Assembly (NCBI RefSeq): GCF_026155325.1
Contig: NZ_JAPFPW010000003.1
Span: 124,001 to 188,000 of the forward strand
Reading direction: 5' to 3'
DNA: 64,000 nt
Source of the DNA: Desulfobotulus pelophilus
GTDB taxonomy: Bacteria > Desulfobacterota > Desulfobacteria > Desulfobacterales > ASO4-4
The position numbers were made by a program, and so were the translations under genes. Under the pieces are notes generated by a model. The model searched no databases. It worked only from the letters and a program-made list of their open reading frames with translations, and was not told the DNA's origin. Below are positions 1-64,000 of this stretch, piece after piece. Position 1 is the stretch's first letter. Each line of letters opens with the position of its first letter.

Positions 1-64
1 GACGGCTGTATGCCAGACCGCTGAGCATGGTTGGCTGAGCTCAGTACTGCCCGGGCCTTTTCGC

Positions 65-736
65 TTACCGGGCTTCGGGCCATGGCAGACGGCCAAAGGG
101 CGGATTACCCAGGTAATCCGTCACAAGAATTTCATTTTCCTGCAGATGTGCATAAAAAGCGTTGCGGCCAGTGGTGTCAAAGGGGCCGGTGCTGACTTCG
201 GCTCCGATGCGGATCAGGGTAGGGCGAAAATCCAGGGCTGTGATGATAGCCTCCTGATTGTCCGGGTGCCCGGCCATGGCTATGCCGCTGAGGCTTCCCA
301 GAACAAGAATGTCGCCTCCCGCGATGACCTCTCCACCCGGATTGACATCACCCATGAGTACAAGGTGCCCCTTTGCCTGAATCTTCTGACCGGAACGGAC
401 ACGGCCGCACATCATGAGGACATCGCTTTTCCGGTTCTCCCAGGACCTGTCCATGTCCCGCTGTCTTTTCCGGATTTCCTTCTGCCGCAGAATATTGTTT
501 TTCAGGGGAACCACATCGGCCACTTCATATTCACGGGTGAGAAATTCTTTGAGAAAAGGCAGTAGTTCCGGATCTTCACCGGCGGCATCTACCGTTATAC
601 GGGCACCGGAAGCCAGCTGGCGGATACGGTCAAAGAGAGGCCTGATTTCAGACAGCAGCTGGTTTCTGGGCATGGGAAGGCCGATATGCAGTCGAAGACC
701 ATCTCCTACGCCTTTTAAGGATACCGACTGGTCCAT
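65..736 (-). CDS. minC: Septum site-determining protein MinC
   Basis: Cell-division inhibitor that, with MinD, blocks FtsZ ring assembly away from mid-cell. The 223-residue reading has a degenerate N-terminal FtsZ-inhibiting domain (about 1-95), a charged linker, and the C-terminal beta-helical MinC domain. The C-terminal domain carries the family signature GDVNPGGEV at about residue 129, followed by GGDILVLGSLSG. The reading frame stays open upstream to 847, but those extra residues look unlike MinC; the ATG at 736 gives the usual family length. minD would be expected next on this strand but lies beyond the left edge. Family assignment is firm; the start is less certain. Confidence 0.93.
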   Translation of the reverse strand: MDQSVSLKGVGDGLRLHIGLPMPRNQLLSEIRPLFDRIRQLASGARITVDAAGEDPELLPFLKEFLTREYEVADVVPLKNNILRQKEIRKRQRDMDRSWENRKSDVLMMCGRVRSGQKIQAKGHLVLMGDVNPGGEVIAGGDILVLGSLSGIAMAGHPDNQEAIITALDFRPTLIRIGAEVSTGPFDTTGRNAFYAHLQENEILVTDYLGNPPFGRLPWPEAR

Positions 737-889
737 AGCTGATTGGGTCGCTTTCCGCAAGTAAGGGGAAAAGGGATCGGGGTTCTCTGGCCCGGCTTTG
801 CCTATGGCAGGCCGGGCAGGGCTGCAGGGGAAAGGTTTCAGAGACACCGCAAAAGTTGCTGAAGAATATAGAGAAAGGGGCGGAGAGTG

Positions 890-2473
890 TCAAGCTGTGC
901 CTGTGTTGCTGCAGAGCATGGCAAGGGTTTTCTCAAGACTTTTCAGGGTAAAGGGTTTCTGAATAAAGCCGGTACAGTGGCGGGTGTGGGCAGGGTTTTC
1001 GGCGGTTATTGGCTCATAGCCGCTGGAGATGAGAACCGGCAGCCCCGGTGCCCGTGTCCTCAGGGCAGAGAGCACTTCACTGCCATGCATACCCGGCATC
1101 ACCATATCCAGAATCACGAGGTCAATGATATCGGCATGCTGGTCAAAAAGGGCAAGACCTTCCCTTCCGCCGGAAGCCGTAAGGGAGGTGTGTCCGAGTT
1201 CCTGGAGGAGTTCAGAGGCCACTTCCCGAATGACAGCTTCATCATCAACGAGGAGGACGGTCAGTCTGTGGTTGGGTTGCCCCGGCTGCCTGCGGTTCTG
1301 GCGTATGGAGGGAAGATGGATCAGAAAGGTGCAGCCCTGTCCCGGAAGGCTTTCAACGCTAAGAATGCCCTGATGATTTTTAATGATGCTAAAGGCGGAA
1401 GTCAGCCCCAGTCCTGTTCCCTGGCCTTTTTCAAGGGTGGTGAAAAAAGGCTCGAAAATTCGTTTGCGGGTAGGGCCGTCCATTCCTTTGCCCGTGTCCC
1501 TGATGAGGATCCGGACGTAATCTCCCGGAAAGAGCCTGTAGGGCTGTACAAAGCTGCTTTCAAGAAAAATAGCTTCTGTTTCCACAAAAAGGCGGCCTCC
1601 TTCCGGCATTGCGTGGGTGGCGGCATTGATGAGGATATAGAGAAGGGCCTGACTGATCTGGGCCCTGTCTGCCATAACCGGGGGAAGGCCGGGGGCAAGG
1701 GTCTGCCGTACCTCCAGATTTTTACGGCTCCGGGAGAAAAGAAGGCAGGTATCTTCTACCAGCGCGTTGATGTCACAGGGACCGGGGCTGTAATCATGGT
1801 CCCGTGAAAAGCCCAGCAGTTTTCGGGTCAGATCCGCTCCGTACTGGACCTGTGTTTCTATTTTCATGAGACGTTGCCATGAAGGACTTTCGGGTTCTGT
1901 ATGGAGGAGGAGCAGTGATACATTGCCCTGAATGCCCATGAGGAGGTTGTTGAAGTCGTGGGCAAGGCCTGCGGCAAGGGTGCCGATGGCTTCCAGCTTC
2001 TGTGCGTGCTGCAGCTGTTCCTGAAACATGGCCTTTTCTTTTTCCATTGCCCGTTTTGAGCGGATGTCCCTGGCAATGCCCCGGAATCCATCCAGGTTGC
2101 CCTGTGCCCTTATGGCGGAAAGGGATATTTCCAGGGGAATGCTATGTCCCTGTTTATGAAGAATATCGATATGGAGGAGCTCCCTGTTTTCTCCGATTTC
2201 CAGTATCGTGCGGAACATGGCTTCCAGCTTGCGTGCCGATTCCCTCGGGCAGAGATCCCTTGCTATTTTTCCTTGCAGAGTACTTTTGGAAAAACCGGTA
2301 ATGGCACAGAGGCTGGCATTGAAAAAGGTGAGTCGGCCTTTGGTGTCTGTCTCAAAATAAATTTCGGATATGCTGCCCAGAGTCATCCGGTAGCGTTCTT
2401 CGAGTTTTTGAATGCGCCTGCGAAGTCTCCGGTTTTCACGTTGCAGTGCGGCAGTTTCCGCTTCCTGATTCAT
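890..2473 (-). CDS. PAS-domain hybrid sensor histidine kinase / response regulator
   Basis: Soluble hybrid kinase of 527 residues with no predicted membrane segment. Order of parts: N-terminal coiled coil (about 1-30), PAS domain (about 25-140), HisKA with the H-box LAAGLAHDFNNLL (about 165-180), HATPase with DTGKGMD and GTGLGLTSAFS, then a C-terminal receiver whose phosphoacceptor Asp sits in LVILDMVMPG. The HDFNNLL form of the H-box is typical of NtrB-like orphan hybrid kinases. A Shine-Dalgarno-like AGGAAGG precedes the ATG. It lies between minC and alr on the same strand with no obvious partner regulator. The signal it senses cannot be deduced. Confidence 0.92.
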   Translation of the reverse strand: MNQEAETAALQRENRRLRRRIQKLEERYRMTLGSISEIYFETDTKGRLTFFNASLCAITGFSKSTLQGKIARDLCPRESARKLEAMFRTILEIGENRELLHIDILHKQGHSIPLEISLSAIRAQGNLDGFRGIARDIRSKRAMEKEKAMFQEQLQHAQKLEAIGTLAAGLAHDFNNLLMGIQGNVSLLLLHTEPESPSWQRLMKIETQVQYGADLTRKLLGFSRDHDYSPGPCDINALVEDTCLLFSRSRKNLEVRQTLAPGLPPVMADRAQISQALLYILINAATHAMPEGGRLFVETEAIFLESSFVQPYRLFPGDYVRILIRDTGKGMDGPTRKRIFEPFFTTLEKGQGTGLGLTSAFSIIKNHQGILSVESLPGQGCTFLIHLPSIRQNRRQPGQPNHRLTVLLVDDEAVIREVASELLQELGHTSLTASGGREGLALFDQHADIIDLVILDMVMPGMHGSEVLSALRTRAPGLPVLISSGYEPITAENPAHTRHCTGFIQKPFTLKSLEKTLAMLCSNTGTA

Positions 2474-2520
2474 GGCCTTCCTGTCTGATTTGGTGGGAAA
2501 CCGTGCTTTATGGCGCGTGT

Positions 2521-3648
2521 TTATAAAATGACACGGGGTACCCGGGGCATCAGTCCCGTAACGATTTCGTAGGCAATGGTTCCCATGGTATCGGCAAGGT
2601 TTTCAGCCAGAATTTCCTCCCTGCCGTCCCTGCCGATAAGGGTGACCGTATCTCCCGGGCGAACATGGGGGATGCCGCTTACATCAATCATGCTAAGGTC
2701 CATGCAGATTCGGCCCCGTAAGGGGGCTCTGTGGCCTGCCACCAGCACCTCCGCCGTATTGGAAAGCAACCTTGGAAACCCGTCTCCGTAACCGCAGGCA
2801 ATGGTGGCAATGGATGATGGCTTCCGGGCCGTCCATGTCCGGCCGTAGCTGATGGAAAAGCCTGCGGGAACGGTTTTCATCTGAACAATTTTTGTTTTCA
2901 GACTTAAGGCAGGCTTCAGGGGAAAGACTTCTTTATCCATGGAGCTTGCAGGCTGGATCCCATACATGGCAATACCCGGTCTGACCATGTCATAATGACT
3001 TTCGGGTAAAGAGATAAGGGCCGCACTGTTGGCGGCATGGGCAATGGGGGGGCGCAGACCTTCGGTTTCAAGCTGATGGAGCAGGTTTGAGAACAGGCGC
3101 AGCTGGGTCAGGGCAAAGCCTTTATCCGGCTGGTCGGCGGTGGCAAGATGGGTGTAGATGCCCTGAATGCGCAGTCCGGGAAGGGCCGCCAGCTTCCTCA
3201 GGGTGGCGGCGGGGGCGGAAAGGGACTGGCCCGTAAAACCGAGCCTCCCCATCCCCGTATCCATTTTGATATGCACAGGAAGAACTTTGCCTGTGGTCAT
3301 GGCTGTTTCGGAAATCCGCAGCGCATCATCCGTACTGTAAACAGAAGGGGTCAGCCGGTAGCGGATCATGTCTTTGATATGGGAGGAAAGACATGGGCCG
3401 AAAACAAGGATGGGAGCGGCAAAACCAGCGGTACGGAGAGCTATACCTTCTTCCATGCGGGCCACTCCCAGACTGGCGGCCCCACAGGCCAGGGCTGTAC
3501 GGGCCACCTGTGCCGCACCATGGCCGTAACCGTCTGCTTTGACCACAGCCATAAGGGATGCCTGTGGCGATGTGGCTTTCCGTAAGGTTCTAATATTGTG
3601 GGCGATGGCTTCCAGGCTGATTTCAGCCCATACAAGATGTTCATCCAT
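2521..3648 (-). CDS. alr: Alanine racemase
   Basis: PLP-dependent enzyme converting L-alanine to D-alanine for peptidoglycan synthesis. The N-terminal TIM barrel carries the PLP lysine in VVKADGYGHGA (about residue 37), and the C-terminal domain has the catalytic Tyr in ISYGRTW and the RGRICMDLSMIDV segment. The chosen ATG at 3648 gives MDEHLVWAEISLEAI, the usual Alr beginning, and 375 residues. The frame is open 60 nt further upstream but the added residues are not family-like. It is followed 47 nt downstream by the hybrid kinase gene on the same strand. Identification is firm. Confidence 0.96.
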   Translation of the reverse strand: MDEHLVWAEISLEAIAHNIRTLRKATSPQASLMAVVKADGYGHGAAQVARTALACGAASLGVARMEEGIALRTAGFAAPILVFGPCLSSHIKDMIRYRLTPSVYSTDDALRISETAMTTGKVLPVHIKMDTGMGRLGFTGQSLSAPAATLRKLAALPGLRIQGIYTHLATADQPDKGFALTQLRLFSNLLHQLETEGLRPPIAHAANSAALISLPESHYDMVRPGIAMYGIQPASSMDKEVFPLKPALSLKTKIVQMKTVPAGFSISYGRTWTARKPSSIATIACGYGDGFPRLLSNTAEVLVAGHRAPLRGRICMDLSMIDVSGIPHVRPGDTVTLIGRDGREEILAENLADTMGTIAYEIVTGLMPRVPRVIL

Positions 3649-3743
3649 TTCTGTCGTCCCCTCCCAGAGTCGTCTTCCTTCCTTATGGCCTTGGGGCGAG
3701 ACTGTCAAGCAGGTCCGGAAAAGAATGGCAGGAGATTGGTTGC

Positions 3744-3775
3744 AAAATCCCGGTGAACGTGATCACCGGGATTTT
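3744..3775. terminator. Strong symmetrical hairpin between thiolase gene and alr
   Basis: A 13-bp perfect inverted repeat (3744-3756 with 3763-3775) with a 6-nt loop, bounded by A-run and T-run ends on either strand. It lies 34 nt past the end of the thiolase gene and upstream of alr, so it most likely terminates thiolase transcription. Confidence 0.8.
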
Positions 3776-3808
3776 GAATTCTGCGGGTATCATAAAAAAG
3801 CCCTTGGA

Positions 3809-5014
3809 TCAGACATCAAGGGTCCACAGGGAGCTTACGGCAGGTCCGCCACCCACGCACAGAGAGGCTCCTCCCAATGAAACACCGCGGCGCTTCATTT
3901 CATAATAGAGAGAAACAATAATGCGCAGGCCTGTGCAGCCCACGGGATGGCCCAGAGCAATGCCGGAACCGTTGGCATTGACCTTATCCATATCCAGTTT
4001 CATGCCGAAGTTACCTTCCAGCATGCGGCCGACCCCGAGCCACTGGGCGGCGAAGGCTTCGTTGATTTCCCAGTAGTCGATGGCATCAAAAGAAAGCCCC
4101 GCCTGGTTCAGGCATTTGGGGATGCAGACAGCAGGACCAAGACCCATGATTTTGGGGTCCACGCCCATGTCACAGACATTGACCAGTTTCATAAGAGGTT
4201 TTACTCCCATATCCATGGCTGCTTTTTTCGACATCAGCACCATGGCAGCAGCACCGTCGTTGAGACCGGAGGCATTGGCGGCCGTGACAACACCGTCCTT
4301 TTTAAAAGCAGGGCGCAGCTGGGCCATGGACTCAAGGCTGGCATCCAGGATGGGGTGTTCATCCGTATCAAAGATACGGTTTTTTTTGCGGGAAAGGATT
4401 TCCACAGGAATCACTTCTTCTTTGAAAATGCCCTTTTCGATGGCTGCCTTGGCACGCATGTGACTCATCAGGGCCAGTTCATCGCATTCCTTGCGGCTGA
4501 TGCCGTATTGTTCGGCAATATTTTCCGCCGTGAGGCCCATGTGGCCGGGAACCATTTCATCCACAAGGCCATCATGAAGCATCTGGTCTTCAATCTGACC
4601 CGGTCCCATGCGATACCCCATGCGCCCCTTCGGTAGCATGTAGGGGGCATGGGTCATGCTTTCCGTGCCCACAATCAGAGCGGAGCGGGTTTTACCCAGC
4701 ATAATGTTATGGGCGGCAATTTCCAGCGCCCGCATACCCGAGGCACAGTTCTGATTGACGGATACGGCACTGCTTTCATGGGAAAGCCCGATGCGCATGG
4801 CAACCTGCCGGGCAGGAAGGGAGCCCTGCATGCCGGGAAAAACCTGGCCCATGCAGATTTCATCCATGCTGTCCGCAGGCATACCGGCCCGCTCAATGGC
4901 CTGGCGACCGGCTGTAATGGCCAGGTCCCGTGCAGAAACATCCGTGAGCCCGCCCATGAATCTGGCAATGGCGGTACGGCAGGCGCTGACAGCAACAACT
5001 TCCTGAATTTCCAT
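3809..5014 (-). CDS. Acetyl-CoA acetyltransferase (thiolase)
   Basis: Thiolase catalysing reversible condensation or cleavage of acyl-CoA and acetyl-CoA. At 401 residues it has the family's usual length. The nucleophilic Cys is in NQNCASGMRAL (about residue 90), the second catalytic His is in NEAFAAQ-GSGIALGHPVG, and the C-terminal Cys is in the GHPVGCTG loop. The ATG at 5014 follows GGAGGAAAAAGAGA, a good ribosome site. No other beta-oxidation genes lie next to it, so degradative versus biosynthetic use cannot be told from the window. A strong terminator follows at 3744-3775. Confidence 0.95.
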   Translation of the reverse strand: MEIQEVVAVSACRTAIARFMGGLTDVSARDLAITAGRQAIERAGMPADSMDEICMGQVFPGMQGSLPARQVAMRIGLSHESSAVSVNQNCASGMRALEIAAHNIMLGKTRSALIVGTESMTHAPYMLPKGRMGYRMGPGQIEDQMLHDGLVDEMVPGHMGLTAENIAEQYGISRKECDELALMSHMRAKAAIEKGIFKEEVIPVEILSRKKNRIFDTDEHPILDASLESMAQLRPAFKKDGVVTAANASGLNDGAAAMVLMSKKAAMDMGVKPLMKLVNVCDMGVDPKIMGLGPAVCIPKCLNQAGLSFDAIDYWEINEAFAAQWLGVGRMLEGNFGMKLDMDKVNANGSGIALGHPVGCTGLRIIVSLYYEMKRRGVSLGGASLCVGGGPAVSSLWTLDV

Positions 5015-5185
5015 TCTCTTTTTCCTCCATCAGGGTTTGCTATATAGGGATGCTGTATGAGCTCTGACTCCGTATGGGTGTTTATGTGATACCAGTGTAT
5101 CATGATGTGTGGTTATGATTTGGTTTGTAAACGGTGGTTGAAGTTTGAGAAACACTACTCAGAAGGGGGGCTGCATGTCAATAGC

Positions 5186-5878
5186 CTACCGGATGATGAA
5201 GCTTTCCGTATGGGGAGAAAGCACTGTTTTGATCCTGTTTATTTCATGGTCGTCAAGGCCTCGGCCTTTTTTGTTAAAAAAATCAGGATTGTATAGGCTG
5301 GTATCAGAAAATGACTGCAGGGCAAAGCGGCGCGCTCCCCGGATAAGGGGCACCAGGCTTTTCGCCTTTTCTTCACTGATAAAAGGAAAAACACAGGTAG
5401 TCCGGAATTCGTGATCAATGCCGCTTTCAATGATCAGGCGGATGCTGGTTTCAAGGGCATGCTCCATGGAGTGGTCGGACAAAAGAGGGGCGTACTCTGA
5501 AGGCAGGGTTTTGATGTCCATGGCAATGCAGTCCAGCAGGCCTGCCGTCAACAGTCCCCGCAGAACTTCGGGCCGGGAGCCGTTGGTGTCCAGTTTGATC
5601 GGGAAGCCCATAGCCTTTACTTTTTCACAGAAGTCTGGAAGATTTTTCTGAAGGGTCGGTTCTCCGCCGGTGATGGCAAGACCTTCAATAAGCCCTTTTC
5701 TTTTTTTGAGAAAGAGCAGAACTTCTTCCTCACTGATGTTTTGTTTTCCTTTCATGGCAATGAGTGCCGGGTTATGACAATAGGGACAGTGAAAGTTGCA
5801 TCCTTGTGTAAAAACAAGGGCAGCTATTTTCCCTGGGAAATCGATCATGGAGTTTTTCTGAAAACCACCGAAAATCAT
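5186..5878 (-). CDS. Radical-SAM activating protein, anaerobic ribonucleotide reductase type
   Basis: Radical-SAM activase of 230 residues that probably generates the glycyl radical on a class III ribonucleotide reductase. The N-terminus has the iron-sulfur motif CNFHCPYC (Cys-x3-Cys-x2-Cys, about residues 27-34), preceded by MIDFPGKIAALVFTQG, which is characteristic of the NrdG-like activase subfamily. GGEP, the SAM-binding segment, follows at about residue 77. No nrdD reductase gene is adjacent. The upstream region holds two sequences resembling NrdR boxes, which supports a deoxynucleotide role. A pyruvate-formate-lyase activase is the main alternative, but the N-terminal segment favours the NrdG-like group. 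Confidence 0.88.
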   Translation of the reverse strand: MIFGGFQKNSMIDFPGKIAALVFTQGCNFHCPYCHNPALIAMKGKQNISEEEVLLFLKKRKGLIEGLAITGGEPTLQKNLPDFCEKVKAMGFPIKLDTNGSRPEVLRGLLTAGLLDCIAMDIKTLPSEYAPLLSDHSMEHALETSIRLIIESGIDHEFRTTCVFPFISEEKAKSLVPLIRGARRFALQSFSDTSLYNPDFFNKKGRGLDDHEINRIKTVLSPHTESFIIR

Positions 5879-5928
5879 AATAAAACCTCACAGCCAAAGG
5901 GTTGTAGCCTGATAGGCAGGTATTGCCA

Positions 5929-5974
5929 ACACAACATATGGTTGTTTGATTGTGGTGTGTCAAGTATCTTGTGG
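5929..5974. promoter_or_regulatory. Candidate tandem NrdR boxes upstream of the NrdG-like gene
   Basis: Two sequences resemble the 16-bp NrdR-box consensus. The first, starting ACACAACATAT at 5929, matches at about 12 of 16 positions. The second, near 5959-5974 with core AAGTATCTTGTG, matches well only in its right half. Their centres are 30 bp apart, near three helical turns, as NrdR pairs usually are. They lie 50-95 bp upstream of the radical-SAM activase start. Assigned by eye from the known consensus. Confidence 0.4.
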
Positions 5975-6098
5975 TAAATAATGATTGCGAGGAGTAAAAA
6001 CTTGTACTTTCTGGAGGGGATGGGTAGGTCTTTTGGTAAGAAAAGGCCTTTGTTTCGTATCAGAAGAAGACCGTTTTTTTGTGGATTCAGGAGGTAAA

Positions 6099-6506
6099 AT
6101 GAAATTTTTACAAAAAATGACAGCATGGGCGGTTCTGTTTTTTTGCATGATCCCCATGGCGGTGGGCTGTGGAACTCTTCTTTATCCGGAAAGAAGGCAT
6201 CAGGCACTTCAGGTGGATCCGGCCGGCAGGCAGATTGATCCTGCTGTGGCTGTTATGGATGCCGCCTGCCTGATTTTTTTTATCATTCCTGGGCTTGTGG
6301 CCTTTGCCGTTGACTTTGCCACTGGAGCGATCTATCTGCCATCGGGGCATTCTGCCATGCACGACGAGCCTGCGGATACCGTTATTGTGGCACCAGTGGA
6401 CGCAAGGGAGATTGAAAACAGAGTCATGGCACTGACCGGTGTGCCTGTGGATATGGAGGACCCCAGAATGGAAGCCTTTGTGCTGGACAGGGATCGCTTT
6501 TTGTAG
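6099..6506 (+). CDS. Conserved envelope lipoprotein of unknown function
   Basis: Predicted 135-residue lipoprotein. Residues 1-23 form a lipoprotein signal peptide (charged MKFLQK, a hydrophobic stretch, then MAVGC as lipobox), so the mature protein begins at Cys24. It contains YPERR, a D-A-V-A-V repeat-like segment, and a central hydrophobic stretch IIPGLVAFAVDFATGAIYLP resembling a family of small conserved lipoproteins in proteobacteria whose role is unknown. The ATG follows CAGGAGG with good spacing. It is transcribed divergently from the radical-SAM gene and is followed by rsmE. Confidence 0.82.
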   Translation: MKFLQKMTAWAVLFFCMIPMAVGCGTLLYPERRHQALQVDPAGRQIDPAVAVMDAACLIFFIIPGLVAFAVDFATGAIYLPSGHSAMHDEPADTVIVAPVDAREIENRVMALTGVPVDMEDPRMEAFVLDRDRFL

Positions 6507-6631
6507 CACCGAGAGAGGGCGGAAATCCTGTCCGCGGCGCTGGCAGGGGGTTGGGAAGCCGCTTTGACTTTGTTGGCCGGTTCTGCCATGGAGGACGATT
6601 GGAACAAGAACAATTTGTGCACTCACCCATG

Positions 6632-7357
6632 GATTCTCGCATTGAGCTTGCAAGAAATCCTGAAAAAACCGGGGAGGCAGTGGAGCTGACACCCGGTGCC
6701 TTCCGGGCTCTGGAAATCTGGCAGGCAAGGCCGGGAGAGGTGATGACTGTTACCGCACCGGACGGTACCTTGTTTCGGGGTCGCTTACTGGGGGAGAGGG
6801 GCGCTATCCATGGCGTTCTTTGTTTTGAAAATATGGGCAGAATCCCGGCGGAAGTTTCCGTTCATCTCTGTCAGGCTCTTCCGGAAAAGGAACGCTTTGA
6901 GCTGGTGATGGAAAAGGCCGTAGAGCTGGGGATTAACGGTATCCACCCCTTTGTTTCAAGGCGCTCTGCTACTCTTGCCATGCGGGATGCAAGTCAGAAA
7001 AAATCCCACCGGTGGCCCCATCTTGTACGAAGGGCATCACGGCAGTGTCGCAGAGCGGATGTTCCGGCTCTTTATCCGGTGGCGGACTGGGCTTCTGTGC
7101 TGCTGCTGGCAGAAAAAGCGGGGCTCTGCCTTGTACTGGATGAGCGTGAAAAAGAGTTTTCTTTCATGGATGGTCTGTCTGCTTACAGGCAGGGAGATGT
7201 TGTGCTTATTGTGGGACCAGAAGGGGGGCTGGACCGGGAGGAAGTCCGGGCTTTGCGGGGAGCCGGTGCCCTGCCTGTTACCCTCGGTCCCCGTATTCTT
7301 CGAACGGAAACAGCTGCTATCGTGGCCTCTGCTCTGATCCGGCACTGCCTGAAGTAG
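6632..7357 (+). CDS. rsmE: 16S rRNA (uracil(1498)-N(3))-methyltransferase RsmE
   Basis: SPOUT-fold enzyme methylating U1498 of 16S rRNA. The SAM-binding trefoil knot is visible in the C-terminal half as VLIVGPEGGLDREEV and LGPRILRTETA, both RsmE hallmarks; VMEKAVELG in the middle is also typical. The ATG at 6632 gives 241 residues, the usual length, but has no clear ribosome site. The frame is open further upstream, and a TTG at 6599 preceded by GGAGG is a credible alternative. Function is firm; the start is not. Confidence 0.92.
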   Translation, partial: DSRIELARNPEKTGEAVELTPGAFRALEIWQARPGEVMTVTAPDGTLFRGRLLGERGAIHGVLCFENMGRIPAEVSVHLCQALPEKERFELVMEKAVELGINGIHPFVSRRSATLAMRDASQKKSHRWPHLVRRASRQCRRADVPALYPVADWASVLLLAEKAGLCLVLDEREKEFSFMDGLSAYRQGDVVLIVGPEGGLDREEVRALRGAGALPVTLGPRILRTETAAIVASALIRHCLK

Positions 7358-7518
7358 CTTCTGTTGGGGTGCGGTCTGCCTTGCAGCCGTTTCAGGCCCG
7401 TACTCCGTACCCCGAAATGGTAGGAAAAAACTGGCTGGCGGGCTTATAGAAGGATTGTTATTCTAATCAACTGCCTCCCTGAATACGTATCCGCCCTGCT
7501 ATTGCCTGTCTGGTCCGC

Positions 7519-8130
7519 TTACTCCGGCATAGCGGTCTTGTCGTTGAAAACAGAGGACAGGCTTTCCATGAGCCGCCGCACTCTCCTGTTTCGTTTCCTC
7601 CGGCCCAAAAAATCAAACCAGCTGGATACGGGAATCCATTCACAGTTCGCATAGTGGCCTTTGAGGTCGATGATAATTGCTTGAAGTTGATTCTTTTCTG
7701 TTGTCTGCAGGAGAATATTGTCTAGATTAAAATCAAAGAGGCGGATGTCCAGGGTAATGATGCGGTCCGTCAGGTCCTTTACAGCACTGAATATGGCAGA
7801 TGGCTCCCATCTGTCCGGATGCAGGGCAGCATGGGACAGTGTGGGAGAAAGGGCTCCGTCCGTATCCCGTATGGCTTTCGCCATCAGTCCTTTACCGAAC
7901 TGCGTATCAACCGTTCCGAGAATGGGGATAATGCCGGGTACCCTTCCATGTAAACGGACGATATCCGTATAATGGCGGTATTCCCAGTCATTGGGTGTGA
8001 AATGGGAAGGAGTGCCTTCTTTTTCCACCTTAATGATAATATCCGGATTGTCTGGATGGAGGTAGCAGATACGCGTTCCCCCCTTGCCTATACGAAGAGC
8101 TTCATTGAGTGTGATCAACGGATTCTGCAT
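7519..8130 (-). CDS. YrbL-family (PhoP regulatory network) protein
   Basis: A 203-residue protein resembling the YrbL family, distant relatives of protein and sugar kinases of unsettled function. The start contains LIGKG-like ALRIGKGGTRICYLHPDNPDIIIKV, matching the family's glycine-rich loop and invariant lysine. Later residues include LFDFNLDNILL, which looks like a kinase catalytic loop (D-x-x-x-x-N). The ATG at 8130 is preferred because family members begin close to this glycine loop; the frame is open to 8214. It sits just downstream of a glycosyltransferase gene on the same strand, so a role in cell-surface glycan modification is possible but only inferred. Confidence 0.75.
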   Translation of the reverse strand: MQNPLITLNEALRIGKGGTRICYLHPDNPDIIIKVEKEGTPSHFTPNDWEYRHYTDIVRLHGRVPGIIPILGTVDTQFGKGLMAKAIRDTDGALSPTLSHAALHPDRWEPSAIFSAVKDLTDRIITLDIRLFDFNLDNILLQTTEKNQLQAIIIDLKGHYANCEWIPVSSWFDFLGRRKRNRRVRRLMESLSSVFNDKTAMPE

Positions 8131-8397
8131 GGTGCCTGCTTTGCTGTTTCTGGTGATAGGATTCGTTACCTTTGGCTGCACTCGTTTTGTACCGGTAGAA
8201 AGGCCTTGTGACATTGTCTGATTGGATGGAGCAGCACAAAACCTTGCCGCTTATAGCAGAATTTGGTGAGTACGGCGCTTTTTTTTACCGTATGGCCAGT
8301 TAATTAGGAGGGCTGTTCTGCTGGGGTCAGCAAAGAGGAAGGCCGCAGGGCCGTTGAAGCCCGTGCGGCCGGACAGCCTGAATGTGGCTGTGAGTTT

Positions 8398-9162
8398 CTA
8401 GATCCGCCAGTGTTCGGCAAGCCATGGGGTAGGTTTGACGGTTTTGTAAAACTTTTTAAACCACGGAACCTTTTTTCCCCATATGCCCTGAATGGCTTCC
8501 GGAGGATTGGGATTGCCGTGGAATACTATGATTTTAGCCCCTTCGGGTATTGCTGTTGGCGCCATGAAGCTGTTGAGGATTCCACCCGGCATGCAGTGGA
8601 ACTTGAAACTTTTACACCACTCCTTTGGGAAAAAATCAAAGCCGGTCTTTCCCAGAGCCCGGGTTATATAAACCTGTTCCGTCCGGTATGTGGCGGCTGT
8701 TTTATCCGGGTTTTTCAGATAGGTCTGCAGCAGATGTTCATACTGGCCCATTTGAAAACAGAAGGCAGACGCCTGGCCGATCAGGCGGTTGGGCTGTGAC
8801 CAGTTTTCTATGATGGCCATTTTATTGGAAAAGGTGAAAAAACAGTCAATGGTATCGAGTATGACAACGTCAAGATCCAGGAAAAGAATGGTACCTTCAA
8901 TGTCATGGAGGGGGTTTTGGAAAAGAAGGAGCTTTCTCCAGGCTTCACATTTTTTATATTCAGGGGCTGGTTCAGGAAAATCCGGTATGGGAAAAACATC
9001 AATATGCTCATCAATTCCATGGGCATTGTCAGTGAAACAGATGAACCGGTAAGGAATTGTAATGTTTCTTTTTACCATAGCTGCTAAGATGTTCACATAG
9101 GTGGCATCGTACTTGTCGCCCCATTTCATACAGACGATATTGTTGGTGATCATTGTTGGCAT
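8398..9162 (-). CDS. Glycosyltransferase-like protein
   Basis: A 254-residue protein with features of a GT-A type glycosyltransferase: MITNNIVCMKWGDKYDATYVN at the start, a metal- and nucleotide-sugar-binding DLDVVIL (Asp-x-Asp) at about residue 96, and a C-terminal IIVFHGNPNP containing the His often found near the active site. There is no signal peptide or membrane segment. The sugar and acceptor are unknown. It lies 183 nt upstream of the YrbL-like gene on the same strand. A GC-rich inverted repeat occurs in the gap at about 8340-8371. Confidence 0.75.
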   Translation of the reverse strand: MPTMITNNIVCMKWGDKYDATYVNILAAMVKRNITIPYRFICFTDNAHGIDEHIDVFPIPDFPEPAPEYKKCEAWRKLLLFQNPLHDIEGTILFLDLDVVILDTIDCFFTFSNKMAIIENWSQPNRLIGQASAFCFQMGQYEHLLQTYLKNPDKTAATYRTEQVYITRALGKTGFDFFPKEWCKSFKFHCMPGGILNSFMAPTAIPEGAKIIVFHGNPNPPEAIQGIWGKKVPWFKKFYKTVKPTPWLAEHWRI

Positions 9163-9289
9163 TGCCCCATTTTTAAAAAGTTTGAGAAACAGATGATGAG
9201 AGATAGATCCCTGACTCCATCGGATTGAATGTATTTATACACTTTTCGAGAGACTTTTATCAAGCAATGAAGGCATAAGGACGGCATCC

Positions 9290-9682
9290 ATGATACACGA
9301 GAACCGGAAGTGGCCACGGGTATATTTTTCTGTAAACGACGCAGTTGCAGGAGAAATTCTCATCCATAAAGAGCAGGTTTTTTCTGCGCGGGTACTGAAT
9401 GTCAGTGAGGGGGGCCTTGCTCTGAGCCTGAAAGCAGTTCCCGGGACTTCCTTTAAAAAAGGAGACCGGTTTCAGCTGAAAGCTCTGGAGGGTAAGGAGA
9501 TGCTCGTATTGACGGCGCCTGCCGTTATGGAAGTGAAATGGGTAACCGCTCTGGAAGGACTGGAGATGCTGGGGCTGGGGTGCGCTTTTTTATATATGGT
9601 ACCGCCGGACAGAGTCCGCCTGCGCCGTTTTATGGAAGATATGGACAGGGATATCATAAAGCCCGAACCCACCAGAGGGTGA
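9290..9682 (+). CDS. PilZ domain protein
   Basis: A 130-residue single-domain protein that probably binds cyclic di-GMP. Near the start it has RKWPR, matching the PilZ RxxxR motif, and at about residue 36 NVSEGGLALSL, matching [D/N]xSxxG. Both halves of the c-di-GMP binding site are therefore present. The remaining sequence fits a PilZ beta barrel. It may act as a receptor for c-di-GMP signals handled by the EAL and HD-GYP proteins further along the window. It stands alone and ends in a terminator that overlaps its stop codon. Confidence 0.88.
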   Translation: MIHENRKWPRVYFSVNDAVAGEILIHKEQVFSARVLNVSEGGLALSLKAVPGTSFKKGDRFQLKALEGKEMLVLTAPAVMEVKWVTALEGLEMLGLGCAFLYMVPPDRVRLRRFMEDMDRDIIKPEPTRG

Positions 9683-9698
9683 ATTCGGGCCATGGTTT
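9661..9698 (+). terminator. Rho-independent terminator of the PilZ gene
   Basis: Inverted repeat GCCCGAA (9661-9667) with TTCGGGC (9684-9690), followed by CATGG and a run of seven T. The left arm lies inside the last codons of the PilZ gene. Confidence 0.8.
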
Positions 9699-9707
9699 TT
9701 TTCTGGT

Positions 9708-10871
9708 TCAGGCCTCAGACCAGAAAGGCGACATTTCCCGCAGACGGGCAACAATGGGGGGCAGCTGCTCAATGACAGTGTCAATCTCGGCTTCTGTATT
9801 GTAAATGCTTAAGCTGAAACGGATGGTACCATGGGCTGCCGTGTGGGGAACGCCCATGGCTCTGAGTACATGGGAGGGTTCCAGAGAGCCGGAAGTGCAG
9901 GCCGATCCGGATGAGGCGCAGATGCCATGCTGGTTCATCATCAGAAGAATGGCCTCACCTTCAATATACTCAAAGCTGATGGAGCAGGTATTGGGGAGGC
10001 GTGCATCGGGATCCCCATTAATGAAGCATTTGGGGATATGACGGAGAAGTTCTTTTTCAAGGCGGTCACGCATGGCCCTGACCCGTGTGTTTTCTTCTCC
10101 CATTTTTTCTTCCGCCAGCCTGCAGGCCCGTCCAAGGCCAATGATGGAAGCCACGTTTTCTGTTCCGGCCCTTCGCCCGTGTTCCTGATGGCCCCCCACT
10201 ATATAGGGTGAAAACGGCGTACCTTTTCTGATGAAAAGAGCACCAACCCCTTTGGGTGCATGAAGCTTATGGCCTGAAAGCGAAAGCATGTCGATGGGCA
10301 TGTTTTTGAGGTCCATAGGTATTTTGCCCACAGCCTGAACAGCATCTGTGTGGAAAAGAATCCCTTTTTCCCTGCAGAGTCTGCCTATTTTTTCCACGGG
10401 AAAGAGCGTTCCCGTTTCATTGTTGGCCCACATAATGCTCACAATGGCCGTTTCTTCATCAAGGCTTTGGGTCAGAAGCTCCATGTTGAGTCTGCCCTGG
10501 GAGTCAACGGGAATGGTGGTAATCCGGTAGCCTTCTTTTCCCAGTTTTTCGAACAGGGCCTTGATGGCAGGGTGCTCTACCGTGGAAGTGATGAGATGTT
10601 TTTTATCCGGAAAGGCCCGTAGTGCGGCATGAACAGCCGTTGCGTCCGATTCCGTGCCACAGCTGGTGAAAAGAATTTCATCGGTGCTGGCTGCTCCCAG
10701 AAGGCTGGCAACCTCCTGACGGGCTGTCTGAACGGAGGCGGCTACCTGACCACCAAAGGTATGCATGGAGGAAGGATTGCCATAGAGTTCGGTAAAGTAG
10801 GGAAGCATGGCTTCCATTACTTCCGTGGCCACTTTGGTTGTGGCGTTGTTGTCAAGATATACAGGGGTCAT
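9708..10871 (-). CDS. nifS: Cysteine desulfurase NifS
   Basis: PLP enzyme that takes sulfur from L-cysteine and passes it to the NifU scaffold. At 387 residues it shows the class V aminotransferase fold: MTPVYLDNNATTKV start, PLP-Schiff-base lysine in LSGHKLHAPKG (about residue 200), and the persulfide-forming Cys in CASSGSACTSG (about residue 325). The ATG at 10871 directly follows the nifU stop, so the two genes are translationally close. The short active-site loop and the NifU partner point to the NIF-type rather than the SUF-type desulfurase. It probably serves general Fe-S assembly; no nitrogenase genes are in the window. Confidence 0.95.
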   Translation of the reverse strand: MTPVYLDNNATTKVATEVMEAMLPYFTELYGNPSSMHTFGGQVAASVQTARQEVASLLGAASTDEILFTSCGTESDATAVHAALRAFPDKKHLITSTVEHPAIKALFEKLGKEGYRITTIPVDSQGRLNMELLTQSLDEETAIVSIMWANNETGTLFPVEKIGRLCREKGILFHTDAVQAVGKIPMDLKNMPIDMLSLSGHKLHAPKGVGALFIRKGTPFSPYIVGGHQEHGRRAGTENVASIIGLGRACRLAEEKMGEENTRVRAMRDRLEKELLRHIPKCFINGDPDARLPNTCSISFEYIEGEAILLMMNQHGICASSGSACTSGSLEPSHVLRAMGVPHTAAHGTIRFSLSIYNTEAEIDTVIEQLPPIVARLREMSPFWSEA

Positions 10872-10872
10872 A

Positions 10873-11700
10873 TCAGGCCTCCTCCACCACAAGATCATGG
10901 GCAACCAGGGTCCGCAGTCGGGCTTCAACATGATCTTTCAGGGTGATGCGGCTTCTGGAGCAGGTGGCGCAGGCTCCCTGAAGACGTACCAGTACACGAT
11001 TACCGTCCACATCCACAAGCTCAATATTGCCACCGTCCCGTATGAGCGCCGGTTTGATTTCGCTTTCAAGGGTTTCTTCAATTTTTCTTATTTTTTGAAG
11101 GTTGGTCATGCCAGCAGCGGGTTTTTTGGGTTCCAGTATGGTCATTCCCTGACTTTTCTGAATGATCTGAAGAATTTCTTCATGGCAGTTGCCACAGCCT
11201 CCGCCGGCTTTGAGATAGCCGGTAACATCTTCCAGAGATGTCAGGCCTTTTTCCTGCACCGCACGACGAATATCCACATCCGTAACGTTAAAACAGTGGC
11301 AGATAATTTCACCTTCGAGGATTTTTTCGGGCTCACCCTTGTAATAGGCGATGGCTTTTTCCAGTGCCTCCTGACCCATAACAGAACAGTGAATTTTTTC
11401 TTTGGGAAGACCGCCCAGTGCCATGGCAATGTCATCGTTGCTTATTTTTTCGACTTCTTCCAGAGTTTTTCCGATGATCATTTCCGTAAGAACGGAGGAA
11501 GAGGCTATGGCACTTGCGCAGCCGAAGGTCTTGAATCTTGCTTCTGCAATTTTCTTGTCTTTACCAAGGCGAAAAGTAAGTTTCAGTGCGTCTCCGCAGG
11601 CAATGGAGCCTACTTCGCCTATGCCGTCCGGGTTTTCCACTTCGCCGACATTTTTGGGGTTCAGAAAGTGTTCCCGAACCTTATCTGTGTAATCCCACAT
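10873..11700 (-). CDS. nifU: Fe-S cluster scaffold protein NifU
   Basis: Modular 275-residue scaffold. The N-terminal IscU-like domain carries three cluster-binding Cys (IACGDA, FGCASA, IHCSVM). The central BFD-like [2Fe-2S] domain has ICHCFNVTD and GGCGNCHEE. The C-terminal NifU domain has GACATCSRS (CxxC). The ATG at 11700 begins MWDYTDKVREHF, the usual NifU start, and is preceded by AGGAGAG. nifS follows with a one-base gap. The pair is probably the main Fe-S assembly system of this anaerobe. Confidence 0.96.
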   Translation of the reverse strand: MWDYTDKVREHFLNPKNVGEVENPDGIGEVGSIACGDALKLTFRLGKDKKIAEARFKTFGCASAIASSSVLTEMIIGKTLEEVEKISNDDIAMALGGLPKEKIHCSVMGQEALEKAIAYYKGEPEKILEGEIICHCFNVTDVDIRRAVQEKGLTSLEDVTGYLKAGGGCGNCHEEILQIIQKSQGMTILEPKKPAAGMTNLQKIRKIEETLESEIKPALIRDGGNIELVDVDGNRVLVRLQGACATCSRSRITLKDHVEARLRTLVAHDLVVEEA

Positions 11701-11760
11701 GCGTGATGCTCTCCTATGGTTGTCCACCCTTTGTCTGGGCAGGTTGGTAGTCCGGTTTCT

Positions 11761-11781
11761 TTATAGCTCAAGAAACTATAA
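11761..11781. promoter_or_regulatory. Inverted repeat upstream of nifU
   Basis: Perfect 6-bp arms TTATAG and CTATAA separated by 9 nt, 61-81 bp upstream of the nifU start. The position suits an operator or a promoter element of the nifUS operon. An Rrf2-family regulator is one possible ligand, but nothing in the sequence identifies the binding protein. Confidence 0.35.
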
Positions 11782-11876
11782 GTACGGAATGAAAAAATGG
11801 TAGGTACACGTGGGAAAAACGCGGAAACTTTTACGGAAACAGACCTGTTCTGAGGTATATCCCGGAACATGTCTGT

Positions 11877-13265
11877 TCAGGAAGATCCTTTTTCTCCGAG
11901 TTTTCGGTAGAGAGTCCGTCGGCCGATGCCCAGAATGGTGGCCGCACTCCGTTTGTTGCCGCCGGTCTCTTTCAAGACATGCTGGATGTATCGGTTTTCC
12001 AGATCTGCAAGGGAGATCAGTCTGTCGGTGGGGAGAAAGGGAGAGTTTGCGTTCTGTGGCGGAGTGGGGGAGCGGAGATAGTTCCGTATGCGCGAAGGCA
12101 GATGTTCCGGGAAGATGTGATGACCCCTTGCAAAGGTTACTGCCCTTTCCATGGCGTTGCGAAGTTCCCGCACATTGCCGGGAAAGGGGTAGTGGGCAAT
12201 CATATCCAGAGTGGATGCCGAGAATCCTTTGATTGTTTTATCCATGGACAGAGCGAATTGATCCATGAAGCGGGCTGCAAGAAGCTCGATGTCTTCTCCC
12301 CGTTCTCGTAAGGGAGGAACCCTTAGGGTGAAGGTTTCCAGCCTGAAAAAAAGGTCTTCCCTGAAATGTTCCTGCTGGACACTCTTTTCCATGTCCTGAT
12401 GGGTTGCTGCAAGAATGCGGACATCCATCTGACTTTCTCTGTTTTCCCCAACCTTTCGAACTTTGCCATCCTGAAGAATGCGCAGGAGTTTGGCCTGCAG
12501 AAAAAGGGGCATTTCGGATATTTCGTCCAGAAGAAGGGAGCCGCCGCTGGCTTCGGCAAAAAGGCCATGGCGGTTTTGGCTGGCACCCGTAAAGGCTCCG
12601 GCCGCATGACCGAAGAATTCACTTTCCATAAGGTGTTCTGGAATACCAGCACAGTTGACGGGAAGAAAAGGCCCTTTGGCCCGGTTGCTTTCTTTGTGAA
12701 TGGCCTTTGCCACAAGCTCTTTCCCGGAACCGCTTTCTCCCAGAATGAGAACCGGTCCATGCGCCTTGGCCACCTGTCGTATCTGATCGAAAAGAAGGTG
12801 CATGGCCGTACTTTGGCCGTGCATGCCATGGAATCCTTCGGAAGAAAGAAAGCCCCGCATCCGGCACAGGGTATCTCTGATATTTTTTCTTTCCAAAATA
12901 CGCCGGACCGTGAGGGTGAAGTGTTCCAGATCCAGGGGTTTGGTTAAAAAATCCTCAGCTCCTATTTTCAGGGCCTCTACCGCTTTCGTTATGGTGCCAA
13001 AGGCTGTGATCATGAGAAAGCAAGGTGGCGGCTGGTGTTGCAGGGCCAAAACCGTTGTAAGAAAGCTCATGCCATCCATGCCGGGAAGGCTGAGGTCGCA
13101 AATGACAAGGTCCGGCCAGTTGGCTTGCATGATAGTCAGCCCTTTTTCTGCACTGACGGCATGGTCTGCTCGAAAACCGGCATCCCGGATTTCTTCTGTC
13201 AGCAGGGATCCCAGTGCTTTGTCGTCCTCGATAATCAGTATTTGTGCATGGTGTTTTTCTGTCAT
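11877..13265 (-). CDS. Sigma54-dependent response regulator, NtrC family
   Basis: Three-part activator of 462 residues. The receiver domain (about 8-122) has its phosphoacceptor Asp at about residue 57 in LVICDLSLPG. The AAA+ domain (about 150-380) has Walker A GESGSGKE, the sigma54-contacting GAFTGA loop, Walker B LLLDEIS and an arginine-finger region. A Fis-type helix-turn-helix closes the protein (AATILGIGRRTLYRKL). Because GAFTGA is intact it should activate RNA polymerase containing sigma54. It overlaps its cognate kinase gene by 4 nt (ATGA). I did not find a convincing -24/-12 promoter nearby, so its target is unknown. Confidence 0.95.
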   Translation of the reverse strand: MTEKHHAQILIIEDDKALGSLLTEEIRDAGFRADHAVSAEKGLTIMQANWPDLVICDLSLPGMDGMSFLTTVLALQHQPPPCFLMITAFGTITKAVEALKIGAEDFLTKPLDLEHFTLTVRRILERKNIRDTLCRMRGFLSSEGFHGMHGQSTAMHLLFDQIRQVAKAHGPVLILGESGSGKELVAKAIHKESNRAKGPFLPVNCAGIPEHLMESEFFGHAAGAFTGASQNRHGLFAEASGGSLLLDEISEMPLFLQAKLLRILQDGKVRKVGENRESQMDVRILAATHQDMEKSVQQEHFREDLFFRLETFTLRVPPLRERGEDIELLAARFMDQFALSMDKTIKGFSASTLDMIAHYPFPGNVRELRNAMERAVTFARGHHIFPEHLPSRIRNYLRSPTPPQNANSPFLPTDRLISLADLENRYIQHVLKETGGNKRSAATILGIGRRTLYRKLGEKGSS

Positions 13266-14743
13266 GGTTTCCCTTCGCCTTCTGCCTTCTGCTCCGGGAT
13301 AAACAGGTGAAAGCAGCTTCCTTTTTTTCTGTTTGCCGCGATTTCCACGAAGCCTCCATGCTCTTCGGCAACGGTGTGTACCACGGACAGGCCGAGGCCT
13401 GTGCCCTGACCGACCGGTTTCGTGGTAAAAAAAGGTTCAAAAATTTTTGACTGAATTTCAGGGGCAATGCCGGGGCCTTCATCGCATACGGAAAAAAGAA
13501 TACCGCTACTTGTATACTGCCATGAAAAATGAACCTTTCCGCAGGGCGCACACTGAATGGCGTTGCGCAGAAGATTGATCAGTGCCTGCTGCACGCGCAT
13601 GGTATCCATCCGGAGAGGTCGGGAGTTTGTGGGGCCAGTAAGGAGGACATCGCTGCGGCGGCAACTGGCTTCTTCCGACAGGGCAGCGGCAGCGGTGGCT
13701 GCCAGGCGGGCTGGATCGGCAGGAGAGCAGCGCAGAGGATTGCGTCGGCTGAAATTGAGAAGTTGTCGTATGATGGCATCCATACGGCTTACCTGTTCAC
13801 GTATGGATGCAAGGGCTTGTCTCTGTGTGCCGGAAATATTTTTGTCCCGCAGTGCTCGCTGGGCTTTGCCGTTGATGACACTCAGCGGTGAACCCAGTTC
13901 GTGGGCTGTGCCTGCCGCCAGCCTTCCAAGGGCAGCCAGTTTTTCAGAGTGGCGGAGTTTTTTTTCCAGCTCCTCCTGTTTTTCCTGTTGTTCGCGCAGG
14001 GCTTTTTCAGCACTCTGTATGCTGTTGAGCATGTGGTTGAAATGGATGCCGAGGCGGAGGATTTCCATAGGGCCGGTTTCCTGGAAACGATGGCTGCGTT
14101 TACCCTCTGCAATGGTTGCCATGCTGGCCGTCAGTCTTGCAAGGTGCCTGCCCAGGGCTCTGTGGTGCCCGAACAGCACAAGGGTGGATAGGACTGCCAG
14201 CAGTGTCCCGAGAAACAGGATGCCACGCAGTCGGATGGACTGGGTGTGCTGATTGAACTCACTACCCCTGCGGGTAAGATGGAGGAGGCCGAGAATATGC
14301 CCGCCTTGATCCGTGAGAGGGACAAAATAAGAGTAAACATGGTGGCCTGCAATGCGACCGTATTCGCCAAGATTTTCCCCGTCTGCGGCCAGCTCAGAGA
14401 GGCGATCCGTTTTGGGTTCAGGATCCGCAAGGCCCAGCCGGAGGATCTCCTTACCCTGCTGGTCATAAACATAGGCACTGTAAATTCTTCCGATGGCAAG
14501 GGCTGACTCCAGTGCCTGCTGCATACGGGGTATGCTGTCCCTTTGCAGGGCATAGCTTAAGGGGAGCTGAATGGCCCGTGCCACAAGCTCCAGGTCTTTT
14601 TTCATTTGTTGCTCAACTTTGCCTTCGATGGATGTCAGGGCAAAGGTACCGAAGGTGACCAGAGCAAGGGTCAGGGGAATCAGGATATAAAGCAGCAGGG
14701 TCGTACGGAGACCCGGAGGTCTGGATAAAAGACTGGGTTTCAT
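13262..14743 (-). CDS. Membrane sensor histidine kinase (partner of the NtrC-type regulator)
   Basis: A 493-residue inner-membrane kinase. One transmembrane helix lies at about residues 14-37, a periplasmic sensor region follows, a second helix is near 180-200 (ILFLGTLLAVLSTLVLF), then HAMP, a coiled coil, HisKA with phosphoacceptor His in AAGTAHELGSPL, and HATPase with DEGPGIAPE and GTGLGLSVV. The ATG at 14743 is chosen because GAGGAGGAACC precedes it; a GTG at 14761 is in frame. Gene order kinase then regulator, with a 4-nt overlap, resembles ZraS/ZraR and AtoS/AtoC pairs. The stimulus is unknown. Confidence 0.93.
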   Translation of the reverse strand: MKPSLLSRPPGLRTTLLLYILIPLTLALVTFGTFALTSIEGKVEQQMKKDLELVARAIQLPLSYALQRDSIPRMQQALESALAIGRIYSAYVYDQQGKEILRLGLADPEPKTDRLSELAADGENLGEYGRIAGHHVYSYFVPLTDQGGHILGLLHLTRRGSEFNQHTQSIRLRGILFLGTLLAVLSTLVLFGHHRALGRHLARLTASMATIAEGKRSHRFQETGPMEILRLGIHFNHMLNSIQSAEKALREQQEKQEELEKKLRHSEKLAALGRLAAGTAHELGSPLSVINGKAQRALRDKNISGTQRQALASIREQVSRMDAIIRQLLNFSRRNPLRCSPADPARLAATAAAALSEEASCRRSDVLLTGPTNSRPLRMDTMRVQQALINLLRNAIQCAPCGKVHFSWQYTSSGILFSVCDEGPGIAPEIQSKIFEPFFTTKPVGQGTGLGLSVVHTVAEEHGGFVEIAANRKKGSCFHLFIPEQKAEGEGKP

Positions 14744-14961
14744 GGTTCCTCCTCTGCTCACAAAATTAGCACATGTGTCATTTTGCTACAAGGGAGAGGG
14801 GTGGTGCCGGGCTGTCAGTTGGAATGGTATGTGTTGAATATGTTTATGTTTTATACTTATATGTTTTTTGAAATGATGGCTTGGCAATGACTGGTATGTT
14901 CTGTGCAAACGAAAGTCTTCGGTCTGCAGGGGAGAAACTATTTTATTCTTTGCAGAGTGTT

Positions 14962-14984
14962 GCAGGTTTGGTCCAGAAACCTGC
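14962..14984. promoter_or_regulatory. Perfect 8-bp inverted repeat in the DUF4168 gene leader
   Basis: GCAGGTTT (14962-14969) and AAACCTGC (14977-14984) flank a 7-nt spacer, 64 bp upstream of the DUF4168 start. It could be an operator or a leader hairpin. It lies in the 304-bp region between the divergently transcribed kinase gene and the DUF4168 gene, which holds no other gene. Confidence 0.4.
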
Positions 14985-15047
14985 TTCTGGGAAATGGATT
15001 GTTTCTTGGCAGACAAGAAAAGGAAAAAAACCTAACAGGAGGACGGT

Positions 15048-15431
15048 ATGTTCAGCAGATGGTCAGTTTTATGCATTACGCCAGTATTGTTGATTCTGAC
15101 AGTAATGGGTTTACCGGTTATGGCGCAGAATGCCTATCAGCAACCGGCCATGCAGAATCAGGGAATGGAAGTCAGCGGGGGGGATCTGAAGAAGGCGGCA
15201 GAAGCGTACGTGGAAATAGTCCAGATTAATCAGGGGTTTCAGGAGGCCTTACAGGGCGTGGAGACTGCTGGAGAAAGGCAGAGTCTTCAAATGGAGGCGA
15301 ATGAGAAAATGCTGAGTGCGGTGAAAGAAGCCGGTCTGGATGCCCAGAGTTACAATGCCATCGTTCAGCAGGTCGGGGCCGATGAGGAGCTGAGGATGAA
15401 ATTCACCAGCATGTTGAAACAGCTCCATTGA
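15048..15431 (+). CDS. Secreted DUF4168-like protein
   Basis: A 127-residue exported protein. Residues 1-26 form a Sec signal peptide ending in VMA-QNA. The mature part is helical and resembles DUF4168 proteins, with the pattern LKKAAEAYVEIVQINQGF followed by a second helix pair (YNAIVQQVGADEELRMKF). The family's function is unknown; members are small periplasmic helical proteins. The ATG follows AACAGGAGG, a strong ribosome site. It stands alone between an upstream inverted repeat and a terminator pair, and is divergent from the two-component genes, which might regulate it. Confidence 0.75.
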   Translation: MFSRWSVLCITPVLLILTVMGLPVMAQNAYQQPAMQNQGMEVSGGDLKKAAEAYVEIVQINQGFQEALQGVETAGERQSLQMEANEKMLSAVKEAGLDAQSYNAIVQQVGADEELRMKFTSMLKQLH

Positions 15432-15472
15432 TTCTTCGGACCCGGTCGTAAAAATTATCATCCGGTCAGATG

Positions 15473-15515
15473 ATGCCGTGCCTGGCGTATCAGGAGCACG
15501 GCATTATTTTGTATT
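15473..15515. terminator. Terminator hairpin after the DUF4168 gene
   Basis: ATGCCGTGC (15473-15481) pairs with GCACGGCAT (15496-15504), a perfect 9-bp stem followed by TATTTTGTATT. Confidence 0.75.
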
Positions 15516-15570
15516 GAAAACGGTATGCGGTGTTTTGGGCAGGTGGCCCGTTTGTTCGGGGTAAGGTTGT

Positions 15571-15599
15571 AACCCCCGTTTGTTTTCAGGGGTTTTTTA
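15571..15599 (+). terminator. Second terminator hairpin downstream of the DUF4168 gene
   Basis: AACCCC (15571-15576) pairs with GGGGTT (15589-15594), followed by a T run. The rest of the stretch from 15600 to the pseudogene end at 15768 shows no gene. Confidence 0.6.
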
Positions 15600-15767
15600 T
15601 ATCCGGAGTGGGCAAGTCCTGAGGCGAAAATGGCTGGAGGGCCATGGGTCAGGCGGTTTTTCCGGTATCTGTGCAGAATCATGTATGGATTAGTTCTGAT
15701 TGATCCGTAAGCATGCGCAATGTGCCAGGGTAACGGATTCTATGGGAAATCAGTGGTAATATGAAAA

Positions 15768-18630
15768 TCAGCTTTCATCAAACTCTGCGGCATCAAATTT
15801 GAGAACAGAGCAGTTTTCCCGAATGCTGCGCTGTATGTTCTCGTCAAAGCCATCCTTGTTTTTAGCGTGAATTTCAACGGAGATTTCCACATCCACGCCA
15901 AGCCTTGCCGTGAACTGCTGCACCACCTCATCCATCAGAACATTGAAATCCATCTTGGCCCGAACGGGGTCTAAGGAAACGGTTCCGAAGAAACTGGTTT
16001 TCAGGGAAGCCGGGCCTGCCTCTGATCTTGAAGGAGTAGATGTCCTGGCCTCATCTGAGGGTCTGGCAGGGCTGTTTTCACGGATACCGGAAGGGATTTC
16101 TTCCATTCCCCTGCCTGTGGTTTCCGGTTGGGAGGTATTGGCCTCAGATGCTTTTCTTTCCTGTTCCCTCATTTCTTCAAGGATTCTGATGGCAGCATCT
16201 TTTTGAATGAGAAGGCAGGCATCGTCCAGCATATCAATGGAAAGACTTCTACCGAAGCGGAAACCCACATAGCGCTTGTCATCCTTTGCTGCGGCAAAGC
16301 CAAAATAATCTTCGCTTTCAAGGCCTTTGGCAATGCAGGATCGCAGAACGCCCTCATTGAGCAGGCGGGGAAGGTACAGATAATGGCAGGTGTCCTGAAA
16401 GATTTTTTTGGCACTTATGGCCTCGACATCATCCTTGAAATACCATTTTTCCAGCATGTTTTTCAGATGAATGGGAGCCCATGCGGAAATCAGCCATTCT
16501 TCTTCTTTCAGTCTGGACTCAATGGCTTCGGTCAGAGACTGACCGGAAGAGGGCAGGGAAACGGCTTCCCAGGTAAGGACGGGTTTTCCCTTGATGAAGT
16601 CTTCCATGGGGGCCATCAGCCATTTCCAGCATTCCCGGATCATGAGACTGAGGGTTTTATCGGCGGTGTCCCGGTTCCTTTTTGCCTGATTGAGGTGGGC
16701 GATGTCCTGATTCAGGTTGCCCTCTTCAATGTCTTTTACGATGGAATCCCAGGCAAGGTAGGTTTTTCCCCCATCCCGTACCCGGAGCTGGGTATCCGCA
16801 TCCGGTGCAAGAAAAATCAGGCGATTTTGCTTTTGTCTTGGCTGATCTCCCCGTTTGCGAAGAATGGTCTCGGCGGCATCACGGGCGGGACTGTTTGCGC
16901 TGCTGCTGTATCCCGCAGAGGTGGGCAGCACCACAAGGCGGGGGCCGTCACCGTAATCATCGGGAACATCACCGGAGGCTGTGAACACATGGATGCCGGA
17001 AAAAAGATGCCTGCGGCCAAAGAGGGAAGACAGCCTTTTTGGCAGAAGGGGTTGCAGGACTTCGTTTTCGGAAATGTTTTTGATGCGGCTTTCCATTTCC
17101 CGGCGGAGATTGGGCCTTGTGTCCAGCCAGAAACGGTTTTTATCACCATAGAGATAATGTAGCCTGTCCCTGAGCCTTTGCAGCACATCCTCAAAAATGC
17201 CGGGGCTTTGTCCGGGCTGGGCTGCCCCCAGAAGAATGCGGTTGCTTTCAAGGCCCCTCAGCATCTGTTCCCGGCCGGAAGGGCACTGCCCAGAAAGAGG
17301 GTTCGGGCCGTTCTACGGGCTGCCTGTACACTGCCAAAAAGGGTGTTGCGGCTGTCCAGCTCTGCGGGTGTGGATTTTGGGCCATCCACCTCCTTTTCAA
17401 TGACGGGCTCCCAGCCCTGGGGCAGGTAGTGGATGCTCTTGGTGCGCACGGCGCTGATCTCCAGGGGAATGGAGCCGGGCAGGATCATGGCATCGCTGTT
17501 TCCCTGTACCCATAGATGGTGGATCACAATGGCCATGAACGGAAGAACCCCACGGGTGCGCTGGAATTTTTCTAAGGTGGACCAGTCTTCATAGAGGCGG
17601 TCAAAAATCTCCGGATGGATGGGGTAGGAGCGGCAGAGGCGTTCCATGTATTCGCCGGACTGGGTTTCCTGGGGGAATTTATCTGAATACTCATGGTAAA
17701 AATCAAAGAAGTGCCTGCACACCTCCCTCACTTTTTCCTCGGACCCTGCGTCTTCAAAGAGCCTGCGCCTTACGATTTCAAAGGCTTCCTCGGCTGCCAC
17801 GGGTTTCCATACGGATTCAACCCTTGCAAAGTATTTTTCAAGGGAGTTCAGTGCCCTTTGTCCCATGCTGCCGCCAATTTCAAGGTCGGATTCCGGCAGG
17901 GAGGCCAGGAGGATGGCGTTGGGAACGGCTTTCATGGCTTCGGTCAGGGCCTGAATGAAGCTTAGGTTGCTGTCGAAGGTGCCTGCGGCATAGTGCTTGT
18001 CCAGCTCCATCTGGCGCATGAAGGCCGCCAGCTCATCGAGAAGAACCACGCAGGGGGCTGCGGCCTCAAAGAGCTTTGTCAGGCTTTCCTTGCCCGGAGA
18101 CGTGCCTTCTGCGTCACTTTCTGCAACCATGGCATAGCCTTCTTTTCCTAAAAGCTGCCAGGCCAGCTCTCCCCAGAGGGTGGCTACCTTTTGCCCTTCG
18201 TAGGTGCGGGGCTTGCTTGGGGAAAATTTGATACCGTCGATCACGGCAATTTTAGCCTTTGGAAGGGTGAGGATTCCCGCCTCATCCAGAATGAGCGGAA
18301 TCCCTTTAAGCCTGTCTGTGGGTACAAGGCTTTTGGCCAGATGAAACACGGCAATGAGGGTGTGGGTTTTACCGCCGCCAAAGGAGGTCTGAATCTGGAT
18401 GACAGGATCGCCTCCCATGCCGGAAAGCCGTTTTGCCACAGAAAGGAGGAGAAGCCTCATCCCTTCTGTGATGAAGGCTCGGGAGAAAAACTTTTCAGGG
18501 TTCTGGTATTCTTCAGGCGCTTTACCGGAAGCCACCAAAGATAAATCTGCGGCAAACTCGGACTGCTGAAATGTACCTTCCAGTACATCCCTGTGGGGTT
18601 GCGCGATTTCAAGTAGGACTGTAAACGCAT
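15768..18630 (-). pseudogene. DUF499-family ATPase, broken by two frame disruptions
   Basis: A large AAA-type ATPase of the DUF499 family, found in anti-phage gene islands. A ribosome site AAGGAG precedes an ATG at 18630, but the family-like N-terminus ([16 protein letters not shown]) is in another frame, so a disruption lies within the first codons. The second frame runs to a stop at 17258 and contains Walker A FGGGKTHT and Walker [11 protein letters not shown]. At about 17280 FLGSA should continue as PSGREQ, but a base is missing and translation stops; the rest continues in another frame from about 17285 to 15768. The whole would be about 950 residues. No DUF1156 methyltransferase, DUF3780 or helicase partners are nearby. 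Sequencing error is possible, but two lesions suggest decay. Confidence 0.8.
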
Positions 18631-18644
18631 GGTGTTTCTCCTTG

Positions 18645-19040
18645 GCAGATTCCCTTGTCTGGCCTTTTCAGTGAAAGTGGAAAAAAGCAGCCCACGTTAC
18701 GGCCATTGTTCAGAGAGATTCTGTGCTAATGGGTTATTATTTCAGTCCAAAGAATCCTAGGGCAGATCTGTTTTCAGGCGGGCCTGATTTACAATGCGGG
18801 GGTGGGGATCTATGGCTTTCAGTTTCTGTTTCATTTTTATCAGCAGATTGGCAGGGTTAACGGCCTGAGGGAAAAGCCTTTTTTATGGGGTGGAGGCAAT
18901 GGGAAGGGGGGATAGGGTTGTAAACAAAGCAGAAATCTTTTTGGGAGTACTGAATAATGATTCGGTGGCAGCACGGAGGGGCAAAAAGTATTCTCATATT
19001 TTCCCTCTGAGTCAGCTGGGGAACTGGGATAAATTAAAAG
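18645..19040. other. Intergenic stretch between the DUF499 pseudogene and the tRNA
   Basis: About 400 bases with no gene I can support. A 41-codon open stretch on the minus strand (18882 down to a stop at 18757) has protein-like composition and ends QARLKTDLP, but has no start codon. It may be a worn remnant or chance. Confidence 0.4.
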
Positions 19041-19080
19041 CAATAAAAAAAGGGCTCACAGCATTATGCTGTAAGCCCTT
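19041..19080 (-). terminator. Terminator of tRNA-Gln
   Basis: Two 7-bp helices separated by one mismatch (19050-19064 with 19066-19080), followed on the minus strand by TTTTTTATT. It begins 11 nt after the tRNA 3' end. Confidence 0.85.
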
Positions 19081-19090
19081 AATTTTTAAG

Positions 19091-19164
19091 TGGCAGAAGG
19101 GCAGGGATTCGAACCCCGATAGACGGAGTCAGAGTCCGTAGTCTTACCATTAGACGACCCCTCT
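19091..19164 (-). tRNA. tRNA-Gln (anticodon CUG)
   Basis: A 74-nt cloverleaf with encoded CCA. Acceptor arms AGAGGGG and CCCTTCT (one G-U pair) with discriminator G, D stem GTCT/AGAC, anticodon stem ACGGA/TCCGT with loop CTCTGAC giving anticodon CTG, and T arm with TTCGAAT loop. It reads CAG codons. It lies upstream-to-downstream after gltX on the same strand, so the synthetase and the tRNA may share a transcript. In organisms lacking GlnRS, GltX can charge tRNA-Gln with Glu for amidation; whether that applies here is unknown. Confidence 0.96.
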
Positions 19165-19247
19165 GCAAACGGGTGTTAAACTAGAAGAAAAGAGGGGTGG
19201 TGTCAAGAAAAAAATGAAAAAAGAATTAGGTGCGCCAGAACTTTTTT

Positions 19248-20654
19248 CTAGAAAGTTTCTAAAAAGGCAATGGCAGCCCTGATTCTGGGCAGACTGCGTT
19301 CTTTTCCAAGCAGGGCCAGAGTTTCACCCATGCCGGGGCTCTGTCCTTTGCCGGTAAGGGCTACCCGCAGGGGGCCTCCCACTTTGCCGAGTTTGAGATT
19401 CATTTCTTCGCAGACGCTGTGAAGCAGGGCCTCCATGGCGGTTTCCGACTCCTCTTCGCTCTCTGTGAGTTTTTCTTCTATTTTTTTCAGAACCTCCAGG
19501 CTGCCGGTCTTGAAGTTCTTTTTGATGGCCACCTCGCAATAAGTGGAGGGTGCCACAAAAAAAGGTTCTGCCTGCTGGGCCATCTCAAGGAGGGTCTTGC
19601 TTCTAGGCTGGAGCAGGGAGATAATGGCAGGAAGCCGGGTATCGTCTGGATCGTGGGGTATGGCAAGATCCGTCATCTGCTCCAGAAGGGGGGGCAACAG
19701 TTTCTCGGGTGTACTTTTTTGTATGTGTTCTCCATTAAGGGCCGTAAGCTTGTCCATATCAAATACACCGGGAGATCGGCCGATGGCTTCAAGGGTAAAG
19801 AGGTGTTTCATGTCTTCTATGGTGAAAAACTCCTGATCTCCGCTGGACCAGCCAAGGCGTACGAGATAGTTCAGCAGGGCTTCGGGAAGAAAGCCCATTT
19901 TTTTGTATTCCATGACCCCCATGGCACCATGTCGTTTGGAAAGTCGGGTCCGGTCGGGTCCAAGAACCATGGGAACATGCCCGAATTTTGGGATGTTGGC
20001 TCCAAGGGCTTCGTAAATGAGAATCTGTTTGGGGGTGTTGCTGATGTGATCGTCACCCCGGATCACGTGGGTGATGTTCATGGTAAGGTCATCAATGACA
20101 ACGGCAAAGTTATAGGTATACACACCGTCGCTGCGGCAGATGATAAAATCATCTATTTCTGTGTTGGGTATGGATATGGGGCCTTTCACCACATCGTCGA
20201 TGCGAGTGCTGCCCGTATCCGGAGTCAGCAGGCGGACGACGGCTCCTGGCTGAGGCTGCCGGTTTTTATGACGGCAGGAACCGTCGTACATGGGATTGCG
20301 GCCCTCGGCTCTGGCCTTTTCTCTCATGGCTTCCACTGTTTCAGGGGAGCAGGTGCAGTAATAGGCTTTTTCTTCCGCAACAAGACGGTCGAGAAATTTT
20401 TGGTAGATATCAAAGCGTCGGGTCTGATAGTATGGACCTTCATCCCAGTCGATACCCAGCCACTCAAGGCCCTGGAAGATGGCATCGACGGATTCCTGGG
20501 TTGACCGGAGGGTATCCGTATCCTCAATGCGCAGGATGAATTTACCCCCGGTTTTCCGGGCGTAAAGCCAGTTGAACAGGGCGGTACGGGCCCCTCCCAC
20601 ATGCAGATAGCCCGTAGGGCTTGGCGGAAAGCGTGTTATAATGGTGTCTGTCAC
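19248..20654 (-). CDS. gltX: Glutamate-tRNA ligase
   Basis: Class I synthetase attaching glutamate to tRNA-Glu, 468 residues. The catalytic HIGH-type motif is at the start (RFPPSPTGYLHVGGART, His at about residue 17) and the KMSKS-type loop is RLSKRHGAMG (about residue 245). A Cys-rich insertion, CTCSPETVEAM, is as in many bacterial GltX. The GTG at 20654 is chosen because MTDTIITRFPPSP is the usual beginning; the open frame extends to 20795 but the extra residues are not family-like. tRNA-Gln follows 84 nt downstream. Confidence 0.96.
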   Translation of the reverse strand: MTDTIITRFPPSPTGYLHVGGARTALFNWLYARKTGGKFILRIEDTDTLRSTQESVDAIFQGLEWLGIDWDEGPYYQTRRFDIYQKFLDRLVAEEKAYYCTCSPETVEAMREKARAEGRNPMYDGSCRHKNRQPQPGAVVRLLTPDTGSTRIDDVVKGPISIPNTEIDDFIICRSDGVYTYNFAVVIDDLTMNITHVIRGDDHISNTPKQILIYEALGANIPKFGHVPMVLGPDRTRLSKRHGAMGVMEYKKMGFLPEALLNYLVRLGWSSGDQEFFTIEDMKHLFTLEAIGRSPGVFDMDKLTALNGEHIQKSTPEKLLPPLLEQMTDLAIPHDPDDTRLPAIISLLQPRSKTLLEMAQQAEPFFVAPSTYCEVAIKKNFKTGSLEVLKKIEEKLTESEEESETAMEALLHSVCEEMNLKLGKVGGPLRVALTGKGQSPGMGETLALLGKERSLPRIRAAIAFLETF

Positions 20655-20876
20655 TGTAAACCTCGGTTTTTCGGTTGCGACTGGAGTTGCCTGTATGCGC
20701 CGTGAGACGCATAAAAAAAGAGGATTATCATAAGCTGTCCTCTTCGGACAAGGGGGGGAAGGGAAAAAACTTGACAGCATCCGTTGAATTCTCATAGGAA
20801 AACGGCTATCATGTCGCGGTTTTGTGGGTTGTGCAGGCTGCGTTTAGAAAAATATAAATTATTTCAGGAGATTGAT

Positions 20877-21059
20877 ATGGCTGTACCAAAGAGAAAAGTA
20901 TCCAAGTCAAGAAGAGACAAGGGCCGGACACACAAGAAAACGGCTGGTGTCAATGTGTCCGCCTGCCCTGAGTGCGGCGAAGCAAAACAATCCCATGCTG
21001 CCTGCAGAAGCTGCGGTACCTATAAAGGACGTACGGTTCTGGCAGATATGGAGGTCTGA
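20877..21059 (+). CDS. rpmF: 50S ribosomal protein L32
   Basis: A 60-residue large-subunit protein. It begins [17 protein letters not shown], typical of bacterial L32, and has a zinc-ribbon with Cys pairs in CPECGE and CRSCGTY. An AGGAG ribosome site precedes the ATG. It opens the long plus-strand run that continues with acpP and fabF. In many bacteria rpmF is followed by plsX and fab genes; here acpP comes next after a 157-nt gap. Confidence 0.97.
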
Positions 21060-21216
21060 TCCCCAGGGGTGGATGCCCGGGTGAAAGACAGGGAAAGGAG
21101 GGGGTCCGGAGTGTTTTTCCCCATAATGGGGGATGCTTGACCCCTTTTGCTTTTTACTGAAGCTTCAGTGGGGCTCTGTTTTCCTGCCCCTTTTTGATTC
21201 CAAGAAAGGAAATATC

Positions 21217-21444
21217 ATGTCCGTTGAAGATAAGGTTCGCAAAGTCATTGCTGAAAAACTGGATGTGGATATTGATGAGGTGGTGCCAGGGGCCTCACTG
21301 GTGGAAGACCTGGGAGCCGATTCACTGGATCTTGTGGAACTGATGATGAGTATGGAAGATGTCTTTGATGTGGATATTTCCGATGAGCAGGCGGAAAAAC
21401 TCCGTACCGTCAAAGACGTGATTGAGTTTCTGGAAGCTCTGTGA
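21217..21444 (+). CDS. acpP: Acyl carrier protein
   Basis: The 75-residue carrier of fatty acyl chains. The phosphopantetheine attachment serine is in GADSLDLVELMM (about residue 36), and the protein is strongly acidic as usual. Its stop codon overlaps the fabF start (TGATG), so the two are translationally coupled. The ATG follows AAGAAAGGAAA. Confidence 0.97.
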   Translation: MSVEDKVRKVIAEKLDVDIDEVVPGASLVEDLGADSLDLVELMMSMEDVFDVDISDEQAEKLRTVKDVIEFLEAL

Positions 21445-22724
21445 TGGTAGCAGGAAGCCTCCGTACTCCTCGCAGGGTAGCTGTTACGGGAATCGGCATG
21501 GTTTCTCCTCTGGGTCTCAGTGCCGGTGAAACCTGGCAGGGCTTGACCCAGGGGCGCTCCGGTATTGGCCCGATTACACGATTTGATACGGAAGGCCAGA
21601 GCGTAACCATTGCCGGTGAAGTCAAAGGGTTTCGGGCAGAGGACTTTCTCCCCCGGAAGGAAGCCAGGCGTACGCCTTTGTTCATGGCATATGGTGTCGC
21701 TGCGGCACAGATGGCCGTGGAGGATGCGCGGATGCCCGAAGGCTGGACCGGGGATGCCCGTACAGGGGTCTATGCGGGCTGTGGCATTGGCGGGCTTGAG
21801 GTGATGGAAGAAAATTTCCGTACCCTTGTGTCCAGAGGCCCGGGCAGGGTGAGTCCTTTTCTGATTCCCCACTTCATTGGCAATATGGCTGGTGGCATGG
21901 TGGCCATGCATATGGGGCTCAGGGGGCCGAATCTCACCTTTGCGACAGCCTGTGCTGCCGGAGCCCACGCTGTGGGCGAGGCTTTCCGCCGAATCCGGGA
22001 TGGCTATGCGGATGTCATGTTGGCCGGTGGCAGCGAGGCTGTTGTCAGCCCACTTTGTCTGGCTGGGTTTGCTGCTATGAAGGCGCTTTCCACCCGCAAT
22101 GACAGCCCGGAGAGTGCCAGTCGCCCCTTTGACAGAGACAGGGACGGGTTTGTGGTGGGAGAAGGAGCCTGTTTCCTTGTGCTGGAGAATCTGGAGAAAG
22201 CCCGGGAGCGAGGGGCTCGGATTTATGCCTGCATAGATGGGTATGGTGCGGGATGCGATGCTTATCATATCACGGCTCCGGAACCCGAAGGACAGGGAAT
22301 GGCCGCCTGCATGCAGGCGGCCCTGCTGGATGGCGGCGTTTGCCCTGATCAGGTGGGGTGGGTGAACGCCCACGGCACCGGCACCCCTTTGAATGATGTT
22401 TGTGAGACAAGAGCTGTGAAGCAGGTGTTCGGAGGCCATGCGCAAAAGCTTTGCATAACGGCTCTGAAAAGCATGACAGGGCATCTCCTTGGAGCTGCCG
22501 GAGGGTTTGCAGCGGGTGTGAGTGCCCTGGCCCTTTATCATGGTATTCTGCCTCCAACGCGGAACCTTAATCATCCGGATCCGGAATGCGACCTTGATTA
22601 TATCCCGAATCAGGCCAGGAGTCAGGATGTAAAGATGGCTCTGACCAATGCCTTCGGCTTTGGTGGAACCAATGCCTCCCTGTTGATGGCAGTGGAGTCT
22701 GGCCGTGAAAGAGATATCTCATGA
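21444..22724 (+). CDS. fabF: 3-oxoacyl-ACP synthase II
   Basis: Condensing enzyme of fatty-acid elongation, 426 residues. The thiolase-fold triad is present: Cys in TACAAGAHA (about residue 169), His in NAHGTGTPLND and His in KSMTGHLLGAAG. The ATG at 21444 overlaps the acpP stop; an in-frame GTG lies one codon earlier. Its stop overlaps the rpiB start by 4 nt. plsX, fabH, fabD and fabG, often in this cluster, are missing here and must be elsewhere. Confidence 0.96.
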   Translation: MVAGSLRTPRRVAVTGIGMVSPLGLSAGETWQGLTQGRSGIGPITRFDTEGQSVTIAGEVKGFRAEDFLPRKEARRTPLFMAYGVAAAQMAVEDARMPEGWTGDARTGVYAGCGIGGLEVMEENFRTLVSRGPGRVSPFLIPHFIGNMAGGMVAMHMGLRGPNLTFATACAAGAHAVGEAFRRIRDGYADVMLAGGSEAVVSPLCLAGFAAMKALSTRNDSPESASRPFDRDRDGFVVGEGACFLVLENLEKARERGARIYACIDGYGAGCDAYHITAPEPEGQGMAACMQAALLDGGVCPDQVGWVNAHGTGTPLNDVCETRAVKQVFGGHAQKLCITALKSMTGHLLGAAGGFAAGVSALALYHGILPPTRNLNHPDPECDLDYIPNQARSQDVKMALTNAFGFGGTNASLLMAVESGRERDIS

Positions 22725-23182
22725 CAGATAAAAATGTTATTTTGCTGGCCAGTGACCATGCTGCCGTGGACCTGAAGACCGTTGTGGCAGAGCATCTGCG
22801 CTCCCGGGGAATGGCTGTCGAAGATATGGGAACCCATGGTAGGGATTCCGTGGATTACACCGAGTATGGCATCCGGGTGGCGCGGGCAATTTCTGAAGGG
22901 CGTGCAGAACGGGGTATTCTTCTCTGCGGAACGGGCATTGGTATGAGCATGGTGGCCAACCGTTTTCCCGGCGTGCGGGCAGCGCTCTGCAATGATCTTT
23001 TTTCTGCAGGCATGAGCCGCCGTCATAATGATGCCAATATTCTCGTTTTGGGGGGACGGGTCCTGGGTGATGTGCTGGCCCGTGCCATTGTGAGCGCATG
23101 GCTGGAAACACCCTTTGAGGGGGGGCGTCATCAGGTGCGGCTGGATCATTTTAACCAGGGATTCTGTGATCCCTTTAAGTGA
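22721..23182 (+). CDS. rpiB: Ribose-5-phosphate isomerase B
   Basis: Interconverts ribose 5-phosphate and ribulose 5-phosphate. The 153-residue protein has the RpiB start [13 protein letters not shown] and the active-site segment [26 protein letters not shown], including the catalytic Cys. It overlaps fabF by 4 nt and abuts glyA through a shared TGATG. The product feeds nucleotide and riboflavin synthesis, which matches its downstream neighbours. Confidence 0.95.
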
Positions 23183-24438
23183 TGGAGATGGGTAAGAATA
23201 TGGACATCATTCGTGCGGTGGATCCGGATATAGCTGATTCCATGGACAGGGAGCTGGCCCGTCAGCAGGGCAGTCTGGAGCTGATTGCTTCTGAAAATAT
23301 TGTGAGCCCTGCGGTTATGGCGGCTCAGGGCAGCATCATGACCAACAAGTATGCCGAAGGCTATCCTGCCAAACGGTATTACGGTGGCTGCGAGTTTGTG
23401 GATGAGGCGGAAAACCTTGCCCTTGCAAGGGCAAGGGAGCTCTTTGGTGCTGTGTACGCGAACGTGCAGCCCCATTCCGGATCCCAGGCAAATATGGCCT
23501 GCTATTTTGGTCTTCTGGAACCCGGAGATAGAATTCTGGGCATGGACCTTTCCCACGGTGGACACCTCACCCACGGATCCCCTGTGAACTTTTCCGGCAG
23601 ACTTTATGATTTCAGCCATTACGGTGTTGCCAGAGAAACGGGGCGAATTGACTATGATGCTCTGCAAAAGCAGGCAGAAGAAGTTCGCCCCCGCATGATT
23701 GTTGCCGGGGCCAGTGCCTATCCACGCATTCTGGATTTCGAGCGTTTTGCCACCATTGCCGCATCCGTGGATGCTTTTCTGATGGTGGATATGGCTCATA
23801 TTGCCGGTCTTGTGGCTGCAGGCCTCCATCCTTCTCCCATTCCCCATGCTACTGTTGTCACGAGTACCACTCATAAAACCCTGCGGGGACCTCGTGGGGG
23901 ATTGATCCTTGCGCGAGATGATAAGGCAGCCGTTTTCAACAAACAGATTTTTCCCGGTATTCAGGGTGGGCCTCTGATGCATGTGATAGCAGCCAAGGCC
24001 GTGGCTTTCAAAGAGGCTCTTGCCGATGATTTTACGGCTTATCAGGGTCGTGTGGTGGAAAATGCAGTTGCCATGGCCGGTGCATTGATGGATGAAGGGT
24101 TGAATCTGGTGTCCGGAGGAACGGATAACCATCTGATGCTGGTGGATTTGACCAACACAGGAATAACGGGCAAAGAGGCAGAGGCTGTACTGGGCCAGGC
24201 TGGTATAACGGTTAACAAAAATACCATTCCTTTTGAAACCCGGAGTCCCTTTGTCACGTCAGGTATCCGGATTGGAACAGCTGCCCTTACCACGCGTGGT
24301 ATGGGTGTCAATGAAATGAAGACGATTGCTTCATGGATAGCGGCGTGTGTGAAAAATCCGTCGGATGCCGTAAAAGCGGAGGCTGTCCGTAAAGAAGTGG
24401 CTACCCTTACGGCCCGTTTTCCTTTGTTTCAGTATTGA
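23182..24438 (+). CDS. glyA: Serine hydroxymethyltransferase
   Basis: PLP enzyme converting serine and tetrahydrofolate to glycine and 5,10-methylene-THF. At 418 residues it has [13 protein letters not shown] at the start, [11 protein letters not shown], the PLP-lysine segment [16 protein letters not shown] (about residue 230), and the C-terminal TRGMG. The ATG at 23182 overlaps the rpiB stop; an ATG two codons later is also possible. The gap to the next gene holds an inverted repeat ATCCGGG/CCCGGAT (24447-24475). Confidence 0.97.
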
Positions 24439-24544
24439 TTGGTATGATCCGGGGCATAGGGTGTATGTCCCGGATTGGCAGGTATGTGCTCCGAGGGGGC
24501 GGGTATACTGTGGCGGCAGCTGAAATTTCATATGGGGTGGTGTG

Positions 24545-25027
24545 ATGACAGAAGACCGGCCTTCATGGGATGAGTATTTTATGGACATCACCACTCTGGT
24601 GGCCCGAAGGTCAACCTGTCTGCGCAGAGCTGTGGGGGCAATCATTGTAAAGGATAAACGTGTTTTATCTACAGGGTACAACGGGGCTCCCAGCGGTGTA
24701 CGACACTGTGGTGAAACAGGGTGTCTCCGGGAACAGAGACAGGTACCATCGGGAGAGCGTCATGAGCTTTGCAGGGGAATCCATGCCGAACAGAACGCCA
24801 TTATCCAGGCGGCAAGACACGGAGTGTCCATTCTGGGGGCTACCTTGTACTGCACCACCCGGCCCTGTTCCATCTGCGCGCGAATGCTGATTAACGCCGG
24901 CATAGAAAAAATTTATTACCTTGAAGGATACGCGGATCCCTTAAGCGAGGAAATGCTGGCAGAAGCGGGGATTCCTCTGGAGAGAATCGGAGAGAGCCGG
25001 AATTCCTTATTCAGGGAGGCATTATGA
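24545..25027 (+). CDS. Deoxycytidylate (dCMP) deaminase
   Basis: Zinc deaminase converting dCMP to dUMP for thymidylate synthesis, 160 residues. The zinc site is HAEQNAI with PCSICARML (His plus two Cys), and an extra metal-binding stretch ([10 protein letters not shown]) is typical of the ComEB/dCMP-deaminase subgroup. It overlaps nrdR by 4 nt. Its place between glyA, which makes methylene-THF, and nrdR fits deoxynucleotide metabolism. Confidence 0.93.
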
Positions 25028-25488
25028 AGTGTCCGTTTTGTGGGGAAGGGGATAACAAGGTTATTGATTCCCGTTTGAGTAAGGACGGTGCGATGATCCG
25101 CAGGCGGCGGGAGTGCCTGAGTTGTACCCGTCGTTTCACCACATATGAGCAGGTAGAAGAAATCCCCATGATGATAGTCAAAAAGGACGGTCGCAGGGAG
25201 AAATTCAGCAAGGAAAAGCTCCGGAGTGGTATTTTGCGGGCATGCGAAAAGCGGAATGTGAGCATGCACACCATAGAAAGCTTTATTGACGAGCTGGAAC
25301 GTGATCTGCGAGAGTCGGGAGAAAAGGAAGTTTTTTCCCGTATTCTGGGGGAGAGGGTCATGCACAGGCTCCATGATCTGGATGCCATTGCCTATGTTCG
25401 TTTTGCTTCTGTTTACCGGGAATTCAAGGATGTCAATGATTTTGTGGAAGAACTGAAATCTCTTCTTGTCCGGGAAAAAGACGCATGA
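25024..25488 (+). CDS. nrdR: Transcriptional repressor NrdR
   Basis: Repressor of ribonucleotide reductase genes that senses ATP/dATP, 154 residues. The N-terminal zinc ribbon has CPFCG and [12 protein letters not shown], and the following ATP-cone domain has [18 protein letters not shown]. It overlaps its upstream and downstream neighbours by 4 nt each. Two sequences resembling NrdR boxes lie upstream of the NrdG-like gene near 5.9 kb and are candidate targets. Confidence 0.96.
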
Positions 25489-26597
25489 TGAAGGATGTTT
25501 TTTTCATGGAAAAGGCACTGGATCTGGCGTTGAAAGGAAGCGGGCGTACCTCTCCCAATCCTTTGGTCGGTGCCGTGGTTGTCCGGGATGGTCGCATTGT
25601 GGGAGAAGGCTGGCATGCGGCTTATGGGGGGCCCCATGCTGAGGTGCATGCCCTCCGGCAAGCCGGATCGGCTGCCGCAGGGGCAACCATTTATGTGACC
25701 CTTGAGCCCTGCAACCATTTTGGGAAGACGCCACCCTGCACCCAGGCTATTCTGGACGCTGAGGTCGGGCGTGTGGTGATTGCCATGAAAGATCCCAACC
25801 CCAAAGCCGCCGGAGGCATGGACCGCCTGCGTTCAGCCGGTGTGATTGTGGATACGGGGATCTGTGAGGATCAGGCCAGAAAGCTGAATGCTCCTTTTAT
25901 CAAAAAAATGGAAACGGGTTTGCCATGGGTGGTCCTGAAGTGTGCCATGACCCTTGACGGCCGCGTGGCTACCCGAAGCGGTGACTCCAAGTGGGTAACG
26001 GGTGCAGAGTCCAGGGAATGGTGCCACAGGCATCTTAGGCAGCGGCTGGATGCCATTCTTGTGGGCAGTGCTACGGTACGGGCCGATGATCCCAGCCTGA
26101 CCTGCCGACTTCCCGAAGGGAGCGGTAGAGACCCCGTTCGCATTGTACTGGCATCGAAGCTGGATGTGGATACAAAAGCACGGGTGTTGTGTCAGAAAAG
26201 TGACTCGGCTACTTTTTTACTTTGTGCGGAAGGGCTCCCCGCATCCCGGAAGCAGCCCTTTCTTGAAATGGGGGTCCGGGTTCTGGAGACTCCTTCGGAT
26301 AAGGATGGCAGGCTTAACTTTAAAGCTATGATGCCCCTTTTAGCGGAACAGGGGATTCAGAGTCTTCTTATTGAAGGTGGCGGTCGTGTTGCGGCATCGG
26401 CGTTGAAAAGCGGTATTGTGGATAAGGCTGTCTTCTTCTATGCTCCCAAAATTCTTGGAGGGGATGGTATCCCTGTGATGGACGGGCCTGGCCCTGAGCG
26501 TATGGACCAGTGCATGTTCCTTGCTGATATGGCGGTTTTCCCCTGTGGCGGTGATATCCGTGTGGAAGGATATCCCCTGGTTCCTTCTTTGGCATGA
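25485..26597 (+). CDS. ribD: Bifunctional riboflavin biosynthesis deaminase/reductase RibD
   Basis: Carries out the pyrimidine deamination and side-chain reduction steps of riboflavin synthesis. The N-terminal deaminase domain (about 1-145) has zinc ligands in HAEVHAL and [11 protein letters not shown]. The C-terminal reductase domain has [15 protein letters not shown] and the NADPH-binding [14 protein letters not shown]. The 370-residue length is standard. It overlaps nrdR by 4 nt. No FMN riboswitch precedes the rib genes. Confidence 0.96.
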
Positions 26598-26732
26598 AGT
26601 CTGGAAAAACGGGACGGGTTTATTCAAAAGACAGATTGATTTTTCTGCAGATGGTGTCCTGCCAGTATTTTGGGTATTCAAGAATTTTGGTGCTTTGTGG
26701 GTAGGCGGCAGTTGTTATTGTGAGGAGCAGGC

Positions 26733-27395
26733 ATGTTTACGGGAATCATTGAAGGGTTGGGTACTATCCGGGAACTTACGGCAGCCGGAGAGGGTCGACG
26801 TATGACCGTTGAGGCGGATTTTGACCTTGCGGGCACCCGTATTGGCGACAGTATTGCCGTCAACGGAGCCTGCCTGACAGCCGTTTCTCTTGCGGGCAGA
26901 CGCTTTACTGTGGATGTGGCTCCGGAAACCGTAGCTCGCTCACGTTTCAAGATCGCGCGGGTGGGGGAGCGTGTGAATCTGGAAAGAGCCCTGACCCTGG
27001 CCTCCCGTCTGGATGGTCATATTGTGACGGGGCATGTGGATGGAGAAGGCCGGATTCTTTCCAGGGAAACCCGCAGCAATGCCATGATCATTACTATCGG
27101 TGTCGACCCTTTTCTGGCCCGCTATCTGATTCCCAAGGGATCCGTGGCTGTGGATGGAACCAGTCTTACGGTAAACACTTGTGAGCGGGATCGTTTCACT
27201 GTTTCCATTATTCCTCATACGGCAGGACTTTCAAGCGTTGGAACGAGGGAGACGGGTGAAAGTGTCAATATAGAAACAGATATTGTTGGTAAATATATCG
27301 AACGTTTCCTCCTTATGCCCGGAAGGGCGGAGAAAGAAAAGCCGGTATCTTCCGGGATAGACCTTTCATTTCTGGCTAAAAACGGGTTTCTGTAG
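26733..27395 (+). CDS. ribE: Riboflavin synthase alpha subunit
   Basis: Catalyses dismutation of two lumazines to riboflavin. The 220-residue protein is an internal duplication of two lumazine-binding barrels: MFTGIIEGLG and VNGACLTAV in the first, GHVDGEGRI, AVDGTSLTVN and IIPHTA in the second. The ATG follows GAGGAGCAGGC. A 135-nt gap separates it from ribD, with no evident gene or riboswitch. Confidence 0.96.
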   Translation: MFTGIIEGLGTIRELTAAGEGRRMTVEADFDLAGTRIGDSIAVNGACLTAVSLAGRRFTVDVAPETVARSRFKIARVGERVNLERALTLASRLDGHIVTGHVDGEGRILSRETRSNAMIITIGVDPFLARYLIPKGSVAVDGTSLTVNTCERDRFTVSIIPHTAGLSSVGTRETGESVNIETDIVGKYIERFLLMPGRAEKEKPVSSGIDLSFLAKNGFL

Positions 27396-27461
27396 AATGG
27401 GTACCCGGAATTATTACAAGGGCTTACAGCAAGCATCAAAAGGGGAGGCAAAGATTTTTAC

Positions 27462-28679
27462 ATGCCGAAGATAAGTATTGAAGAGGCCATAGCAGATATC
27501 AGGGCCGGAAAAATGGTTATCCTTGCCGATGACGAAGACAGGGAAAATGAAGGAGATCTCACCATAGCTGCAGAGAAGGTGACGCCGGAAGTCATCAATT
27601 TTATGGCTAAATACGGAAGAGGGCTCATTTGTCTTTCCTTGACGGGAGAAAAATGTGATGCTCTGGATCTTCCCATGATGGTCGGTAACAACACCTCTCC
27701 CTTCGGAACGGGTTTTACGGTGTCCATTGAAGCCAGAGAAGGTGTGACCACAGGTATTTCTGCTGCTGATCGGGCAACAACGATTCTTGCCGCCGTGAAA
27801 GAGGGGGCAAAACCCAGGGACCTTGTCAGGCCTGGTCACATTTTTCCTTTGCGTGCCAAAGACGGCGGTGTAATTGTTCGTTCCGGGCAAACCGAGGGTT
27901 CCGTTGACCTTGCCCGCCTTGCAGGTCTGAAACCTGCGGGTGTCATCTGTGAAATTATGGATGATGATGGAACCATGGCCCGCATGCCTTCTCTGGAGCG
28001 TTTTAGTGAGGAGCATGGAATTAACATCTGCACGGTGGCAGATCTCATTGCCTATCGTCTGCGAACGGAGAGTTTTGTTAAGCGTCAGGTGGAGGCCAGA
28101 ATTCCTACCTCCTTTGCAGGAGAATTCCGTACGGTTGTGTATGAAAATGCCATCGATGATTTTCAGCATATTGCCTTTGTTAAAGGAGACATAGATCCTT
28201 CCCGACCGGTGTTGGTTCGGGTTCATTCGGAATGTCTCACAGGAGATATTTTTGGTTCCCTGCGTTGTGACTGCGGAGATCAGCTGCGTAAAGCCATGAT
28301 GATGATGGAAGAAGAAGGTTGCGGTGTGCTGCTGTATATCCGGCAGGAAGGCCGGGGCATTGGTCTTGTCAACAAGCTGAAGGCCTACAATCTTCAGGAT
28401 GAGGGGTTGGACACGGTGGAGGCCAATGTCAGGCTGGGTTTCAAGCCGGATATGCGGGACTATGGAATCGGTGCCCAGATTCTTGCGGATCTTGGAATCA
28501 GGGAGATGAAACTGATCACCAATAATCCCAAAAAAATGGTGGGTCTTGAAGGATACGGCCTCCGCATTGTGGAGCAGGTACCCATAGAGATTGAATCCAA
28601 TGATGTGAATCGCTGCTACCTTGAGTGTAAGAAACTGAAAATGGGTCATCTGCTTACTCTTGAGGATAAAGAAGCGTAA
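27462..28679 (+). CDS. ribBA: Bifunctional DHBP synthase / GTP cyclohydrolase II RibBA
   Basis: Makes both precursors of riboflavin. The N-terminal RibB domain (about 1-200) has the acidic [11 protein letters not shown] and the GHIFPLRAK segment. The C-terminal RibA domain has the zinc ligands in [17 protein letters not shown] and the GTP-binding RQEGRGIGL. Both domains look complete at 405 residues. The ATG follows GGGGAGGC. It lies in the order ribD-ribE-ribBA-ribH. Confidence 0.97.
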
Positions 28680-28708
28680 GGTTTTGAATTTTCTATGAGG
28701 AGAAAAAA

Positions 28709-29182
28709 ATGCCAAGAATTCTGGAGGCCCCTTTAAGGGCCGATGGCAAACGTTTTGCCATTGTGTGCACAAGGTTCAACGATTTTATCACGGAGCGTCT
28801 TGTGGGCGGTGCTTTGGATGCGCTGGTTCGTCATGGCGCTTCGGATGATGCCATTGACATCGTAAAGGTTCCCGGAGCTTATGAGATGCCGCTCATGGCC
28901 AAGAAGGTTGCGGCAAAGGGACGATACGATGCGGTGATTTGTCTGGGGGCTGTTATTCGTGGTGCCACTCCCCATTTTGACTATGTTGCCGGGGAAGCCG
29001 CCAAGGGTATTGCTCAGGTAATGCTGGAAACGGGGGTTCCTGTTATTTTTGGCGTGCTGACAACGGACACCATAGAGCAGGCCATTGAACGGGCCGGAAC
29101 CAAAGCGGGCAACAAGGGTTTTGATGCGGCTGTGACGGCTCTTGAGATGGCAAACCTTATGGATGTGGTGGATAAAGCCTGA
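28709..29182 (+). CDS. ribH: 6,7-dimethyl-8-ribityllumazine synthase
   Basis: Penultimate riboflavin enzyme, 157 residues, normally a 60-mer capsid or smaller assembly. Substrate-binding segments are present: ARFN-type [36 protein letters not shown] with the catalytic His, and FGVLTTDT. The ATG follows GAGGAGAAA. Its stop overlaps the nusB ATG (TGATG). Confidence 0.97.
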
Positions 29183-29625
29183 TGGGATACCGGCGTAGGG
29201 CGAGGGAACAGGCCTTGCAGCTGCTGTTCTCAATGGATCTTCGGGGAGAATTTTCAGAGCAGGTGAAAAATATGTTCTGCCGTGTACTGATTCCTGAAGA
29301 CGAAAGAATCCTTCTCTTCGAGGCCCTTGTGGAGGGGGTTCTGGAACACAGAGAAGTACTGGACCGGACCATAGAACAGTTTTCCAGTAACTGGCGGATA
29401 CCCCGCATGGGTCGGGTGGACCGTAATGTACTGCGCATGGCAGTCTTTGAGATGCTGTACATGGATGATATCCCGGATAAGGTATCCATTAATGAGGCCA
29501 TAGATCTGGCCAAAAAGTTCGGTACCCGTGATTCGGGAGCCTTTGTTAACGGGATTCTCGACAGTATTCGCAAGGACAGAGAAAGCAAGGGGGGAGAAGA
29601 TCCGTTGCGGATTGCCGAACCCTAG
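29182..29625 (+). CDS. nusB: Transcription antitermination factor NusB
   Basis: RNA-binding protein that works with NusE in rRNA antitermination, 147 residues. Begins RRRAREQALQLLFS, the arginine-rich RNA-binding region, and later has RVDRNVLRMAVFEM and FVNGILDSI. It closes the plus-strand cluster and is coupled to ribH by one overlapping base; ribH-nusB is a common pairing. Its stop codon overlaps the first helix of a possible structured RNA. Confidence 0.95.
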   Translation: MGYRRRAREQALQLLFSMDLRGEFSEQVKNMFCRVLIPEDERILLFEALVEGVLEHREVLDRTIEQFSSNWRIPRMGRVDRNVLRMAVFEMLYMDDIPDKVSINEAIDLAKKFGTRDSGAFVNGILDSIRKDRESKGGEDPLRIAEP

Positions 29626-29756
29626 CGGAGAAACTCCCCATGGCGGGCAAGGGATGATGATTCGTTCCACTGCGGTAAGAGGCAGGAGCCTTTCAAAGCC
29701 CATGGGAAACTTCTGCCCTCTGGTTCCTGAGTTTGCCCGGTAGCCGTTTTTCCCGC
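29625..29756. ncRNA. Possible structured RNA after nusB
   Basis: A 132-nt stretch can fold into one long, interrupted hairpin. Helix 1 pairs 29625-29634 with 29746-29756 (one bulge). Helix 2 pairs CGGGCAA (29644-29650) with TTGCCCG (29733-29739). Helix 3 pairs 29678-29685 with 29713-29721 (one bulge). Between helices 2 and 3 is an asymmetric internal loop of 27 and 11 nt. The outline recalls 6S RNA but the segment is short and I do not recognise its sequence. The strand is undetermined. The rest of the gap to 29924 shows no gene. Confidence 0.3.
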
Positions 29757-29924
29757 GTGCTTTGTTACTCCATGGCTTCTGCTGCTGTACAGTCCATTGC
29801 AGCTCCGGCAAGGGAACCGCTGAAATGAGAGTGATAAAGTGATCCTTTGTACAGGCTGTTGGCCGCTTGGCAGCTGGGCAAAGAAGCAGACATCGTGCTG
29901 ATGTACATGAAAGGGAGGCAATGT

Positions 29925-30551
29925 ATGATTATCAGATCCCTGGCTGTAGGACCCATTATGGCCAACTGTTTTATTGCTGGCTGTGAAAAAACCCGTGAGG
30001 CAGTGGTCATTGATCCCGGCGATGAAGGGGATCGTATTCTCATGGCCTTGGCCGAAGAAAAACTGACGGTGAAATATATTCTGAATACACATGGGCATTT
30101 TGACCATGTGGCGGCCAACCGCAGGCTGAAAGAGGTTACGGGTGCAGAGATCTGCATTCACCCCGATGATGCTCCCATGCTGGGTCAGCTGGCTTCCATG
30201 GCCATGAGTTTTGGCCTGCGGGCGGAGAACTCCCCTCCCTGTGATCTTCCATTGAGAGGCGGTGAGGAAATCCGGTTCGGAGAAGAGGTTCTGAAGGTCA
30301 TCCATACCCCTGGTCATTCACCCGGTGGGCTTTCCTTTGCCGGTGATGGTTTTGTTTTTGTGGGCGACACCCTTTTTGCCGGTTCCATTGGCCGGACGGA
30401 CTTGCCGGGCGGTAGCTACAACACCCTGATTGCGAGTATACGTGAGCGCTTGTTTCCCCTTGGCGATGCGGTGCGCGTGTATTGTGGACATGGACCGGAT
30501 ACTACCATAGGCAGTGAAAAACGGTTCAATCCTTTTGCTGGTGGTGTCTGA
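29925..30551 (+). CDS. MBL-fold metallo-hydrolase (glyoxalase II-like)
   Basis: A 208-residue metallo-beta-lactamase-fold hydrolase. The two-metal site is complete: THGHFDHV (HxHxDH), HTPGHSPGG, the bridging Asp in FVGDTLFAG, and GHGPDTT near the end. Single-domain proteins of this kind (YcbL-like) often hydrolyse S-lactoylglutathione or related thioesters, but the substrate is not certain. The ATG at 29925 follows GGGAGG; the frame is open upstream to 29847. A bidirectional terminator follows. Confidence 0.88.
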   Translation: MIIRSLAVGPIMANCFIAGCEKTREAVVIDPGDEGDRILMALAEEKLTVKYILNTHGHFDHVAANRRLKEVTGAEICIHPDDAPMLGQLASMAMSFGLRAENSPPCDLPLRGGEEIRFGEEVLKVIHTPGHSPGGLSFAGDGFVFVGDTLFAGSIGRTDLPGGSYNTLIASIRERLFPLGDAVRVYCGHGPDTTIGSEKRFNPFAGGV

Positions 30552-30573
30552 AAGATAAAAGAAAATGCCGAGT

Positions 30574-30607
30574 AAAAAGGACGGGGGAATTCCTCTGTCC
30601 TTTTTTT
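30574..30607. terminator. Bidirectional terminator between MBL gene and mltF
   Basis: AAAAAGGAC (30574-30582) pairs with GTCCTTTTT (30597-30605), giving a 9-bp stem with A/T tails on both strands. It separates two convergent genes. Confidence 0.85.
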
Positions 30608-32006
30608 ATTCGGGAGGCAGATTCCGGGATTCCAGCAGGCTTTTGTGTCGGAGAATATCATAGTACAGAAGGATTTTACGCAGATATTTGACCGGCTCGG
30701 ACCCCCGGCTGTAACCATAGGTTGCATCTTTGTAGTATTTTTTCTGTTCCAGCAGGGGCAGGGTTTTTTCCATGTTGTACCAGCGGTTCGGGTCCAGATT
30801 GAACTGCCTGGCAAGATTCCGGGCGTCGAACATATGGCCCTGGCCCACGTTGTAGGCACCGAGGGCAATGTAGGTTCGATGGGGTTCTTCTGCCTGGCTG
30901 AAAAGATCGTGCAGTTTTTTCAGGTAGCGGATGCCGGCTTCAATATTCTGGGCAGGATCGTGGATGTTGGTGACACCGAGACTGCGGGCTGTCCGTGCCA
31001 TGAGCTGCATGAGGCCTCTGGCATCGGCATGGCTGCGGGCCCATGGATTAAGGTGGGATTCCTGATAGGCCTGGGCAACAATAAGGCGCCAGTCGAACCC
31101 GTACTTTTCCGCATAGGTTTCGAACAGCTCCTGATAGCGAGGAAGACGGCTTTCCAGTCTGCGGTGAAAACGCATGAGATCCACGTAGTCAAAGAGGTCC
31201 AGATCCCCATAGTGGTGAGCGTAGAGGGTTTCGAAGGTGCCATCTTTTTGTATCTGATCAAAAAAAAGATTGATGGTGTACCGCAGTTTGTGGGCCTGGG
31301 GATGGACAAGCCATGCGAAAGGGGCTGGTTTTCCCAGAGAGAATGCGGGTACGGCCTGGGGGTAATAGCGCTGGTAGCGGCGGGCCATGTGTCCCGGTAT
31401 GATGGTTATATCGATTTCTCTCAGGGCCACCTTGTGGAAAAGTTCTTCCCCGCATTCATTTTGCTCGATAATTTCTATGGGGAAACCGTCTTCCTGAAGA
31501 TCCCACAACAGGTGGCGGGCATCGGACCCCGCAGGGATATGTACTTTCATACCCGCCATATCTGCCAGAGACCTTATGCTGAGATTGCTGCGGTGTACAA
31601 TAATGGTATATTCCATATGCATATAGGGGTTCGTTGCCCGTGACAGGGCTTTTTCGGCAGCAGGTGATCCGGGAATGGCAATGGCAGCTTTGCCCTCAGC
31701 AAGGTAGGCTTCCATGCTTGCCAGATCTTCTACAATGGTAACCGTGAGGGTGAGCTCCAGCTTGTCAGCGAGGGTCTTGACCAGCTCATACTCAAAGCCC
31801 ATGGGTTCTTCATTATAGAAATAGTATGTGTGCAGTGCATTGCGCGTTACAATGGGGAGTTCGCCTCTTTCCAGAATAAGGGGAAAGGGAAGCTCGGGGT
31901 CTTTCGGCAGATCGGCAAGGTGGATGGCCAGGCGTACACCGAGGCAGAGACAGCAGATGATGGTGAATTCGATGATACAGCGGGTGGTAAACAAAAACAG
32001 ATGCAC
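30606..32006 (-). CDS. mltF: Membrane-bound lytic murein transglycosylase F
   Basis: Peptidoglycan-cleaving enzyme of 466 residues anchored by an N-terminal hydrophobic segment (about 10-30). An ABC-type solute-binding module (about 45-280; MGFEYELVKTLADKL) is followed by an SLT lytic transglycosylase domain with the catalytic Glu in AYQESHLNPWA and GLMQLM, and later AYNVGQGH. This two-module layout is MltF. The GTG at 32006 is chosen because AAAGGAG precedes it closely; a TTG at 32063 gives a longer version. It is convergent with the MBL gene. Confidence 0.92.
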   Translation of the reverse strand: MHLFLFTTRCIIEFTIICCLCLGVRLAIHLADLPKDPELPFPLILERGELPIVTRNALHTYYFYNEEPMGFEYELVKTLADKLELTLTVTIVEDLASMEAYLAEGKAAIAIPGSPAAEKALSRATNPYMHMEYTIIVHRSNLSIRSLADMAGMKVHIPAGSDARHLLWDLQEDGFPIEIIEQNECGEELFHKVALREIDITIIPGHMARRYQRYYPQAVPAFSLGKPAPFAWLVHPQAHKLRYTINLFFDQIQKDGTFETLYAHHYGDLDLFDYVDLMRFHRRLESRLPRYQELFETYAEKYGFDWRLIVAQAYQESHLNPWARSHADARGLMQLMARTARSLGVTNIHDPAQNIEAGIRYLKKLHDLFSQAEEPHRTYIALGAYNVGQGHMFDARNLARQFNLDPNRWYNMEKTLPLLEQKKYYKDATYGYSRGSEPVKYLRKILLYYDILRHKSLLESRNLPPE

Positions 32007-32350
32007 TGGTCTCCTTTCTCGGTTCCACCCGCAGCTTGCAGGATTGAATGGATCCTTGCTCAAAGCCCTTTTGATCAGGGGGGCCGGGACCCAATCCCGG
32101 AAAAAAGTCAGCCTGTCCGGAAAAGAGCCTTTTCTTCTCCGATTTTATACGGAAAGGGGCCACAGGGCAATGCTGACAGCTGTCAAGGCCCGCAGGGTTC
32201 TTGCACTTCACTGATGCCTCTGTTATTACCAGAAATCGCTGTGATGCAAAGACTTTTTTTGCGCCCGTCTTCAGGGCACGTGAAAAACACAAGGCCTCAG
32301 GGAGCTTTTTTTTGGAAAAGAAAGAAGAATGCAGAGTGCCGGGGATTCCC

Positions 32351-33433
32351 ATGAAACGCAGACAGACACGCCGTCTGTATATCGCAGATCTTGCCGTGGG
32401 AGGGGGAGCACCGGTTACCGTTCAGTCCATGACCAATACTTTGACGGAAGATGTGGCAGCCACGGTGGCACAGATTGCAGCCCTTGCAGCAGCGGGATGC
32501 GAGATTGTGCGGGTGGCGGTTCCGGGGATGGAGGCGGCAGGAGCCATTGAAAAGATCAGGAGGCAGACTACCCTGCCTCTGGTGGCGGATATTCATTTTG
32601 ATTATCGCCTTGCCCTTGCGGCAGCAGCTTCCGGATGTGACGGGCTTCGTATTAATCCGGGCAATATAGGGGCGGAGGTTCATGTCCGTGAAGTGGTGGC
32701 CGTAGCAAGGGACCGGGGTTTACCCATACGTATCGGAGTGAACGGTGGATCCCTTGAGAAGGATTTGATGGCCCGTTACGGGGGCGCTACTCCGGAAGCT
32801 ATGGTGGAAAGTGCTCTGGGGCACGTGGCCATCCTTGAGAAGCTTGGGTTCGGGGATATCAAAATTTCCCTGAAGGCTTCGGATGTGCCGAGGACCGTGG
32901 CCGCATACCGGCTTTTGTCGAATCGCTGTGACTATCCACTGCATGTGGGAGTTACGGAGGCGGGTGGGCTTTTCCCGGGGGTTGTGAAAAGTTCCCTTGG
33001 CATTGGCATGCTGCTGGCAGAAGGAATCGGTGATACACTGCGGGTTTCATTGACCCGGGATCCTGTGGAAGAGGTTCGCGTAGGGTATGAGATTCTGAAG
33101 AGTCTTGGACTGCGCCAGCGGGGACCGGATATTGTTTCCTGTCCCACATGCGGCCGGACCCGCATTGATCTTTTTTCCATTCTGGATGCGGTGGAAAAAC
33201 GTCTGCTCAGCGTGACAGCACCAATTCGGGTGGCTATTATGGGATGTGTTGTGAATGGTCCCGGTGAAGCCCGTGAAGCGGATGTGGGTATAGCAGGAGG
33301 TATGGGTAAGGGGATTCTCTTTCGAAAAGGCGAGGTTGTCCGTAAGTGTCGAGAAGATGAACTTGTGGATGTTCTGATGGCCGAGGTGGCAATCCTTGAA
33401 GAAGAATGGTGTACAACCGGAAAAATAGGATGA
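32351..33433 (+). CDS. ispG: 4-hydroxy-3-methylbut-2-en-1-yl diphosphate synthase
   Basis: Fe-S enzyme of the non-mevalonate isoprenoid pathway, 360 residues. The TIM barrel starts with VTVQSMTNTLTEDV and has LRINPGNIG; the C-terminal iron-sulfur domain has CPTCGRT and MGCVVNGPGEA, supplying the cluster Cys. The ATG at 32351 gives MKRRQTRR, the usual start; the frame is open to 32201. proS starts 3 nt after its stop, so they are co-transcribed. Confidence 0.97.
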   Translation: MKRRQTRRLYIADLAVGGGAPVTVQSMTNTLTEDVAATVAQIAALAAAGCEIVRVAVPGMEAAGAIEKIRRQTTLPLVADIHFDYRLALAAAASGCDGLRINPGNIGAEVHVREVVAVARDRGLPIRIGVNGGSLEKDLMARYGGATPEAMVESALGHVAILEKLGFGDIKISLKASDVPRTVAAYRLLSNRCDYPLHVGVTEAGGLFPGVVKSSLGIGMLLAEGIGDTLRVSLTRDPVEEVRVGYEILKSLGLRQRGPDIVSCPTCGRTRIDLFSILDAVEKRLLSVTAPIRVAIMGCVVNGPGEAREADVGIAGGMGKGILFRKGEVVRKCREDELVDVLMAEVAILEEEWCTTGKIG

Positions 33434-33436
33434 AAT

Positions 33437-34948
33437 ATGGGGAAGAATAAGAAGACGGCCATTACGCCGACACGCATGGAAGATTATCCCGAATGGTACC
33501 AGCAGGTGGTCAAAGCTTCGGATATGGCGGAAAATTCTCCTGTGAGGGGGTGTATGGTCATCAAACCATGGGGTTATGCCCTCTGGGAGCGTATGGTGGC
33601 GGTGCTGGATGCCATGTTCAAAGAAACCGGAGTAAAAAATGCCTATTTCCCCCTGTTTATTCCCTTGAGTTTCCTTGAAAAGGAAGCGGAGCATGTGGAA
33701 GGCTTTGCCAAAGAATGTGCGGTTGTTACCCATCATCGCCTGGAGGCCGGTCCTGATGGCCGGCTGGTACCAGCCGGCCGCCTGAATGAACCGCTGATTG
33801 TTCGTCCGACATCGGAAACCATCATTGGTGATGCTTTTTCCAAATGGGTGACCAGTTACAGGGATCTCCCTCTTCTGATTAATCAATGGGCCAATGTGGT
33901 TCGCTGGGAGATGCGTACCCGGACTTTTCTGCGCACCAGTGAATTTCTCTGGCAGGAGGGGCATACGGCCCATGCCAGCGAAGCGGAGGCTCTGGAGCGG
34001 ACTCGTATCATGTTGGATATCTATGCAGACTTTGTGGAAAACTGGCTGGCGATGCCTGTGATCCGGGGAGTGAAGACTCCTTCGGAGCGTTTCCCCGGTG
34101 CTGTGGAAACATTCTGCATCGAGGCCATGATGCAGGACAGAAAAGCCCTGCAGGCTGGAACATCTCATTTTCTCGGGCAGAATTTTGCCAAGGCCTCGGA
34201 TATTCGTTTTCAGGGTGCGGACGGTGCGGATACCCACGCATGGACCACCTCGTGGGGAGCTTCTACCCGCATGATCGGTGGTATGATCATGACCCATGGT
34301 GATGATGATGGTGTCATCATGCCTCCGAAGGTGGCACCGGCCCATGTGGTACTGCTGCCAGTTTTCCCCAAAGATGCGGATCCTGATGCCATTTTGGCCT
34401 ATACCCGTGAAACGGGGGATCGTCTGCGCAGGGAGAGTTATGGCAACAGGCCCCTTTCCGTGGAAATTGATAGCCGGGATATGGCGGGCCGTAACTGGGA
34501 ATGGATCAAAAAAGGTGTCCCTATCCGTCTGGAAATGGGGCCAAGGGACATGGCGGAAGATGGGGTGTTTCTGTTTCGAAGGGATACGGGAGAGCGTTTT
34601 TCCGTGAAACGGGAGAACCTTGGACAGGTGATAAGGGACACTCTGGATGCCATTCAGAGCAATCTGTATGAGCGTGCGCTGGCTTTCCGGAATGCTCATA
34701 CGGTTTTGCTGGATGATAAAGAGTCTTTTTATGACTGGTTTACATCGAAGAGCACGGACAAACCGGAAATTCATGGCGGCTTTGCCATGGCACACTGGTG
34801 TGGCCGTGCGGATTGTGAAGCCGGAATCAAACAGGATCTTTCCGTGACTATCCGTTGTGTTCCTCTGAACGCTATGGAAGAGGATGGAAAATGTATTTTT
34901 TGTGGAGAACGGAGCCTGCGGCGGGTGGTTTTTGCCAAGGCCTATTAA
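33437..34948 (+). CDS. proS: Proline-tRNA ligase, archaeal/eukaryotic type
   Basis: Class II synthetase of 503 residues charging tRNA-Pro. Motif 2 is RWEMRTRTFLRTSEFLWQEGHTAH and motif 3 lies near GASTRMIGGMIMTHGDDDG. It lacks the editing insertion of the usual bacterial ProRS and has instead the C-terminal zinc-type domain (HWCGRADCE, KCIFCGE) of the shorter archaeal/eukaryotic-type enzymes, which occur sporadically in bacteria. Editing of mischarged Ala-tRNA-Pro would need a separate protein. It follows ispG by 3 nt. Confidence 0.96.
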   Translation: MGKNKKTAITPTRMEDYPEWYQQVVKASDMAENSPVRGCMVIKPWGYALWERMVAVLDAMFKETGVKNAYFPLFIPLSFLEKEAEHVEGFAKECAVVTHHRLEAGPDGRLVPAGRLNEPLIVRPTSETIIGDAFSKWVTSYRDLPLLINQWANVVRWEMRTRTFLRTSEFLWQEGHTAHASEAEALERTRIMLDIYADFVENWLAMPVIRGVKTPSERFPGAVETFCIEAMMQDRKALQAGTSHFLGQNFAKASDIRFQGADGADTHAWTTSWGASTRMIGGMIMTHGDDDGVIMPPKVAPAHVVLLPVFPKDADPDAILAYTRETGDRLRRESYGNRPLSVEIDSRDMAGRNWEWIKKGVPIRLEMGPRDMAEDGVFLFRRDTGERFSVKRENLGQVIRDTLDAIQSNLYERALAFRNAHTVLLDDKESFYDWFTSKSTDKPEIHGGFAMAHWCGRADCEAGIKQDLSVTIRCVPLNAMEEDGKCIFCGERSLRRVVFAKAY

Positions 34949-35026
34949 AATGGGGTCAGGTCGGAAGAACGCATGTGCCCCCTTTTACAGGGCGGCAGGA
35001 CAGGGTACAGAAAGAGGCGGGGCTCC

Positions 35027-37177
35027 ATGATTCGCATTAATGATATCATTGACAGGATTCTCGAATATGATCCTGAGGCGGATATTGACCTTGTGGAAAG
35101 GGCGTATATTTATTCCGCCCGGGTTCATGACGGGCAGGTTCGTCTTTCGGGAGAACCCTACCTGACCCATCCTCTGGAGGTAACGGGTATCCTTGCAGAC
35201 TTGAGGCTGGATACGATCAGTGTGGCGGCGGGTCTTCTCCACGATGTTGTGGAAGATACCCATGCCACCGAAGAAGAAATCCGTCAGATGTTCGGTGCGG
35301 AGGTGGGGCATATTGTGGCGGGTGTTACCAAAATCAGCAAGCTTCCTTTTCAGACATCCGAACACAGGCAGGCGGAAAGTATCCGGAAGATGATTCTTGC
35401 CATGGCGGATGATATCCGCGTGATCCTGATTAAGCTGGCTGACCGCCTGCATAATATGCGTACCCTGTATTTCCATAAGAAAAAAGAAAAGGTTATGAAA
35501 ATATCCCAGGAAACCTGGGATATTTATTCACCCATTGCAGCCCGTCTGGGGATGTATCAGCTAAAAAATGAATTAGATGACCTGGCGTTCCGCCATCTGA
35601 AGCCCGAAGCCTATGCGGAGATCGAGGCAGGCATTGCCAAGGACCGTGAGGAAAGGGAAAATTATGTCAGGGAGGTGCAGAGCCTGATCCAGACCCGGAT
35701 GGATGAATCGGGGCTTCCTGCGGACGTAACGGGCCGGTATAAACAGATCCCCAGTATTTACCAGAAGATGGTGCAGCAGAAGCTGAGTCTCTCTGAGATT
35801 TATGACCTGACGGCATTCAGAATCATCCTGAAAACCGTTCCCCAGTGTTATGAGGCGCTGGGCGTTATTCATTCTCTTTGGCGTCCACTGCCTAAAAAGT
35901 TTAAAGATTATATCGGTATGCCCAAGCCCAATATGTATCAGAGCCTGCATACCACAGTAATTGGTCCCTATGGTGAGCGGATTGAGGTACAGATCCGCAC
36001 CTGGGACATGGACAGGGTTGCTAAAAGCGGCATTGCCGCCCACTGGAGCTACAAAGAGGGAAAAAGTGCAGATCCTAATATTGCCAGGGCTTTTGCGTGG
36101 ATCCAGAATCTCGTGGAGAATCAGGAAGATTACCGGGACCCCCATGAATTTATGGAGAATGTCCGAATTGATCTCTTTCCCGATGAGGTGTATGTGTTCA
36201 CCCCCCGTGGCGAGGTGAAAAACCTCCCCAAGGGAGCGACTCCTGTGGATTTTGCCTATATGATCCATACGGAAGTTGGGGAGCAGTGCGCCGGTGCCAA
36301 GATCAATGGCCGCATGGTGCCGCTCAGCCATGAAATGCGTAACGGCGACATTGTGGAGATCATTACTGCCAAAGACCATACTCCCAGCAAGGACTGGTTG
36401 AATTTTGTCAAGACGGTGCGTGCCAAAAACCGTATCCGGCTGTGGGTGAAAAGTCAGGAAAAGGAACGCTCCCTTTCTTTGGGTCGTGAGCTTTGTGAAA
36501 AAACATTTCGTAAGCGCAAGCTGAACTTCAGTTCTTTGGTCAATACGGACGCCATGCTGGAAGTTGCACAGTTTTTTAATTTTAAAACAGTGGAAGATCT
36601 TCTCGCCAATGTAGGGTATGGCAAGGTAACACCCCTTCAGGTGCTGCGCAGGTATGCGCCGTCAACGGAACCAGAGAGTAAGGGGCCCTCTTTTATTCAA
36701 AAGCTGATCAGCGGCAGAAATCGCCGTAAGCCGAGAGGTGAAGGGGTTGTGGTCAAGGGGTTGGACGATATATTGATACGCTTTGGAAAGTGCTGCCAGC
36801 CTGTACCCGGAGATGCGATTATTGGTTACATTACCCAGGGGCAGGGGGTCAGTGTCCATCATAAAAACTGTCCCAGTGTAAACAGACTCAATCCGGACCG
36901 ATATGTGGACGTGGACTGGGCGGGGGATAATTCAGAATATTACCCGGTAAAAATACAGATTCATTCCCATGACAGGCTTGGGCTGCTGGCGGATATGGCT
37001 TCGGCCATTACGAGGACTGGTGCCAATATTCTCAACGCCCATACGGAGACCGGAGAAGATATGGAGGTTTCCACATTCTTTACGGTGGGGGTTACGGGAA
37101 GAGAGCTTTTGGATAAGGTCCTTTCCGCTTTACGCCAGACCAGGGATGTGGTGGATGTGCGAAGGCTGGACATGTAA
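35027..37177 (+). CDS. Bifunctional (p)ppGpp synthetase/hydrolase of the RelA/SpoT family
   Basis: Stringent-response enzyme of 716 residues. The HD hydrolase domain has LLHDVVEDT (about residues 70-78) and LADRLHNMRT. The synthetase domain has RYKQIPSIYQKM, YDLTAFRI, YQSLHTTV and EVQIRT. TGS (VYVFTPRGEV) and a C-terminal ACT domain follow. The HDxxED motif is intact, so both activities are expected. The ATG at 35027 yields MIRINDIIDRIL; the frame is open to 34973. It follows proS by 78 nt and may be co-transcribed with ispG-proS. Confidence 0.95.
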   Translation: MIRINDIIDRILEYDPEADIDLVERAYIYSARVHDGQVRLSGEPYLTHPLEVTGILADLRLDTISVAAGLLHDVVEDTHATEEEIRQMFGAEVGHIVAGVTKISKLPFQTSEHRQAESIRKMILAMADDIRVILIKLADRLHNMRTLYFHKKKEKVMKISQETWDIYSPIAARLGMYQLKNELDDLAFRHLKPEAYAEIEAGIAKDREERENYVREVQSLIQTRMDESGLPADVTGRYKQIPSIYQKMVQQKLSLSEIYDLTAFRIILKTVPQCYEALGVIHSLWRPLPKKFKDYIGMPKPNMYQSLHTTVIGPYGERIEVQIRTWDMDRVAKSGIAAHWSYKEGKSADPNIARAFAWIQNLVENQEDYRDPHEFMENVRIDLFPDEVYVFTPRGEVKNLPKGATPVDFAYMIHTEVGEQCAGAKINGRMVPLSHEMRNGDIVEIITAKDHTPSKDWLNFVKTVRAKNRIRLWVKSQEKERSLSLGRELCEKTFRKRKLNFSSLVNTDAMLEVAQFFNFKTVEDLLANVGYGKVTPLQVLRRYAPSTEPESKGPSFIQKLISGRNRRKPRGEGVVVKGLDDILIRFGKCCQPVPGDAIIGYITQGQGVSVHHKNCPSVNRLNPDRYVDVDWAGDNSEYYPVKIQIHSHDRLGLLADMASAITRTGANILNAHTETGEDMEVSTFFTVGVTGRELLDKVLSALRQTRDVVDVRRLDM

Positions 37178-37221
37178 CCGGCAGGAGGGGCTGTCTTCTG
37201 GTGTTTTTATGCCCCTTGAAG

Positions 37222-37263
37222 AGAACGCCACTGTCATGCACAGGTAAGGTACAGCGGCGTTCT
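37222..37263 (+). terminator. Hairpin after the RelA/SpoT gene
   Basis: AGAACGCCACTGT (37222-37234) pairs with ACAGCGGCGTTCT (37251-37263), 12 pairs with one mismatch. It has no long T run, so it may act with the next hairpin. Confidence 0.5.
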
Positions 37264-37285
37264 TAGGGGGCCGTGTTGAGATAAA

Positions 37286-37322
37286 AAGGGGCTCCGGGTT
37301 GTTTCCCAGGCCCCTTGATTTT
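37286..37322. terminator. Bidirectional terminator between RelA/SpoT gene and rpmB
   Basis: AAGGGGC (37286-37292) pairs with GCCCCTT (37310-37316), with ATAAAA on one side and GATTTTTAT on the other. It separates convergent genes. Confidence 0.7.
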
Positions 37323-37353
37323 TATAAGATTGTTAATCCGGCAAGTCAGATTT

Positions 37354-37545
37354 TTACCCCTTTTTGGCTACACGACCTGATTTGATGCACTGTGTGCAGA
37401 CCTTAATGCGTTTGAGGGAACCATTCTGTACGGCGCGCACACTCTGAAGGTTGGGGTTGAAACGACGTTTGTTGACATTGTGGGCATGGCTGATGTTGTT
37501 GCCGACCATGGGTTTTTTGCCACAAATAGCACATTCTCTGGACAT
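37354..37545 (-). CDS. rpmB: 50S ribosomal protein L28
   Basis: A 63-residue large-subunit protein. It begins [23 protein letters not shown] and later has [12 protein letters not shown]; the two Cys pairs form a zinc-binding site, so this is the Cys-containing L28 form. The ATG at 37545 is the family start, although the frame is open to 37608. It is a single-gene unit, as rpmB can be when rpmG is elsewhere. Confidence 0.96.
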
Positions 37546-37746
37546 GATGAATTCTCCCTGCTGATGAAAAATGCAAACACCCTGCGGCCTCTCAAAGGGG
37601 GCGTCCATGGCGGGGTGCTTGAAAAGTTTGCTGAGTGCGGTTCTGAACGTAACCCTACGATAACTCCAGATACCCTACCAAAACCATAACCCAATACACT
37701 AAAGAAAGATGGAAGTAAAGATGTATGACAAAGAATTCCTGTTGGC

Positions 37747-38412
37747 CTATTCCTTATCACTGTCTTCAATGAGGCGGTTGATCCTTTTGAGCAGAATTTC
37801 TGCTTCTTCAGCCTGAGGCGTATCGGGATAGGCCCTCAAAAGGGTTTCAACCCGGTTTTTGGCCGATACAAAGGCTTTGGTCCTGAAATAATAGTTCGCT
37901 ACATACAGTTCCGCTCCCGCAAGACTTTCACGGCATGCCGCGGTTTTGTCTGCAGCCTGTTCCGCATAGGCAGAGCCGTGGTAATCCTCCTGAAGCCGGA
38001 GGAAAACGTAAAGGGCATTCCGGGCCGCTGTCTGATCCCTGTCAACGGAGTCTATGCGTTCAAAGTGACACATACCCAGCTGAAACACCGCTCTGGGTGT
38101 TTCCGGATGGGTGGGGTGCAGACGCTCAAATTCTGTGTAAACCACGGCGGCTTCGGCATACTCTTTCAGGGCAAAATGGGAGTCTGCAATCCGCAGGGTG
38201 GCTTCTGTGGCGTGCTCGCTGAAAGGATACCAGTCCCGCAGGCGTTGAAAGCTTTCAAGGGATTTCCGGTATTTCTCATTTGTAAAGGCTTCCCTGCCTT
38301 CGCTGAGAAGTTCCGGAGCAGTTTTTTCGGGTTGTTTACCCAGAAGACCGCATCCTGTCATGAGGGAACAGAGTGCAATAAGAAAAAGGATGGAAAGGGC
38401 TTTTGATTTCAT
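37747..38412 (-). CDS. bamD: Outer membrane protein assembly factor BamD
   Basis: Lipoprotein of the BAM complex, 221 residues. The signal peptide ends in the lipobox MTGC (Cys about 21). The mature part is TPR-like: YRKSLESFQRLRDWYPFSEHA, YAEAAVVYTEFERLHPTHPE, then a C-terminal pair (AYPDTPQAEEAEILLKRI). The spacing and P-x-S/T-E motifs match BamD/YfiO. The ATG at 38412 gives a proper signal peptide. A hairpin separates it from trxB upstream. Confidence 0.92.
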   Translation of the reverse strand: MKSKALSILFLIALCSLMTGCGLLGKQPEKTAPELLSEGREAFTNEKYRKSLESFQRLRDWYPFSEHATEATLRIADSHFALKEYAEAAVVYTEFERLHPTHPETPRAVFQLGMCHFERIDSVDRDQTAARNALYVFLRLQEDYHGSAYAEQAADKTAACRESLAGAELYVANYYFRTKAFVSAKNRVETLLRAYPDTPQAEEAEILLKRINRLIEDSDKE

Positions 38413-38502
38413 GGGTCCCTGAAAAAAAACGTTGTGGGGTGCCTGTTGCAACAGGATTACCGGGCAGGAGGACTATCCCGTTCTGCCCGGAAACGTACAA
38501 AG

Positions 38503-38525
38503 GCCGCCCTGGCAAACAGGGCGGC
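38503..38525. terminator. Hairpin between trxB and bamD
   Basis: A perfect 9-bp GC-rich stem, GCCGCCCTG (38503-38511) with CAGGGCGGC (38517-38525), and a 5-nt loop, 15 nt past the trxB stop. The following T tract is poor, so termination may be partial. Confidence 0.5.
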
Positions 38526-38539
38526 TGGTTTTCCGGTTG

Positions 38540-39463
38540 CTACATGGTGAGGTAGTGTTCCGCAGCTACGGCAGCTATGGCCGCATCACCTACGGCGGTG
38601 GCTACCTGTCTGAGCGGAGTGTTACGGGCATCTCCGCATGCAAAGACTCCTGGAACAGATGTTTCCATTCGTTCATTCACGATGATGAAGCCGTGTTCAT
38701 CCAGAGCCAGCGTGTCTTTGATAAACGCGGTATGGGGTGTGATGCCAATCCAGATAAAACATCCATCCGCAGCCAGATCCTTTGTCTCGTTGGTTTTGAC
38801 ATTTCGTACTTTTACAGCGGCCAGACCCTGTTCCCCGCCAAGGATGGCTTCCGGTACTGAATCCCAGACCATGGTGATTTTCGGGTTGGAAAGGGCTCTT
38901 TCCTGAAGAATCCGTGTGGCACGGAGCTGGTCTCTTCTGTGAACCAGAAAAACTCTGTCTACAAAACGGGTAAGATAGAGAGATTCCTGCACGGCGGTGT
39001 CACCGCCTCCGATGGCCACAACGGTTTTGTCCCGGAAGAAGGGGGCGTCACATGTGGCGCAGAAGGAGACCCCTCTGCCATAAAAAGCATCTTCTCCGGG
39101 GATTCCAAGCTTTCTGGCAAAGGCTCCTGTGGCGATGATCAGGGTTTTTGCGTAAAGGCTTTTGTCGGTCAGCACCACCTCTTTCATGTCACCTGCAGGA
39201 CGGATGCTCACCACCTCTTCATAGGCGGTTTCAAGGCCAAAGGCCTCCGCCTGGCGGGAGAAGCGCTCTGCCAGTTCCGCACCGGCAATACCCTCCGGGA
39301 AACCGGGGTAGTTTTCTACCCAGTCCGTGATCATGATTTGACCACCGGGCATCATTTTTTCAATGAGCAGGGTTTTCATACGTGCCCTGCATGCGTAAAT
39401 ACCGGCTGTCAGTCCTGCAGGACCACCGCCGATGATGATGAGATCGTATGGGGTTGCATCCAT
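38540..39463 (-). CDS. trxB: Thioredoxin reductase
   Basis: FAD/NADPH enzyme of 307 residues that reduces thioredoxin. The FAD-binding GGGPAGLTAGIYA is at about residue 12, the redox disulfide is CATCDAP (about residue 135), the NADPH-binding GGGDTAVQE follows, and the C-terminal FAD segment is GVFACGDAR. It lies 7 nt downstream of trxA on the same strand, forming a complete thioredoxin operon. Confidence 0.96.
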   Translation of the reverse strand: MDATPYDLIIIGGGPAGLTAGIYACRARMKTLLIEKMMPGGQIMITDWVENYPGFPEGIAGAELAERFSRQAEAFGLETAYEEVVSIRPAGDMKEVVLTDKSLYAKTLIIATGAFARKLGIPGEDAFYGRGVSFCATCDAPFFRDKTVVAIGGGDTAVQESLYLTRFVDRVFLVHRRDQLRATRILQERALSNPKITMVWDSVPEAILGGEQGLAAVKVRNVKTNETKDLAADGCFIWIGITPHTAFIKDTLALDEHGFIIVNERMETSVPGVFACGDARNTPLRQVATAVGDAAIAAVAAEHYLTM

Positions 39464-39470
39464 GGATTGT

Positions 39471-39800
39471 TTATCCGATCATCTGATTCAGAAGCTCTTC
39501 AATTTTAGGCTTGGCCATCATGCCTGTGACCTGCTCAACCATATTGCCGTCTTTGAAGAAAATCAGTGTAGGAATGGCTTTCACACCAAATTTTCCGGGA
39601 GTAATGGGGTTGTCATCCACATTACATTTGGCAATTTTGGCTTTGCCTTCGAATTTTTTGGCAAGATCTTCAATGATGGGTGTCATGGCTCTGCATGGAC
39701 CACACCAGGGAGCCCAGAAATCGATGAGGACAGGTTTGTCCGATTGAATCACTTCTTTTTCAAAATCCGCATCGCCAATTTCAAGAACACCTTCCGCCAT
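39471..39800 (-). CDS. trxA: Thioredoxin
   Basis: A 109-residue thioredoxin with the active site WCGPC in DFWAPWCGPCRAM (about residue 32) and the cis-Pro in IPTLIFFKDG. No signal peptide, so it is cytoplasmic. It is the first gene of the trxA-trxB operon. It will donate electrons to proteins such as ribonucleotide or other reductases; no specific partner is adjacent. Confidence 0.97.
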   Translation of the reverse strand: MAEGVLEIGDADFEKEVIQSDKPVLIDFWAPWCGPCRAMTPIIEDLAKKFEGKAKIAKCNVDDNPITPGKFGVKAIPTLIFFKDGNMVEQVTGMMAKPKIEELLNQMIG

Positions 39801-40027
39801 GGGGATGTATCCTTTCCTGATTAGAGTAAGGTTAAAGGGGTGTGCCGGAGACCAGAGTCAGGGCCGTTTATCCATTCATGCGTACTATAGGGGTCAGCTC
39901 GGGCCTTGTCAATGTGCCTGGTGGCTGCTTCCGTCTGGAGGCGGCCTTCTGGTTTCAAAGAGCGGAATTCATTCCTCTCGGTTACATAAAAAAATGGCAA
40001 CCCGGCAGAAGGCAGGGCGCATGGCTG

Positions 40028-41239
40028 TCAGAGGCCTGGCAGGTTTCTGCTCCATTCGCAGGCTTCCAGATACATGCCCGGCACTTGGGTTTCCGGCAAA
40101 CTCACATCGGAGAGGGCTGCAGGCACCATGGCCCAGTCGCCTTTCTCATAGGCTATGGCCAGATTCAGAAAGGGAGCCAGCGGTCCTTCCCGGTAAAGAA
40201 GGGCTCTGGCAATGTCTCGTGAAAGGGATAACTGGGCGATGATGGTTTCCATGGATTCATCGAGAATGGCATCAAGAAGGGAGAACATGCCAAGGGTAAA
40301 AAGGCTGTTGGCCAGCCCCGGCTGTTGGGTTGCTGCTCCCATTCGTTCACAGAATTTTCCACGGATGCAGGAGGCCTTGAGGAGAGCCTCCGGCTTGCCG
40401 GTGCTTACCTTGGTAAAGGTGATAATGGTTATGAATCGGCGGATTTCATCGGTACCCAGCAGCACAAGCGCCTGCCGTATGGATGTTATTTCACGGATGC
40501 GCTTAAAAAAAGCAGAATTGATATATCGCAGCAGGGTATAGGCAATGCCCACATCTCTGTGGATCAATGCTTCCATACGGTCAAAATCCATATCGGGGTT
40601 AGCGGCTTCTGCGCTGATCTGAAGAAGGTTGAGGGTTTGTCCCTCAATTTTTCTGCCACGGATGATTTCCGGCCTGCAGAAAAAATATCCCTGAAAAAGG
40701 GAAAAGCCCATGGCAAGGGCTTTGCTGAATTCTTCATGGGTTTCTACTTTTTCAGCTAGAAAAAGAATGGGTTTTGCGGTTTTTACCGCCATGATTTCAC
40801 GGATTTTATCTTCGGAGCTTGTTGGAAAGTCAAGTTTGATGATGCGGGCAAGCTGCATCATATCTGCCCATTCCGGAGCATGAACAAAGTCGTCCAGAGC
40901 AAGAACGTAGCCCTTATCCGCCATTTCCCGACAGGCGCTGATGATCTGTTCCGATGGTTTTACCGTTTCAAGAACTTCAATAACCGTGCTCTGGCTGGGC
41001 AGCATGAGGGGGATTTTCTGCAGCAGGAGATTTTCCGTGAAGTTGATAAAGGCTTTTTTCCCTTCTGTGAGGGTGTCCATGCCGATATCAAGAAAACTGT
41101 TGGCCAGCAGCTGTGTAGAGGCGATATCACCGTCCATCTCTGGCATGGCGTTGTTCATTCCATTACGGAAAAGCAGTTCAAAGGCTACAATCTGCTTTTT
41201 CTGATTGAAAATGGGTTGTCTGGCCACAAAGGTTTCCAT
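40028..41239 (-). CDS. EAL and HDOD domain signalling protein
   Basis: A 403-residue protein of the YuxH-like class: N-terminal EAL-like domain (about 1-200) and C-terminal HDOD domain (about 200-390). It begins METFVARQPIFNQKKQIVAFELLFR, the typical YuxH opening. Of the EAL catalytic residues some remain (ELLFR, INFTEN, ALDDF, KLDF, QGYFF), but DDFGTG is degenerate (DDFVHA), so c-di-GMP hydrolysis is doubtful and a binding role is possible. The HDOD part has LLRYINSAFF. It stands alone. Confidence 0.88.
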   Translation of the reverse strand: METFVARQPIFNQKKQIVAFELLFRNGMNNAMPEMDGDIASTQLLANSFLDIGMDTLTEGKKAFINFTENLLLQKIPLMLPSQSTVIEVLETVKPSEQIISACREMADKGYVLALDDFVHAPEWADMMQLARIIKLDFPTSSEDKIREIMAVKTAKPILFLAEKVETHEEFSKALAMGFSLFQGYFFCRPEIIRGRKIEGQTLNLLQISAEAANPDMDFDRMEALIHRDVGIAYTLLRYINSAFFKRIREITSIRQALVLLGTDEIRRFITIITFTKVSTGKPEALLKASCIRGKFCERMGAATQQPGLANSLFTLGMFSLLDAILDESMETIIAQLSLSRDIARALLYREGPLAPFLNLAIAYEKGDWAMVPAALSDVSLPETQVPGMYLEACEWSRNLPGL

Positions 41240-41526
41240 GGGCTGCCCCTTCGGTATTTTACTGAAAACCGCCTTGAATCCGGTGGCTTTGCAGGGTATA
41301 GGTTCTCAGAATTCGTATTGATTGCATGTGGGAAACCGTTGGGTCTGCCCGGTTGCTGGAGAATAGTCTGAGCCGTTTTGGGTTTTCTGTCTGGTTTGGG
41401 CTCTGTGGGAGGTAAACTCTGTCTCCTTGCCGGAGATGGATCTGAAATATCATTATAATGGAAGCATATACCAGTAGTGTTCGTATTTGTCATCAGCTTC
41501 CTGAGGCTATTGTGGAAAGGTGAAGG

Positions 41527-42303
41527 ATGAAAAAGAAACTGGCGGTAGCTATCCTGCTGTCCGGCGGGGGCAGCAATGCTCAGGCCATCATGGATGCCTG
41601 TAAAGAGGGTTGGTTGCAGGCGGAGATTTGTGTTGTCGGGTCCGACCGCATGGAGGCCGGGGGCCTGGAGCGTGCTGCATCCATGGGCGTGGATCATTTT
41701 GTTGTGGATTACAAAGGGATACTGGAACATCCGGACGCGGCTTCCCTGTTTCCTGTTCCCCGTGATTTTGATGTGGAGGCTGTGTTGAAGAAGCAGAGTC
41801 TTTTTCCAAAGGGCCATGATATGGAAAAAGTCCGGACTTTTTTTACCCGAAGGGCCGCGGCCGAGCGTCTGCTGCTGGATGCACTTCTGCCCTATGATAT
41901 CGATCTGCTGGTGCTGGCAGGATTCATGCGCACCCTTTCACCCTATTTTATTGATGGCATACAGAGGGAAGAACAGTTTCCCCGTATCATGAATATTCAT
42001 CCGGCTCTCCTGCCGTCCTTTCCCGGACCGGATGGATACGGTGATACCTGGCGGCATGGTTGCAGGATAGGTGGATGCACCGTTCATTTTGTGGATTACG
42101 GGGAAGACTCCGGCCCCATTGTGGGGCAGGCGGCTTTTTCCATCTTTCCTGAAGACAGCCTGGAAGAGGTGAGGCGGAAAGGATTGGAGCAGGAGTGGTC
42201 ACTTTATCCTGCCTGTATCCAGCTGTATGCGGAAGGGCGGCTTGTCCTTGAAGGCCGCCCTGGCCGGGATGGAAAAATACGCAGGGTTGTTGTCTGCTCT
42301 TAA
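41527..42303 (+). CDS. purN: Phosphoribosylglycinamide formyltransferase (variant with insertion)
   Basis: Purine-pathway formyltransferase using 10-formyl-THF. The P-loop-like LLSGGGSNAQAI, VLAGFMRTL, the catalytic Asn/His in MNIHPALLPSF and Asp in YGEDSGPIVGQAA are all present. At 258 residues it is 40-60 longer than usual PurN; the extra segment (about residues 62-110) lies between the first Rossmann strands and the AGFMR strand and contains KKQSLFPKGHD. It may be a subfamily with a changed lid or added contacts. It overlaps the convergent TraB-family gene by 4 nt. Confidence 0.88.
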   Translation: MKKKLAVAILLSGGGSNAQAIMDACKEGWLQAEICVVGSDRMEAGGLERAASMGVDHFVVDYKGILEHPDAASLFPVPRDFDVEAVLKKQSLFPKGHDMEKVRTFFTRRAAAERLLLDALLPYDIDLLVLAGFMRTLSPYFIDGIQREEQFPRIMNIHPALLPSFPGPDGYGDTWRHGCRIGGCTVHFVDYGEDSGPIVGQAAFSIFPEDSLEEVRRKGLEQEWSLYPACIQLYAEGRLVLEGRPGRDGKIRRVVVCS

Positions 42304-43490
42304 CCCAGAACCCGGAGCATGAGGGGAAGGGCGACAAAGGTTCCCACGGCACTGCCCAGGTTGGTAAAAACAACCACAAGAAGAATTCTTGTGGCTTTGT
42401 TTTTCCAGAAGCCTTTCATGCTGGTGATGTCACGGCTTAGGGACTGCATGTCTCCCACTCTGGGTTTCCGCAGGAAAACTTCCGTAAGTCCGGCGACCCA
42501 CCCTGCCGCTACCATGGGATTGAGGGATGTGAGGGGCGCTGCGGCAATGGCTGTCAGGATGGTAAGGGGGTGAGCGAGGGATGCGGCCGCTCCGATCCCG
42601 GCAAAGACACCGTTGGCAATGAACCAGAATGTGATCATGTCCATACCCGTATCTTTGCCACCCAAAAAGAAGCCCGCTGCAAAGAGAAGCAGGATAAGGG
42701 CAGGGAGAAGCCATTTCAGAATTTTTCCGGTTTTTGCCGGAGGTGGTGTAGTTTCCAGAGAAGCCAGATTCACAGGCGTTTCCCAGTACCGGATGATACC
42801 CGGAACATGACCGGCTCCCACAATGGCCACAATAGTATTTCCGGGAGCGGTGCGTATTTTTTCGGCAAGATACCGGTCTCTCTCATCTATCAGAACATCC
42901 TGAAGAACGGGATGGGTGCCGGCCAGCTCTTTCATGAGGGAGGCCATGGCATCCTGATTCTTCAGTCTTTCAATCTCTTCTTCCTGAATGGAATCGGCTT
43001 CCAGCCCTGATATGAGTAATTGATAAAGAAGCTTGGCTTTAGCCATAAAGCCCATTTTACCCCAGATCCGGGCGAGGGTGATGCGGACTTCTCTGTCCGC
43101 CAGATGGAGGGCCGCTCCGGTTTCTGCGGCGGTTTCCATGGCCCGCTGCATCTCTTCACCCGGTCGGATTTCCATGCGGTCGGCTATGCGTTTCTGAAAT
43201 GCGGCCAGCATGAGGTTGGAAAGCAGAAGAAAGGCTTTTTTTTCACGGATAACCTGCAGAATATCCATGTTTTCCCAGCGGTCACGGGAGGTGAGGGATT
43301 CGTGACGTGAAGCGCACAGCTCAATGGAAACGGTATCCGGCCTGCAGCTCCGGATGAGGTTTTCCGTTTCTTCTGCACTGTTTCGGGAAACATGGGCTGT
43401 TCCCAAAAGATAGATGGTTTTATCCTGATGTCTGAGAATGGTGAGATGGTCACTTTCCGGCAGTTTGCAAGCGGGTTCCTGAACATTCAT
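42300..43490 (-). CDS. TraB/PrgY-family membrane protein
   Basis: A 396-residue protein with an N-terminal TraB domain and a hydrophobic C-terminal third. The conserved motifs are LLGTAHVSRNSAEE (about residue 30), SIELCASR, and GAGHVPGI (about residue 225). Several membrane helices follow (WLLPALILLLFAAGFFLGG, then three more). PrgY, the best-known member, limits peptide-pheromone activity, and the fold is related to Tiki proteases, but bacterial function is unknown. The ATG at 43490 is preferred; 43550 is in frame. Confidence 0.82.
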   Translation of the reverse strand: MNVQEPACKLPESDHLTILRHQDKTIYLLGTAHVSRNSAEETENLIRSCRPDTVSIELCASRHESLTSRDRWENMDILQVIREKKAFLLLSNLMLAAFQKRIADRMEIRPGEEMQRAMETAAETGAALHLADREVRITLARIWGKMGFMAKAKLLYQLLISGLEADSIQEEEIERLKNQDAMASLMKELAGTHPVLQDVLIDERDRYLAEKIRTAPGNTIVAIVGAGHVPGIIRYWETPVNLASLETTPPPAKTGKILKWLLPALILLLFAAGFFLGGKDTGMDMITFWFIANGVFAGIGAAASLAHPLTILTAIAAAPLTSLNPMVAAGWVAGLTEVFLRKPRVGDMQSLSRDITSMKGFWKNKATRILLVVVFTNLGSAVGTFVALPLMLRVLG

Positions 43491-43624
43491 GAAGGTAGTT
43501 TTCCGGTCGTTCTGGGTTGTGGGTGATATCAGCAGGCAGGGGATGCGCATACCAAAAGCAATGGTGATGCAGGTAGAAAGCCCTGAAAAGTCATGTGCCT
43601 CTTGTTGGAGGCATATGTCCAGCT

Positions 43625-44533
43625 TCAGTCACAGGGACCTGCAACGGCCCTTCCCCGTATCCATGTGTCGATAAAATAAAGGGGGACCCGGGTATCGGCA
43701 CCACTTTTTTCGGCAAGTTCCATGAAAAAGGGTTTCTGGTTGTTGATCTCATGGTCCGCACCGATCAGGGCCCATATTTCCATGGCCCGCCTGGCAAAAT
43801 CATAGGCTGTCTCATGATTACCAAGAAGGTTGTCGCAGTGGGCCAGTGCCATAAGATCGGAAGCCGTGGCACTGAAACGCCCTGCACTTTTATCGAGTTT
43901 CAGGGCCTGTGTAAAAGCTTTTTGTGCTTTTTCCGTCTTTTCATGATGCATCAGGATATTGCCAAGGGTAAAATAAAGACCTGCCCTTTCCTCATCTTCT
44001 GTTTGGGAAATTGTGTTTTCAAGAAAGGATATGGCCTCAAAGGTTTTTCCTTCAAGATCCAGCAGCCGCGCTTCCGATCGGCTGATACCGGGAATGTCGG
44101 CTCTGTTGTCAAGGCGGTTCAGGGCACTGCGTGCTTCCGTACCCCGGTTTTCGTCGAGGAGCAGAGAGATGAGGTTGGCCGAAGTCAGCTGCGTAAGGTC
44201 AGGGTGGTTGATCCGTTGGGCACGGTAAAGGGCTTCTTCGTAGCAGGCAAAGGCATCTTCACGGTTCTGAAGCATGCGGTAGGTATTCCCAATATTATTA
44301 AGGGCAAGGATGGTTCCTTCTGCATTATCAGCGGTTGCATAGCCTTCAAGGGCGGCCTGATAATGGTTTTGTGCCCGGATGTAGCAGCCTTTATGATAGG
44401 CTTCATTCCCCAGGCGGGCGGCCCTGTGTGCGGGTGCATCCCAGAGGGGATCCGGCGGCACCTGTCTGCCGCCACAGGCGTTGAGGTTGAGAAGGAAACC
44501 ACAAATCATGAAAAATAATAAAACGGGTTTCAT
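43625..44533 (-). CDS. TPR-repeat lipoprotein
   Basis: A 302-residue lipoprotein with tetratricopeptide repeats. The signal peptide ends LNLNACG (lipobox, Cys about 20). TPR-like units include AYHKGCYIRAQNHYQAALEG, ILALNNIGNTYRML-FACYEEAL, and GLYFTLGNILMHH-AQKAFTQAL. It has no recognised enzymatic domain and may scaffold an envelope complex. The ATG at 44533 follows AGGAGAAATGTC. Function unknown. Confidence 0.8.
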   Translation of the reverse strand: MKPVLLFFMICGFLLNLNACGGRQVPPDPLWDAPAHRAARLGNEAYHKGCYIRAQNHYQAALEGYATADNAEGTILALNNIGNTYRMLQNREDAFACYEEALYRAQRINHPDLTQLTSANLISLLLDENRGTEARSALNRLDNRADIPGISRSEARLLDLEGKTFEAISFLENTISQTEDEERAGLYFTLGNILMHHEKTEKAQKAFTQALKLDKSAGRFSATASDLMALAHCDNLLGNHETAYDFARRAMEIWALIGADHEINNQKPFFMELAEKSGADTRVPLYFIDTWIRGRAVAGPCD

Positions 44534-44706
44534 GACATTTCTCCTGAATTGATCTGGGTGACAGAACATGCAGAAAAAGGGTGTCTGCAGGTGACATAAA
44601 GTGAATTCTACCGTAAATATTTGCTATTTTGTATCAAAAGGATGTCTTTGGCAAAAGAAGTTTTCATGATGGCAGTAAGAGAATTGTTCGATGAGGAGGA
44701 AAAGAC

Positions 44707-45312
44707 ATGGGAGAACTGGATTGCCGGGGAAGGGCCTGCCCGCAGCCCGTACTGATGACCCGGAATTTTCTGGCGGAAGAAAATCCGTCAGAAAATTTTT
44801 GTGTTCTGGTCGATAATCGGGCTGCGGCGGAAAATGTGAAGCGTTTTCTGGAAAATTCGGGCCGGGCCTGTTTGGTGGAGAGTCGTGGAGGGGGGTTTGC
44901 GGTGTGTGCTTCTGGAGGTGAAGGGCCGGAAAAAGAGAAGGGGACAGTCTTGGTCCCGAAAGAAGGAGAGGGGCTTCGAAAAATACTTGTGGTGCTGGCC
45001 AATGACCGGATTGGGCGAGGGGATGGGGTGCTGGGCAGAGGTCTGATGACCAATTTTATCCTTACCCTTGATGAAATGGGAGACAGCCTCTGGCGTATTG
45101 TCTGTCTCAATGAGGGAGTTCATCTGGCACTGGAGGGGGCTCCTTCTCTGGATCCGCTGCGGCAGCTGGAGAGTCGGGGGGTCGAGATTCTTGTTTGTGG
45201 TACCTGTATGGAACATTACGGTGTGACAGACAGAAGGGCCGTTGGCAGCAGCACGAACATGCTGGATATTGTTACGGGGCTTGCCGTTGCCGATACGGTA
45301 ATCAATCTGTGA
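44707..45312 (+). CDS. yedF: YedF-family selenium-metabolism-associated protein
   Basis: A 201-residue two-domain protein: an N-terminal TusA/SirA domain (about 1-70) with LDCRGRACPQPV, whose first Cys normally accepts persulfide, and a C-terminal DsrE-like domain with VLGRGLMTNFILTL and CGTCMEHYG. This two-domain form is the YedF family, which co-occurs with selenium-using genomes. Its exact role is unproven. Together with the UGA-interrupted DUF1573 gene at 56.1-56.8 kb it points to selenium use in this organism. Confidence 0.85.
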   Translation: MGELDCRGRACPQPVLMTRNFLAEENPSENFCVLVDNRAAAENVKRFLENSGRACLVESRGGGFAVCASGGEGPEKEKGTVLVPKEGEGLRKILVVLANDRIGRGDGVLGRGLMTNFILTLDEMGDSLWRIVCLNEGVHLALEGAPSLDPLRQLESRGVEILVCGTCMEHYGVTDRRAVGSSTNMLDIVTGLAVADTVINL

Positions 45313-45315
45313 AAG

Positions 45316-45352
45316 AAGGCCCCTGTGTGGTCGGCAGAGGGGCCTTTGCATT
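45316..45352. terminator. Bidirectional terminator between yedF and the signalling operon
   Basis: AAGGCCCCT (45316-45324) pairs with AGGGGCCTT (45338-45346), a perfect 9-bp stem followed by TGCATTT. It separates convergent genes. Confidence 0.8.
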
Positions 45353-45745
45353 TCAGCTAAGACCGAATTCGTCAATAAGCTGGAATAATTTTTCTCTCTG
45401 TATGGGTTTAGTGAGGTATCCTTCACATTGGGATCGGAATGCTTTCATGATGTTTTCTTTGTCATTCAAGGCTGTTGTCATAATGATTTTGACCCCTGAC
45501 AGGCCCAGAATACCATTGCTGTTTTCGATTTTCCGGATTTCTGCAAGAACACTCTGACCATCCAGTTCCGGCATCATGATATCCAGGGTAATGAGATCAT
45601 AGGGTCGGTTCTGGCAGAGGGCTTCCTCAAAGGCCTCCAGAGCCTGTCTTCCGTTTTCGGCGAAATCGCAGGGGCCGAACCGGCTGAGGTTTTTCTGCAT
45701 AACCATACGGCTTACGGGATCATCTTCAACAATAAGAATGCGCAT
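45353..45745 (-). CDS. Single-domain response regulator (CheY-like)
   Basis: A 130-residue receiver domain without output domain. The acidic pocket is EDD at residues 7-9, the phosphoacceptor Asp is in LITLDIMMPELDG (about residue 55), and Thr and Lys of the switch are in MTTAL and TKPIQ. It is the last gene of a six-gene signalling run on the minus strand, 11 nt after its neighbour. It could relay phosphate from one of the two kinases upstream. Confidence 0.93.
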   Translation of the reverse strand: MRILIVEDDPVSRMVMQKNLSRFGPCDFAENGRQALEAFEEALCQNRPYDLITLDIMMPELDGQSVLAEIRKIENSNGILGLSGVKIIMTTALNDKENIMKAFRSQCEGYLTKPIQREKLFQLIDEFGLS

Positions 45746-45756
45746 GAAAAGCTCCT

Positions 45757-46578
45757 TTACAGGTTCTTTATGGGCGGAGTGAACAGAAGAACGGCACCCG
45801 CTCCCAGAAATCGGCCCCTGAGGGGGGTAACGCTGATGGCGGGTTTTTCCGGTGAAGGGCGGATTACCCGGGGGGCGTTTTCCTGAATGGCAAGGGCAAT
45901 GGCCTGAATAATTTGGGGTGAAAGGAAGCGTTTTGCCTCTGCGCCGGGTGCAAACTCCGGTTCGTCGGAGAAAAAAGCCATGGCGTTTTCGTTGGCTACG
46001 GCAACGACTCCCTCACTGCTGATACCCAGGACAGGAAGAGGGAGGGCTTCCAGAACCGTTCGCGAGAGTTCGAGTGCGTGGTTTTGAAGTTTCAGTTCAC
46101 GGGTCCGTTCCCTCACAGCCCTTTCCAGATTGGCGTTACTGTTTTTTAAAATTTGATTTTGTTCCAGAATGGTCTGTTGCAATTTGCGGTTGGTCCGAGT
46201 CAGAGCGTACTGATCCAGCGCCTGCCGGATTTCCAGACGCAGATTCTGGTCATTCCATGGCTTTAAAATAAATTTGTAGATATGGCCCTTATTGATGGCG
46301 TCGCTAATGGTATCCACATCGGCATACCCTGTGAGGATAATACGGATGATGTCCGGCCATTTTTTGAGAATTACGGAAAAAAGCTCCGTCCCTGTCATAT
46401 CGGGCATCCGTTCATCGCTGATGATCACGTGAACGTGTTCGGATTCAAGAATGGTCAGTGCTTCCTGCCCGCTGGATGCGGTAAGAACCCGGTAGATTTC
46501 TTTGCGAAGCAGGCGCTTGAGGGAGTGAAGAATTCCGATTTCATCATCTACGCAAAGGATGCAGGCATCATGGCTCAT
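45757..46578 (-). CDS. Response regulator with coiled coil and PAS-like domain
   Basis: A 273-residue protein with an N-terminal receiver (Asp in VIISDERMPDMTG, about residue 53; switch Lys in FILKPW), then a coiled coil (about 125-165) and a PAS-like segment (LEALPLPVLGISSEGVVAVANENA). There is no kinase, HD-GYP or DNA-binding output. The ILTGYADVD and KPWND motifs place the receiver in the RpfG-like group. It overlaps the HDOD gene by 11 nt and precedes the CheY-like gene, so it probably belongs to one relay. Confidence 0.85.
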   Translation of the reverse strand: MSHDACILCVDDEIGILHSLKRLLRKEIYRVLTASSGQEALTILESEHVHVIISDERMPDMTGTELFSVILKKWPDIIRIILTGYADVDTISDAINKGHIYKFILKPWNDQNLRLEIRQALDQYALTRTNRKLQQTILEQNQILKNSNANLERAVRERTRELKLQNHALELSRTVLEALPLPVLGISSEGVVAVANENAMAFFSDEPEFAPGAEAKRFLSPQIIQAIALAIQENAPRVIRPSPEKPAISVTPLRGRFLGAGAVLLFTPPIKNL

Positions 46579-47431
46579 GATTGTCTCCCAGAAAAAGCTT
46601 GCAGGCTTCCATACTCCTCTGATGGATCTCGGGAAACCATTGGTCCGGATCTTTCAGAATATGCCGGAATTTTGTAAGGGCTGCGGGGTGGAGGATGGCA
46701 TCCGGAAACTCATTGCGCATGCGTTGGCTATGGGTATCCAGAGCATTGGCCGTGTGGACGATGATTGTCATGTCAGAGACTGGTTTTTCCGATGGGAAAC
46801 GGTGATGATAGAAAATCGCTTCGGCGAGTGCGGGCGGCAGCTGCCATTTTCTGGCCATGGCAGCACCCAGGGAAGCATGGGAAAATCCCGGAATAACAGA
46901 AGACTCCATAATGTAAAACGGCTTGTCCAGATTCTTTGCTTCCCTTTCCAGCCGCAGGAAAAGACCGGGCATGCAGCGGGCCAGCACGATGAGACCCATG
47001 TCGTGCAGAAGTCCTGCCACAAAGGCATTGTCGCCGTTACAAATTTTTGTTTTGTTTGCAAGGTACTCGGAAAAAACGGCGGTGCGAATAGAGTGCTGCC
47101 AGAGCCATTCTCCCTGATTTTTGCGGGAAGGCTTCAGCATGTCAACGATGGAAAGGGCAAGGGTAATGCGGTGCAGGGTATCAAAGCCCAGCAGGGAAAC
47201 GGCATCGGGGATACTGCCGACTCTGGAGCGGAGTCCGAAGAAGGCGGAATTGACCAGTTTCAGGATACGTGTGACCAGGGCGATATCTTTTGCAATCATA
47301 CGACTGAGATCCTGGGTATGGGTGTCCGGATCCTGCAGCATGGAATTGACAGTCAGTACCACGCCGGGCAGTGAAGGCAGTTTTTCTGCTGCCTCCATCA
47401 GCTCTGTCAGGTAGCTATCGGGAGGGTTCAT
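46568..47431 (-). CDS. HDOD domain protein
   Basis: A 287-residue HDOD protein, a catalytically degenerate relative of HD hydrolases used in signal transduction. Typical segments: LPSLPGVVLTVNSMLQDPDT, ILKLVNSAFFGLRS, VSLLGFDTLHRITLALSIV, and a helix with LLHDMGLIVLARC. It retains the HD pair in LLHDMG but not the full metal site. It lies between the receiver-HD-GYP gene (6 nt) and the receiver-PAS gene (overlap), within one operon. Confidence 0.9.
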   Translation of the reverse strand: MNPPDSYLTELMEAAEKLPSLPGVVLTVNSMLQDPDTHTQDLSRMIAKDIALVTRILKLVNSAFFGLRSRVGSIPDAVSLLGFDTLHRITLALSIVDMLKPSRKNQGEWLWQHSIRTAVFSEYLANKTKICNGDNAFVAGLLHDMGLIVLARCMPGLFLRLEREAKNLDKPFYIMESSVIPGFSHASLGAAMARKWQLPPALAEAIFYHHRFPSEKPVSDMTIIVHTANALDTHSQRMRNEFPDAILHPAALTKFRHILKDPDQWFPEIHQRSMEACKLFLGDNHEP

Positions 47432-47437
47432 GGTGCC

Positions 47438-48790
47438 TCAGCGGTTGAGAATCTGTATGGGTTCCTGTATAGCCTCATTTCTGTGCACCTGTTTGAGGCG
47501 TTGAAGAATTTCCGCGCTGATGATGGTGTTATAGGGAAGCAGGAAACGACCGCGAACCGTATGGAGCGGCTTGGCCAGCTGCATGCCCGATTCCAGCTTT
47601 TCCAGTGTCAGAAGTTTTTCGCGCCTGGAAGAAATCCCCTGGCCCTTGAGAACGTCCAGAAGGGCTTTCACCACATCGGGATCATATCGGGAAAAGGCAC
47701 CTTGTTTGACTTTGGCCGCGGCCGCCTGACGCTTGAGGGTTTCCCTGTTCATGTGGTCAAGAGTGGTGTCTTCCTGTCTGGCCAGCTGCCGTATTGCTTC
47801 CGCAGACAGCTCGGGAACATGGAGGTGGCGGTCATAGGAGTCTGCCACGGAGAGGATGCGTGCACCTATGGGGATTTCGTGCTCCGCAAGGCCATCGGGG
47901 AATCCCTGTCCATCGTATTCTTCATGATGACAGCGAATGAGAAGACCTGCGTGATCCAGCCTGGGAATGAGCTGCAGTAGGCTTTGCCCTTCTTCGGGAT
48001 GCTTTCTGTAGCGTACAAAATCTTCCCGGGTCATGGCCTGGGTATTGCCTTTGAGTACGGAGGGTGTGGCGCCGATTTTTCCAATGTCGTGCAGAAGCCC
48101 TGCCACTTCAATATGAAGAATTTCTTCTGCTTCAAGCTCCATATTGCTTGCGATGGCGGCGGCCATTTCGCTGACCCTGCGGCCATGTCCGGCCAGATCC
48201 GGTGCACTCATGTCCACAAGGGAGGCCAGCAGGCGGACCGTGCTGAAAAAACTATCCTCCAGCATCTGGTTGGTGCGGGCAAGGTTCTGGTTCCGGGTTT
48301 CCACTTCCTGGGTTCTTTCTTTTATTTTTGCCTCAAGTTCCTGGTTCTGGCGGGAAAGAAGGACCTGAAGGCGCTTGTTTTCCAGAATAAGTTCATATTG
48401 CTGCAAGGTCTCCGTGAGGCAGAGAAGCAGTGTTTCGTCTTCCCAGGGTTTGGAGATGAAGCGGTGGATGCCCCCCAGATTAATGGCACGGGTAAGGGCC
48501 TCCATGTCGGAATATCCCGTAAGCAGAATGCGGGAGGCGTAGGGAAAAATCTGTCTGCTTTTTTCCAGAAAAGAAGCCCCGTCCATTCCAGGCATACGCT
48601 GGTCTGAAACAATGAGGGAAAAGGCATTTTTGCTTGTCCCGAGAACCTTGAGTCCTTCTTCTCCGCCCGTTGCCGTGTGCAGGGTGCAGGGGAGTTTGCG
48701 CAGGGTACGGCTCAGTGCCTTGAGAATGGAAGGCTCATCATCTACGAGAAGTATATGATGGGTATACCGTAATTTTTCATCTGAGGTCAT
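47438..48790 (-). CDS. Response regulator with HD-GYP domain
   Basis: An RpfG-like regulator of 450 residues: receiver (Asp in LIVSDQRMPGMDG, about residue 62), coiled coil (about 135-175), and an HD-GYP phosphodiesterase-type domain (about 180-370) with LLHDIGKIG and HHEEYDGQGFPDGL. The third motif reads G-x-G-F-P rather than G-Y-P, a Tyr-to-Phe change that is often tolerated. It probably degrades cyclic di-GMP when phosphorylated. The extra C-terminal 80 residues have no assigned fold. It is third in the six-gene minus-strand operon. Confidence 0.92.
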   Translation of the reverse strand: MTSDEKLRYTHHILLVDDEPSILKALSRTLRKLPCTLHTATGGEEGLKVLGTSKNAFSLIVSDQRMPGMDGASFLEKSRQIFPYASRILLTGYSDMEALTRAINLGGIHRFISKPWEDETLLLCLTETLQQYELILENKRLQVLLSRQNQELEAKIKERTQEVETRNQNLARTNQMLEDSFFSTVRLLASLVDMSAPDLAGHGRRVSEMAAAIASNMELEAEEILHIEVAGLLHDIGKIGATPSVLKGNTQAMTREDFVRYRKHPEEGQSLLQLIPRLDHAGLLIRCHHEEYDGQGFPDGLAEHEIPIGARILSVADSYDRHLHVPELSAEAIRQLARQEDTTLDHMNRETLKRQAAAAKVKQGAFSRYDPDVVKALLDVLKGQGISSRREKLLTLEKLESGMQLAKPLHTVRGRFLLPYNTIISAEILQRLKQVHRNEAIQEPIQILNR

Positions 48791-48842
48791 GAGGGTTCCT
48801 GTGCGGATTGATTCAGGGTTCTGGATGGCCTCTGAATGTTGA

Positions 48843-50030
48843 TCAATGTTCTTTCAGGGGCAGATGAATGGTGAAGGTGCTTCCCTTTCCGGATGCTGTG
48901 GCAACGCTGATGTGACCGCCATGGCTCTGCACAAGGGTATGGGCCACATGAAGACCGAGGCCGGTTCCCTGACCAACGGGTTTGGTTGTGAAAAAAGGGT
49001 CAAAAATTTTAGGAAGTATTTCCGGATCTATTCCCGTTCCCGTGTCTTGAAAACGGATCAGAATGTGGGAATCACTGGCCTCTGTCTGAATGAAAAGGGA
49101 TCCCTGATAATCCATGGCCTGCACACCATTGAGCGCAATGTTTAAAAAGGCCTGTTGCAGCTGGTTGGAAAAACCGGAAAAGGGAGGCAGTTCTGCCAGG
49201 TTTTTTTCTACGGGAATGGAGGCTCCGGTTTTCTGGGCCAGCATGGACAGGCTGATGGTAATGCACTGATGGATATCCACGGGCTCAGGCTGCATACTGC
49301 CGGGATGGGTAAAAATACGCAAGTCTTCGATAATTTGGTGGATACGTTGAATACCTTCCCCGGATTCGGTAATCAAAGGTTCCATATCTTCTAGAATATA
49401 AGCGATATCATACTGTTTTTCCAGAGATTTAATTTTGTCTTTAAATTCGTTTTCCGCAGGAAGGGAGGGGGTCAGGCTCCTGTGGGACTGGAAAAAGCCG
49501 TAGATTTTCTGGCTGTATTGTTCCAGGGTTGTCAGGTTGCTTGCCAGAAAACTTAAGGGGTTGTTGATTTCGTGGGCCATGCCTGCGGCCAGTTGTCCCA
49601 GTGAGGCCATTTTTTCACTGCGCATGAGGCGGCGGAGAGTTTTTTCATGGCGGTCTTCCATGCTCAGGTGGCGGAGTCCAACCCGAATACGGGCCATCAG
49701 TTCATCGGGGTTGACCGGTTTGGCAATGTAGTCGTCAGCCCCGGCTTCAAATCCTGAAAGGATATCGGCTGTGCCATCCCTTGCGGTGAGAAGGACAAGG
49801 TATACATAGGATGATGATGGGGGGGTTTCCCTGATTCGGCGGCAGAGACTAAGGCCGTCCAGCCGTGGCATCATCCAGTCCGTGAGCATCATGCGGGCCT
49901 GATGCTTGCAAAGCATGTCCCATGCTGCCTCACCGTCTTCGGCGAGGTAGACATTGTGACCGGCCCGCAACAGAATTTTTTCAAGCAGCTTGGCGGAAAC
50001 GGGATGGTCCTCGGCAACAATAATATCCAT
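48843..50030 (-). CDS. Receiver-histidine kinase hybrid protein
   Basis: A 395-residue hybrid with reversed order: N-terminal receiver (EDH at about residues 6-8; Asp in MMLTDWMMPRLDG; switch Lys in IAKPVNPDEL), then HisKA with [16 protein letters not shown] (about residue 155) and HATPase with DTGTGIDPE and GTGLGLHVA. It is soluble. Its close match to the neighbouring PAS kinase in the HEINNPL and [16 protein letters not shown] motifs suggests duplication of the kinase core. It lies 30 nt after that kinase gene. Confidence 0.92.
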   Translation of the reverse strand: MDIIVAEDHPVSAKLLEKILLRAGHNVYLAEDGEAAWDMLCKHQARMMLTDWMMPRLDGLSLCRRIRETPPSSSYVYLVLLTARDGTADILSGFEAGADDYIAKPVNPDELMARIRVGLRHLSMEDRHEKTLRRLMRSEKMASLGQLAAGMAHEINNPLSFLASNLTTLEQYSQKIYGFFQSHRSLTPSLPAENEFKDKIKSLEKQYDIAYILEDMEPLITESGEGIQRIHQIIEDLRIFTHPGSMQPEPVDIHQCITISLSMLAQKTGASIPVEKNLAELPPFSGFSNQLQQAFLNIALNGVQAMDYQGSLFIQTEASDSHILIRFQDTGTGIDPEILPKIFDPFFTTKPVGQGTGLGLHVAHTLVQSHGGHISVATASGKGSTFTIHLPLKEH

Positions 50031-50060
50031 AGATGGTGTCCTTCCGGTAAAAAAGGGAGG

Positions 50061-51353
50061 TCATGGCTCGCGCAGGGGGATGTGGACACGGAAGGTGCTG
50101 CCTTCACCGGGCGTGGTGTCCACGTCGATATCCCCTCCCAGTTGCTGCATGATGTTGTAGGAGATGTTCAGGCCAAGGCCTGTTCCCTTACCCACAGGTT
50201 TGGTTGTGAAGAAAGGGTCAAAGATTTTGGGGAGAATGTGGTCGGGTATGCCGGATCCCGTATCCGTAATTGCCACGATGATGCTGTTTTCGAGAATGCG
50301 GGTCTGCAGGTGTATGGTCCCTTGTTTTTCTATGGACTGGGCAGCATTTACCAGAAGATTCATGAAAACCTGGGCCAGTTTCTGGGGTGAGGAAAGAACC
50401 CGGGGCAAGGGTTCAAAATCTCTGATGACTTCTGCCTTGTACTTGATTTCATTCCACACAATATGCAACGTGGATTCCAGGCATTCCTGTATGTCCGTAG
50501 ATTCTGCATCCGGACTTTCCGTCCGGGAGAAATTTTTGAGATCGGCAACAATCCGGGCGACACGCTCCATGCCTTCGAGGGATTCGCTAATGACCGCGCG
50601 GTGGTCTTCCCGGATAAAATCGAGATCAATGCGGGTGCGTATACGGGTCAGGGTATCCATGGCCCGTTTTCTGGCGTCTTCGGAGGTGAGATTGTTTTCC
50701 AGAATTTCTGCGGCATCAATGACTTCAAAAAGATCTTCAAAATAATCCCGTATGGTGCCAAGGTTGCTTTTGACAAAACCCAGAGGATTATTGATTTCAT
50801 GGGCAACACCCGCAGCCAGCTGGCCGAGGGAGGCCATTTTTTCTGATTGTATGAGCTGGGACTGGGTTTCCTTCAGGCTTTCCAGGGTGGTGGACAGTTT
50901 GCGGGTATGTTGTCTGACCATCCGTTCCAGGTTTTCGCTGTAGCCTTTGAGTTGACGTTCCGTATGCAGTTGTTCGCTGATGTCCCTGATATAGTACAGC
51001 AGCGGGGGCGGTGTTTCTATGGGAATGGTACAGGTTACCACATCCACCGGAATGTTTTTTCCGGATGGGGTTCGCAGTATCCTCTGCCCCGTATTATTCT
51101 GGCAGAGCAGGTCGTTCATCCTGTGGTTGGCCATCAGGTACTCGCCGCTGCTTTCGCAGAGTTTTTCCATGTGGGAGTTCAGGTATAGGATGCGACCTTT
51201 ATCGCTGGGATCAGTCTGGGCAAGGAGAATGGCTATCCTGGCCTTGGAGGCCGCTTCCGCAAGGATGCGGGCCGTTCTGGACTGTAAAAAAGGAATGGGA
51301 ATCATGGCAGCCATGGTCTGAATGGTCCCTGTTCTTTCGTATGGTTTGTGCAC
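50061..51353 (-). CDS. PAS-domain sensor histidine kinase
   Basis: A soluble kinase of about 430 residues, first gene of the six-gene signalling run. A PAS-like domain (about 25-130; [19 protein letters not shown]) precedes a coiled coil, HisKA with [16 protein letters not shown] (about residue 185) and HATPase with DTGSGIPDH and KGTGLGLNI. The reported start is a GTG at 51353; ATG codons at 51314 and 51305 are alternatives and none has a clear ribosome site. The upstream region to 51716 shows no other gene. Confidence 0.9.
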
Positions 51354-51715
51354 TCTGTTAGGATGACGGCCAAGGGTGGATGACGACCACTATCTGTGTA
51401 AGAATGTGCCCGAATTCGGTGAAAGCGGCATATTCTTTTTATTTTTTTGCTATGATCAGGGCAGCAGGAGTGAAAAACATTGTTTCTTGTATGATAGCGA
51501 AGCAGAAAGGCTTTGTCCATAAGGGTTTTGGGCTGGAACAGGGCTTGCCCCCGTCCTGTCATGAAAATTGTATGGATCAAGGCGAAAGGGAGCAGGCGGC
51601 AGAATGCAGGGCCTGAAAGATCTGATGTACAAACTTCAGGTGATTGTTCCGGTCTGGTTCAGTCTGATGAAAAGAAAGAGATCCTGCTTGTATCGGATTG
51701 TATGAAAAGGGAGAG

Positions 51716-51889
51716 ATGATGGCAGCTATGGAAGAACAGATTCTGCGTACTACCAAGGAAGTGATGGTGAAGTTTATTGAGGTGGGAAGGGTTTCTCCAG
51801 GGAGCTTTGAAGATTTGTTCAAAAATGTATACAGAACCGTATCCGAGGCGGTGCGGGAAAATTCTTTCCCGGAAGCTCCTAAGAAATAA
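51716..51889 (+). CDS. Small MucR-like N-terminal-domain protein
   Basis: A 57-residue protein, helical and charged: ILRTTKEVMVKFIEVGRVSPGSFEDLFKNVY. The pattern resembles the N-terminal part of MucR/Ros regulators, but the zinc-finger C-terminal part is missing. A GGGAGAG ribosome site precedes the pair of ATGs at 51716 and 51719. It is a stand-alone gene followed by a hairpin terminator. Function unknown; similarity to MucR is by eye. Confidence 0.6.
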   Translation: MMAAMEEQILRTTKEVMVKFIEVGRVSPGSFEDLFKNVYRTVSEAVRENSFPEAPKK

Positions 51890-51907
51890 ATGATAAGAAG
51901 CGATGAC

Positions 51908-51945
51908 GATTCCCGGTGAAAGGGTAAGGTCCGGGATCTTTTCTT
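51908..51945 (+). terminator. Terminator after the small MucR-like gene
   Basis: GAT-CCCGG (51908-51916) pairs with CCGGGATC (51931-51938) with one bulged T, followed by TTTTCTTT. Confidence 0.65.
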
Positions 51946-51984
51946 TGCGGATGAGTCTTTCCGTGGTGTGATGCTGGTTTGGAT

Positions 51985-52023
51985 ACCCGGTGACCTTTCC
52001 CTGCATGGGAGAGGACACCGGGT
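51985..52023. terminator. Long hairpin beyond polA
   Basis: ACCCGGTG (51985-51992) pairs with CACCGGGT (52016-52023), and a second inner helix adds CCT-CCC with GGGA-GAGG. It lies 27 nt past the polA stop, but no T run follows on the minus strand. Confidence 0.5.
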
Positions 52024-52049
52024 TGGAACAGGCTGGGCGCAAGGGAGCA

Positions 52050-54737
52050 TCAGTGGGCTTCGGACCAGTTATCCCCTGAAGCCAGATTGACGAGAAGGGG
52101 CACCCTTAAGGGTACCACCGATTCCATAATTTGGCGGATCAGTGCGGCGGCCTCACTGGCTTCTTCTATCGGAGTCTCAAAAACCAGCTCATCATGCACG
52201 GTCAGAAGCATACGGGTGGCCATTTTTTTTCCCCGCAGTGCATGGTCCACCCGGACCATGGCCATTTTGAGAAGATCGGCAGCAGATCCCTGTATGGGGG
52301 TATTGACAGCAACCCGTTCGGCCATTTGTCTGAGGTTGTGGTTAGGGCTGCCGATGTCCGGCAGAGGGCGTATGCGGCCGAGCAGGGTGGTGGTGAAGCC
52401 CCTTTCCCGTGCCTCTTCCACTGTTTTTTCCATAAACTCCTTCACACCGGCATAGCGGGCAAAATAATGGCTGATATAGGTTTTGGCCATTTTCTGGCTG
52501 ATACCGAGTTCTCCCGCCAGCCTGTAGGGGCCCATGCCATACATGATGCCGAAATTGATGGTTTTGGCCTGGCGGCGGAGCTCCTCTGTAATGAATGCAG
52601 GAAGGACCTGAAAAACTTCTGCAGCGGTTCTTGCGTGAATGTCTTCATTTTTTTCAAAGGATTCCCTAAGAATGGGGTCCTCCGAATAGTGGGCAAGGAG
52701 ACGGAGTTCGATTTGGGAGTAGTCTGCGGCCATCATCCGCCATCCTTTTTCCGGAATAAAAACCTTACGGATTTCCCGGCCTTCGGCGGTACGGATGGGA
52801 ATATTCTGCAGGTTGGGGCTGGAGCTGGAGAGTCGTCCTGTGGCTGTGACGCCCTGGTTAAAGCTGGTATGGATGCGGCCTGTAACGGGAGAAACCAGTT
52901 GCTGAAGGGCATCGGCATAGGTGTTTTTGAGTTTGGCGAGGCTTCTGTGACGCAGAACCCTGGCAGGCAGGGGGTGCTGGGATGCCAGAGTCTCCAGCAC
53001 GGATACGTCTGTAGAATATCCTGTTTTCTTTTTGGTTTTTTTCTGTACTGGGAGTTCGAGGACCTCAAAAAGAATCCGTCCCAGCTGTTGGGGTGAATGG
53101 ATATTGAAGGACTCTCCTGCCAGAGAGTGAATTTCTTCCGTAAGGGTGTGGAGTTCTTTTTCCATGGCTATGGAAAGCTCTTTCAGCCGGTCTGTATCCA
53201 CACGGATGCCTCTGTTCTCCATGTGCATGAGTACGGGGACAAGGGGCATCTCCAGAGTATCAAAAAGGGAGACCAGACTTTTTCCCATGAGCTCTGGCTC
53301 CAGTTTCCGCCAGAGGGCAAGGGTCATATCCGCGTCCTCACAGGCATAGGGAACGGCTTTTTCTGAAGATGCGTGTTCAAATCCCATTCCTTTTGCGGAC
53401 ACGACTTCTCCGTAGGGGGTATTTTTGTGTCCCAGAAGATCCAGAGTCAGCGAGTCAAGGCTGTGGCTGCTCCGTGTGGGGTCCAGAAGGTAGCTGGCCA
53501 CAAGGGTGTCTTTAAGCGGGCCTTCCAGAGAAAAGCCGTGTTGGGAGAGGATGGTCCAGTCATATTTAAGATTCTGGGCAACTTTGATAATATTCGGATC
53601 GGAGAAGAGAGACTGCAGATCTTCCCGTATTTCTTCAAGGGAGAGCTGCTCCGGAAAACTGTCTTTCGCGTGCAGGAGAGGTATATAGGAAGCCCTGTCC
53701 TCCTGCCAGCTCAGGGCGATACCCACCATGTGAGCGGAAAGTGCATCCAGGCCTGTGGTTTCCGTATCAAAGGCCATGATTCCTGCGTCTCGGATGGCGG
53801 CCACCACCTCTTTCAGCTGGTGCACGGAGACAACGGCCCGGTAGTCTTTTTCTCTGGTTGCCGTCCGTGGTGGCGGCGGGGTCTCTTTGGCAAACTGTTC
53901 CTCCAGCTGGCGGAAGTCAAGTTCCCGGAAAAGGGAAGTCAGCTTTGGGGTATCGGCCGGTTTTTTCAGCCATTCTTCCGGCCTGAAGGTCACGGGGGCG
54001 TTGCGGTCGATGGCCGCCAGCCTGCGGCTCAGAAAGGCCTTGTCTCTGTTCTGGATGAGATTCTCCACCAGCTTTTTTTTGCCTATCTGTGGCAGGGCTT
54101 CATAGACTTTTTCAAGGCTGCCATATTGGGCAATGAGGCTTGTGGCTGTTTTAGGCCCGATACCTGGAACACCGGGGATGTTGTCTGAGCTGTCACCCAT
54201 GAGGGCCATCATGTCCACAATACCCCGGGCATCAAATCCGAAACGCTCTTTGAGGGTGTTTTCATCGCTCCAGGAGTCCTTCATGGGATCGAAAATCCGG
54301 GTGCCTTCGTTCACCAGCTGGAGAAAATCCTTGTCTCCGGTTACAAGCACCACCTGAAAACCGGCCTCACCGGCCTGCAGGGCAAGGGTGCCAGCAAGAT
54401 CGTCGGCCTCCCAGCCTTCCATGGAAAGAATGGGAAGGCCCAGCGCCTCGCTGACCGCATGGATGCGGGGTATCTGACAGGAGAGATCCTCGGGCATGGG
54501 CGGGCGGTTGGCTTTGTAGTCCGGATAAATTGTATGGCGGAAATTGGGACCTCTGGTATCAAAGAGAACGCCTGCATAAACGGGCTGGCAGGTTTCCATG
54601 AGTTTGATCAGGGTACGGGTGAAACCGAAAGTGGCATTGGTGGGTTCGCCTTTGCTGCTGGAAAGGTTGCGGATGGCGTGGTAGCTTCGGTAAATGTAGG
54701 CGGAACCGTCTATCAGATAAAGGGTGGGTGCAGTCAT
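52050..54737 (-). CDS. polA: DNA polymerase I
   Basis: An 895-residue repair and Okazaki-processing polymerase. The 5' nuclease domain (about 1-290) has YLIDGSAYIYRSYHA and GDSSDNIPGVPGIGPKTA. The 3'-5' exonuclease domain keeps its metal ligands (MAFDTETTGLD, YDWTIL, YACEDADMT), so proofreading is likely intact. The polymerase domain has ADYSQIELRLLAHYS, RRQAKTINFGIMYGMG and TVHDELVFE. All three activities look complete. Convergent with the small MucR-like gene and divergent from the CoA-binding gene. Confidence 0.97.
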   Translation of the reverse strand: MTAPTLYLIDGSAYIYRSYHAIRNLSSSKGEPTNATFGFTRTLIKLMETCQPVYAGVLFDTRGPNFRHTIYPDYKANRPPMPEDLSCQIPRIHAVSEALGLPILSMEGWEADDLAGTLALQAGEAGFQVVLVTGDKDFLQLVNEGTRIFDPMKDSWSDENTLKERFGFDARGIVDMMALMGDSSDNIPGVPGIGPKTATSLIAQYGSLEKVYEALPQIGKKKLVENLIQNRDKAFLSRRLAAIDRNAPVTFRPEEWLKKPADTPKLTSLFRELDFRQLEEQFAKETPPPPRTATREKDYRAVVSVHQLKEVVAAIRDAGIMAFDTETTGLDALSAHMVGIALSWQEDRASYIPLLHAKDSFPEQLSLEEIREDLQSLFSDPNIIKVAQNLKYDWTILSQHGFSLEGPLKDTLVASYLLDPTRSSHSLDSLTLDLLGHKNTPYGEVVSAKGMGFEHASSEKAVPYACEDADMTLALWRKLEPELMGKSLVSLFDTLEMPLVPVLMHMENRGIRVDTDRLKELSIAMEKELHTLTEEIHSLAGESFNIHSPQQLGRILFEVLELPVQKKTKKKTGYSTDVSVLETLASQHPLPARVLRHRSLAKLKNTYADALQQLVSPVTGRIHTSFNQGVTATGRLSSSSPNLQNIPIRTAEGREIRKVFIPEKGWRMMAADYSQIELRLLAHYSEDPILRESFEKNEDIHARTAAEVFQVLPAFITEELRRQAKTINFGIMYGMGPYRLAGELGISQKMAKTYISHYFARYAGVKEFMEKTVEEARERGFTTTLLGRIRPLPDIGSPNHNLRQMAERVAVNTPIQGSAADLLKMAMVRVDHALRGKKMATRMLLTVHDELVFETPIEEASEAAALIRQIMESVVPLRVPLLVNLASGDNWSEAH

Positions 54738-54842
54738 GGCCCTGTTTCCTTAAAAGAGTTTGGTGCTTGTTCCCTGTGGGGATACCCATGGAGACTGATC
54801 TGTACCATGGGGCATTGGAAAGGACAAGAAAGGAGAAAAACC

Positions 54843-55268
54843 ATGCGTAAGGGACGTATTTTGGAACAGGATGCGGATATCCGCAAGGCTCTGCAGGAAA
54901 CAAAGAGCATAGCCGTACTGGGTATGAGCCCCAGGGCGGAGAGGGATTCCAATAAAGTAGGGCGGTATCTTCTGGATGCGGGGTATGAAGTGATTCCCGT
55001 GAACCCGGCCGGGGGTGAAATACTGGGGTTGGCCGTTGAGGAAACAATCGAGGACCTTGTAAAGGGATCGGTGGATATCCTGGACATATTCCGGAAGTCA
55101 GAAGATGTGGCAGGGCATGTGGACGCGGCCATTGCCCTGCAGCCCAGAGTAGTCTGGATGCAGCTGGGGGTTGAGAACGGGGAGGCTGCGGCAAGGCTTA
55201 CCGAGGCCGGTATGGATGTGATTATGGATAAATGTATTAAGGTGGAACATGCCAGACTCTGTAGATGA
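54843..55268 (+). CDS. CoA-binding domain protein
   Basis: A 141-residue Rossmann-type protein of the CoA_binding family (YccU-like). The nucleotide/CoA-binding segment is SIAVLGMSPRAERDSNKVGRYLLDAGYEVIPVNP, followed by VDILDIFRKSED, PRVVWMQLGVEN and a conserved C-terminal DKCIKVEH. The ATG follows AAAGGAGAAAAACC. The Cys-rich gene overlaps its 3' end by 20 nt, so the two are co-translated. The physiological role of this family is not settled. Confidence 0.88.
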   Translation: MRKGRILEQDADIRKALQETKSIAVLGMSPRAERDSNKVGRYLLDAGYEVIPVNPAGGEILGLAVEETIEDLVKGSVDILDIFRKSEDVAGHVDAAIALQPRVVWMQLGVENGEAAARLTEAGMDVIMDKCIKVEHARLCR

Positions 55269-55491
55269 AAGAAAGCCGGGCCAGGGTACCGGATACCGGG
55301 AACGTCGTAAAAAGGCACGCATGGAACCCTGCCACTGGTGTCGTGCAACAGCTCCTTTCGTGTGGCATTGCCGCTGTGGCTTGCGGATCTGCCAGACCTG
55401 TATGGACGAGAATTTCTGGGGGCTTTCCTGTAACGGTATCACCTGGGTCTGCCCGGATTGCGGAGATCAGAATGGTTTCGGCAATCAGTAG
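55249..55491 (+). CDS. Small Cys-rich, zinc-ribbon-like protein
   Basis: An 80-residue protein with four closely spaced Cys pairs: CHWC, CRCGLRICQTC, and CPDCGDQ, plus SC. This looks like a small zinc-binding protein. The N-terminal 25 residues are basic. It is translationally coupled to the CoA-binding gene (AAGGTGG precedes its ATG inside that gene), so a functional link is likely. I do not recognise the family. Confidence 0.65.
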   Translation: MPDSVDERKPGQGTGYRERRKKARMEPCHWCRATAPFVWHCRCGLRICQTCMDENFWGLSCNGITWVCPDCGDQNGFGNQ

Positions 55492-55497
55492 GATGTC

Positions 55498-56124
55498 TCA
55501 GGGAGAAAGAAAATCATGCAGCCTGTCAAGGGTCTGAATGTGGAGTTCGGCTCCCAGATCTTCTGCACCATAGCCGATAAAATGGCAGCCTGCTTCCGAA
55601 GCGGCCCGGGCATCCAGAGGTGAGTCTCCGATGTAAAGAAGGTTCTCAGGAGAAAGGCCGAAGTGCTTTACAAGGGCGGTGAGCATGTCCGGATGGGGTT
55701 TGGGCCTGACCACATCCATGGATGTGATCAGTTTGTCAAAATACTTCGTAAGATCAAAATAATCGAGCAGAGGCCGTAGGGTGTTGGAGCGGTTGGTGGC
55801 CACGGCGGTTCTGTAGTGTGGCCGAAGGTTTTTCAGCAGTTTTCTCAGGTGGGGCTCCTCAATCATGAGGGGGAAGAGGTCCGGATAGTGAAAATGCTGC
55901 AGATTTTCTTTCACCTGATCCAGAGGAACCCGTCCCTCAAAAAGGTGCCGGATAGCTTCGGACGCGGTGTGCATGTGGACATGGTGAAAGTCCGCATCTG
56001 TCATGGGATCCAGGCCGAAGGCCTGAAGCTGGGTGTTATAATAGGTTCGGTTGGCTTCCGTGGAGTTGATCATCACTCCGTCACAGTCAAAGGCAACGGC
56101 CTGGATATTTCTGAACTGTATCAT
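55498..56124 (-). CDS. HAD-family phosphatase
   Basis: A 208-residue haloacid dehalogenase-type phosphatase. Motif I is VAFDCDGVMINS (Asp about residue 13), motif II is in AVATNRS, motif III Lys is in VVRPKPHPDM, and motif IV is YIGDSPLDARAA. The helical cap lies after motif I. It resembles phosphoglycolate phosphatase-type enzymes, but the substrate is unknown. The ATG at 56124 lies 10 nt past the end of the DUF1573 gene on the same strand, so the two probably form an operon. Confidence 0.88.
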   Translation of the reverse strand: MIQFRNIQAVAFDCDGVMINSTEANRTYYNTQLQAFGLDPMTDADFHHVHMHTASEAIRHLFEGRVPLDQVKENLQHFHYPDLFPLMIEEPHLRKLLKNLRPHYRTAVATNRSNTLRPLLDYFDLTKYFDKLITSMDVVRPKPHPDMLTALVKHFGLSPENLLYIGDSPLDARAASEAGCHFIGYGAEDLGAELHIQTLDRLHDFLSP

Positions 56125-56134
56125 GGTTTTCCTG

Positions 56135-56842
56135 TCAGGGCTGTTTTTCGGATGCAGGGCGGATGTCTCCCAGTACCCGGATTCTGAGTTCTTCCCGTAT
56201 GGGGCTGTCAATCGTAAGCACCAGGGTGTCGAAATACCTGCCCGCTTCTTTTCGGGTATTGTGCGTCTGAATGAGATAACCGGGACGGCCATCTTTCAAA
56301 GGTGTAATGGAGAATTGAAAATCCTCACCTCTGAGAGCACGGATACTCTTTACCGTAAAGGGGTATTCTGTAAAGGGTGTCAGTGTAAGGTCACGGGAGA
56401 TGGTTGCGTCGGGGCTGCCCTGAAGTCGGATAAGGGGTGGTTCCATCTTTGCAAAAGACTGGATGAATCCTCGGATTTCAAGGCGAATTTCTTTTTGGCC
56501 CGGAACATTGGTCTGAACGGGTATGATCTGTACAAGGGTTCTGTCCGCATAGCCTAGCGTTTGTATACGGACATCAAGGTGTCCCTCTCCGCCGGGAGGG
56601 ATGCGCCCCGTAAAAGAGGCAACGGAGCAGCCTCAGCCGGGGTCGACCCGAAGTATGCGCAGTTCACTGCTGCCGGTATTCTTCAGGAGGAATCTGTGCT
56701 GGATGGTGCTGCCCTCGGGAAGCGTTTCAAAGGTATGGCTTGCCTGAGGAACATAAAGCACGGGATTGGCATAAAGAAAGAGCGGGGCAAACAGCAGGAA
56801 GATGGCAAAGCCTGTTGTCCGAATCTGGAATCTGGTTATCAA
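56135..56842 (-). CDS. DUF1573 protein with in-frame UGA; candidate selenoprotein
   Basis: A 235-residue exported protein if UGA at 56635-56633 is read through. A TTG start at 56842 follows GAGGAGG (56851-56857) and opens a Sec signal peptide ending LFLYA-NP. The family-like domain then reads PVLYVPQASHTFETL, LKNTGSSELRILRVDPG, UGA, GCSVASFTGRIPPGGEG, and later IIPVQTNVPG. DUF1573 proteins normally have Cys-Gly-Cys here, so UGA replaces the first Cys exactly. There is no other stop between 56842 and 56135. A nonsense mutation from a Cys codon is the alternative. Hairpins downstream of UGA and nearby yedF favour selenocysteine. Function of the family is unknown. Confidence 0.75.
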
Positions 56843-56951
56843 GATGGATGCCTCCTCTTCCATGTGGGGTCTTTGCATAAAATCTGCGTATCTTAGTGAA
56901 GGGATGTCTGGAATGTCAAGAAAACGCAATGCATGGAGGGGGTATCACAGG

Positions 56952-57386
56952 ATGGGAAGGGAGCTTTCCGTGCCCTTGTTCTGGTTTCTTATGGCTATAC
57001 TGATTTTAATGCCCAGCCTTTCCTGTACGCAGCCATCGGAGGATTTCTGGATTTCCCAGCAATCCCTGCGAAATCTGATGGAAGCGGAGATGCCCGGGGT
57101 TCTGCTCATGGATGTGCGGGAGGTGGCGGAGTTCCGGCGGGCTCATATACCGGGTTCGGTGAACATTCCTTTGTCCTATCTTGAAACACATGCAGGCCAT
57201 GTGGGAAAGTTGCTGAAAGCCCGCGAAGATATGGAGACCATGGTTCTCATATGCAATACCCACAACCGGAGCAGGCGGGCGAGGGAGATTTTGCAAAAAG
57301 AGGGAATCGGATGGAGAATATGGGTTCTTGAAATGGGGGTGACAGGCTATTTTACCGGGAAGAAGGCCTCTGCAGACCTGTTGTGA
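56952..57386 (+). CDS. Rhodanese-domain lipoprotein
   Basis: A 144-residue exported protein. The signal peptide ends SLSC (lipobox, Cys about 25). The rhodanese domain begins at about residue 45 with VLLMDVREVAEFRRAHIPGSVNIPL, and the active-site Cys is in LICNTHNRSRRA (about residue 103). It could carry persulfide sulfur in the periplasm. The ATG at 56952 is chosen because it gives a signal peptide. It is divergent from the DUF1573 gene, about 110 nt apart, and ends in a strong terminator. Confidence 0.88.
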   Translation: MGRELSVPLFWFLMAILILMPSLSCTQPSEDFWISQQSLRNLMEAEMPGVLLMDVREVAEFRRAHIPGSVNIPLSYLETHAGHVGKLLKAREDMETMVLICNTHNRSRRAREILQKEGIGWRIWVLEMGVTGYFTGKKASADLL

Positions 57387-57468
57387 ACCGGCATGATAGG
57401 CTGCATCAGTAGATTCATATCCTGTTGAATGCACGTAGAAGACAGAAGCGGCAGCAAGCAGGCCGATG

Positions 57469-57515
57469 ATGCCTGTAATCTGGATTGAAAGACCAGGTTG
57501 CAGGCATTTTTATTG
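57469..57515 (+). terminator. Terminator of the rhodanese gene
   Basis: ATGCCTG (57469-57475) pairs with CAGGCAT (57501-57507), with an inner CTGG/CCAG helix, followed by TTTTATTG and a T run. The rest of 57387-57777 holds the promoter and leader of the antiporter gene and no gene. Confidence 0.8.
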
Positions 57516-57565
57516 TTTTTTAATCCCGTTTTTTTCCTTTTATAGTAGGCGGTTGGGTCGGAGTC

Positions 57566-57626
57566 TTAAAATTTTTTAAATGTTAAACAAAAAATTGTTG
57601 ACGCTGTTTTTCTGACCGGCTAGGTA
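57566..57626 (+). promoter_or_regulatory. Promoter/operator of the NhaC-type antiporter gene
   Basis: An AT-rich stretch at 57566-57602 contains the palindrome AACAA-N4-TTGTT (57586-57599), directly overlapping a -35 box TTGACG (57598-57603). A -10-like TAGGTA lies 17 nt further (57621-57626). Nearly the same stretch occurs upstream of the YheO-like regulator gene. Confidence 0.55.
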
Positions 57627-57777
57627 TTCAGTTACATCCATTCCACGATTCCCATCTCCAGTGTATGTGCGGAGGAGAGAGACTGTAATCGGCGGTTTCC
57701 AGGGATTCATGAAGAGATGAAGACTCATCTTTTCTCCAGATATTCCCGTGTTTTTCCTTAACCAGAGGAGGCAGAAA

Positions 57778-59196
57778 ATGGCTGATATAAAGGAAATGAC
57801 AGAAGCGCGTCTTGAGATGAGGGGAGGGATAGCCGGAGGGATGATTCCCCTGTTTATCCTCATGGTTGGTCTTGTGTGGCTTTCCGTGGCAGAGAGGGGA
57901 GGAACGAAACCTTTCTGGGCTTGTGCCTGGCTGGCCCTTGCCATAGGGCTGTTTTTTGCCAGAGACAAGGGAGAGTACTGCCGTGCAGCCATGCGTGGTA
58001 TCGGTAATGATACGGGCATTGTTATTGTTACAGCCTGGCTTTTTGCCGGTGTTTTTGGAAAGCTGATGGTGGCCGGTGGGCTGGTTAAGGGGCTGTTGTG
58101 GCTGGGCATGACAACGGGTGCTCAGGAGTCAGTCTTTACGCTGATGGTGTTTCTTTCCGCCATGCTGTTTGCTCTGGGTACGGGAACCAGTACGGGAACC
58201 TGTATAGCTCTGACCCCTGTTTTATATCCAGCTGGTTATTTTCTGGGTGCGGATCCTGTCATGCTGGGGCTGGCCATATTGTCGGGTGCTGCCTTCGGGG
58301 ATAATCTTGCGCCGGTATCCGATACGACCATCGTCTCAGCCTATACACAGGGTGCGACTATGCGCAATGTTGTCAGAAGCCGTTTTCCTCTGGCCATGGC
58401 AGCCGCATCCATTGCCGGGGTAATTTTTCTTGTTTTTGGAGGAGGGGGCCATATTCATCCCCTGCCGGAAATAGAGGCGCAGATGGATCCTTTTGGAGCT
58501 CTGATGCTGATGGCTCTGGTTGTTGTGGTGGTGTCGGCCCTTATGAAGCGTCATATTGTGGAGTCTTTAATTTATGGCAATCTGGCGGCTGCGGTAATCG
58601 GAATGATGACAGGCAGTACAACCCTCTCTGCCATTTTCAGCATACCATCGAAACGGGGTGTTTCAACGGGCCTGATAGAGGATGGCATCAATGGCGTGGT
58701 GGGGGCGATTATTTTTGCCATTCTGATTCTTGCCGTTACACAGATTTTGATAGAGAGCGGTATCATGAAGCGTATCCTGCGCTTTGCGGAGCAGGCGGTG
58801 GTAAGTTCGGTACGGCAGGCGGAGCTTTTTATTGTTGGCGTTACCATTCTCGCATCCATACCCATTTCGGCCAATGCGCCCGCTGAGCTCCTTGTGGGGC
58901 CATCCCTTGTGCGGCCCATGGGGGAAAAGTTTGAGCTGGCCGCTGCGCGGCGTGCCAATCTCATGGACTGTGCCGTATGCACGGTTTTTTTCACCCTGCC
59001 ATGGCATATCGTTGTGGCTGCCTGGTATGCTGCCATAATAAGCTCCTCTGAGGCTTATGGCATTGCAGCTCCTCCCATCAGCTCTGCCCTTTATAATCCC
59101 TACTCATGGGCTTTGCTGGCCGTGTTGCTTTTTTCCGTTTTTACGGGTTGGAATCGAAAATATCGAAGTGACGAATCAGAAGAGGACCTCATCTGA
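57778..59196 (+). CDS. NhaC-family Na+/H+ antiporter-like transporter
   Basis: A 472-residue membrane protein with about 11-12 predicted helices. Features of the NhaC family include ALGTGTSTGTCIALTPVLYP, AAFGDNLAPVSDTTIVSAYTQG with its polar intramembrane residues, and ILASIPISANAPAELLVGPSLVRP. Some NhaC-like proteins exchange amino acids or organic acids for Na+, so given its neighbours it may export or import an amino-acid substrate. The ATG at 57778 follows AGAGGAGGCAG. It is the first gene of the amino-acid cluster. Confidence 0.88.
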   Translation: MADIKEMTEARLEMRGGIAGGMIPLFILMVGLVWLSVAERGGTKPFWACAWLALAIGLFFARDKGEYCRAAMRGIGNDTGIVIVTAWLFAGVFGKLMVAGGLVKGLLWLGMTTGAQESVFTLMVFLSAMLFALGTGTSTGTCIALTPVLYPAGYFLGADPVMLGLAILSGAAFGDNLAPVSDTTIVSAYTQGATMRNVVRSRFPLAMAAASIAGVIFLVFGGGGHIHPLPEIEAQMDPFGALMLMALVVVVVSALMKRHIVESLIYGNLAAAVIGMMTGSTTLSAIFSIPSKRGVSTGLIEDGINGVVGAIIFAILILAVTQILIESGIMKRILRFAEQAVVSSVRQAELFIVGVTILASIPISANAPAELLVGPSLVRPMGEKFELAAARRANLMDCAVCTVFFTLPWHIVVAAWYAAIISSSEAYGIAAPPISSALYNPYSWALLAVLLFSVFTGWNRKYRSDESEEDLI

Positions 59197-59313
59197 TTGG
59201 TTGGTACAGGTAGTGGGTGGGTTGTTTGGGGGTGGTCACCGGAAGGCGATCACCCTTTCTGTTGTGTAAAAGAGGAAGGCCCTTTATTCTGAGCGGGATG
59301 GATAAGGGTTGCT

Positions 59314-59375
59314 TTAAATTTTTTGTAATACTTCAACAAAAATTTGTTGACTTTGTCCCCGGAAAAGTAAATATT
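59314..59375 (+). promoter_or_regulatory. Promoter/operator of the YheO-like regulator gene
   Basis: The stretch 59314-59351 repeats the one upstream of the antiporter gene. It contains the palindrome CAACAAA-AA-TTTGTTG (59334-59349) overlapping a -35 box TTGACT (59347-59352); a -10-like AATATT follows after 17 nt (59370-59375). Two copies with the same geometry suggest a shared regulator, most simply the YheO-like protein itself. Confidence 0.55.
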
Positions 59376-59401
59376 TTGTACGGAAACAGTGTGGAAAGGA
59401 A

Positions 59402-60073
59402 ATGAAAAAAATGGATGAGAAAGAATACCTCTTTAAAATGCTCATACAGATTGCAGAGGCTTTTACGGCTATGTTTCCAAAAAATTTTGAAGTGGTGTTG
59501 CATGATCTGTCCGAGCCCCGTCAGTCCATTCGCCATATCAGTGGCAGTGTTACGGGACGCAAAGTGGGAGGTCCGGTAACGGATCTGGTCTTGAAAGCAC
59601 TGTACAGGGAAGGATCGGAGGCAAAAGACCGGCACAACTATAAAACTACCAGCCGTGATGGCCGGACGCTGAAGTCCAGTACGGTTTTTATCCGGGACAG
59701 CCGTAACGAGGTGATTGGGGCCTTTTGTATCAATTTTGACACAACGGATTACAGCAATGCCGTTCATGCCCTTGAAATGTTTACCGGGCTTTTTCCGGGC
59801 ATAGGCGGGCAGGAGAAGATGGAAACCTTTTCCGGTTCCATTGTGGAAACCATAGAGACCCTTTTTGAGCAGGCAGAAGCTAAAATTGGCAAACAGTCGG
59901 CCACCATGACCATGGAAGAGCGGATTGAAACCGTAAAGGAGCTGGATGCCAGCGGTGTATTCAAAATCAAGGGGGGCATTGATCAGGTGGCTCTGCTCAT
60001 GGGTGTTTCAAAATATACGGTATACAATTATTTGAAAAGAATGCAGGCGGAAAAGGATATGCAGCGTATTTGA
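59402..60073 (+). CDS. YheO/DauR-like transcriptional regulator
   Basis: A 223-residue regulator with an N-terminal YheO-type PAS-like domain (about 10-125; MFPKNFEVVLHDLS and GAFCINFD) and a C-terminal helix-turn-helix of the HTH_22 type (about 170-215; GGIDQVALLMGVSKYTVYNYLKRM). DauR of Pseudomonas, in the same family, represses D-arginine utilisation genes. The ATG follows GGAAAGGAA. It precedes ridA by 29 nt, so regulator, ridA and the PLP enzyme are one unit, probably controlled by the palindrome upstream. Confidence 0.88.
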   Translation: MKKMDEKEYLFKMLIQIAEAFTAMFPKNFEVVLHDLSEPRQSIRHISGSVTGRKVGGPVTDLVLKALYREGSEAKDRHNYKTTSRDGRTLKSSTVFIRDSRNEVIGAFCINFDTTDYSNAVHALEMFTGLFPGIGGQEKMETFSGSIVETIETLFEQAEAKIGKQSATMTMEERIETVKELDASGVFKIKGGIDQVALLMGVSKYTVYNYLKRMQAEKDMQRI

Positions 60074-60102
60074 TCGGCAGGCAATGATCCGAAAGGGAAA
60101 TC

Positions 60103-60495
60103 ATGAAAGATCAATTTGTACCGGAGTCTGTTTGTTCCGAGGAAGCTCCTGCGGCCATCGGTCCCTATTCTCAGGCCGTAACAGCCGGAGGCCTGGTTTT
60201 TATCTCCGGCCAGTTGCCCCTGGACCCTGCAACGGGTGATTTTGTTGAAGGCGATGTGGCCGCCCATACCCATCAGTGCCTGAAAAACCTTTCGGCCATA
60301 GCCAGGGCTGCAGGAACGGAATTGAACCGGGCTGTTAAGGTGACAGTTTTTTTAACGGATATGAATGATTTTGCGGCAGTGAATGAAGTCTATACACGGC
60401 ATTTTGATAAGATTCTACCTGCACGATCCGCTGTTCAGGTGGCAGCCCTGCCCAAAAATGCCCGTATCGAAATAGAAGCGATTCTTGCCCGTTAA
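60103..60495 (+). CDS. ridA: RidA-family enamine/imine deaminase
   Basis: A 130-residue member of the YjgF/YER057c/UK114 family that hydrolyses reactive enamine/imine intermediates released by PLP enzymes. Signature segments: AIGPYSQAV, FISGQLPLDPATG, the Arg of ARSAVQVAALPKNARIEIEAI. Its partner is probably the PLP enzyme encoded next, whose reaction releases 2-aminoacrylate. It ends 22 nt before that gene. Confidence 0.93.
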   Translation: MKDQFVPESVCSEEAPAAIGPYSQAVTAGGLVFISGQLPLDPATGDFVEGDVAAHTHQCLKNLSAIARAAGTELNRAVKVTVFLTDMNDFAAVNEVYTRHFDKILPARSAVQVAALPKNARIEIEAILAR

Positions 60496-60517
60496 CGTAA
60501 AAGAAGGAGAACTGTTG

Positions 60518-61534
60518 ATGAATCTATCCCGATTTCCCCGCCGTCGTTACACCGAAGGTCATACTCCTCTGGAATTTCTGCCCCGTTTTACGGAAGCAGT
60601 GGGTGGTCCCAACATTTATATTAAGAGAGATGATCTTCTTGGCTTGACATCCGGGGGCAACAAGACCCGAAAGCTGGAGTTTCTTGTGGCCGATGCCATG
60701 GCCCAGGGAGCCGATACTCTTATTACCTGTGGAGCTGTTCAGTCCAACCACTGCCGCCTTACCCTGGCTGCGGCCGTGAAAGAGGGGCTGAAGTGCCGCC
60801 TGGTTCTGGAGGAAAGGGTGCCCGGATCTTACAATCCTGAAGCTTCCGGCAATAACTTTCTGTTTAACCTTCTGGGCGTTGAAAAAATTACGGTTGTGCC
60901 GGCGGGAACCAACATGGCGGAAGCCATGGGTAAGGTGGCGGAAGAGCTGGCAGCGGATGGCCGCAGGGGCTATGTGATTCCCGGTGGCGGTTCCAATGCC
61001 ATTGGTGCCACGGGTTACGTGGCCTGTGCACAGGAGATTCAGCAGCAGTTGTTTGAAAAGGGACTTGACATCCATCAGCTTTGCGTGGCTTCGGGTTCTT
61101 CTGGAACTCACGCGGGCCTGCTGACGGGTTTTATTGGCTGCAACCTGAATATTCCTGTTGTGGGTGTTGGGGTGAGCCGTGATCCCGAAGATCAGGATCC
61201 CATTGTGCACCAGGTCGCTCTGGAAACGGCCGAGAGACTGGGAATGAAGCAGGATATTTCCAGGGAGTCCGTTGTCACCTTCGGCGATTACTGGAGGCCA
61301 AAGTATTCCGTGCCCAATGCGAAGATGGTGGAGGCGGTAACCATGATGGCCAGAACTGAAGGCATACTGCTTGACCCCGTCTACACGGGCAAGGCCGTTG
61401 CCGGTCTCATCGGTCTCTGCCGTAAAGGTTACTTTAAAAAAGGTGAAAATGTTTTGTATGTGCATACGGGAGGCTCGCCGGCATTGTATGCTTACACAAG
61501 ACCCATCCTTGGGCTGGAAGAAGTGGCAGAGTGA
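60518..61534 (+). CDS. D-cysteine desulfhydrase-like PLP enzyme (possible cysteate lyase)
   Basis: A 338-residue fold-type II PLP enzyme. The PLP lysine is in GGNKTRKLEFLVADA (about residue 50), and SNHCRLTLAAA, GGSNAIGATGY and VASGSSGTHAG match the D-cysteine desulfhydrase / ACC-deaminase-like group. L-cysteate sulfo-lyase (CuyA) belongs to the same group, so release of either sulfide or sulfite is possible; substrate cannot be settled by eye. Neighbours RidA, racemase and transporters favour amino-acid catabolism. The ATG at 60518 follows AAGAAGGAGAACTGTTG. Confidence 0.82.
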   Translation: MNLSRFPRRRYTEGHTPLEFLPRFTEAVGGPNIYIKRDDLLGLTSGGNKTRKLEFLVADAMAQGADTLITCGAVQSNHCRLTLAAAVKEGLKCRLVLEERVPGSYNPEASGNNFLFNLLGVEKITVVPAGTNMAEAMGKVAEELAADGRRGYVIPGGGSNAIGATGYVACAQEIQQQLFEKGLDIHQLCVASGSSGTHAGLLTGFIGCNLNIPVVGVGVSRDPEDQDPIVHQVALETAERLGMKQDISRESVVTFGDYWRPKYSVPNAKMVEAVTMMARTEGILLDPVYTGKAVAGLIGLCRKGYFKKGENVLYVHTGGSPALYAYTRPILGLEEVAE

Positions 61535-61542
61535 AAAAGAGG

Positions 61543-61590
61543 ATCCCGGAAAGCTTCGCATTAAACAGCAAGTTTTCCGGGATTTTTTTT
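61543..61590 (+). terminator. Strong terminator after the PLP enzyme gene
   Basis: ATCCCGGAAA (61543-61552) pairs with TTTCCGGGAT (61574-61583), followed by seven T. The downstream racemase gene must have its own promoter or rely on readthrough. Confidence 0.88.
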
Positions 61591-61612
61591 AAGGGACAGA
61601 AAAGAGGTGGCC

Positions 61613-62320
61613 ATGGGAGAAAAAGTGGTGGGTATTATTGGCGGTATGGGGCCGGAGGCCACGGTGGATCTGATGGCAAGGGTCATACGGGCTACTTCTG
61701 CTGCAGATGACAGGGATCATATTCGGATGCTTGTGGACAACAACCCCAAAGTGCCTTCGCGAATCCGTGCCCTGATCGAAGGCGGGGGAGAAAGTCCTGC
61801 CCCCTGTCTGCGGGAAATGGCGCAGAAGCTGGCGGCATGGGGGGTGGATTTTCTCGCCATGCCCTGCAACACGGCACATCACTATTATAGCGATATACGG
61901 GAGGCCGTATCCATACCTGTTCTGAATATGGTGGATATGGCGGTGGAGGCCTGCCTCATCCGGAATAAAAATTTGAAAAAAGTGGGCCTGATGGCGTCCA
62001 CGGCAGTTTTGAATCTGGAGCTTTATGAGCAGAGCTTTGCCGCAGAAGGGGTAGAGATGCTGGCTCCTCCTCCGGCGGTCCAGAAAGGGCTCATGGGAGC
62101 CATCCGGAGAATCAAAACCAGTGTATACGGAGAGGAGGTCCGTCTGATTTTGCAGGAAACAGCCGACAGCCTTGTGGGAGAGGGGGCAGAACTGCTGCTG
62201 GTGGCCTGCACGGAGCTTTCTGTTATTTCAGAAAGTCTGGCAGTGAAAGTGCCTTTGCTGGATGCATCGCAGATACTGGCTGAAGCCATCGTGAAAAAGG
62301 TGAAAACGGATTGCACCTGA
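61613..62320 (+). CDS. Aspartate/glutamate racemase-family protein
   Basis: A 235-residue racemase of the Asp/Glu/hydantoin family. It begins KVVGIIGGMGPEATVDL, and the two catalytic Cys are in AMPCNTAHHY (about residue 84) and LLVACTELSVI. It should interconvert L- and D-forms of an acidic or related amino acid. The ATG at 61613 has AAAGAGG upstream; a GTG at 61607 is in frame. Lying between the PLP enzyme and a dicarboxylate symporter, it may supply or remove a D-isomer. Confidence 0.88.
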   Translation: MGEKVVGIIGGMGPEATVDLMARVIRATSAADDRDHIRMLVDNNPKVPSRIRALIEGGGESPAPCLREMAQKLAAWGVDFLAMPCNTAHHYYSDIREAVSIPVLNMVDMAVEACLIRNKNLKKVGLMASTAVLNLELYEQSFAAEGVEMLAPPPAVQKGLMGAIRRIKTSVYGEEVRLILQETADSLVGEGAELLLVACTELSVISESLAVKVPLLDASQILAEAIVKKVKTDCT

Positions 62321-62366
62321 TTGAATAGGTCTGCAGACCGATTAACGAACGGACAGGAGGTTAGGG

Positions 62367-63608
62367 ATGGCAGAAGAAAAGAAAAAAATGAGCCTGCCGG
62401 CAAAAATGGGTATTGGTTTTGCCGCAGGTATTCTGCTGGGTTTCATTTTTCAGATGGGCGGTTGGGATATCGCATGGGTAAAACCCTTTGGTGATATTTT
62501 TATTCGTCTGATTCGTATGATTGTTGTGCCCCTTGTGTTCATTTCACTGGTGGCGGGTGCCGCCAGCATGGGGGATCTGAGTAAGCTTGGCCGGGTTTCC
62601 GTAAAAACCATTATTTATTATGTAGGAACCACAGCCATTGCTGTTTTCATTGGCCTCATTATTGCCAATGTATTCCAGCCCGGAGCAGGCCTCACCCTTT
62701 CCCTGGAAGGGTTGAAGGCAAGGGAGGTGACACCGCCTGGAACGCTGGAGACTTTTCTGAATATTGTTCCTCTCAACCCTGTTCAGGCACTGGCAGAGGG
62801 GAAGCTGCTGCAGATTATTTTCTTTGCTATTTTTTTTGGTTTTGCCCTGTCCAGCCTGGGCGAAACGGGAAAGCCCCTTTTGAAAATATTTGAAGTGGGC
62901 AATGAGGTGATGATTCGCATTACGGCAGCTGTCATGCACTATGCTCCCTATGGGGTCTGTGCCCTGATAGCCTATACGGTTGGTAACAGCGGTATAGAAG
63001 TTTTGCTGCCGCTCATGAAACTCATCGTTCTCATGTATGTTGCCGCGCTGATTCATGTGTGTGTGGTCTACCTGCCTCTTCTGAAAGGTGCGGGCAAGTT
63101 TCCCCTTGTAACGTTCTTTAAAGTGATGAGCCAGCCTCTGTTGATAGCCTTTTCCACCTGTTCCAGTGCGGCCGCTTTGCCTGCCAACATGGCTGCTACG
63201 GAAAAACTCGGTGTTCCCAGGCAGATTTCAAGCTTTACCATACCGCTGGGTACCACCATCAATATGGATGGTGCGGCTATCTATCTGGGGCTGGCAGCGG
63301 TATTTGTGGCACAGATTTACGGGATTGAACTGAGCTTTGCTTCTCAGCTCAGCATTCTTCTGATAGCCATTCTGGCTTCCATCGGCTCCGTGGGCGTTCC
63401 TTCGGCGGCTCTGGTGGTGATGACCATGGTGTTTACGCAGGTTCAGTTGCCCATGGAAGGTATCGCTCTTGTGGCCGGGGTGGACAGAATTCTGGACATG
63501 GCCCGGACAACGCTGAATGTGATGGGTGATGCCACCGGCGCTGTGGTTGTTTCCCGTCTTGAAGGGGATCTGGACCTGGAGCCCGTTGGAGACGGCAGTA
63601 TCGGTTGA
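62367..63608 (+). CDS. Dicarboxylate/amino acid:cation symporter
   Basis: A 413-residue transporter of the DAACS (GltP/DctA) family with eight helices and two re-entrant loops. Signatures: PFGDIFIRLIRMIVVPLVFISLVAG, the serine-rich loop AFSTCSSAAALPANM, TTINMDGAAIY, and DRILDMARTTLNVMGDATGAVV with the substrate-binding Asp, Arg and Asn. It probably takes up glutamate, aspartate, C4-dicarboxylates or a related acid with Na+ or H+. The ATG follows CAGGAGG. A bidirectional terminator follows. Confidence 0.95.
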   Translation: MAEEKKKMSLPAKMGIGFAAGILLGFIFQMGGWDIAWVKPFGDIFIRLIRMIVVPLVFISLVAGAASMGDLSKLGRVSVKTIIYYVGTTAIAVFIGLIIANVFQPGAGLTLSLEGLKAREVTPPGTLETFLNIVPLNPVQALAEGKLLQIIFFAIFFGFALSSLGETGKPLLKIFEVGNEVMIRITAAVMHYAPYGVCALIAYTVGNSGIEVLLPLMKLIVLMYVAALIHVCVVYLPLLKGAGKFPLVTFFKVMSQPLLIAFSTCSSAAALPANMAATEKLGVPRQISSFTIPLGTTINMDGAAIYLGLAAVFVAQIYGIELSFASQLSILLIAILASIGSVGVPSAALVVMTMVFTQVQLPMEGIALVAGVDRILDMARTTLNVMGDATGAVVVSRLEGDLDLEPVGDGSIG

Positions 63609-63642
63609 AATGCCCTTTCGGTATGTCCCATCCATAGAATAG

Positions 63643-63684
63643 AAAAGATCCGGGAAAACAGTGGTTTCCCCGGATCTTTTTTTT
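63643..63684. terminator. Bidirectional terminator after the symporter gene
   Basis: AAAAGATCCGGG (63643-63654) pairs with the matching CCCGGATCTTTT (63669-63680), with A and T runs on both sides. It separates convergent genes. Confidence 0.85.
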
Positions 63685-63701
63685 ATGGTGATGTGGAGCG
63701 G

Positions 63702-64000
63702 TTATTTCCAGGTGATGGCGGCTGCCTGTCTGGGAGGAATGCGGTGGTAGCGGAAACGGGGTACTCCCACAAGTACGGCACCATGGTTGCTGACGCCCTT
63801 GGGCAGATTCAGCGCCTCTTTCAGTGGGGGCCAGAAGGTGGCCGCTATGTTGAAAAAGCCGGCCCAGCAGGTACCCAGACCCATGGAAGGAGCGGCTACT
63901 TCCAGGTACGCCAGGGCCGTTGCGCAGTCAATGGCTGCTGTTGGAGCCGCCTTGTGGGCACAGGCCACCACAATGTGCGGAGCATCTCTGCAGATCACAT
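63702..64000 (-). CDS. Nitroreductase-family protein (partial)
   Basis: The C-terminal ~100 residues of an FMN-dependent nitroreductase-family protein; the 5' part lies beyond the window. Visible parts: IDCATALAYLEVAAPSMGLGTCWAGFF, a family hallmark contacting FMN, and GVLVGVP-like AVLVGVPRFRYHRIPPR. In anaerobes these are often fused to or paired with ferredoxin domains, which cannot be checked here. Substrate unknown. Confidence 0.85.
   Translation of the reverse strand, partial: VICRDAPHIVVACAHKAAPTAAIDCATALAYLEVAAPSMGLGTCWAGFFNIAATFWPPLKEALNLPKGVSNHGAVLVGVPRFRYHRIPPRQAAAITWK

Follow-up and report, generated by a model that had tools for sequence, protein, structure and literature searches.

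An OS_HP2/DUF1573 gene with a very probable selenocysteine codon in Desulfobotulus pelophilus and its candidate downstream SECIS hairpin

Selenoproteins of the OS_HP2 family, which carry the DUF1573 domain, already have a place in published tables. A table row in PMC2398784 (2008) gives OS_HP2 with pfam07610 and the motif UxC, and its columns of 2, 2 and 354 are taken by us as Sec sequences and, for the last (354), Cys homologues. The selenoprotein tables of PMC9312934 (2022) and PMC13188914 (2026) each include DUF1573 with the motif UGC, both citing Zhang and Gladyshev 2007 for the entry, and NCBIfam holds the model NF041425, named 'OS_HP2 family (seleno)protein'. The literature passages retrieved on OS_HP2/DUF1573 contained nothing on function, on a link with HAD proteins, on OmpA fusions or on the occurrence of TGA copies in 51 of 58 sampled genomes. 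The gene described here lies in a 64,000-nucleotide stretch of D. pelophilus DNA (the window, meaning the whole stretch analysed), and its product shares the domain (PF07610), the UGC motif and the Sec position of the OS_HP2/DUF1573 selenoproteins of NF041425. It sits at the edge of that model, scoring 99.7 bits as a 236-residue reading and 100.3 bits as a 208-residue cut against a cut-off of 100, and all 68 aligned members matched the model at E <= 0.001. The original prediction had presented the gene as a candidate new selenoprotein and knew of no established DUF1573 selenoprotein family, whereas these tables and the NCBIfam model show that there is one; the idea of a new selenoprotein family was rejected, and the window gene is a sound new example of a known one.

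The gene and its immediate surroundings comprise the following features:

56135..56842, minus strand: selenoprotein gene of the OS_HP2/DUF1573 kind, running from a TTG start to a TGA stop and encoding 235 residues, Sec70 among them (from the frame, Pfam and NCBIfam)

56633..56635, minus strand: UGA codon taken to specify selenocysteine (Sec70), the U of the UGC motif (from the frame and codon comparison in homologues)

56465..56746, minus strand: DUF1573 domain (residues 33-126), its fold predicted to be Ig-like (ASH) (from Pfam and the fold model)

55498..56121, minus strand: gene for a HAD-family hydrolase, which begins 13 bases past the stop codon of the selenoprotein gene (from Pfam)

As had been proposed from the sequence, the minus-strand frame from 56842 to 56135 is interrupted only by the TGA at 56635-56633 (residue 70), the terminal TGA lying at 56137-56135. 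The two halves either side of it belong to a single DUF1573 domain, since one PF07610 match spans the TGA (residues 33-126, E 2.7e-13, 50.2 bits against a cut-off of 26.1); a weaker Pfam match to a HYDIN-type Ig domain was co-located with it (E 6.2e-6). The motif in the window protein is GUGCS and the UGA therefore occupies the first Cys of Cys-Gly-Cys, a placement also put forward in the original prediction and in agreement with the TGC or TGT found at this codon in 14 of the 68 loci compared. The TTG at 56842 is a plausible start codon, with an AGGAGG judged by eye to end 8 bases 5' of it, and the N-terminal part of the protein, also by eye, contains a hydrophobic, signal-like stretch. In a crude codon-usage scan of the UGAs in the window, the Sec70 TGA was absent from the best 20 of 178, and gene ends ranked high.

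Homologues were sought without regard to TGA and found in 54 of 58 genomes, a set made up of the genome that holds the window and those of relatives; 67 loci were fetched and compared together with the window gene, one further match (G006:C48, E 1.2e-4, 1 TGA) being left out of the counts. The comparison of UGA and Cys at this position, which had been suggested as a check, gave TGA in 54 loci, TGC in 12 and TGT in 2. With TGA at the same codon in 54/68 loci and TGC or TGT in the rest, the placement of the UGA is beyond chance. By genome (n=58), a TGA copy was present in 51, a Cys copy only in 3 and no match in 4, and Sec and Cys copies occurred side by side in 10. The motif was UGC in 53 of the 54 TGA copies and CGC in 12 of the 14 Cys copies, and the stretch after the Sec/Cys codon measured 156-182 residues in 65/68 loci. 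The one remaining TGA copy (L118, genome G051) keeps the UGA and reads U-A-S, with no Gly-Cys partner; it is either a Sec protein lacking the resolving Cys or an assembly fault.

In the wider phylum, 167 of 395 genomes matched the DUF1573 profile. Twenty loci from outside the order (11 family codes) all had U at the motif (20/20), and because these loci were chosen for an internal TGA they are evidence of spread, not of frequency. Several of the 20 carry extra DUF1573-like stretches and some are lipoprotein-like, as judged by eye. Apparent two-Sec proteins among the matches listed (G237, G260, G344 and G438) were rejected, the second TGA being the terminal stop in each.

A quick tree was built from 68 rows. 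The best tree required 8 changes of the Sec/Cys label, compared with a mean of 12.9 when the label was shuffled; starred branches force 2 such changes, and 45 of the 65 inner branches are poorly supported. Two copies from one genome (G036), L067 with Sec and L094 with Cys, are sisters (98, starred), an arrangement that points to Sec/Cys exchange after duplication. The Cys copy L094 folds better than its own synonymous shuffles (z -2.2), as if a relic hairpin persists.

The fold model, built with 4 aligned sequences, had a mean pLDDT of 65.5 and was confident only for about residues 24-128. Residue 70 lies in a turn before the strand at 72-77, and Sec70 and Cys72 could therefore adjoin side by side in the modelled structure. 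An OmpA domain precedes DUF1573-Sec in the same frame in three of four loci tested (L069, L073 and L092, over the Pfam cut-off); in the fourth (L115) it fell just under, at 26.2 against 27.2 bits.

The HAD hydrolase gene and the selenoprotein gene probably belong to the same operon. In the fetched stretches, a same-strand HAD hydrolase gene followed 46/54 TGA genes against 4/14 Cys genes, the gap after the TGA gene being mostly <60 bases and at most 606; the 8 TGA loci with no HAD gene include L058, where only 52 bases of contig are left. A PriA-like gene (by eye) lies upstream in 28/68 loci, and a PolA-like gene (by the window's Pfam matches) occurs nearby in 11; we read these links as synteny and the HAD link as tighter. 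Two further genes of the window lie close by. An 80-residue Cys-rich protein encoded at 55249-55491 on the plus strand, with no Pfam or NCBIfam match, has relatives near the DUF1573 gene in 12/68 loci, the window included. A rhodanese-domain protein with a lipoprotein-like stretch is encoded at 56802-57386 on the plus strand, opposite the selenoprotein gene, whose 5' end it overlaps; none of the remaining 87 loci matched it.

Among the Planctomycetota, the Cys-form DUF1573 genes L009 and L010 each have a PQQ-propeller-like gene (by eye) upstream, and the gene immediately after each carries an EPCGC motif. Pfam found a cytochrome c554 domain in the gene after L009's DUF1573, and the gene after L010's resembles it; a UshA-like identity for this neighbour was rejected, as Pfam gave cytochrome domains only. 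Relatives of the neighbour or of the propeller-like gene were not found at E <= 1e-3 in 88 loci with flanks of about 3-4 kb or less, and a SoxYZ/SoxB-like idea drawn from the neighbour gene was dropped for want of such relatives near DUF1573.

For the chemistry of the motif, we put at roughly even the chance that Sec70 and Cys72, at the start of the predicted β-strand, would form a reversible selenenylsulfide serving thiol/disulfide redox. The main alternative accepts a real selenoprotein and makes Sec70-Cys72 a soft-metal site, for copper, mercury or similar; we regard it as rather unlikely. Thiolate/selenolate pairs bind soft metals, the first motif position is Sec or Cys in 68/68 loci and His49 (H22 of the alignment) is nearly invariant, all of which would suit a metal site. 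Against this stand the repeated Sec/Cys exchange on the tree, which is a feature of known redox selenoproteins, and the lack of any metal-resistance gene among the neighbour clusters that could be named, these being a minority of all clusters. The candidate that we favour is a redox role for an exported selenol carried by an Ig-like domain.

A much weaker explanation is that a Cys-form gene was recently broken by a nonsense mutation, which the existence of Cys forms in 14/68 loci would allow. Both congeners (L054 and L055, 59% and 63% identical to the window protein) also have TGA at the Sec70 codon, and NG86 dN/dS beyond the TGA was 0.36/1.58 for the window against L054, 0.30/1.44 against L055 and 0.14/0.45 between L054 and L055; by these values the part of the protein past the TGA is under purifying selection. 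The original prediction had held that close relatives all with Cys, and decaying sequence in this strain alone, would speak for such a mutation, and the congeners with TGA and the selection persisting past it are the opposite pattern. As TGA moreover predominates at this codon in the order and is also seen in further families of the phylum, we consider a recent mutation extremely improbable, and a pseudogene reading was rejected on the conservation of the TGA and the selection beyond it.

The genome search gave matches over the cut-offs for tRNA-Sec (selC, 75.4 bits), SelB (379), SelA (621) and SelD (376), the SelD gene itself containing one in-frame TGA. The original prediction had taken absence of selA, selB, selC and selD as a sign of a nonsense mutation, and all four are present. 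In 14 control genomes at the same cut-offs, tRNA-Sec passed in 5, SelB in 2, SelA in 1 and SelD in 2. SelA was found in 57 of the 58 genomes of the relatives' set, the exception (G032) being 65% complete and having a TGA copy; across the phylum 359/395 genomes had a SelA match, 355 of them over the cut-off. At least five phylum genomes have a TGA hit and no SelA match (G224 and G439 counted by a TGA at any place), and in those five tRNA-Sec was over the cut-off in 5/5 and SelB in 4/5. One genome, G095 (loci L141, L143 and L147; a single contig, 99% complete), combines a UGA-containing DUF1573 gene with SelB and tRNA-Sec; it gave four RF01852 matches over the cut-off and no SelA match, and a search for archaeal-type SepSecS returned a sub-threshold match only. 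Decoding of the UGA as a standard amino acid, through an altered code or a suppressor, would also fit the frame, which is equally open under any reading of UGA. It can be set aside with near certainty, as UGA terminates both the selenoprotein gene and the following HAD gene, selA, selB, selC and selD are present, and Cys is the sole alternative at this position across 68 loci.

Two hairpins just 3' of the codon were examined as the presumed bacterial SECIS:

56603..56622, minus strand: hairpin 1, columns 14-33 with numbering that begins at the U of UGA, its register taken from relatives

56582..56601, minus strand: hairpin 2, columns 35-54, lying across the conserved codons for IPPGGEG, the weaker case

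A gapless alignment of 51 TGA genes was used (A1; L090 and L097, with a 3-base insertion, and L118, shifted, were left out), together with 13 Cys genes (A2, L120 left out) and an alignment from the 20 phylum loci (A5, L125, L132 and L134-L137 left out). In the 51 TGA genes the two hairpins (columns 14-20/27-33 and 35-42/46-54) had 80.9% of cells paired and 11 of the 15 pairs showed changes on both sides; the paired share and the two-sided changes were each reached by 0/500 shuffles, and the count of pair types by 2/500. The same pairs were 49.7% filled in the 13 Cys genes, against 47.4% in shuffles (55/500 as high; covariation score 22/500). RNA was separated from coding constraint by folding, for each gene, the 51 bases that follow the codon and comparing the result with 200 synonymous shuffles. 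The mean z was -1.68 in 54 TGA genes and +0.18 in 14 Cys genes, with z below 0 (folding better than the mean shuffle) in 52/54 versus 6/14, and the difference had a Mann-Whitney p of 2e-5, which is optimistic because the sequences are related.

Covariation in hairpin 1 recurred among 13 distinct sequences taken from other families (covariation score 0/500 shuffles), where the pair types of this hairpin were not above shuffles (397/500) and where sliding it by +1 column was nearly as good, so that the register varies. Hairpin 2 showed no covariation in the sequences of other families, and hairpin 1 is the better SECIS candidate of the two on this comparison. The lowest-energy fold of the window's own RNA takes a competing stem in place of hairpin 1, and RNAalifold alone recovered only the cores of both hairpins (6 pairs, -1.33 kcal/mol). 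A covariance model of the region matched 20/20 phylum TGA loci (18.3-67.4 bits) and 3 held-out TGA loci; it also matched 9/14 Cys loci with overlapping scores (17.1-49.9 bits) and 2/3 loci of another set, and is therefore not specific, much of its signal being coding conservation. Rfam gave no match up to E 1 in 1201 bases around the gene. The comparative evidence, covariation and folding together, agrees with a SECIS hairpin just 3' of the UGA.

Conservation of the codon, selection beyond it, the signal of RNA structure and a genome equipped with selA, selB, selC and selD together lend strong support to the proposal that this UGA is read as selenocysteine, and we consider that the UGA at residue 70 almost certainly inserts Sec. 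SelB with Sec-tRNA(Sec) would decode it, probably assisted by the RNA hairpin just downstream. That this is a real OS_HP2/DUF1573 selenoprotein with Sec70 decoded with the help of that hairpin, whatever its exact chemistry, is highly likely from the sequence comparisons. The product would have a signal-like N-terminus, one Ig-like domain and then a C-terminal half, perhaps another Ig-like domain, and it would probably be periplasmic. More speculatively, and with considerable doubt, Sec-DUF1573 might be a near-universal periplasmic selenol device throughout the order, anchored at the cell wall or membrane (as OmpA fusions and lipoprotein-like forms), co-transcribed with the HAD gene and subject to repeated Sec/Cys exchange. 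Such a device would represent a class of redox selenoproteins whose scaffold is Ig-like and not the thioredoxin fold. With its TGA copy in 51/58 sampled genomes of the order and a predicted fold seldom tied to redox chemistry, the selenoprotein makes a good target for biochemistry, and the genomes holding both Sec and Cys copies permit direct comparison.

The Cys-form DUF1573 proteins of Planctomycetota (L009 and L010) and Chryseobacterium (L011) have CGC where the window protein has UGC, and L009 and L010, at 345 and 343 residues, are longer than it. The best PDB matches of the fold model (Foldseek) were ASH/PapD-like Ig domains, including HYDIN, CEP192, OCRL1 and axoneme proteins, and the Porphyromonas gingivalis structure 2qsv, with identities of 10-18% in the rows named; the ASH/PapD-like domains have the fold predicted for about residues 24-128 of the window protein. 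PDB entry 2qsv also matched the family by sequence profile (E 0.00023), as the only solved relative at E <= 0.01, and a literature search for 2QSV found no paper; it lacks Cys where the window protein carries the motif. The thioredoxin fold of TlpA proteins differs from the Ig-like fold predicted for the window protein. The UGC motif itself is shared between the window protein and the UGC-containing TlpA disulfide reductase family selenoproteins, as given in a table row of PMC13188914.
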